This document shows positions 1 through 34,414 of a stretch of 34,414 bases of DNA, piece after piece; the stretch's first letter is position 1, and every line of letters begins with the position of its first letter. The stretch comes from Gammaproteobacteria bacterium (GTDB lineage Bacteria > Pseudomonadota > Gammaproteobacteria > S144-34), in NCBI GenBank assembly GCA_026989495.1, contig JALSJE010000008.1:1-34414 (forward strand), read 5' to 3'. The position numbers and the translations under genes are program-made. Under the pieces are notes generated by a model. It worked only from the letters and a program-made list of their open reading frames with translations, had not been told where the DNA came from and searched no databases.

Positions 1-1074
1 GTCGGCGGGGTTGGGGTTGCTCTGCGAACCGGGCAGAGCACCTCCGTCAGTCCCAGAGAAAATCATGCCTTTGGCGCGAATGTACTCTGCACCGCCGCGC
101 CACTTGCCTTTACGGTAGGTGAGCCCGAACCCCCAACGTGTTCGATCATATTCCCCAGGGTTTTCCTTCGTCAGGGTACGCTTGCCGTCCTGGTACCACA
201 CGAAGAGCTTGAGACCCTGGTAGCGGGCCCCGCGCGGGCCGTGATGGTCCGCCGACCAGGAGGGCGGAGCGAGGTGCGCGCCCGAGGGGAACGGGCTCTT
301 GCCCGGGAGCAGGAGCTCCGACGCCCAGTAGAGATAGAGCTCGCGGTTGTCGTCGTTGTCACCGCGGGTGATGCCGTTGCCGTTGCCGATCATCACGGCG
401 TAAGTGTGCTCCCAGCTCCCGGTGGTGAACCAGTCGAAGAGCTGGATGCCGATGTCGCGGAAGGCGCTGACCGGCCCGTTAGGCCGGTTCACGAAGTCAC
501 CTGGAGCGTCCTGGGACCCGTCCCCGTCGAAGAAGCGCTCCAGCAGGAGCTGGTTGGTGGCGTTGGTGAAGTTGATGTAGTCGAAGACGTGGATGGCTCG
601 CAGGCCCTCGTCCGCGCCCGGCGTCTTGAACTGGCCCACCCGGATGCGCAGCCCCTTGATGTGGTTCAGGGTCACGCTCGCGTCGGTGATCTTCAGGCTG
701 CCGCCACCCTGGCGGGTGATCCCGTTGTTGCCGGACTCGACGAGGAAGAAATAGTTGACCTTGCTGTCGAGCGGGAAACCGGTGCCGCGCACGCCGAAGC
801 GGGCGCGGATGATGTTGAAGCCCGATTCGGACCTGAGGTCCGGGCGGACCTGGTTGAAGATCGCCCGCTGCCCGGCCCAAGGCCCCGCCTGAATGGGCGT
901 GCCGTCGGTCTGCTGATACTCGGGCTGGATGAAGCCCCAGACGCGGGCGCGCGCGGCCGCCCCTGGCGGCTCGGTGCCCTGCATCTTGAGCCAGTTGACG
1001 GCATGGGCCTGTCCGGCCGCCGCCATCCCCCCCAGGCACGCGGCTGCGAGCGCCGTCATACGGAATCGCTTCAT
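1..1074 (-). CDS. Outer-membrane porin, phosphate-selective porin O/P-like (3' end truncated by window edge)
   Basis: Minus-strand reading gives MKRFRMTALAAACLGGMAAAGQAHAVNWLKMQG... (signal peptide) then ...FNIIRARFGVRGTGFPLDSKVNYFFLVESG...LRIRVGQFKTPGADEGLRAIHVFDYINFTNATNQLL..., typical of Porin_O_P-like beta barrels; frame open to position 1. Confidence 0.75.
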   Translation of the reverse strand, partial: MKRFRMTALAAACLGGMAAAGQAHAVNWLKMQGTEPPGAAARARVWGFIQPEYQQTDGTPIQAGPWAGQRAIFNQVRPDLRSESGFNIIRARFGVRGTGFPLDSKVNYFFLVESGNNGITRQGGGSLKITDASVTLNHIKGLRIRVGQFKTPGADEGLRAIHVFDYINFTNATNQLLLERFFDGDGSQDAPGDFVNRPNGPVSAFRDIGIQLFDWFTTGSWEHTYAVMIGNGNGITRGDNDDNRELYLYWASELLLPGKSPFPSGAHLAPPSWSADHHGPRGARYQGLKLFVWYQDGKRTLTKENPGEYDRTRWGFGLTYRKGKWRGGAEYIRAKGMIFSGTDGGALPGSQSNPNPAD

Positions 1075-1123
1075 GTCCACTCCTCCCTCGGCATGCTGAA
1101 CAGGTTCGGTCGTCGCACCGAAG

Positions 1124-1570
1124 TCAGGGCTTGACCAGGATGTAGCCCTTCTGCACGAGCTCGATGATGCGCGCCACGCCTGCACTCACGCGTGTGGCCT
1201 GCGGCACCAGCTCTGGCTCGGCGCCGAGCTTCTTGGTCATCTTGCGCATGGTGTTGTTGCAGGCGGCGAAGCGCACGCCGTTGTCGGCGAGCCCTTTCAC
1301 GCGCCCGCGGTTGATGTTGTCGGCGAACAGCAGCCGAAGCCCGGGTCCGAAGGCGACGATCTCGATGTCCAGCCTGTCTGGCCCATAGTGCTTCAGAAGG
1401 TTGTTGGCCACGTTGAGCACCAGCGTCTGCTTGCCAGGCTGAGGGTCGCTGATCTGGAGCACCACCTTGACGTCGGCGAACGGCTTCTCCTCCGCCGCGG
1501 TGGCCACCTGCCCCAGCCCCGCGGCGAGCGGCGCGAGGGCGACGAGCGCGAGCAGCTTTCTTCTGAGCAT
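1124..1570 (-). CDS. Secreted DsrE/DsrF-like family protein
   Basis: MLRRKLLALVALAPLAAGLGQVATAAEEKPFADVKVVLQISDPQPGKQTLVLNVANNLLKHYG...DIEIVAFGPGLRLL...VRFAACNNTM...LVPQATRVSAGVARIIELVQKGYILVKP; N-terminal signal peptide, DsrE-like fold pattern with single conserved Cys. Confidence 0.85.
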   Translation of the reverse strand: MLRRKLLALVALAPLAAGLGQVATAAEEKPFADVKVVLQISDPQPGKQTLVLNVANNLLKHYGPDRLDIEIVAFGPGLRLLFADNINRGRVKGLADNGVRFAACNNTMRKMTKKLGAEPELVPQATRVSAGVARIIELVQKGYILVKP

Positions 1571-1649
1571 GGAGACTCCTCCGTCCACGAACAGCACGAG
1601 ACGAAACCGGCAGGGCGCCCTGCGGCGCATCCCGCCGCTCATTGCTAGA

Positions 1650-1676
1650 AGACGCGCGAGCCCGGAGCCTTATTCC
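1650..1676 (-). promoter_or_regulatory. Candidate ECF-type promoter (-35 GGAATAA, N15, -10 CGTCT) for DsrE-porin unit
   Basis: Minus strand GGAATAAGGCTCCGGGCTCGCGCGTCT; same heptamer, same 15-nt spacer and same CGTCT as the plus-strand copy at 1733-1759. Confidence 0.6.
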
Positions 1677-1732
1677 CCTCCGGTGCGGATCTCCTGCCCG
1701 CCGGGGCCGGCCCTGGCGCACGTCGGGCGGGC

Positions 1733-1759
1733 GGAATAATATGGACGGCGGGCGCGTCT
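1733..1759 (+). promoter_or_regulatory. Candidate ECF-type promoter (-35 GGAATAA, N15, -10 CGTCT) for sigma/anti-sigma unit
   Basis: Plus strand GGAATAATATGGACGGCGGGCGCGTCT, about 110 nt upstream of the ECF sigma start. Confidence 0.6.
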
Positions 1760-1869
1760 CAAATGTCGGGAGAGGTGCGGGAGGCGCCGGCGCCCCCGAC
1801 CCAGGGACGGGACGAGACCACAACATGCAGAACCACCGGCAGGTGGCGCGCGGGGAAGGAGGAGCAGCG

Positions 1870-2454
1870 ATGGGTCCCGTCGAGCGGCTGCGCCGGATTC
1901 GCGCCGTGCGCCGGCATCTGGAACGCCGGCGTGAAACGCTCTACCGGCTCGCCTACGCCTGGTGCGACGATCCGTTCCTGGCCGACGACCTGGTGCAGCA
2001 GGCCGCGGCCAAGGCCCTGCAGAACGCGGGCCAGTTGCGCTGCGTGGAGCAGGTCGGACATTGGATGGTCCGCATCCTCTCCAACTGCTGGCGGGACCAC
2101 CTCCGGCGCTCGGGCCGCGAGACGGGCGGGGAGGCGGCCCGTGCCTGGGCCGAGTCGGCCTCGCCGGAAGGGGAGTGCGAGCGCGAGGCGACGGTGCGGC
2201 GGGTGCGTGCGGCGCTGGGGCGGCTCACGCCCGATCAGCGCCAGGTCGTCACTCTCGTCGACCTCGAGGGCTATTCCTATGCCGAGGCGGCAGAGGTCCT
2301 AGGGGTCCCCATCGGCACGGTGATGAGCCGCCTGTGCCGTGGGCGCAGGCTGCTGCGGCAGGCACTGCTGCAGGAGGAGACGCGTGACGAGGATGCGATA
2401 GGGGACACGGGGCGACGACGAAGTCGCGTCGCCGTGGTGCGACGGATCCGATAG
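1870..2454 (+). CDS. ECF-family RNA polymerase sigma factor
   Basis: MGPVERLRRIRAVRRHLERRRETLYRLAYAWCDDPFLADDLVQQAAAKALQN...LTPDQRQVVTLVDLEGYSYAEAAEVLGVPIGTVMSRLCRGRRLLRQAL; region 2 and region 4 motifs. Confidence 0.9.
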   Translation: MGPVERLRRIRAVRRHLERRRETLYRLAYAWCDDPFLADDLVQQAAAKALQNAGQLRCVEQVGHWMVRILSNCWRDHLRRSGRETGGEAARAWAESASPEGECEREATVRRVRAALGRLTPDQRQVVTLVDLEGYSYAEAAEVLGVPIGTVMSRLCRGRRLLRQALLQEETRDEDAIGDTGRRRSRVAVVRRIR

Positions 2455-2512
2455 ACGAAGATCCGCGCATCGGACAGCAGCGGCTCCAGACGGCACCAGG
2501 GAGACCACGACG

Positions 2513-3247
2513 ATGAGGCAGGAAGTCGCTTTCGACCGCGCTCCCTCGGAGGAGCGGCTGAACGCGTTCGTGGACGGCGAGCTCGATGGCGAGGACCACG
2601 CCCAGATGCAGCGGCTGGTCTGCGAGGACGCAGAGGTGGCCCGTGCCGTCTGTGAGCTGCGCACGGTCAAGGAGCTGGTTCGCTCGGCCTACGTGGGGGT
2701 CTGCCCCCCAGGTGGCCGCTCCTACCGCCTGCTCCCCGCGCCGCCCCGGCGCGGCATCCGCGGCATCGCCGCGGCGCTGGCCCTCCTCGCGGCGGGTGCC
2801 CTGGCTGGCTGGTTGGCGCGGGATGCCCTCGTGGAGCGCGAGATCAGCGGCCTGCAGGCGATCGCCCTCGCCCCGATGGCCGAGACGCGCCGGATCATAC
2901 TTCATGTCAGCTCGAACGACCCCGCCCGTTTCGAGGCAGCCCTCGACGACACCGAGCGTCTCCTGCGGGCCAGCCGCGACGAGGGGCGCGTGGTGCAGGT
3001 GGAGATCGTGGCCAATACCGAGGGCCTGAAGCTCCTGCGCATGGCCCATGCGCCTTACGTGGCGCGGTTGCGCGCCCTGGCCCGGCGCTACCACAACGTG
3101 CGCATCTTGGCGTGCAGCCGCACCATCGAGAAGTTCCGGCTCATGGGGGTCGACATCCGGCTCGTGCCTGAGGCGCAGGTGATACCCGGCGCCCTCGAGC
3201 GCATCGTGGACCGGCTCCAGCAGGGCTGGGTCTACATCAAGGTCTGA
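2513..3247 (+). CDS. Membrane anti-sigma-factor-like protein with C-terminal DsrE-like domain
   Basis: Immediately downstream of ECF sigma; N-terminal ERLNAFVDGELDGEDHAQMQRLVCEDAEVARAVCELRTVKELV resembles anti-sigma domains, one TM (GIAAALALLAAGALAGWLA), C-terminus aligns with the DsrE protein at 1124-1570. Confidence 0.75.
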   Translation: MRQEVAFDRAPSEERLNAFVDGELDGEDHAQMQRLVCEDAEVARAVCELRTVKELVRSAYVGVCPPGGRSYRLLPAPPRRGIRGIAAALALLAAGALAGWLARDALVEREISGLQAIALAPMAETRRIILHVSSNDPARFEAALDDTERLLRASRDEGRVVQVEIVANTEGLKLLRMAHAPYVARLRALARRYHNVRILACSRTIEKFRLMGVDIRLVPEAQVIPGALERIVDRLQQGWVYIKV

Positions 3248-3276
3248 GCCCCGCGGCACCGCGGGCGGACATCGCC

Positions 3277-3480
3277 TCAAAGGCTCTCCAGGATACGCCG
3301 GCGGATGGCCCGGCACTCCTCGTCCGTGATGAGCTCCTGCTCGTGCAGGCGCCGCAGCCGCCGGAGCCGGCGGGCGACGGGGTCCTCCGCACCCGCCTGC
3401 GTGCCACGCGCCGGTGCGGCGCCGGCCGTCCGCGCAGCACCACCCGACAGTGCTTCGCGGTCATTCTGGTTTTCCTTGAG
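3277..3480 (-). pseudogene. SHOCT-domain C-terminal fragment lacking an obvious start codon
   Basis: Minus frame ...EDPVARRLRRLRRLHEQELITDEECRAIRRRILESL* (SHOCT-like); upstream frame runs into the palindrome at 3492-3527 and a TGA without ATG/GTG/TTG. Confidence 0.45.
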
Positions 3481-3491
3481 TCGAAAGGGAT

Positions 3492-3527
3492 GGAGGGTCT
3501 GAAAAATCGCGATTTTTCAGACCCTCC
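3492..3527. repeat. 36-bp perfect palindrome
   Basis: ggagggtctgaaaaatcg/cgatttttcagaccctcc. Confidence 0.95.
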
Positions 3528-3620
3528 CCGCGGCCACGGACGGCCGCGGGATGGCCCATGCACAGGGAAGTGCATGACGATACGACGAAAAATCGAAATG
3601 GAACGCGAAGCACCTCAGCG

Positions 3621-3649
3621 CTGATCAATCCGCGAAGCGGATTGATCAG
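3621..3649. repeat. Perfect 13-bp inverted repeat with 3-nt loop (hairpin)
   Basis: ctgatcaatccgc-gaa-gcggattgatcag. Confidence 0.95.
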
Positions 3650-3689
3650 AGTTTCCGGATGATAGGCCTTCCAGAAGGCTTCTCGCCCC

Positions 3690-4754
3690 TCAGGTGGGAT
3701 CGTGGGCGAGGATGGCGCGGATGCGGTCCTCGGTGAGGGGATGGGTGGAGAGCCAGCCGGGGAGGTCGGGGCAGCCGCCGTCGCCGCCGGCCGCTTTCCT
3801 GTCGCCGCCTTCGGCCGCGGGCGCGGCGCAGGCATTGGCCTCGATGCGCCCGAGGGCGCTGGCGAGCAGCGCGGGTTCCAGGCCCTCGGCACGCAGGAGC
3901 CGCACGGCCCAGGCGTCGGCCTCGCGCTCCATGGCGCGCGAGTAGCCGAGCTCGACGAGCATCACGGGGAGCGAGGCGAGCAGCCCCGTCACGCCCGACA
4001 GGTCGCCCGCGAGCATGAACACCGCCGTGGTCAGGATGCCGTGCTGCAGGGTCTCCCGCAGGGCGTGGCGGTGGGCGAGGTGGCCGAGCTCGTGGGCGGC
4101 GACGGCCAGCACCTGCCCGTCGCCGTCCAGGATCTCCACCAGCCGGTCGGTAAGGACGATGTCGCCGGAGGGCAGCGCGAAGGCGTTGGCCGTCCCGCCC
4201 ATGCGCCGGAAGCGCACGCGCACCGTGTAGCCCGGCGCGTGGCGGGCGGCGAGCGCCTCGATGCGGGCGGCCAGCGCCGCGCGGCGGCCGGGGTCGAGGC
4301 GGCTCGGGGCGAACAGGCGCCCGTCCATCCAGCGCAGCGCCTCGCGGCCGCTCGCGGCGAGCAGCTCGGGCGGCAGCCGCTCGGCGGCGGCGCGGGCCAC
4401 GGCCGGCACGCCCCAGCGCACCGCCCCGTAGACGGCGGCGGCGGTGACGAGCAGCGCGGCGAGCGCCCAGGGCAGGCGCGACTCCAGCCGCCGGACGAAG
4501 GCCGTCCGCCGCGGCAGCAGCGCGGCGAGCCCCGGCGTCTCGGGCGCCTCGAACAGGCCGCCGCCGGGAAAGCGCACGAGCCAGGGGGTGCCGCCCACGC
4601 CGGGGGTGACCTCCAGGGCGTCCACCGCGGCGGGCCCAGCGAGCAGGGCGCCGTGGCCGTCGCGCACGCTCCAGCGGTCCGCCTCGCGCTCGAGCCAGGC
4701 GGGGAGGCCGCGGGTGCCGCGGCCGTCGAGGAAGCGCCCGTCGGCGACGCGCAC
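3690..4754 (-). CDS. M48-family metallopeptidase, membrane associated
   Basis: HELGHLAHRHALRETLQHGILTTAVF (HExxH), ...GYSRAMEREADAWAVRLL, upstream TM LPWALAALLVTAAAVYGAV. Confidence 0.9.
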   Translation of the reverse strand: MRVADGRFLDGRGTRGLPAWLEREADRWSVRDGHGALLAGPAAVDALEVTPGVGGTPWLVRFPGGGLFEAPETPGLAALLPRRTAFVRRLESRLPWALAALLVTAAAVYGAVRWGVPAVARAAAERLPPELLAASGREALRWMDGRLFAPSRLDPGRRAALAARIEALAARHAPGYTVRVRFRRMGGTANAFALPSGDIVLTDRLVEILDGDGQVLAVAAHELGHLAHRHALRETLQHGILTTAVFMLAGDLSGVTGLLASLPVMLVELGYSRAMEREADAWAVRLLRAEGLEPALLASALGRIEANACAAPAAEGGDRKAAGGDGGCPDLPGWLSTHPLTEDRIRAILAHDPT

Positions 4755-4766
4755 GGGCGCCTCCCC

Positions 4767-5852
4767 TCAGAATCCCACCTCGAGACCGAGGGCCTCGCCC
4801 ACCTCGTCGCCCACGGCGCCAACCTGTCCGGCGTCCTGGGCGGCGACGAAGCCCTCCAGGTCGCCCCGGACCTCGAGCGCCAGGTGGTCGGCGAGGTAGC
4901 GCGCCGTGCGCACGGCGGCCCAGGGCCAGAAGAGGCCCAGGGTGAGAATGAGCCCGAGGGTGTTGCCGAGCTGCAGCCTGAGGAAGGGGCCCAGCCGGAA
5001 GCGGCTGCGCAGCCGGTGCGGGCCGATGCGCAGGTGCCCGTAGCGCAGGTTCATGCGCCCGACGGCGACCAGCGCCATGGCCAGCACCAGGGCCAAGAGC
5101 CAGAGCCCCATCGCCAGCGCGCCCGCGGCGGCGAAGGCGGCCCCTGGCTCGGCGCCACCCTCCGGCCGGGCCACGAGGACGAGCGTCACGAACGCGGCCA
5201 GGCCGGCCAGGCCGATGGCGGCCGCCGTGAGCCACAGCCGCCAGTAGGGCCCGAGGCGGGCCTCGTGGTGGATGCGGGTGGTGCCGAAGCGGGCCCGGCC
5301 GACGGTGAAGCGGTCCTGCTCGCGCAGCATCACCGGACCGAGCAGCCCCAGCGTGACCTGGGCGAGGAAGGGCCAGAGGAGATAGGCGGTGAGGGCCTCC
5401 ACATAGCGGCCGTCGAAGCCGAAGCGCACGCCGCGCCAGGCGGAGTTGCGCGCCCGGAAGGCGAGCGAGCGGCAGATCAGCCACGGCACCAGCGGCAGGA
5501 AGGCCAGACCCAGCAGCAGGCCCAGCGCGGGGCTGGCCGCGTTCGCCGCCATCCAGGCGAGCACGACCAGCAGGGCCACGAGGCGGCCGCGGAAGATCAC
5601 CCAGGGATCGGCGAGATACGCGAAGCGCGAGCCGGCGAGCTCGGTGGCTCCGTAGAAGTAGCGGTTGGTGCGGACCTTGGCCCAGGGCGACCACAGCCCG
5701 AGCGTGAGGATCGTGAGCGCCACGTTCACGATCCAGATCCGGAAGTAGCTCCAGCCGTCGCCGTGGAAGCCCAGCGGCTCGACGCGCGCCGGCACGGCCT
5801 CCCCCACCGCGCGCTCGCCCGCGGGCGCGGTGCGGTCCTGCATGCCGTCCAT
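4767..5852 (-). CDS. YjgN/DUF898-family membrane protein
   Basis: FHGDGWSYFRIWIVNVALTILTLGLWSPWAKVRTNRYFYGATELAGSRFAYLADPWVIFRGR...; repeated TLGL(W/F)WPWA(K/A)VRTARY motif; internal start chosen at MDGMQ. Confidence 0.85.
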   Translation of the reverse strand: MDGMQDRTAPAGERAVGEAVPARVEPLGFHGDGWSYFRIWIVNVALTILTLGLWSPWAKVRTNRYFYGATELAGSRFAYLADPWVIFRGRLVALLVVLAWMAANAASPALGLLLGLAFLPLVPWLICRSLAFRARNSAWRGVRFGFDGRYVEALTAYLLWPFLAQVTLGLLGPVMLREQDRFTVGRARFGTTRIHHEARLGPYWRLWLTAAAIGLAGLAAFVTLVLVARPEGGAEPGAAFAAAGALAMGLWLLALVLAMALVAVGRMNLRYGHLRIGPHRLRSRFRLGPFLRLQLGNTLGLILTLGLFWPWAAVRTARYLADHLALEVRGDLEGFVAAQDAGQVGAVGDEVGEALGLEVGF

Positions 5853-5996
5853 GCGGTTCTCCCCTGTGCCGGATTCCGTCCGCGCGGCCTTTCCCGGCGG
5901 CCCCGGAGCGCCTCCCCCGCGCGCTTCCCGCCTCCGGCGCCGCCCCGCGCGCCGCAAGCCTGTCACACCCCGGACAGCCGGGATGTGAACGGCGTC

Positions 5997-7496
5997 TCAG
6001 TCCGAAGGGGTTCCGGCCCCGGGCGGGCCGACGATCACGGTGACCATGCGGCCGGGGCGGAGCCGGCGGCGGAAGGCCTCGCGCACCTGGGCGGCCGTGA
6101 CGGCCTCGACGCGCTCGTTGAAGCGCTCGAGCCAGTCGAGCGGCAGGCCGTAGAAGCCGATCATGGCCACGTACTCCGTGATGCGGCGGTTGGAGTCGAT
6201 GCGCAGCGGGAAGCCGCCCGTGATGTTGCGCTTGGCGGCGACGAGCTCGGCCTCGGTGGGGCCCTCGCGCACGAAGCGCTCGAGCTCGGCGCGCAGCACC
6301 GCCAGCGCCTCGGCGGCCTGCCGGGCCTCGGTCTGGAGGGCGGCGACGAAGGGGCCCTCGGCCGACATGGGGAAGAAGTAGCTGTAGACGCTGTAGGAGA
6401 GCCCGCGCGCCTCGCGCACGGCCTTGAACAGCCGCGAGGTGAGGCCCGAGCCCCCGAGGACGTGGTTGCCCACGTAGAGGGCGAAGTAGTCGGGGTCGCC
6501 GCGGCGCATGCCGGGCTGGCCCACCCAGACGTGGGCCTGGGCCGATGGGTGGGCGATCCGGACGGTGCGCGCGCGTGCGAGCGGCCGCACCGGCGGCAGC
6601 GGCGGGGCGGGCTCGCCCGCGGGCAGGCCGGCGACGATGCGGCGGGCGAGCCGCTCGGCGGCGGTGCGGTCGAGGTCGCCCACGATGGCGACGACGGCGT
6701 TGCGCGCCACGTACCAGCGGCGGTGGAAGGCGACCACGTCCTCGCGCGTGAGCGCGCGCACCGACTCGGGCGTGCCGCCCGGGGGCGAGGCGTAGGGGTG
6801 GTCGCCATAGACCGCGCGGTAGAAGGCGCGCTCGGCGAGCTCGCCGGGGCGCTGGAGCGCGATGCGCAGCCCCACCTCCATGCGCGCGCGCTGGCGCTCG
6901 AAGTCGGCGGGCCGGAAGTCGGGCCGGGCGATCACGTCGGCGAGCACGCCGTAGGCCACCTCGGCCAGCCGCGGCTCCGAGAGGGTGCGCAGGGAGACGA
7001 CGGCCATGTCGCGCAGCGACTCGGTGCCGAGGACGGCGCCGACGCCCTCCAGGGCCTCGGCGATGGCGTCGGCGCTGCGCCCGCCGGCGCCCTGGTCCAG
7101 GAGGGCGGCGGTGAGGGCGGCGAGCCCCGCCTTGCCGCCGTCGCGGGCCGAGCCTGCGGCGAAGACCACGCGCACGTCCACCATGGGGAGCTCCCGCGTC
7201 TCGACGAAGTAGACGCGCGCGCCGTTGGGGGTGGTCCAGTGCTGGATGCGGGGCGCGGCGGCCGGCGCCGCGGGCACGGGCGCGGAGCGAAGCGGAGCGC
7301 AGTCGCGGCCCGCCGGCGCGCGCCCGCAGGCGGGAGACCGCTCCCCAGCTCCCTTCCCGGAACCGGCTATCTCGACGTCGGCCACGGCCCCGGCGGGCGG
7401 CGCCGGGGCGGGCTCCGCCCCCTCGTTCCGGGCGAGCGTCGTGCAGCCGGCCGCGAGCGCGGCGAGCAGCAGGGCGACGAGGCGCAGCGGGCGCAT
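5997..7496 (-). CDS. M16-family peptidase-like lipoprotein, probably the catalytically incomplete partner
   Basis: Lipobox MRPLRLVALLLAALAAGCTTLA; M16 core (ARVYFVETRELPMVDVRVVFAAGSARDGGKAGLAALTAALLDQGAGG...); HxxEH not seen; ATGA overlap with upstream M16 gene. Confidence 0.88.
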   Translation of the reverse strand: MRPLRLVALLLAALAAGCTTLARNEGAEPAPAPPAGAVADVEIAGSGKGAGERSPACGRAPAGRDCAPLRSAPVPAAPAAAPRIQHWTTPNGARVYFVETRELPMVDVRVVFAAGSARDGGKAGLAALTAALLDQGAGGRSADAIAEALEGVGAVLGTESLRDMAVVSLRTLSEPRLAEVAYGVLADVIARPDFRPADFERQRARMEVGLRIALQRPGELAERAFYRAVYGDHPYASPPGGTPESVRALTREDVVAFHRRWYVARNAVVAIVGDLDRTAAERLARRIVAGLPAGEPAPPLPPVRPLARARTVRIAHPSAQAHVWVGQPGMRRGDPDYFALYVGNHVLGGSGLTSRLFKAVREARGLSYSVYSYFFPMSAEGPFVAALQTEARQAAEALAVLRAELERFVREGPTEAELVAAKRNITGGFPLRIDSNRRITEYVAMIGFYGLPLDWLERFNERVEAVTAAQVREAFRRRLRPGRMVTVIVGPPGAGTPSD

Positions 7497-8899
7497 CAGC
7501 GGCCACCCCCGTGGCGGCCCGGCGCCGGTCGCGGGCGGCGCGCGGGCCGGCCCGCGGGCTCGAGCACGGCCACGGTGAGGCGCTCGTCCACGAGGTACTT
7601 GCGCGCCACCGCCTGGATCCGGGCCGGGGTCACGGCGCGCACGGCGTCCACGTAGCGCTCGGCCGTGCGCCAGCCGAGCCCCACGGTCTCCAGCATGCCG
7701 ATCTGCATGGCCTGGTAGAACATGGAGTCGCGCTCGTAGACCTTGGCCGCCACCACCTGCGCCTTGATGCGCTCGAGCTCGGCGGCGGCCACGGGCTCGC
7801 GCTTGAGGCGCTCGACCTCGGCGCGCAGCGCCGCCTCGAGCTCGGCCACCGTATGGCCCTGGGCGGGGGTGCCGTCGAGCAGGAAGAGGTCGTCGGCACG
7901 GGCGTAGAGGTCGTAGCCCGCGTCGGCGGCGGCGGCGATGCGGCGCCCGCGCACCAGGGCGCGCGCGAGGCGGGCGCTCTCGCCGCCGGCGAGCACCCCG
8001 GCCAGCACCTCCAGGGCGTAGGCCTCCCAGGGCTCGGCGGCGGTGGCGAGCACCGGCACCTTCCACCCCATGATCAGGTAGGGCACCTCGGCCGGCGCCC
8101 GCACCACGACCCGCCGCGGGCCGCGCTGGCGCGGCTCGCCGCGCGGCGGCGGCCTCCGCATCCCCGAGGGCCGCAGCGGGCCGAAGTGGCGCTCGGCCAG
8201 CCGCCGCACGGCCTCGGGGTCCACGTCGCCCACCACCACCAGGGTGGCGTTGTCCGGGGCGTAGAAGCGCCGGTACCAGCGGCGCAGGTCCGCCACCGTC
8301 AGACGCCCGAGGTCCTCCATCCAGCCGATGACCGGATGGTGGTAGGGCCCGTTGAGGAAGGCGGTGGCGTAGAGGCGCTCGTAGACGAGCGCGCGCGGAC
8401 GGTCCTCGGTGCGCAGCCGCCGCTCCTCCATCACCACGCGCCGCTCCTTCTCGAACTCCTCCGGCGGCAGCAGGAGGTTGCGCATGCGGTCGGCCTCGAG
8501 CTCGAAGGCCACCGCGAGCCGCGAGCGCTCGAGCCGCTGGAAGTAGGCGGTGTAGTCGCGGCCGGTGAAGGCGTTCTCGCGCCCGCCCTGCTCGGCGATG
8601 ATGCGCGAGAACTCGCCGGCCGGATGACGCGGGGTGCCCTTGAACATCATGTGCTCGAGCACGTGGGAGATGCCGGTGAGCCCCGCGGGCTCGTCGCCGG
8701 CGCCCACCTTGTACCAGATCTGCGAGACCACCACGGGGGCGCGGTGGTCCTCCTTGACGACGAGCCTGAGCCCGTTGGGAAGCGTCCACTCGTGGACGGC
8801 GCCCGCGCCGGCGTGCGCCGCCGCGGTCCAGGCGAGGGCGAGACAGGCGGCGAGCCGCCCGGCGGCGCGCCGGAGGGGGGTGGGGCGGATGTCGCGCAT
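7496..8899 (-). CDS. M16-family zinc peptidase (pitrilysin/processing-peptidase type)
   Basis: MRDIRPTPLRRAAGRLAACLALAWTAAAHAGAGAVHEWTLPNGLRLVVKEDHRAPVVVSQIWYKVGAGDEPAGLTGISHVLEHMMFKGTPRH; HVLEH = HxxEH; alternative ATG at 8917. Confidence 0.92.
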   Translation of the reverse strand: MRDIRPTPLRRAAGRLAACLALAWTAAAHAGAGAVHEWTLPNGLRLVVKEDHRAPVVVSQIWYKVGAGDEPAGLTGISHVLEHMMFKGTPRHPAGEFSRIIAEQGGRENAFTGRDYTAYFQRLERSRLAVAFELEADRMRNLLLPPEEFEKERRVVMEERRLRTEDRPRALVYERLYATAFLNGPYHHPVIGWMEDLGRLTVADLRRWYRRFYAPDNATLVVVGDVDPEAVRRLAERHFGPLRPSGMRRPPPRGEPRQRGPRRVVVRAPAEVPYLIMGWKVPVLATAAEPWEAYALEVLAGVLAGGESARLARALVRGRRIAAAADAGYDLYARADDLFLLDGTPAQGHTVAELEAALRAEVERLKREPVAAAELERIKAQVVAAKVYERDSMFYQAMQIGMLETVGLGWRTAERYVDAVRAVTPARIQAVARKYLVDERLTVAVLEPAGRPARRPRPAPGRHGGGR

Positions 8900-8977
8900 G
8901 GCCGGTGATGCTAGCATTGTCCGCGGCCCGGCGCCCCGGCGGCGCCGGCCACGCCCTTGGACCGTCGGACGAGCCCA

Positions 8978-10123
8978 TTGTTCGGATTCGGCAGATCCCG
9001 CAAGTCCCGCAAGCCTGACGAGCAGGCGCAGCCCGCGCCCGGCCGCGAGGCGGAGGGGCGGCGCCGCGAGCGCGGTGCCGCAGGCCAGGTGCGGCGAGAC
9101 GACGCGCGCCCGCAGGAGACCGCGCCCACCCCGGCCGCCGCAACCGAGCCACCGCCCCAGGACCAGCCCCGGCACGGCGGGCGGCGCGGGCTCGTGCGCC
9201 GGCTGGCCGAGCGGCTGCGCCGCACGCGCGAGGGGCTCGGCGGGGCGCTGGCCGGGCTGCTGCGCGGCCGCCGCCGCATCGACGAGGAGCTGCTCGAGGA
9301 GCTCGAGACCCGGCTCCTGATGGCCGACGTGGGCGTCGAGGCCACGCGCCGCATCGTGGACGGGCTCGCCCGGCGCGTGGCCCGGCGCGAGCTCGACGAC
9401 CCCGAGGCCCTGCTGCGCGCCCTGCGCGAGGCCCTGCTCGAGACCGTCGCCCCCTGCAGCCGGCCACTGGCGATCGACCCCGCCCGCAGGCCCTTCGTGA
9501 TCCTGGTGGTGGGGGTGAACGGCGTGGGCAAGACCACCACCATCGGCAAGCTGGCCCACCGCTTCCGCGACCAGGGCCTCGCGGTGATGCTCGCCGCGGG
9601 CGACACCTTCCGCGCCGCCGCCGTGGAGCAGCTCCAGGCCTGGGGCGAGCGCACCGGCGTGCCGGTCGTCGCCCAGCACACGGGGGCCGATTCCGCCTCG
9701 GTCATCTACGACGCACTGCAGGCGGCCAGGGCCCGCGGCGTGGACGTGCTGCTCGCCGACACCGCCGGGCGCCTGCACACCAAGTCCAACCTCATGGAGG
9801 AGCTCGCCAAGGTGGTGCGGGTGGTGCGCAAGCTCGACCCGGAGGCCCCGCACGAGGTGCTGCTGGTGCTGGACGCCACCACCGGCCAGAACGCGCTGGC
9901 CCAGGCGCGGCAGTTCCACGAGGCCGTGCGCCTGACCGGCATCGCCGTCACCAAGCTCGACGGCACCGCCAAGGGCGGGATCCTGTTCGCCATCGCCGAG
10001 GCGCTGGGCATCCCCATCCGCTACATCGGCGTGGGCGAGGGCCCCGAGGACCTGCGCGAGTTCGACGCGTCGGCCTTCGTGGAAGCCCTGTTCGAGGAGA
10101 GCCCGGAGCCGGCCGCCCCGTGA
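8978..10123 (+). CDS. ftsY: Signal recognition particle receptor FtsY
   Basis: [55 protein letters not shown]; followed by ftsE/ftsX; TTG start at 8978 or 8957. Confidence 0.96.
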
Positions 10124-10791
10124 TCGAGTTCCACGCCGTCAGCAAGCGCTATCCCGGCGGCAAGGAGGCGCTGCGCGGCGTGAGCTTCCGCCTCGGCCAC
10201 GGGGAGATGGCCTTCCTCACGGGCCACTCCGGCGCGGGCAAGAGCACGCTGCTGAAGCTCATCGCCTGCATCGAGCGGCCCACCGCGGGCCAGGTGCTGG
10301 TGGACGGCCAGAACGTGGGCCGGCTCGCGCGCCGGCGCATCCCGCAGCTTCGCCGGCGCATCGGCGTGGTCTTCCAGGACCACCGCCTGCTCGCCGACCG
10401 CACGGTCTTCGAGAACGTGGCGCTGCCGCTCATCATCGCCGGCCACCGCGGCCCCGAGGTGGGGCGGCGCGTGCGCGCCGCCCTCGACCAGGTGGGCCTG
10501 CTCGGCAAGGAGCGCGCCTATCCGGTGACGCTCTCCGGCGGCGAGCAGCAGCGGGTGGGCATCGCCCGCGCCGTGGTCAACCGCCCGCCGCTGCTGCTCG
10601 CCGACGAGCCCACCGGGAACCTCGATCCGGAGCTCTCGCGCGAGATCATGGATCTGTTCGCGCGCTTCAACCAGGTGGGCGTGACCGTGCTCGTCGCCAC
10701 CCACGACATCGCCCTCGTCGAGGCCATGGGACACCGGCGCCTGGTGCTGCGCGAGGGGCGCCTGGTCGAGGGTGCCGCGGAGGCGGCCTGA
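10120..10791 (+). CDS. ftsE: Cell division ATP-binding protein FtsE
   Basis: [25 protein letters not shown]...[14 protein letters not shown]...[14 protein letters not shown]...; GTG start overlapping ftsY stop. Confidence 0.97.
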
Positions 10792-11774
10792 TGTCCGCGC
10801 GCGCGGGCGCGGGCGAGGCGCGCAGGGCGCAGGGGGCCGCCCCCGACCGCCCGCGGCGGCTGCGCCTGCGCGCCTGGCTCGCCGACCACCGCGACGCCGC
10901 CGCAGGGAGCCTCCGCCGGCTCGCCCGCGAGCCGCTCTCGGGCCTCATGACGCTCGCCGTGATCGGCATCGCGCTGGCCCTGCCGGCGGGCCTGCACGTG
11001 CTGCTCGCCAACGCCCAGGCCGTCACCGGAGGCTGGCAGGGGGAGGCGCGGCTGTCGCTCTTCCTCGAGCGGACCGTGGCCGAGGAGGAGGCGCGGGCGC
11101 TCGCCCGCCGCCTCCGGGCCCGGCCCGAGGTGCGCGCCGTGCGCGTGGTGACCCCCGCGGAGGCGCTCGCCGAGTTCCGCGCGCTGTCCGGCTTCGGCGA
11201 GGCGCTCGACGCCCTGGACGGGAACCCCCTGCCCGCGGTGCTGGTGGTGACGCCGGCGGTCGAGGACCCCGACGCGCTGGCCGCGCTCGCCGGGCGGCTG
11301 CGGGCGCTGCCCGAGGTGGAGCTCGCCCAGCTCGACCTGGAGTGGGTGCGCCGGCTCCATGCGATGCTCGCGCTGGCCCGCCGCGGCGTGGCGGTGGTGG
11401 CCGCGCTGCTCGCCGCCGCCGTGCTGCTGGTCGTGGGCAACACCATCCGCCTCGAGATCCAGAACCGGCGCGAGGAGATCGTGGTGGCCAAGCTCATCGG
11501 GGCCACCGACGGCTTCATCCGCCGTCCCTTCCTCTACAGCGGGCTGTGGCACGGGCTCCTCGGCGCGGCGCTGGCCTGGCTGCTGGTCGCCGGCGCCCTC
11601 GCCCTGCTGGCCGGGCCCGCCGCGCGGCTCGCCGCCCTCTACGGCAGCGCGTGGCGGCCCGCCGGGCTCGACGGCGGGGCCACCGCGGCGCTGCTCGCCG
11701 GCGGCGCGGCGCTGGGGCTCGCCGGCGCCTGGCTCGCCGTCGCCCGCCACCTGCGCGAGATCGAGCCGGCCTGA
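10791..11774 (+). CDS. ftsX: Cell division permease-like protein FtsX
   Basis: Overlaps ftsE stop; ...[31 protein letters not shown]...[36 protein letters not shown]. Confidence 0.96.
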
Positions 11775-11970
11775 GCGGCCCGGACGGCCCGCACCGGGTG
11801 ACGGCTGCCCGGCCGCCTTCCGTCCCCGCCCGTACGCCGAAGGTCGGAGACCGCGGCCCATCCACCGCCGCGCCGTCTATACTCCCCACGGGCCTCCCGT
11901 GCCCTTTGCGGCCTTGCCGGCAGCGGGGGGCCGCGGCATCGCGCGCAGGCGGGCGCCGGAGCTTCGGGCA

Positions 11971-13350
11971 ATGGTCATACGCAAGGGCAGCGGCAGCATC
12001 CTGGTGGTGGACGGGTCCGAGGTGTCCCGTACCATCATCGCGCGCATCCTCCGCCACGAGATGGAGGGCAGCCGCGTGGTCACCTGCGCCACCGGCGCCG
12101 AGGCCCTCGAGCAGCTCGCGCTCAGCCGCTTCGATCTCCTCACCACCGCCCTCATGCTGCCCGACATGGACGGGCTCGACCTGTGCCGGCGCATCCGGGC
12201 CGACCACACCCACCGCTACATGCCCGTCATCGTGGTCTCGGGCGACGCCGACAGCCGCCTGCTGCGCGAGGGCTTCGCCGCGGGCGTGACCGACTACTTC
12301 GACAAGTCCCTCGGCTACCAGGCCTTCGTGGAGTTCGTGAAGGCCTTCATGCGCCGCAACGCCGGCCTCGTCGGGCGCGTGCTCTACGTGGAGGACAGCC
12401 CCACGGCCGCCACCGTGGTCAGGCAGATCATGGAGCGCCAGGGCCTGCAGGTGGTCCACACCGCCACGGCCGAGCAGGCCCTGGAGCTGCTGGAGCAGAC
12501 CCGCCCCGGCGGGCCCAAGGCCGCCGAGGGCTTCGACGTGGTGGTGACGGACTTCTACCTTCAGGGCCGCATGACCGGCGGCGACCTGCTGCACGCCATC
12601 CGCGCCCGGCTCCACTACTCCCAGCAGGAGATGCCGGTGCTGGTCATCACCGCCAACGACAGCGAGGAGCGCCAGGCCGAGGTCTTCCACGCGGGCGCGA
12701 ACGACTTCGTCACCAAGCCCATCGTGGAGGAGGTGCTGATGGCGCGCATCCGCTCGCTGCTGCTCATCAAGCAGCAGTTCAACGCCCTCAAGCGCCAGGC
12801 CGAGGAGATGCGCCGGCTCGCCACCACCGACAGCCTCACGGGGGTGCGCTCCAAGCGCTACCTCCTCGACCACGGCGAGGCCTTCCTGGCCGACCGGGAC
12901 AACCACCCCGTCTGGGCCATGCTGCTCGACATCGACCACTTCAAGCGCATCAACGACTCCCTGGGTCACCTCACCGGCGACCACGTGCTGGCCGCCCTGG
13001 GGCAGCTCCTCAACGAGCTTTTCGAGGAGACGGGCTCGCTGGTGGTGCGCTTCGGGGGCGAGGAGTTCGCCGTCATCATGCCCCGCTGCCGGGCGCGCGA
13101 GGCCAACGCCCGCGCCGAGGTCCTGAGACGCAAGGTCGAGCAGCTCCGGCCCGTGAACATCCCCGTCACGGTCTCCATCGGCATGGCTTCCACCCTGGAC
13201 CACCCGGACATCTCCCTGACCCGGCTGCTGGCGCTCGCCGACAAGGCCCTCTACGCCGCCAAGACCCGTGGCCGCAACCGCATCTGCGTCTACTCTCCCC
13301 GGGGGGCCGAATACGCCGCCCTCCCGCCCCGGCCCGCCCGCGAGGCATGA
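11971..13350 (+). CDS. Response regulator with two receiver domains and a GGDEF (GGEEF) diguanylate cyclase domain
   Basis: SILVVDGSEVSRTIIARIL..., RVLYVEDSPTAATVVRQIM...FDVVVTDFYL, TTDSLTGVRSKRYLLDHGE...RFGGEEFAVIMP. Confidence 0.93.
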   Translation: MVIRKGSGSILVVDGSEVSRTIIARILRHEMEGSRVVTCATGAEALEQLALSRFDLLTTALMLPDMDGLDLCRRIRADHTHRYMPVIVVSGDADSRLLREGFAAGVTDYFDKSLGYQAFVEFVKAFMRRNAGLVGRVLYVEDSPTAATVVRQIMERQGLQVVHTATAEQALELLEQTRPGGPKAAEGFDVVVTDFYLQGRMTGGDLLHAIRARLHYSQQEMPVLVITANDSEERQAEVFHAGANDFVTKPIVEEVLMARIRSLLLIKQQFNALKRQAEEMRRLATTDSLTGVRSKRYLLDHGEAFLADRDNHPVWAMLLDIDHFKRINDSLGHLTGDHVLAALGQLLNELFEETGSLVVRFGGEEFAVIMPRCRAREANARAEVLRRKVEQLRPVNIPVTVSIGMASTLDHPDISLTRLLALADKALYAAKTRGRNRICVYSPRGAEYAALPPRPAREA

Positions 13351-13428
13351 CGGACGCAAGTGTATAAGCTATAAGGAATTTTGTCCTCGCCGGCGGCTGG
13401 CTACCGGATTGGGGAACCTTTGGGTCTG

Positions 13429-13455
13429 TTAGCACTCTTATTGGTTGAGTGCTAA
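13429..13455. promoter_or_regulatory. CIRCE element (HrcA operator) upstream of rpoH
   Basis: TTAGCACTC-ttattggtt-GAGTGCTAA, perfect 9-9-9 match to the CIRCE consensus; candidate -10 TAAAAT overlaps its right end (13453-13458). Confidence 0.93.
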
Positions 13456-13628
13456 AATCGGGGCAACCTTTTCCGGGCCGGGGCGCGCAGCATGACCCCG
13501 CTCAATGACAGGCACGGGGCGCTGCGAAAGACTATGCTTGGTGCCATGAGCCAGGCGCCGCACCCGCACCGGCCCGGGACCCCGGACCGACGAGGCGAGC
13601 CTCAGGGAGCTGGAAAGGGGGTGAAGCC

Positions 13629-14498
13629 ATGACGAACGCACTGGTGCACAAGCGGCCCGAGCTATCGCTTCCGTCCCCCATCGGGGACCTCGAGGCCTAC
13701 ATCCAGGCCGTCAACCGCATCCCCATGCTGAGCGCCGAGGAGGAGCGCCGGCTGGCGCGCCGATGGCGCGAGCACGAGGACGTGGAGGCGGCGCGCCAGC
13801 TCGTGCTCTCGCACCTGCGTTTCGTCGTCCACGTGGCCCGCGGCTACACGGGCTACGGCCTTCCGCTGGCCGATCTGATCCAGGAGGGCAACATCGGCCT
13901 CATGAAGGCCGTCAAGCGCTTCGACCCGGGGCTCGGGGTGCGGCTGGTCTCCTTCGCCGTCCACTGGATCCGGGCCGAGATCCACGAGTTCATCCTGCGC
14001 AACTGGCGCATCGTCAAGGTGGCCACCACCAAGGCCCAGCGCAAGCTGTTCTTCAACCTGCGCAGCGCCAAGAAGCGGCTCGGCTGGCTCAGCCGCGACG
14101 AGGTCGAGGCCGTCGCCGAGGACCTCGACGTCAGCCCCGAGACCGTGCTCGAGATGGAGGGGCGCCTGGCAGGCCAGGACGTGCCCTTCGACCCGCAGGC
14201 CGACGCCGACGAGGACGAGAGCCCCTACAGCGCCCCCGCCGGCTACCTGCCGGACCTGCGCTACGAGCCCGCCGCCGCGGTGGAGGAGAGCGACTGGGAG
14301 CGCTGGAACCGCGAGCGCCTGCGCGCGGCGCTGGCCACGCTCGATGCGCGCAGCCGCGACATCGTCGAGCGGCGCTGGCTCAGCGAGCCCAAGGCCACGC
14401 TCCAGGAGCTCGCCGACATCTACGGCGTCTCGGCCGAGCGCATCCGCCAGATCGAGAAGAACGCCCTGCGCAGGCTCCAGCGGGCCATGGCGGCCTGA
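13629..14498 (+). CDS. rpoH: RNA polymerase heat-shock sigma factor RpoH (sigma-32)
   Basis: [23 protein letters not shown]...[26 protein letters not shown]...[46 protein letters not shown]; RpoH-box-like segment. Confidence 0.97.
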
Positions 14499-14558
14499 GC
14501 GCCCTTCCCCGCCCGGCGACGCGTCCCGGCACCGCCCGTCGCGGCGGGGCGCCTCGCT

Positions 14559-14611
14559 CCCCCCTCCCCGGCCCTCCCCCCGCAAGCGGGGGGAGGGTGC
14601 GGGAGGGGGGC
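14559..14611. repeat. Dispersed GC-rich palindromic repeat, copy 1
   Basis: cccccctccccggccctccccccgcaagcggggggagggtgcgggaggggggc; near-identical copy at 34133-34185; internal inverted repeat ccctccccccgc/gcggggggaggg. Confidence 0.85.
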
Positions 14612-14684
14612 AGGGCGCGCGCCGATGGGCCGCACCCGTGGCTGCGCACCCGCGCCCACGGCGCCGCCCGCGTGCCCGAGGCGC

Positions 14685-14774
14685 TCAGCCCAGCGCCACG
14701 GAGAGGAAGCTGAGCCAGGCCGCCGCCACCAGGGCGATGATGATGACCAGGGGGAAGTTCTGGAAGGTGAACAT
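14685..14774 (-). CDS. Small (29 aa) single-TM protein at end of cco cluster
   Basis: ATG 14774: MFTFQNFPLVIIIALVAAAWLSFLSVALG*, 3 nt after the ccoS stop. Confidence 0.55.
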   Translation of the reverse strand: MFTFQNFPLVIIIALVAAAWLSFLSVALG

Positions 14775-14777
14775 GGG

Positions 14778-15038
14778 CTAGCCCTCCGTCTTCTGGTCCG
14801 ATCCGCCGGTCTTCTGCACCGATCCGCCGGCATCCTTCACGATCCCGCCCGATCCCTCGGCATCGCGGGACGCACGCGCCTCGCGGGGGATGCGCGGGTC
14901 GTCGTCGTCCAGGATCACGCGCCAGGCCGGGCCTTCCAGATCCTCGAACTGGCCCGAGCGCACCGCCCACACGAAGGCCCACACCGCCACGGCGAGCAGG
15001 ACGAAGCCGAGCGGAATGAGCAGGAACAGGATCTCCAT
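14778..15038 (-). CDS. ccoS: cbb3-type cytochrome oxidase assembly protein CcoS
   Basis: MEILFLLIPLGFVLLAVAVWAFVWAVRSGQFEDLEGPAWRVILDDDD; located after ccoI. Confidence 0.95.
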   Translation of the reverse strand: MEILFLLIPLGFVLLAVAVWAFVWAVRSGQFEDLEGPAWRVILDDDDPRIPREARASRDAEGSGGIVKDAGGSVQKTGGSDQKTEG

Positions 15039-15041
15039 GCC

Positions 15042-17687
15042 TCAGGCCCCCGCGGCGTCCGCCGCGCCCCGGCCGGCCGTTGCCGGCGCGGCGGCCCGCC
15101 CCGGCCCGCGCCCGAGGCGCAGGGCGTTCAGCACCACGACGAGGGAGCTCGCCGACATGCCGATGGCGGCCATCCAGGGGGCGACCCAGCCTGCCGCGGC
15201 GGCGGGCAGCGCGAGCAGATTGTAGCCCACGGCCCAGGCGATATTCTGGCGTACGACGGCTAGCGTGCGGCGCGCGAGCCGCACGCCCTCGGCGAGCGCC
15301 CCGAGGCGGCCGCTCAGCAGCACCATGTCGGCGCTGGCCTGGGCGAGCTGCGTGCCCGAGGCCATGGCCACCGAGACCTGGGCGGCGGCGAGCACGGCGG
15401 CGTCGTTGACCCCGTCGCCCACCATGGCCACGACCGCGCCGGCACGCTGGAGGGCGCGGATGCGCTCGAGCTTGCCCTCGGGGGTGAGCCCGCCCTCGGC
15501 CCGCCGGATGCCCAGCCGGCGGGCGACCTCCGCCACGGCCTCGGGCCGGTCGCCGCTGAGGATGCCCACCTCGAGCCCCAGCGCCCGCAGGGCGGCCACG
15601 GCCTCGGCCGCGTCCGTACGCAGCTCGTCGCCGAGCTCGATGACGGCGAGCGGTCCGGCCTCGTCGGCCAGCACCACGGCGGTGGCGGCGCCCGCCCTGC
15701 CGGGGCCGGGCGCGCCGCCAGGGGGCTCGGCGGCCGTGCCGGGGGCAGGCGCCGACGCCTGCGGGCGCTGCGGCGCTCCCCGCGGCTGGGCGCTCCGCGC
15801 CCCCGTGTCCGCGCCGCCCGCGACCACGCCGGCCGCGCCCACGAAGCCCTCGGTGCCGAGGCGAAGGCGCCGGCCCGCCACCTCGCCCTCGACACCGCGG
15901 CCCGGACGGCTGCGCAGCCCGCCGGCCGCCGGCGCCGCGAGACCCCGCACGCGCGCGGCGGCGCGCACCGCCTCGGCGATGGGGTGCTCGGAGCCCGCCT
16001 CCAGCGCCGCGGCCAGCGCCAGCGCCTCGTCCGCATCCACCCCGTCGCGCACGGGCCGCACGGCCTCGACGCGGAGCCGCCCGGTGGTCAGGGTGCCGGT
16101 CTTGTCCAGCACGAGGTGCGTGGCCCGCGCCAGCGTCTCCAGGGCGTGGCCGCGCGTGGTGACGAGCCCGAGGCGCATGAGGGCGCCGGTGGCGGCGGTG
16201 ACCGCGGCGGGCGTGGCGAGCGAGAGCGCGCAGGGACAGGTCACGACCAGCACGGCGAGCGTGATCTCGAAGGCGCGCTGCGGCTCGTGCTGCCACCACC
16301 ACAGCCCCACGCCCGTCGCCACCGCGAGCAGGGCCCCCACGAACCAGGCCGCGGCGCGGTCGGCGAGCCGCGCCACGCGCGGCTTTTCCGCCTGGGCGCG
16401 GTCGAGCAGGCGCTGGATGGAGGCGAGCACGGTCTCCTCGCCCACGTGCTCGATGCGCACCACCAGGGGGCTGTCGGTGTTGATGCTGCCGCCGATGACG
16501 CGCGCCCCGGGCGCCACCGCCCGCGGCAGCCGCTCGCCCGTCAGCACGGCCTCGTCCACGGCGCTCTCGCCCTCGAGCACCACGCCATCGGCGGGGACCG
16601 TCTCGCCCGGGCGCACGCGCACCCGCTCGCCCGGGGCGAGCTCGGCCACGGCCACCGTCTCCTCCGCCCCGTCGTCGCCGAGGCGCGTGGCCGTGGCCGG
16701 GAGGAGACGGGCGAGCGCGTCCATGGCGCGGCCGGCGCGGTGGCGGGCGGCCATCTCCAGGTAGCGCCCCGTGAGCAGGAAGAAGACGAACATGGTGACG
16801 GAGTCGAAGTAGACCTCGCCGGCGCCGCGCACGGTGTGCCAGGCGCTGGCGAGGTAGGCGGCGCCGATGGCGAGCGCCACCGGCACGTCCATGCCCAGGC
16901 GGCGGCGCCGCAGGTCGCGCCAGGCGGCGGCGAAGAAGCCCGCCCCGCTGTAGAGCACCACAGGGGTGGCGAGCAGCAGGCTCGCCCAGCGCAGGAGCGC
17001 GCGGATGTGGGGCGCCATGCCTGAGGCCTCGCCCGCATACAGCGCCACGGCCAGCATCATGACCTGGGCCATGCCGAGCCCGGCGACGGCGAGCCGCCTG
17101 AGCGCTGCCGCGCGCTCGCGCCGCGCCACCGCCTCCTGGCGGCCGGGGTCGAAGGGGTGGGCCACGTAGCCGATGGCGGCGATGGCCTTGAGGATCTCGC
17201 TCAGGCGCGTGCGCGAGGCGTCCCAGCGCACGCGCGCGCGGCGCGTGGCGTAGTTGACCTGGAAGGCGAGCACGCCCGGGAGCCGGGCCACGTGGCGCTC
17301 GGTGAGCCACACGCAGGCCGCACACACGATGCCCTCGAGGATGAGCGCGGCCTCGCGCACCGCGCCCTCCCCCGCGGCTCGCACGAACTGCCGCTGGAGC
17401 TCGGGGCGGTCGTAGAGCTCCATCTCCCGCAGGGCCTCCGGGACCAGCTCGCGCGGCCGGCCGGGACGGTCCTGGCGGTAGCGGTAGAAGTCGGTGAGGC
17501 CGGCCTCCACGATGGCCTCCGCCACCGCCTTGCAGCCCTGGCAGCACATGGGCCGCGGCCGGCCCTCGATCTCGACGGCCAGCGCCACGCCTGCCGGCAC
17601 GGGCTCGCCGCAGTGGAAACAGCGTGCCCCGCCTGCCTTCGTGGCGGGGTCCGCCCCGGTAACCGCCCCTTGCGCTGTGGAGGTCAC
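15042..17687 (-). CDS. ccoI: Heavy-metal (Cu) P-type ATPase CcoI/FixI
   Basis: CFHCGEPVP, MCCQGCKAVAEAIV, VCAACVWLTERH, TCPCALSLATPAAVTAAT, LDKTGTLTTG, VAMVGDGVNDAAVLAAA; GTG start. Confidence 0.94.
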   Translation of the reverse strand: MTSTAQGAVTGADPATKAGGARCFHCGEPVPAGVALAVEIEGRPRPMCCQGCKAVAEAIVEAGLTDFYRYRQDRPGRPRELVPEALREMELYDRPELQRQFVRAAGEGAVREAALILEGIVCAACVWLTERHVARLPGVLAFQVNYATRRARVRWDASRTRLSEILKAIAAIGYVAHPFDPGRQEAVARRERAAALRRLAVAGLGMAQVMMLAVALYAGEASGMAPHIRALLRWASLLLATPVVLYSGAGFFAAAWRDLRRRRLGMDVPVALAIGAAYLASAWHTVRGAGEVYFDSVTMFVFFLLTGRYLEMAARHRAGRAMDALARLLPATATRLGDDGAEETVAVAELAPGERVRVRPGETVPADGVVLEGESAVDEAVLTGERLPRAVAPGARVIGGSINTDSPLVVRIEHVGEETVLASIQRLLDRAQAEKPRVARLADRAAAWFVGALLAVATGVGLWWWQHEPQRAFEITLAVLVVTCPCALSLATPAAVTAATGALMRLGLVTTRGHALETLARATHLVLDKTGTLTTGRLRVEAVRPVRDGVDADEALALAAALEAGSEHPIAEAVRAAARVRGLAAPAAGGLRSRPGRGVEGEVAGRRLRLGTEGFVGAAGVVAGGADTGARSAQPRGAPQRPQASAPAPGTAAEPPGGAPGPGRAGAATAVVLADEAGPLAVIELGDELRTDAAEAVAALRALGLEVGILSGDRPEAVAEVARRLGIRRAEGGLTPEGKLERIRALQRAGAVVAMVGDGVNDAAVLAAAQVSVAMASGTQLAQASADMVLLSGRLGALAEGVRLARRTLAVVRQNIAWAVGYNLLALPAAAAGWVAPWMAAIGMSASSLVVVLNALRLGRGPGRAAAPATAGRGAADAAGA

Positions 17688-17712
17688 GGATCGTCCCGGA
17701 AGGCCGAAGCGC

Positions 17713-18528
17713 TCACCGTTCGCCCTGGACCCATGTCTCCCCCCGCAGCTCCAGCCGGTCCGCGCCCCGGCGCAGCGTCACCGTCACCTCCCAGCGACCG
17801 GGCGCGTCCAGGCGCACCCGGCCATGGTAGACGCCGGCGCCCGTGGCGGCGAGGGCCATGGCCCGGTCGAGGTCCGCCGTGCCGGGGCGCACGAAGCGGG
17901 CCTCGACCGTGGCGCCGGACAGGGGCCGGCCCGCGCGGTCGCGGGCCTCGACCGCGAACACGGCCGTCTCGCCCACCCGGGGGGCGGCGAGCCAGCCGGC
18001 CGCCACCTGCCAGCCGAGCGCCCGCTGGCGGGCGAGCGCCTCGAGGCGCGCACGGTGCTGGAGCGGCTTGCGCGCCGAGCCGGCGGCCACCACGCCCGGG
18101 AAGCCGGTGGCCGCCACGCGCCCGCCCCCCTCGGGGGCCGGCAGCAGCCGTGCGGCGAGCCACCCGGGCAGCCCCCGCTGGGCCACCAGCACGAAGGCGA
18201 CGTTGCCCACCACCACCAGCGCGAGGAAGGCCACGATCAGGCGCGGGGCGAGCGGCAGGCGCGCGCCCGCGCTGCGCGCGGCGCGCGCCCTGCCCAGGAG
18301 CGCGGCGGCATAGCCCGCAAGCCCGTAGGCGGCCACGTGCAGGGCGGCCACGTCCAGCCCGGGCGCGGGCGCCGCCCCGCCCAGCACGAGCGCCGCGTAG
18401 CCCGCGAGCGCGAGCGCCACCGCCCCGGCCGCGGCGAGCGGCGGCCCGAGCCCGAGGAGGCGGCGCGCGAGCGCGTAGAGCGCCGCCACCGCCGCCGCGC
18501 CGCCCGCCGCCGTCAGCACCATGCCCAT
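17713..18528 (-). CDS. ccoH: FixH/CcoH-family protein with N-terminal multi-TM extension
   Basis: C-terminal FixH-like ...LPLAPRLIVAFLALVVVGNVAFVLVAQRGLPGW...GWQVAAGWLAAPRVGETAVFAVEARDRAGRPLSGATVEARFVRPGTADLD...GVYHGRVRLDAPGRWEVTVTLRRGADRLEL; position between ccoG and ccoI. Confidence 0.8.
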   Translation of the reverse strand: MGMVLTAAGGAAAVAALYALARRLLGLGPPLAAAGAVALALAGYAALVLGGAAPAPGLDVAALHVAAYGLAGYAAALLGRARAARSAGARLPLAPRLIVAFLALVVVGNVAFVLVAQRGLPGWLAARLLPAPEGGGRVAATGFPGVVAAGSARKPLQHRARLEALARQRALGWQVAAGWLAAPRVGETAVFAVEARDRAGRPLSGATVEARFVRPGTADLDRAMALAATGAGVYHGRVRLDAPGRWEVTVTLRRGADRLELRGETWVQGER

Positions 18529-18535
18529 CGCGGCC

Positions 18536-19945
18536 TCAGCCTCCCGTCCCCGGCACGAAGAAGGGCGCCTCGCGCTCGACCGCCGGCACCCGGCCCGCCC
18601 GCTCCTCCACGCGGAAGCGCACCCTGCGCGCCGCGCGCTCGGGGCGCTGGCGCACGCGCGCGATCACGCGCACCATGCGCTCGGGCGCGAGCCGCACGGT
18701 GCGGATGCGCCCCAGGTCCAGCTCCGCGCCCGGGGGTGCGGCCAGACGCACCACGAGCTCGAGCGCCTGTCCGGTCTTGTTGATGAGCTTGACCTCGTAG
18801 CCGTTCTGGATGCGCCCGTCGGAGAGGGTGACGTAGAGGGGCTGGCGCTGCTGGATGACCGCGAGCTCCAGCGGCGCGCGCGCGGCCACGCTCCAGACGA
18901 GCAGCGCCACCGCCACCATGAGCGCCGCGCCGTACCCCAGCACCTTGGGGCGCAGGATGCGCGTCCTCGATCCTGCGAGCGCGCTCTCGGAAGTGTAGCG
19001 GATCAGCCCCCGCGGCCAGCCGAGGCGGTCCATGATGGTGTCGCAGGCGTCGATGCAGAGCGCGCAGGTGATGCACTGGTACTGGAGCCCGTCGCGGATG
19101 TCGATGCCGGTGGGGCACACCTGCACGCAGTAGCCGCAGTCGATGCAGTCGCCGTGGCCCGCCGCCTGGCGCTCGGCGCGCGTGCGCAGGCCCCGGACCG
19201 GCCTGTGGCGGCCTTTGGGCCCCTCGCCCCGCGCGCGGTCGTAGGCCACGATCAGGGTGTCGCGGTCGAACATCACCCCCTGGAAGCGCGCGTAGGGGCA
19301 CATGTAGGTGCAGACCTGCTCGCGCGCGATGCCTGCGAAGACGTAGGTGGTGGCGGTGAGGAAGAGCGTGGTGGCGTAGGCCGGGAAGGGCGCGGCGCCG
19401 ACGAGGAAATCGCGCACGAGCTGCGGGGCGTCGGCCCAGTAGAGCGTGAAGGTGAGCCCCGTGGCGAAGGCCACGGCGAGCCACAGCAGGTGCGTGAGCC
19501 CCTTCTTGCGCAGCTTCTCCGCGTCCCAGGACCGGGCCTCGAGGCGCAGGCGCGCGCTGCGGTCGCCCTGCACCCAGCGCTCGATGAGCTGGTAGACGTC
19601 GGTCCAGAGCGTCTGGAAGCAGAAGTAGCCGCACCAGACGCGCCCGGCGAGCGCCGTGACGAAGAAGAGCAGCAGCGCGGCGATGACCAGCAGCCCCGCG
19701 AGCCAGAAGATGTCCTCGGGATGGACGACCAGGCCGAAGACGTAGAAGCGCCGCCCGGGCAGGTCGAAGAGCACGGCCTGGTCCGGCCCCGCGGGCCGGT
19801 CCCAGCGCAGCCAGGGCAGGAGGAAGTAGACGCCGTAGGCGAGGACGAGGATGCCGGTCTTCAGGCGGCGGAAGCGCCCGCGCACCGAGCGCGGGTGGAT
19901 GGGCACGCGCCCGGCGTAGAGCGGCGGCTCGCTGCCCCCGGTCAT
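18536..19945 (-). CDS. ccoG: Cytochrome c oxidase accessory protein CcoG/FixG (4Fe-4S)
   Basis: VWCGYFCFQTLWTDVYQLIERWVQGDR, ICGDCIDCGYCVQVCPTGIDIRDGLQYQCITCALCIDACD-type ferredoxin motifs. Confidence 0.96.
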   Translation of the reverse strand: MTGGSEPPLYAGRVPIHPRSVRGRFRRLKTGILVLAYGVYFLLPWLRWDRPAGPDQAVLFDLPGRRFYVFGLVVHPEDIFWLAGLLVIAALLLFFVTALAGRVWCGYFCFQTLWTDVYQLIERWVQGDRSARLRLEARSWDAEKLRKKGLTHLLWLAVAFATGLTFTLYWADAPQLVRDFLVGAAPFPAYATTLFLTATTYVFAGIAREQVCTYMCPYARFQGVMFDRDTLIVAYDRARGEGPKGRHRPVRGLRTRAERQAAGHGDCIDCGYCVQVCPTGIDIRDGLQYQCITCALCIDACDTIMDRLGWPRGLIRYTSESALAGSRTRILRPKVLGYGAALMVAVALLVWSVAARAPLELAVIQQRQPLYVTLSDGRIQNGYEVKLINKTGQALELVVRLAAPPGAELDLGRIRTVRLAPERMVRVIARVRQRPERAARRVRFRVEERAGRVPAVEREAPFFVPGTGG

Positions 19946-19972
19946 CTCATGCGCGCGGTCCCGCCGCCGCGC

Positions 19973-20905
19973 TCACTGTCCGCCGCCGAGCTCGTGGACG
20001 TAGACCGTCAGCAGCTTGATCTGCACGGGGTCGAGGCGCCCCTTCCAGGCCGGCATCTCCCGGCGGATGCCCTCGCGGACCACGCGCTTGACCGCCTCGA
20101 GCTTGCCCTCGAGGCTGGGGCTCGCGGGCACCTTGGCCACCGTCCAGATGCGGTCGGTGAGGTTGGCCGCGCCCTGGGACTTGAGCCCGGTGCCGTCCAT
20201 GCCATGGCAGTAGTGGCAGCCGCCGGCATCCCCGCGGAAGATGCGCGCCCCGCGCGCGGCCTGCGCGGGATCGACCTCGTGGCCGGACAGGCTCAGGACG
20301 AAGGCGGCCACGTCGTCGAGCTGCGCCTCGCCGAGCGCCTCGCCGAAGGCCGGCATGAAGCCGCGGCGGCCCTCACGGATGGAGGTCTCGATGTCCTCGA
20401 CCGTGCCGCCCCAGAGCCAGGCGTCGTCGGCCAGGTTGGGGAACAGCCCGATGCGGCCCTTGCCGTCGCTGCCGTGGCAGGGCGCGCAGTTGTCGCCGAA
20501 CAGCCCCTTGGCCATGGACCAGGCGAAGCCCTTCATGTCCGGATCGGCCAGGATCTCGTCGTAGCCCGCCGCCGCGACCTTCTCCAGGTACTGGCGCTGG
20601 CGCACGGCCGCAGGGCTCTCCTTCAGCTCGCGCATGAGGCGCGCGCGCGTGTTCCAGTGCGTGGTCCAGGTCTTGCCGTCGGCCTCGAAGGTGATGCTGT
20701 TGAGCGGCCCCTTGGTGTAGCCCTCACCCACCGGCCAGGCAGGGTAGAACAGCCAGTAGACCACGGCGAACAGCACCGTGGCGTAGAAGGCCCACACCCA
20801 CCAGCGCGGCAGCGGATTGTTGAACTCCTGCAGGTCGCCGTCCCAGGCATGGCCCGTGGTCTGGACGGCCGCCCCGCGGCCCCGGTCAGCGCGCGTCTCG
20901 CTCAT
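19973..20905 (-). CDS. ccoP: cbb3-type cytochrome oxidase diheme subunit III CcoP
   Basis: TGHAWDGDLQEFNNPLPRWWVWAFYATVLFAVVYWLFYPAWP...CAPCHGSDGKG...CHYCHGMDGTG. Confidence 0.97.
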   Translation of the reverse strand: MSETRADRGRGAAVQTTGHAWDGDLQEFNNPLPRWWVWAFYATVLFAVVYWLFYPAWPVGEGYTKGPLNSITFEADGKTWTTHWNTRARLMRELKESPAAVRQRQYLEKVAAAGYDEILADPDMKGFAWSMAKGLFGDNCAPCHGSDGKGRIGLFPNLADDAWLWGGTVEDIETSIREGRRGFMPAFGEALGEAQLDDVAAFVLSLSGHEVDPAQAARGARIFRGDAGGCHYCHGMDGTGLKSQGAANLTDRIWTVAKVPASPSLEGKLEAVKRVVREGIRREMPAWKGRLDPVQIKLLTVYVHELGGGQ

Positions 20906-21092
20906 CGCTGTGCACCCCGTCGTCGTGCGCGTCGTCCTCGAGGGGAATCCACTTGTAGGACTCCAGCCGGCGCTTGCGCGCCTTGCCCGTGTAGACGTAG
21001 ATCACCACCGCCAGGAAGCTGAAGAAGAACAGCAGCAGCGAGACGGTGCCCGCGTTGCGGGGCTGGGTGATCCACGCCAGGAACGCGTCCAT
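20886..21092 (-). CDS. ccoQ: cbb3-type cytochrome oxidase subunit CcoQ
   Basis: MDAFLAWITQPRNAGTVSLLLFFFSFLAVVIYVYTGKARKRRLESYKWIPLEDD between ccoO and ccoP. Confidence 0.9.
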   Translation of the reverse strand: MDAFLAWITQPRNAGTVSLLLFFFSFLAVVIYVYTGKARKRRLESYKWIPLEDDAHDDGVHSDERDAR

Positions 21093-21099
21093 CGCGGCC

Positions 21100-21837
21100 T
21101 CAGCGGAACTGCACGAAGTAGGCCTCGCCGTACTTCTTGAAGTCCACCATGGTGCCGAGCACCTGGAGATAGGCCACGAGGGCGTCCATCTCGGTCAGGT
21201 GCCGCCGGTCGCCGTCGTAGTTGCCGGCCTCGGCCTGGCGCAGCAGCGCCTCTTCGGCGCGGCGGATGTCGAGCATGTCGGCGATCGCCCGCCCCCAGCG
21301 CTCGACGTTGCGCCGGTACTCCTCCTCGGTCAGCGAGTAGGGGACGCCCGCCTTGCGCAGCGCCGCCATGCGCCGGGCGACGTCCGCGTAGTCGAGCTCG
21401 CGCTCCATGAGCCAGGGATAGGCGGGCATGATGGACTCCGGCACCACCGAGCGCGGGTCGATCAGGTGCTGCACGTGCCAGGCGTTGGAGTATTTGCCGC
21501 CCACGCGCGCGAGATCCGGACCGGTGCGCTTGGACCCCCACAGGAAGGGATGGTCGTACTGGGACTCGGCGGCGAGCGAGTAGTGGCCGTAGCGCAGCCA
21601 CTCGTCGCGGAAGGGGCGGATCATCTGCGAATGGCAGTAGAAGCAGCCCTCACGCTGGTAGATGTCGCGCCCGCGCAGCTCCAGCGGCGTGTAGGGGCGC
21701 ACCTCGGCGACCTCCTCCACCGTGGAGCCGATCTTGAACAGGGGCACGATCTCCACCAGCCCTCCGACGCTGATCACGACCAGAGTGAGCGCGATCAGCA
21801 GCCCCGCGTTGATCTCGATCTGCTCGTGACGGAACAT
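21100..21837 (-). CDS. ccoO: cbb3-type cytochrome oxidase subunit II CcoO
   Basis: [76 protein letters not shown]. Confidence 0.97.
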
Positions 21838-21847
21838 GGCCGTCCCC

Positions 21848-23332
21848 TCAGCCGCGCGCGGCGAGCTTGGCGGCGAGCTTGGCCTCCAGCGCCGCCGCCT
21901 CGCGCTTCGCCGCCGCCACGGTCATCCAGAAGTTGTAGACCATCACCAGCACCCCGGCGATGAAGAAGGCGCCGCCCAGGGCGCGCACCACGTAGGGCCA
22001 GTGCAGGAAGCGCACGGTCTCGATGAAGGAGTAGGCGAGGTTGCCGTACTCGTCGAAGCCGCGCAGCATCAGCCCCTGGCCGATGCCCGCCACCCACATG
22101 GCCGTGATGTAGAGCACGATGCCGATGGTGGCGAGCCAGAAGTGCACGTACACGAGCCGCGTACTGTAGAGGCGCGCATCCCACAGGCGCGGCACCATGT
22201 GGTACAGCGAGCCGAAGGTGATCATGGCCACCCAGCCGAGCGCACCCGAATGCACGTGGCCGATGGTCCAGTCGGTGTAGTGCGAGAGGGCGTTGACGCT
22301 CTTGAGCGACATCATCGGCCCCTCGAAGGTGGACATGCCGTAGAAGGAAAGCCCCGTGATCAGGAACAGCATCACGGGATCGGTGCGCAGCTTCTCCCAG
22401 GCGCCCGAGAGCGTCATGATGCCGTTGATCATCCCCCCCCAGGAGGGCAGCAGCAGCATCACCGAGAAGGTGGCCGCGAGCGTCGAGGTCCAGTCGGGCA
22501 GCGCGGTCCAGTGCAGGTGGTGGCCGCCGGCCCACATGTAGAGGAAGATCAGGGCCCAGAAGTGGATGATGGACAGGCGGTAGGAGTAGACGGGCCGGCC
22601 CGCCTGCTTGGGCACGAAGTAGTACATCATCCCCAGGAAGGCGGCCGTGAGGAAGAAGCCCACGGCGTTATGGCCGTACCACCACTGGGTCATGGCGTCC
22701 TGCACGCCCGCGAAGAGCGAGTAGGACTTGGTCAGGCTCACGGGGATGGCGAGGTTGTTGAAGACGTGCAGCAGGGCCGTCGCCAGGATGAAGCCGAGGT
22801 AGAACCAGTTGGCGACGTAGATGTGGGGCTGGGAGCGCCGCTTGAGGGTGGCGACGTAGAGATAGAGGTAGGCCACCCACACCACGGTGATGAGGATGTC
22901 GATGGGCCACTCGAACTCGGCGTACTCGCGCGACTGGGTGATGCCGAGCATGTAGCCGAGGGCCCCGAGGCCGACGGCGGCGTTCCAGCCCCAGAAGGTG
23001 AAGCCGGCAAGCGCGTCGCTCGCGAGCCGCGCCTGGCAGGTGCGCTGCACCACGTAGTAGCTGGTGGCGAACAGCGCCGAGCCGCCGAAGCCGAAGATCA
23101 CCAGCGTGGTGTGCACCGGGCGCAGGCGCCCGAAGGTGAGCTCGGGGATCTCCAGGTTGAGCCAGGGAAAGGACAGCTCCAGCGCGGCGTAGAGGCCGGC
23201 GAGCATCCCCAGCACGCCCCACACCAGGGCGGCGATGGTGAAGCGGCGGACGATCCCGTAGTTGTAGGGCTGTGCCTCGACGGCGGTCGCGCTCTGGACC
23301 ATGGTCTCCCCTCGCCTGGTGGTGGTTTCCAC
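21848..23332 (-). CDS. ccoN: cbb3-type cytochrome oxidase subunit I CcoN
   Basis: [37 protein letters not shown]...[33 protein letters not shown]...[25 protein letters not shown]; alternative start at 23302 ([11 protein letters not shown]). Confidence 0.96.
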
Positions 23333-23653
23333 GGACGCCCCCCCTCGGCGCCCGCGGCCGAAAAAAGGGGCCGCAATGTTAATAGCTCCTAATATTCTTG
23401 ATCAAGCGCATTTTTCGGCCGATGCCGGCGTCCCCTGTTCGGCAGGAGGCCGCCGACCCTTGAGCGGCATATCCAACTCTTTGAAAACGAAGGATCCTGT
23501 TGACACCTGCCGGGTCCACGCAACCCGGGCCCGACAAGGCCGGCCTGGCCTGTTGCGGACATGCAACGGCGGGAACCCCGGCTTGCGTCGGGGCCTCGTC
23601 CGGGCCGGCTTCCGGCCGGCGCTCTGCCAGGTCCCCGCGGGGCCGCCTTCCAG

Positions 23654-23674
23654 CCGGCCGCAAGATGCGGCCGG
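23654..23674. repeat. Hairpin in the ctaB-ccoN intergenic region
   Basis: ccggccgc-aagat-gcggccgg; downstream of the ctaB stop, no T-tract. Confidence 0.5.
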
Positions 23675-23718
23675 AGGCCACACCCAAGGCGCCGTCCCCC
23701 AGCCAGGCGCGTGGGGCC

Positions 23719-24654
23719 TCAGTGCCCCAACAATTCCATGATGAGTGGAAGGTAATGGTCGAGCAGCAGAAAAGCAAACAGGGCCGTGAGGTAGAAGATC
23801 GAATAGCCGAAGGTGCGCAGCGCCGCGCGGTCGTCCCCGGTGCGGTGCAGGGTGACGGCGTGCCACAGGAAGCCCGCCCCCAGCGCCACCGCCCCGCCGA
23901 GGTAGAACACGCCGCTCATGCGCGTGACGAAGGGCAGCAGGCTCACGGCGAACAGCATCACGGTGTAGAGCAGGATGTGCAGCCGCGTGAGGGCCACCCC
24001 GTGGGTGACGGGCAGCATGGGGATGTCGGCGCGCGCATAGTCCTCGCGCCGATAGATGGCGAGCGCCCAGAAGTGGGGCGGTGTCCACGTGAAGATGATG
24101 AGGAAGAGCAGGAGCGCGTCCGGATCCACCTGGCCCGTGACCGCCGCCCAGCCGAGCACCGGCGGCGCGGCCCCGGCCGCCCCACCGATGACGATGTTCT
24201 GGGGGGTGGCGCGCTTGAGGAATAGCGTGTAGACGACCGCGTATCCGACCAGGCTGAGGAAGGTCAGCACGGCGGTGAGGGCGTTGACGAGCCCCACGAG
24301 CACCACCATCGAGGCGGCCACCAGCACGAGGGCGAAGGCGAGCGCCTCGCGCGGGGCGAGCTCGCCACGCGGGAGTGGGCGGTGGCGCGTGCGCCCCATG
24401 GCGGCATCGGCGCGGCGGTCGATCACATGGTTGATCGCTGCCGCGCCCGCCGCCGCGAGCGCGATGCCCAGCGTGCCGCCCAGAAAGGGCCCGGGCGGCG
24501 GCAGCCCCGGCACGGCGAGCAGCATCCCGACCACCGCGGTGAAGACGATGAGCGCCACCACGCGCGGCTTGGTGAGCGCGAGATAGGCACGCCAGCGCCC
24601 GGTGCGGGCGCGTGAGCGGGTGCCGGCGGCAAGCGTCCGGGCCACGGCGCTCAC
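23719..24654 (-). CDS. ctaB: Protoheme IX farnesyltransferase (heme O synthase)
   Basis: [27 protein letters not shown]...[25 protein letters not shown]...[28 protein letters not shown] start overlapping upstream stop. Confidence 0.95.
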
Positions 24655-25271
24655 CCGATGCGCGAGGCCCGCAGCAGCCGCTGCAGGTCCTTGAGCAGGC
24701 CGTTGGGCTCGGCCCCCGGCTCGTACATGAGGATCAGCCTTCCGACGGGGTCCACCACGTAGATGCGCCCGGCGGTGCGCGGATCGCGGCCGTCGAGGTC
24801 GAAGCGATCCAGCAGCGCCCGCACCGCCGCGGGCGGTCCGCCTGCCACCACCAGCCCCGGGTGGTGCCCGATGAGGGCCTGCAGGCTCGGACCCGGCGCC
24901 TCGCCCTCCATGATATAGAGCCTGCCGACCCGGCGCATGTCCACGCCGAGGGCGAGCCGGAGCTGGCGCATCTTGTAGAGGCTCTCGCCGCACAGGCCGT
25001 CGCATTCGGTCCCGCCCACGTAGACCAGCCACCAGCGCCCGCGCAGCGTGGCGGGCGTGACCGCGTGGCCCGCGGCGTCGGTGAGGCGGAACTCGCCCAG
25101 GGCACGCGGGGGCTGCACCAGGGTGCCGTGGGCCGCGCCGCCGGCGAGCCCCCAGCGGTCGGCGGTGAGGTAGAGCACCCAGGCCGCGATGAGGGGCGCG
25201 ACGAAGACCACGATGAGCAGCACGATGGTGAGGCTGGGGCGCTGCCCACGGGCGTCCAGCCCCGCGCTCAC
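24651..25271 (-). CDS. SCO1/SenC-like cytochrome oxidase-associated thioredoxin-fold protein
   Basis: N-terminal [29 protein letters not shown] (CX3C), located between SURF1 and ctaB; GTG start in GTGA overlap. Confidence 0.85.
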
Positions 25272-25996
25272 GGCGCCGCCCTCCACCACCGCCACAGCGC
25301 AAGGCCCCAGAGGGCGAGCACGGTGGCGGCGAGGCCGAACCACTGCACGGCATAGGCCCGGTGCCGCTCGGGACCGAACTCGACGATGCGCCACCGCCGG
25401 GCATAGCCGCCGGGTGACCCCGGGTCGAGATAGACGACGCAGCCGTAGACCGCCCGTCCCAGCGCACGCGCGGCGATGGCGGCATCGAGGTAGGGAACCG
25501 CCAGCGGCCAGCGCACGCCGCCGGCGAGGGCATCGCCCAGGCGCACCCCCACCGCGGCGGGCAGGTTGAGCATTCCCGTCACCTCCACCTCCCCATCGGG
25601 GGGCGCGGGTGCGCTTGCCCCGGCCAGGCCCCCGGCGGCAGGGATCCAGCCGCGATTGACCAGCACCCACGGGCCGCCGTCGAGGGGCACCAGCGGGGTG
25701 TAGACGTGGTAGCCCACGCGGCCGTCGAGCACCTGGTTGGCGAGCAGGATCTGGCGCTCGGCCACATAGCGGCCGCGCAACCGCACGCGCAGGTAGCGGT
25801 GGCGCGCCGGGTCGCACGGACGCGGCAGGGCCGCCAGCGGCGGGCCGGACCGCGCCGCCGCGTGCGCGGCGAGCAGCGCGGCCTTCTCCTGCGCGCGCTG
25901 GAGCTGCCACAGGCCCAGCCCCGCCAGGGCCGCGGCCAGCGGCACGGCCACGAGCATGGCGAGCCACGGCGCACGGCCGCCCCGGGGCTCATCCAT
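25268..25996 (-). CDS. SURF1-family protein
   Basis: [25 protein letters not shown]...[51 protein letters not shown]. Confidence 0.93.
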
Positions 25997-26073
25997 GGCG
26001 CCCCGCCACGCGCCCGCTGGCGGGGACGGGCTGCGCTATACTGCTCCTCACGGCGCGCCACCGGAGCAACCCC

Positions 26074-26283
26074 GTGCTGTTCAAGGGCATCGTCCTCGTC
26101 CTGCTCGGCCTGATCTTCCTCAGCCTCACCAGCGCGCTGGGCTTCCTCGTCAGGGACCGTGGCCAGGGCGAGCGCACCGTGCGGGCGCTGACGCTGCGCA
26201 TCGGGCTCTCGGTGGCGCTGTTCGCGCTCCTGATGCTGGGCTTCGCCACCGGCCTCATCGAGCCCCACGGCATCACGCCCTGA
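26074..26283 (+). CDS. DUF2909 twin-TM protein
   Basis: GTG start; MLFKGIVLVLLGLIFLSLTSALGFLVRDRGQGERTVRALTLRIGLSVALFALLMLGFATGLIEPHGITP, typically adjacent to SURF1/ctaE. Confidence 0.88.
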   Translation: MLFKGIVLVLLGLIFLSLTSALGFLVRDRGQGERTVRALTLRIGLSVALFALLMLGFATGLIEPHGITP

Positions 26284-26427
26284 GCCCCGTCCGTCCCGGG
26301 CCGGCAGCGTCCCGGCGCCACGAGGGCCAGTCCTGTGGGGAGCCATCCCCGCGGGCGCGGCATCCGGTGGGCGCGGCATCCTTGCCGCGCACCCATGAAA
26401 CAACGACGCGCCCACCGCCTGACGAAA

Positions 26428-26459
26428 GGGGCCTGCGGCGAGGCGCGGCCGCAGGCCCC
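26428..26459 (-). terminator. Candidate terminator hairpin after ctaE
   Basis: 11-bp arms ggggcctgcgg/ccgcaggcccc; on the minus strand the stem is followed by TTTCGTC (weak T-run) just past the ctaE stop. Confidence 0.4.
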
Positions 26460-26472
26460 CGCTGCACGCGGC

Positions 26473-27366
26473 TCAGATCCAGTAGACGAACACGAACAGG
26501 AACAGCCACACGACGTCCACGAAATGCCAGTACCAGGCCACCGCCTCGAAGGCGAAGTGGTTGTCGGGCGTGAAGTGCCCGGCGATGGCCCGGAGCAGGA
26601 TCACCGTCAGCATGATGGTGCCGATGGTGACGTGGAGGCCGTGGAAGCCGGTGAGCATGAAGAAGGTCGAGCCGTAGATCCCGGAGGAGAGCTTGAGGTT
26701 CAGATCCTGGTAGGCATGGACGTACTCTTCGGCCTGGAGGGCGAGGAAGGTCACGCCCAGGGCGATGGTGGCGATCAGGCCGAGGACGAGCTGGCCGCGG
26801 TTGCCCTTCTTGAGGCCCCAGTGCGCCCAGGTCACGGTCACGCCCGAGCTCAGCAGGATCAGGGTGTTGATCGCGGGCACGCCCCAGGTCTCGATGATGC
26901 CCTTGGGCACCGGATAGGGGTTGCTGTCGGGAGTCACCACCGCGGCGGGCGGCTCCAGCAGAGGCCAGACGGCCTCGAATCCTTTCCACAGCAGCTCGTG
27001 GGTGAGAAAGCCGTCCCCGGCCCCGCCCAGCCATGGCACCGAGAAGACGCGGGCGTAGAACAGCGCGCCGAAGAAGGCGGCGAAGAACATCACCTCGGAG
27101 AAGATGAACCAGCCCATCCCCCAGCGGAAGGAGCGGTCCACCTGCTCGTTGTACAGGCCGGCGAGGTTCTCGCGGATGACCGTCCCGAACCAGCCGAACA
27201 TCATGATCACCAGGATCGCGAAACCGGCCGCCATGAACCAGGGGCCCGCGCCGGAACCGTTGAGCCAGGCCCCGAAGCCGCCCAGCATGGCGGTCAGCCC
27301 GACGGAGCCCACGATGGGCCAGTGGCTGCCGTGGGGGAGGTAGTAGCCGCTATGCGCTGTGCTCAT
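26473..27366 (-). CDS. ctaE: Cytochrome c oxidase subunit III
   Basis: YYLPHGSHWPIVGSVGLTAMLGGFGAWLNG...GWFIFSEVMFFAAFFGALFYAR...LTGFHGLHVTIGTIML...AVAWYWHFVDVVWLFLFVFVYWI. Confidence 0.97.
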   Translation of the reverse strand: MSTAHSGYYLPHGSHWPIVGSVGLTAMLGGFGAWLNGSGAGPWFMAAGFAILVIMMFGWFGTVIRENLAGLYNEQVDRSFRWGMGWFIFSEVMFFAAFFGALFYARVFSVPWLGGAGDGFLTHELLWKGFEAVWPLLEPPAAVVTPDSNPYPVPKGIIETWGVPAINTLILLSSGVTVTWAHWGLKKGNRGQLVLGLIATIALGVTFLALQAEEYVHAYQDLNLKLSSGIYGSTFFMLTGFHGLHVTIGTIMLTVILLRAIAGHFTPDNHFAFEAVAWYWHFVDVVWLFLFVFVYWI

Positions 27367-27422
27367 CGCTCCGATCCTCGACTGGTGCTTTCGTTGTCAA
27401 ATGGGTCCTGCTCGCGCGCGCC

Positions 27423-28004
27423 TCAGCCGCGCCCCGGATCCGCGACGACCCGGCCGGCCCGCTGCCGCAGGTCGAACAGCGTGTAGGACAGGCTCACGGT
27501 GCGCACCTCGGCGGGCAGCTCCGGGTCGATATAGAACACCACCGCCACCTCCCGCCGCTCGCGGGGCCCGAGCCGCTGCTCGTCGAAGCAGAAGCACTGC
27601 ACCTTGCGCAGGTGCGCCGCCGCCAGGCCCGGCGCCACGCTCGGCACCGCCCGCACGATCACGGGCCTGTCCGCGAGGTTGCGCAGCTCGAACCTGGCGA
27701 CGCGCAGCTCGCCCGGGTGCAGCGTGAGCTTCGGCCGCAGGGGCCGGATCGACACCGCCGCGCCCGCCGGCGCCTGCGCCACGAGCTCCATACGGAGGGT
27801 GCGGGCGGTGTCCACCCGCACGCCGGCAGGCAGGGCGGCCGCCGGATCGAGGTCCACCTTGCCGTTGAGGCCGGTTATCTCGCAGAAGACGTCGTAGAGC
27901 GGCACCAGGGCGAAACCGAAGCCGAACATGGCGGCGGTCACCAGCACCAGCCGCCGGACCAGCCGCCGGTTCGCCTCGCGGGCCTGCGCACGCGGGTCCG
28001 TCAC
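27423..28004 (-). CDS. ctaG: Cytochrome c oxidase assembly protein CtaG/Cox11
   Basis: LVTAAMFGFGFALVPLYDVFCEITGLNGK...VQCFCFDEQRLGPRERREVAVVFYIDPELP. Confidence 0.96.
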   Translation of the reverse strand: MTDPRAQAREANRRLVRRLVLVTAAMFGFGFALVPLYDVFCEITGLNGKVDLDPAAALPAGVRVDTARTLRMELVAQAPAGAAVSIRPLRPKLTLHPGELRVARFELRNLADRPVIVRAVPSVAPGLAAAHLRKVQCFCFDEQRLGPRERREVAVVFYIDPELPAEVRTVSLSYTLFDLRQRAGRVVADPGRG

Positions 28005-28008
28005 GCCC

Positions 28009-28143
28009 TCAGCCCCTGCCCATCACCCAGAAGAAGGCCAGGTAGAAGCCCAGGGCCACGGCCGCGAGCAGGCCCACCGTGAGCCGGATGCCCCGGCGCA
28101 CGCGCGGATCCTGCCGCGGGTCGTCCGTCAGCCCATGCGCCAT
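28009..28143 (-). CDS. Small (44 aa) single-TM protein between ctaD and ctaG
   Basis: ATG 28143: MAHGLTDDPRQDPRVRRGIRLTVGLLAAVALGFYLAFFWVMGRG*; resembles the short oxidase-cluster ORFs often found here. Confidence 0.7.
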   Translation of the reverse strand: MAHGLTDDPRQDPRVRRGIRLTVGLLAAVALGFYLAFFWVMGRG

Positions 28144-28144
28144 C

Positions 28145-29725
28145 TCACTTCACCTCCGGCGCCTCGGCGAAGGTGTGGTAGGGCGCGGGCGAGGGCACCG
28201 TCCACTCCAGCCCCTTGGCGCCCTCCCACACCTGGGCGGTGGCCTTCTGTCCGCCGCGCACGCACTTCCAGATCACGTACACGAACAGGAGCTGCGAGAG
28301 CCCGAAGGCGAAGGCGCCGATGGTGGAGACCTGGTTCCACTCGGTGAACTGGATCGCGTAGTCGGCGTAGCGGCGCGGCATGCCCGCGAGTCCCAGGAAG
28401 TGCTGCGGGAAGTAGAGCACGTTCACCGAGATCACCGAGAGCCAGAAGTGCCACTTGCCCAGCCTCTCGTCGTACATGTGGCCGGTCCACTTCGGCAGCC
28501 AGTAGTAGACGGCCGCGAAGATGGCGAAGAGCGCGCCCGTCACCAGCACGTAGTGGAAGTGGGCCACCACGAAGTAGGAATCGTGGTACTGGAAGTCGGC
28601 GGGCGCGATGGCGAGCATCAGCCCCGAGAAGCCGCCGATGGTGAACAGGATCACGAAGGCCACCGCGAACAGCATGGGCGTCTCGAAGGTCATGGCGCCG
28701 CGCCACATGGTGGCCACCCAGTTGAAGACCTTCACGCCCGTGGGCACCGCGATGAGCATGGTGGCGTACATGAAGAACAGCTCGCCCGCCAGCGGCATGC
28801 CCACCGTGAACATGTGATGCGCCCACACGATGAAGCTCAGGAAGGCGATGGAGGCGGTGGCGTAGACCATCGAGCTGTAGCCGAACAGCGGCTTGCGCGC
28901 GAAGGTGGGGATGATCTGGGAGATCACCCCGAAGGCGGGCAGGATCATGATGTAGACCTCGGGATGCCCGAAGAACCAGAAGATGTGCTGGAACATCACC
29001 GGGTCGCCGCCGCCGGCCGCATCGAAGAAGCTGGTGCCGAAGTACTTGTCGGTGAGCAGCATGGTGACCGCGCCCGCCAGCACCGGCATCACGGCGATCA
29101 GCAGGTAGGCCGTGATGAGCCAGGTCCAGACGAACAGCGGCATCTTCATCAGCGTCATGCCGGGCGCGCGCATGTTGAGGATGGTGGCGATGATGTTGAT
29201 CGCCCCCATGATCGAGGACAGCCCCAGGAGGTGCACGGAGAAGATGAGGAAGGGGAAGGCCTCGCCCGTCTGCAGCACGAGCGGCGGATACATGGTCCAG
29301 CCCGCCGCCGGCGCGCCGCCTTCCATGAACAGGGTGGAGAGCAGCATGGCGCCGGCGAAGGGCAGGATCCAGAAGCTCCAGTTGTTCATGCGCGGCAGCG
29401 CCATGTCGGGCGCGCCGATCATCATCGGGATGAGCCAGTTGGCGAGCCCCACGAAGGCCGGCATGATGGCGCCGAAGACCATGATGAGCCCGTGCATGGT
29501 GGTCATGGCGTTGAAGAACTGCGGGTCCACGTACTGGATGCCGGGCTCCCACAGCTCGGCGCGGATGACGAGCGCCATGATGCCGCCCACGAAGAGCATC
29601 ACCAGCGAGAAGATCAGATAGAGCGTTCCGATGTCCTTGTGGTTGGTGGTGAACAGCCACCGCTTCAGGCCGCGCGGCGGCTCGTCGTGGTGGTGCGCCT
29701 CGTGCGTCGTCGTCGCGGTGCTCAT
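28145..29725 (-). CDS. ctaD: Cytochrome c oxidase subunit I
   Basis: GLKRWLFTTNHKDIGTLYLIFSLVMLFVGG...HIFWFFGHPEVYIMILPAFG...WAHHMFTVGMP...DSYFVVAHFHYVL. Confidence 0.98.
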   Translation of the reverse strand: MSTATTTHEAHHHDEPPRGLKRWLFTTNHKDIGTLYLIFSLVMLFVGGIMALVIRAELWEPGIQYVDPQFFNAMTTMHGLIMVFGAIMPAFVGLANWLIPMMIGAPDMALPRMNNWSFWILPFAGAMLLSTLFMEGGAPAAGWTMYPPLVLQTGEAFPFLIFSVHLLGLSSIMGAINIIATILNMRAPGMTLMKMPLFVWTWLITAYLLIAVMPVLAGAVTMLLTDKYFGTSFFDAAGGGDPVMFQHIFWFFGHPEVYIMILPAFGVISQIIPTFARKPLFGYSSMVYATASIAFLSFIVWAHHMFTVGMPLAGELFFMYATMLIAVPTGVKVFNWVATMWRGAMTFETPMLFAVAFVILFTIGGFSGLMLAIAPADFQYHDSYFVVAHFHYVLVTGALFAIFAAVYYWLPKWTGHMYDERLGKWHFWLSVISVNVLYFPQHFLGLAGMPRRYADYAIQFTEWNQVSTIGAFAFGLSQLLFVYVIWKCVRGGQKATAQVWEGAKGLEWTVPSPAPYHTFAEAPEVK

Positions 29726-29770
29726 GGTTGGCTACCCCCTCGCAGGCTGAAGGCTCCAGCCGCCCGCGCC

Positions 29771-30904
29771 TCAGCGCGCGGCGGCGATATCCGCAGGCTG
29801 GACCACGTCGCCGGTGTCGTTGCCCCACGCGTTGCGCTCATAGGTGATGACCGCGGCGAGGTCCACGTCCGAGAGCTGCGGCCCGAAGGCGGCCATGGCC
29901 GTGCCGGGTTTGCCGCGCAGCACGATCTCTATGTGCTCGCGGACGGGGCCCGTGGTGATCCTGCCACCCTTGAGCGCGGGGAAGACGCCCGGCACACCCT
30001 CGCCGTTGGCCTGATGGCAGGCGGCGCAGGACTTCCTGTACACGGCCTCGCCGCGGGCCATGAGCTCGTCCCTGCTCCAGGTCTTCGTCGCAGCGGCCTT
30101 CTCGGCCTCGGCGGCGGCCTTGCGCTGCGCCACCCACTGGCGGTACTCCGCCTCGGGCCTGGCCTCCACCACGATGGGCATGTAGGCGTGGCCCCGGCCG
30201 CACAGCTCGGCGCACTCGCCCCGGTAGACGCCGGGCTCGTCCACCCGCACCCACCATTCGTTCACGAAGCCCGGGATGGCGTCCTTCTTGCCGCCGAGGG
30301 CCGGCACCCACCAGGCATGGATCACATCGTTGGCGGTGAGCAGGATCCTCACCTTCTTGCCCACCGGGATCACGAGCGGATTGTCCACCTCCTGCAGGTA
30401 GTGCTCGCCCTTGGGCGCATCGCCGTAGATCTGCTCCTCGGGTGTGGCGAGATTGCTGAAGAAGCCGATGCCTTCGTCCAGATAGTCGTAGCGCCACTTC
30501 CACTGGTAGCCCGTGACCTTGATGGTGAGGTCGGGGTTGGACGTGTCCTCCATGGCGATCAGCGCCTTGGTCGCCGGCACGGCCATGCCGACGAGGATGA
30601 GGAAGGGGATGATGGTCCAGACGACCTCGATGGCGGTGCTCTCGTGGAACTGCGCCGGCTGCACCCCTCTCGACTTGCGGTGCCTCAGGATGGAGACGAA
30701 GATCGCCCCGAAGACCACCACCCCGATGGCGACGCAGATCCACAGGATCAGCATGTGGAGGTCGTAGGCCTCGCGGCTGATGGGCGTCACGCCTTCGGGA
30801 AGGTTCAGCAGCCCCCAGCCCGAACCGGCCCCGGCGAGCGCGGCGGCCGGTGCGGACAGCAGCAGCGTCAGGGCGAGCCTTCTCGTGGTCTTCTTGGCGC
30901 TCAT
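29771..30904 (-). CDS. ctaC: Cytochrome c oxidase subunit II with fused C-terminal cytochrome c
   Basis: CuA site YRGECAELCGRGHAYMPIVV; then ARGEAVYRKSCAACHQANGEGVPGVFPALKGG (CxxCH); signal peptide MSAKKTTRRLALTLLLSAPAAALA. Confidence 0.97.
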   Translation of the reverse strand: MSAKKTTRRLALTLLLSAPAAALAGAGSGWGLLNLPEGVTPISREAYDLHMLILWICVAIGVVVFGAIFVSILRHRKSRGVQPAQFHESTAIEVVWTIIPFLILVGMAVPATKALIAMEDTSNPDLTIKVTGYQWKWRYDYLDEGIGFFSNLATPEEQIYGDAPKGEHYLQEVDNPLVIPVGKKVRILLTANDVIHAWWVPALGGKKDAIPGFVNEWWVRVDEPGVYRGECAELCGRGHAYMPIVVEARPEAEYRQWVAQRKAAAEAEKAAATKTWSRDELMARGEAVYRKSCAACHQANGEGVPGVFPALKGGRITTGPVREHIEIVLRGKPGTAMAAFGPQLSDVDLAAVITYERNAWGNDTGDVVQPADIAAAR

Positions 30905-31428
30905 GTCGCTCGGTCTCCTCCGGTGGGATGCAGGTGATCCGGTGCCCGCGGGCCGGGTGCGGCGATGGCGGCGCGCAGACGCGCGGCGAGGCGCTCGCGC
31001 TCCTCGTCGGTGAGAAGCGCGCCGATCTCGATCGCGCGCCCGTGGCAGCGCAGCGCGAGCCGCGCGGGATGCAGGCCGTGCGAGGGGCGCTCCAGCATCA
31101 CGCGCACCCAGGCGCGCGGGAAGACGCTGCGGCGCTGGGGCCGGCGCCGCCCCTGCTCCACCACCACCTCCTCGGGCCCGATGGTGACGACCTCGCGGTA
31201 GGACAGCCGCCGCGCGACCCAGTAGAGTCCGGCGGCGAGCGCGGCGAGCTCGAGTCCGGCGAAGGGGAGCACCGGCCACGCGCCACGCCAGGCGAAGCCC
31301 GCGGCCACGGTCCCCATCAGCACCCCCAACACCATGATCACTGTGAGGTTTCCCCGCCAGCTCAGGGACCGGTTCGGCCGGATGACGAACCGGCGGCGGC
31401 CAGACGGATCGCTGTCTTCGATGATCAC
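30901..31428 (-). CDS. DUF2244-family membrane protein
   Basis: RRFVIRPNRSLSWRGNLTVIMVLGVLMGTVAAGFAWRGAWPVLPFAGLELAALAAGLYWVARRLSYREVVTIGPEEVVVEQGR; ATGA overlap with ctaC. Confidence 0.88.
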   Translation of the reverse strand: MIIEDSDPSGRRRFVIRPNRSLSWRGNLTVIMVLGVLMGTVAAGFAWRGAWPVLPFAGLELAALAAGLYWVARRLSYREVVTIGPEEVVVEQGRRRPQRRSVFPRAWVRVMLERPSHGLHPARLALRCHGRAIEIGALLTDEERERLAARLRAAIAAPGPRAPDHLHPTGGDRAT

Positions 31429-31507
31429 CGTGGCCGACGCCCGGGCCCGGAGCTGACAAAAGTCAGGTTCCGGCGCGCCATCCTAGCGGATGCGATGGGC
31501 GGGGCGC

Positions 31508-31678
31508 AACAAAAAATGATTTTTTGAGGGTTTTTATCCTGATTATGAATAATCTATGATTATTTTTATATTGTTATCTACGAGTATTCCGCTTTTCTCA
31601 TATAAAAAACATATCTATATCATATAATTACACGTTCTCCTTTTCAAGAGTCATGCCATGAAAATACCAGATTTTTCG

Positions 31679-31680
<2 letters not shown>
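31508..31680. other. AT-rich island
   Basis: About 170 nt of strongly AT-rich sequence (e.g. gattatttttatattgttatc, catataaaaaacatatctatatcatataatta) within an otherwise very GC-rich window. Confidence 0.95.
31619..31647 (-). promoter_or_regulatory. Sigma-70-like promoter, directed toward DUF2244-ctaC-ctaD
   Basis: Minus strand TTGAAA-N17-TATGAT. Confidence 0.6.
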
Positions 31681-33325
<1,645 letters not shown>

Positions 33326-33329
<4 letters not shown>

Positions 33330-34108
33330 GGCCCCTCTCTCCCGCCGCGCCGGCGCGGATCGGCCTCGGCGAGCAGCGCCCGCAGCGCCGCCAGCACCCG
33401 CTCCGGATGGCTCAGGAAGGGCGCGTGGCCGGCCTCCTCCACGACGTGGGCGCAGCCGAGGGGAAGGCCCGTGCCGAGCCGCCGCACCGACTCCGGCGGC
33501 ACGAGCCGGTCGCGACCCCCGCCCATCACCACCGCGGGCACGTGCACCTCGCCGAGCCGGGCGCGCAGGTCCGCGGCGGCGAGCACGGCGAGCCCCGCCT
33601 CGAGCGCGCCGGGCGCCGGGGGGCCTGCGGCCTCCAGCACGGCGTGCAGCCGCCGCAGCGTGGCCGTGGCGCCGGCCGCGCCGCGCACCTGCAGCGCCAG
33701 GAAGCGACGCACGGTGCCGGCCCAGTCGCGCGCCAGGTCCTCGGCGAAGCCCGCGAGCACCTCCGGCGCCACGCCCGGCCAGCCGTCGGGGGACGCGGTG
33801 AAGCGGGGGGTGGCGGCCACCAGGCCCAGGCCGGCCACCCGCTCGGGAGCGGCGAGCGCCGCGGCCAGCGCCCCGAGGCCCCCGAGCGACCAGCCGACCC
33901 AGACCGCCCGGGGCGGGGCCGCCGCGAGCAGGGCGGCGGCGAGCGCCTCGGCGTCGCGTGCGGGCGCCGCGGCCCGGCGCTCGCCCTGCCCCGGCAGGTC
34001 CAGCAGCACCGCCTCGCGCTCGGGGGCGAGATCCGCGGCGAGATCGGACCACACCGTGGCCGGCAGCCCCCAGCCCGGCACGAAGACCACCGGCAGGTGC
34101 GCGCTCAC
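33326..34108 (-). CDS. bioH: Pimeloyl-ACP methyl ester carboxylesterase BioH
   Basis: VVFVPGWGLPATVWSDLAADL...WVGWSLGGLGALAAALAAPERVAGLGLVAATPRF (GWSLGG nucleophile elbow); GTG start. Confidence 0.94.
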
Positions 34109-34132
34109 GGCGCCCTCCGTACCGCGTGCGCA

Positions 34133-34185
34133 CCCCCCTCCCCGGCCCTCCCCCCGCTTGCGGGGGAAGGGTGCGGGAGGGGGGC
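34133..34185. repeat. Dispersed GC-rich palindromic repeat, copy 2 (bioF-bioH gap)
   Basis: cccccctccccggccctccccccgcttgcgggggaagggtgcgggaggggggc; matches copy at 14559-14611. Confidence 0.85.
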
Positions 34186-34253
34186 ACGGAGGAGCCGGTC
34201 CGGCGCTGTCCGGGCGCGCGCCGATTCGCCGCACCTGCGCTCAGCGCCCGCGC

Positions 34254-34414
34254 TCACGGCGCCCTCCCGGAGGCGTCGCCGGTCGCAGTGTCGTCACGTC
34301 CACCGTCATCCCCCACCTCGCGCCAGGCGCGCGCGAGGGCTTCGAGCAGCGCGTCCACCTGCGCCTCGGTGTGCCCGGCGCTCAGGGTCACGCGCAGCCG
34401 CGCGGTGCCCTCCG
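34254..34414 (-). CDS. bioF: 8-amino-7-oxononanoate synthase BioF, C-terminal part (truncated by window edge)
   Basis: Minus reading EGTARLRVTLSAGHTEAQVDALLEALARAWREVGDDGGRDDTATGDASGRAP*; followed by bioH-bioC-bioD. Confidence 0.85.
   Translation of the reverse strand, partial: EGTARLRVTLSAGHTEAQVDALLEALARAWREVGDDGGRDDTATGDASGRAP

Follow-up and report, generated by a model that had tools for sequence, protein, structure and literature searches.

Introduction

The closest described systems are the ECF26 sigma/anti-sigma pairs, namely RpoE1/EcfR1, RpoE4/EcfR4 and RpoE6/EcfR6 of S. meliloti and SigE of Starkeya novella. ECF26 promoters follow the consensus -35 GGAATA / -10 GT(C) (PMC6180224, PMC6527743), and not all ECF26 members are linked to sulfur (PMC3511301). 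The locus described here shares with these pairs a related sigma factor and an autoregulation-type promoter, GGAATA..CGTC (PMC6180224, PMC6527743), and with RpoE1 and RpoE4 a tie to sulfur metabolism (PMC3511301). It differs from the characterised pairs in its occurrence in Gammaproteobacteria, in its neighbours (sorT or a serine protease in the characterised pairs, but a secreted DsrE protein, a Porin_O_P porin or sox genes here), and in its anti-sigma, whose periplasmic half is a DsrE domain, whereas EcfR proteins have an RsiW-like C-terminus (PMC6180224).

DsrE-family carriers, including MTH1491, DsrEFH, TusBCD and Metallosphaera cuprina DsrE3A, share with the DsrE proteins reported here the fold and a conserved cysteine ending a strand; DsrE3A binds thiosulfate on its conserved cysteine, which is a precedent for sulfur loading (PMC4175335). 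The known DsrE/Tus proteins are cytoplasmic, whereas those at this locus are exported or membrane-tethered, one of them as a domain fused to an anti-sigma module. RsrA and ChrR offer a comparable cysteine-based anti-sigma logic; theirs involves an HxxxCxxC zinc motif, whereas the conserved cysteine here sits in the periplasmic half. Sulfur-responsive control of thiosulfate oxidation is also known from Hyphomicrobium denitrificans SoxR/SoxT1B (PMC10451225, PMC11582611), in which an ArsR-type cytoplasmic repressor is fed by a YeeE-like membrane protein, whereas the anti-sigma here spans the membrane and has a sulfur-carrier-like domain on its periplasmic side. How sulfur oxidisers sense sulfur outside the cytoplasm has been described as poorly understood (PMC11582611). 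Both ECF26 sigma/anti-sigma pairs and DsrE carriers were already known; the new part is the DsrE domain as the periplasmic half of an anti-sigma, of which no description was found in the open-licence literature searched, a scope that excluded the ECF classification papers.

Organisation of the locus

We analysed a window of 34,414 nucleotides (positions 1-34,414 of contig JALSJE010000008.1, assembly GCA_026989495.1) from a Gammaproteobacteria bacterium (GTDB S144-34). An earlier note had described an ECF sigma factor with a DsrE-domain anti-sigma, divergent from a DsrE-porin unit. All four reading frames were recovered at the positions given in that note (Table 1), and the observation was confirmed and extends well past the window. 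A search of genome contigs for related loci returned one locus.

Table 1. Genes and predicted promoters of the divergent locus, in window positions
Feature	Position	Strand	Basis or remark
Porin_O_P-type outer-membrane porin	1..1074	-	ATG at 1074; 3' end lost at contig end
Secreted DsrE-family protein	1124..1570	-	Signal-peptide-like N-terminus; invariant Cys104
Predicted ECF26-type promoter GGAATAA-N15-CGTC, DsrE-porin unit	1651..1676	-	Motif match
Predicted ECF26-type promoter GGAATAA-N15-CGTC, sigma/anti-sigma operon (autoregulation)	1733..1758	+	Motif match
ECF sigma factor, ECF26-like, 194 aa	1870..2454	+	Pfam; similarity to RpoE6
One-TM membrane anti-sigma-like protein, 244 aa	2513..3247	+	N-terminal domain, TM, C-terminal DsrE domain

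The DsrE and porin genes share a strand, and 49 nt separate the DsrE stop codon from the porin start codon that follows it. The window copy of the porin remained below threshold for Porin_O_P because the contig end cuts the gene, and four full-length relatives matched PF07396 with 26.7-43.8 bits (cut-off 20.9). The secreted DsrE protein scored 20.5 bits against PF02635, just under the cut-off of 22.7, and 12 of its 13 relatives were detected. Its AF2 core was modelled with pLDDT >90, Foldseek aligned it to 1l1s with a target TM of 0.94, and Cys104 was kept in 52/52 sequences. A single secreted DsrE stands beside the sigma factor, with no F/H partners of a DsrEFH/TusBCD-type heterotrimer in the local gene set.

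The sigma factor and its predicted promoters

The sigma gene product matched Sigma70_r2 and r4_2 above the Pfam cut-offs, and TIGR02937 was also above its cut-off; it is an ECF sigma factor with Sigma70 regions 2 and 4 only. It was 41% identical over 126 aa to an S. meliloti pSymA ECF sigma factor identified as RpoE6, an ECF26 member (PMC6180224). All 56 called sigma factors matched RpoE6 of pSymA, in a comparison made without ECF-group HMMs or a full reference set. The ECF26 promoter consensus is present, as is a downstream anti-sigma with one transmembrane helix and an N-terminal anti-sigma domain, and the system is likely to be ECF26-like.

Both divergent units are preceded by GGAATAA-N15-CGTC, which is the published ECF26 promoter, and GGAATAA-N13..15-CGT occurs in each orientation within the divergent region. 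Genome-wide, a looser motif gave only 3 matches, 2 of them in this one intergenic gap. In a separate count over 662 kb, the motif had 60 sites, compared with 1-2 for four scrambled patterns. The third genome-wide match, considered as a grxD promoter, points away from grxD and was treated as chance.

The anti-sigma-like protein carries a DsrE domain

The anti-sigma-like protein consists of an anti-sigma-like domain (residues ~13-61), a transmembrane helix (~85-105) and a DsrE domain (~122-244). Its helical N-terminal domain gave a weak profile match only, with a sub-threshold Pfam match to zf-HC2 at residues 13-33, and resembled the ECF26 anti-sigma EcfR6, which also has one transmembrane helix and, compared by eye, a similar SDE-L-xx-F-x-DGELD N-terminus. 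That it binds and inhibits the sigma factor is inferred without binding data. A zinc-binding anti-sigma reading was rejected, as the ZAS motif HxxxCxxC was present in 0/64 members.

The DsrE domain was missed by Pfam in this sequence alone, and PF02635 was matched by 5/12 family members (best 1e-6). BLASTP aligned the protein with the neighbouring secreted DsrE at E=1e-12, and hhalign of the two DsrE families gave 99.8%. The family profile matched MTH1491 (PDB 1l1s) at E=1e-19, and Foldseek aligned the AlphaFold model, which was built on four sequences, to 1l1s with a target TM of 0.86. These results show, from sequence alone, that the C-terminal half is a DsrE-family domain, paralogous to the secreted DsrE encoded next to it. 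C201 is the sole cysteine in this domain and aligns with Cys104, which is invariant in the secreted DsrE; exactly one cysteine was present there in 64/64 relatives. Across many families, conservation was 64/64 for C201 and W239 and 63/64 for G171 and Y241.

Conservation of the gene set

The porin-DsrE-sigma-anti-sigma set recurs divergently across many families. Among 62 loci, the sigma factor was called in 54, the secreted DsrE in 46, the porin in 37 and all four in 28, even though genes were called mechanically and contig ends intervene. A porin or a secreted DsrE is missing from some loci; the latter was not called nearby in 16/62, some of them cut by contig ends. Its recurrence at dozens of unrelated loci makes the arrangement more than chance. 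No TonB receptor family was found among the recurrent neighbours read, and a TonB-dependent FecR/FecA signalling reading was rejected on this basis. In a search by phylum, the full fusion was found in Gammaproteobacteria alone; matches elsewhere covered either the DsrE half or the anti-sigma half, and a plasmid search for DsrE anti-sigmas returned only Azospirillum DsrE-domain matches and no fusions.

Link to sulfur oxidation

We sampled 370 Gammaproteobacteria, of which 68 carry the anti-sigma-DsrE fusion and 302 do not. soxB or dsrA was present in 68/68 carriers compared with 99/302 others; these counts are not phylogenetically independent, and the carriers cover ~40 family groups by hand count. 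The promoter motif lay upstream of soxB in 16/60 carriers and 0/40 sox+ non-carriers, with 0 antisense matches, and was not found there in the remaining 44/60 carriers. A separate motif scan, run over all 68 carriers with spacers that were one base short of most sites, provides leads only. In the genome that contains the window, soxB was not seen to be preceded by the motif, which leaves this locus as the whole of its exact-match regulon. soxXYZAB lies directly downstream of the sigma/anti-sigma pair in one genome and of the anti-sigma in another (G253 and G150, respectively). SoxB-like neighbours of the sigma factor at two loci fell far below the SoxB cut-off and are 5'-nucleotidase-family paralogues.

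Separately, the motif scan of G080 and G119 gave single matches, lying ahead of genes for a TsuA/YeeE-type transporter and for a solute-binding protein, which are suggestive only.

Discussion

The architecture, domain homology, invariant single cysteine, gene set, promoter motifs and association with sulfur oxidation are shown, all by sequence analysis. The interpretation in the earlier note was supported overall, and none of the outcomes by which it would have been refuted was met: the DsrE fold was found in the C-terminus by profile and by AlphaFold/Foldseek, the four-gene neighbourhood is strongly conserved in relatives, and the N-terminus is an anti-sigma-like, EcfR6-like helical domain whose sigma binding is inferred. 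Its proposal that the sigma factor induces the DsrE-porin unit is supported, by inference, by the predicted ECF26-type promoter that each divergent unit carries. Its sulfur cue is supported by the soxB/dsrA co-occurrence and the motifs upstream of soxB, the signal itself being inferred, and sensing of redox state or sulfur by the DsrE domain with release of the sigma factor is still inference.

We consider it likely, in the absence of any experiment, that the locus encodes a dedicated sulfur-oxidation switch made of an ECF26-like sigma/anti-sigma pair, in which the periplasmic DsrE domain reads sulfur on one cysteine. The N-terminal domain of the anti-sigma would hold the sigma factor at the inner membrane, with the sulfur-carrier-like DsrE domain facing the periplasm. 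The cue would be reduced sulfur on which the Sox/Dsr machinery acts (thiosulfate, polysulfide or sulfane sulfur). In its presence C201 would become a persulfide or S-thiosulfonate, either directly or with the secreted DsrE paralogue as donor, whereupon the sigma factor would be released. From the GGAATAA-N15-CGTC promoters, the freed sigma factor would transcribe both the sigma/anti-sigma operon and the DsrE-porin unit opposite; in some relatives it would also transcribe soxB or the downstream soxXYZAB cluster. The porin, whose selectivity is inferred, may make the outer membrane more permeable to sulfur oxyanions, and the secreted DsrE may act as a periplasmic sulfur carrier and as either a co-sensor or a feedback element. 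The signal, the cysteine chemistry, sigma binding and release, the porin substrate and the function are all inferred from sequence alone. In a bolder reading, against which the balance tips slightly, a sulfur-carrier domain was recruited as a periplasmic receptor, and sulfur on the cysteine of the secreted DsrE would be handed to the anti-sigma DsrE, so that the cell would read periplasmic sulfur flux across the membrane and adjust DsrE, porin and Sox expression.

A negative-feedback or carrier-titration system remains possible, by analogy with sigma-E systems in which a periplasmic client is monitored. Here the anti-sigma DsrE would sense no free sulfur compound and would instead pair with the secreted DsrE, in a hetero-oligomer or through a mixed disulfide, and the loading state or amount of the secreted protein would be the signal. 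The two DsrE domains are paralogous, have matching invariant single cysteines and usually come from neighbouring genes, and an intramolecular disulfide is impossible with a single cysteine; against this, the 16 loci without a called secreted DsrE, some of them truncated, would lack the partner. A sulfite or sulfur-intermediate stress response like that of S. meliloti RpoE1/RpoE4, with sulfite accumulating during sulfur oxidation as the signal and a protective output, is unlikely. The promoter consensus is the same and the sigma factor related (PMC3511301, PMC6527743), but a gene of sorT/sorAB type was not noticed next to the module, the outputs are DsrE, porin and Sox, and the characterised ECF26 anti-sigmas carry another periplasmic domain.

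A general thiol-redox or envelope-stress sensor, in which C201 would detect oxidants or electrophiles and the sulfur-oxidiser link would reflect lineage or lifestyle, also seems unlikely. The cysteine-based anti-sigmas RsrA and ChrR sense oxidants, and a single reactive-type cysteine and carriers all of one class would fit; however, the zinc motif of RsrA/ChrR is absent from all 64 members, and the motif precedes soxB in carriers only, which span many family groups. A degenerate or decoupled module, in which the DsrE domain is a fused remnant with no sensing role and the locus sets porin expression by another cue, could draw on the failure of Pfam to detect the domain in this sequence but is all but excluded by the retention of C201, W239, G171 and Y241 across families.

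Under the preferred reading, a dedicated sulfur-oxidation switch, the module supplies, for many Gammaproteobacteria, a candidate receptor together with a defined promoter and a predicted output. A reporter and a single point mutation, C201S, bring the question of sulfur sensing within reach of a test. If this reading is true, the DsrE fold gains a signalling role.

Proteins encoded at the locus

All four open reading frames reported in the earlier note were found where it placed them (Table), and its description of the last as a one-TM anti-sigma-like protein with a DsrE-like C-terminus also held. A Pfam domain search of the sigma factor identified only regions 2 and 4. The anti-sigma-like protein has a weakly zf-HC2-like N-terminus and a single hydrophobic helix near residues 85-105, while its C-terminal half was not recognised by Pfam when searched as a single sequence. 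BLASTP against the adjoining secreted DsrE gave E=1e-12 at 28% identity, profile-profile comparison of the two families gave 99.8%, and a PDB search with the anti-sigma family profile retrieved MTH1491 (1l1s, E=1e-19) and ST0148 (2pd2, E=9e-11). Based on these three comparisons, the C-terminal half is a DsrE domain; it has the DsrE fold and is paralogous to the secreted DsrE. Its AlphaFold2 model, built from four sequences, had a pLDDT of mostly 76-88, falling to 69 near residue 175, and matched 1l1s in Foldseek (target TM 0.86), as did the secreted DsrE model (target TM 0.94). The porin gene runs off the contig and is incomplete; full-length relatives of the porin passed the Porin_O_P cut-off.

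Table. Coordinates of the locus and of related features in other loci (L) and genomes (G; C, contig; G000, the window's genome)
Feature	Location	Strand
Porin gene	window 1-1074	-
Secreted DsrE gene	window 1124-1570	-
ECF sigma gene	window 1870-2454	+
Anti-sigma-like gene	window 2513-3247	+
Motif site	window 1733-1758	+
Motif site	window 1651-1676	-
Dispersed repeat	window 3500-3655	
Repeat copy	L031 4486-4620	
5'-nucleotidase/SoxB-like gene	L074 2786-4960	-
5'-nucleotidase/SoxB-like gene	L089 4494-6626	+
Motif, transporter gene	L184 (G080 C1:2297500-2300300)	
Motif, solute-binding protein gene	L194 (G119 C7:136000-138900)	
dsrA-like locus	G000 C113:15932-17137	
dsrA-like locus	G000 C10:14932-16116	

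Conservation of the gene set

A 12-member alignment was searched against 370 Gammaproteobacteria, and matches spanning both domains were counted by hand. Full-length fusions were present in 67 genomes, with one further contig-edge fragment; outside this class, no full fusion was found among 397 genomes across the phylum. We compared 62 neighbourhoods (60 loci, the window and L031, a public gammaproteobacterial MAG contig). A sigma gene was called in 54 of them and a DsrE gene in 46; 37 had a homologous porin, and 28 had all four genes. These counts are lower bounds, because genes were called mechanically and several contigs stop partway through the set. Where all four were called, the commonest order was porin< DsrE< sigma> anti-sigma>. 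The flanking genes, judged by eye, vary among loci (e.g. groEL, pilT-like, purine biosynthesis), so the conserved unit is the four-gene set itself. Variants included sigma-anti-sigma-DsrE as a single operon, loci without DsrE or porin, and two tandem sigma/anti-sigma pairs in each of L086 and L093, where porin and DsrE flank the pairs on one side and a further DsrE on the other.

Separately, the 2.5-Mb window genome contains a 156-bp dispersed repeat with very strong predicted folding (z -6.3), whose near-full-length copies number 41 or more (88-100% identical); in L031, a 76% copy sits between the sigma gene and the anti-sigma gene.

Predicted promoter motifs and resemblance to ECF26

The 299-bp sigma-DsrE gap carries GGAATAA-N15-CGTC once per strand. 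The looser GGAATAA-N13..15-CGT occurs at 3 sites in the 2.54-Mb genome, 2 of them in this gap; the third was rejected as a grxD promoter, being oriented away from that neighbouring gene. The 62 loci (662 kb) contained 60 such sites, compared to 1-2 per pattern for four scrambled controls. Of the 60, 44 had the expected orientation and fell in windows of fixed size preceding the sigma or DsrE gene, and most of the remainder lay in the same gap, in loci with an uncalled gene. The motif matches in sequence the published ECF26 consensus, given as GGAATA / GT, with the rpoE4 promoter GGAATAA-N15-CGTCTC (PMC6180224), and as GGAAT / CGTC (PMC6527743); promoter function is predicted. Among named sigmas, the nearest one found was the only ECF on pSymA of S. 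meliloti; the divergent serine protease and the published ecfR6 promoter sequence there identify it as the ECF26 member RpoE6.

The motif was also seen at other genes. At L184, a version with a CGTCT -10 element precedes a Sulf_transp (TsuA/YeeE-like) transporter gene by 74 nt, and at L194, GGAATAATTC..CGTCTT precedes the gene for a periplasmic PBP_like_2 solute-binding protein by 110 nt. At L074 and L089, it lies between sigma and a divergent gene, replacing DsrE-porin, for a 5'-nucleotidase/SoxB-like protein of 710-724 aa, which was rejected as SoxB with a score far under the cut-off.

Association with sulfur oxidation

The sequence data show an association of the fusion module with sulfur oxidation. 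Among the 370 Gammaproteobacteria, all 68 carriers of the fusion encoded soxB (66) or dsrA (55), compared to 99 of the 302 genomes without the fusion (Fisher p about 3e-28, although the genomes are not independent). Counted by hand at family-group level, all of about 40 carrier groups had either gene, compared to roughly 38 of 136 others. In the window's genome, soxB occurs together with two dsrA-like loci, both above the family cut-off; the presence of two could be due to a paralogue, to a second pathway or to contamination.

Independently of this co-occurrence, 16 of 60 carriers (about 11 family groups, with varying spacers) had GGAAT-N15..17-CGTC in the sense orientation upstream of soxB, compared to none of 40 soxB-positive non-carriers (p=1.4e-4); no antisense match occurred upstream of soxB in either group. 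The soxX, soxY, soxZ, soxA and soxB genes directly follow the sigma/anti-sigma pair in G253 and the anti-sigma gene in G150 (sigma ORF uncalled), co-directionally in both, and all five G150 products were above NCBIfam cut-offs. In G161, soxY, soxZ, soxA, soxB and a second DsrE gene lie a few kb from the module. The motif was not found upstream of soxB in the window's own genome, and therefore the exact-match regulon predicted there is the four-gene locus only.

A single conserved cysteine

Only C201 and W239 were present in all 64 anti-sigmas, each of which has exactly one cysteine beyond residue 120. The cysteine aligned with C201 in the secreted DsrE was invariant (52/52) and the sole cysteine of the mature part in 48/52. 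The zinc motif HxxxCxxC was absent from all 64 anti-sigmas scanned. Since the sensor has one cysteine, an internal disulfide is impossible, and it is inferred that C201 is likely either modified by sulfur or engaged in an intermolecular bond. In Metallosphaera cuprina DsrE3A, thiosulfate is bound on a conserved cysteine (PMC4175335).

Proposed mechanism and significance

Sequence comparison shows the fold and the paralogy, the cysteine, the gene set, the promoter motifs and the association with sulfur; how the sigma is bound and released, what the ligand is and what the porin transports are inferences. The best supported reading is that the anti-sigma would hold the sigma until C201 is loaded with sulfur, directly or from the secreted DsrE; the freed sigma would then boost expression of the operon that encodes it, of DsrE and the porin and, in certain lineages, of Sox. 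There are three main rivals: the sensed object may be the secreted DsrE, with no small molecule; the signal may be sulfite, as with RpoE1/RpoE4 (PMC3511301); or the protein may be a general sensor of thiol oxidants.

Pairs of ECF sigma and anti-sigma, promoters of the ECF26 type and DsrE carriers were already known. The open-access literature searched, which excludes the ECF classification tables, yielded no anti-sigma that carries a DsrE sensor domain and is coupled to Sox, a porin and a secreted DsrE; such an anti-sigma may already be among the entries of those tables. Because the way in which sulfur oxidisers sense external sulfur has been called poorly understood (PMC11582611), the DsrE anti-sigma module is of high interest.
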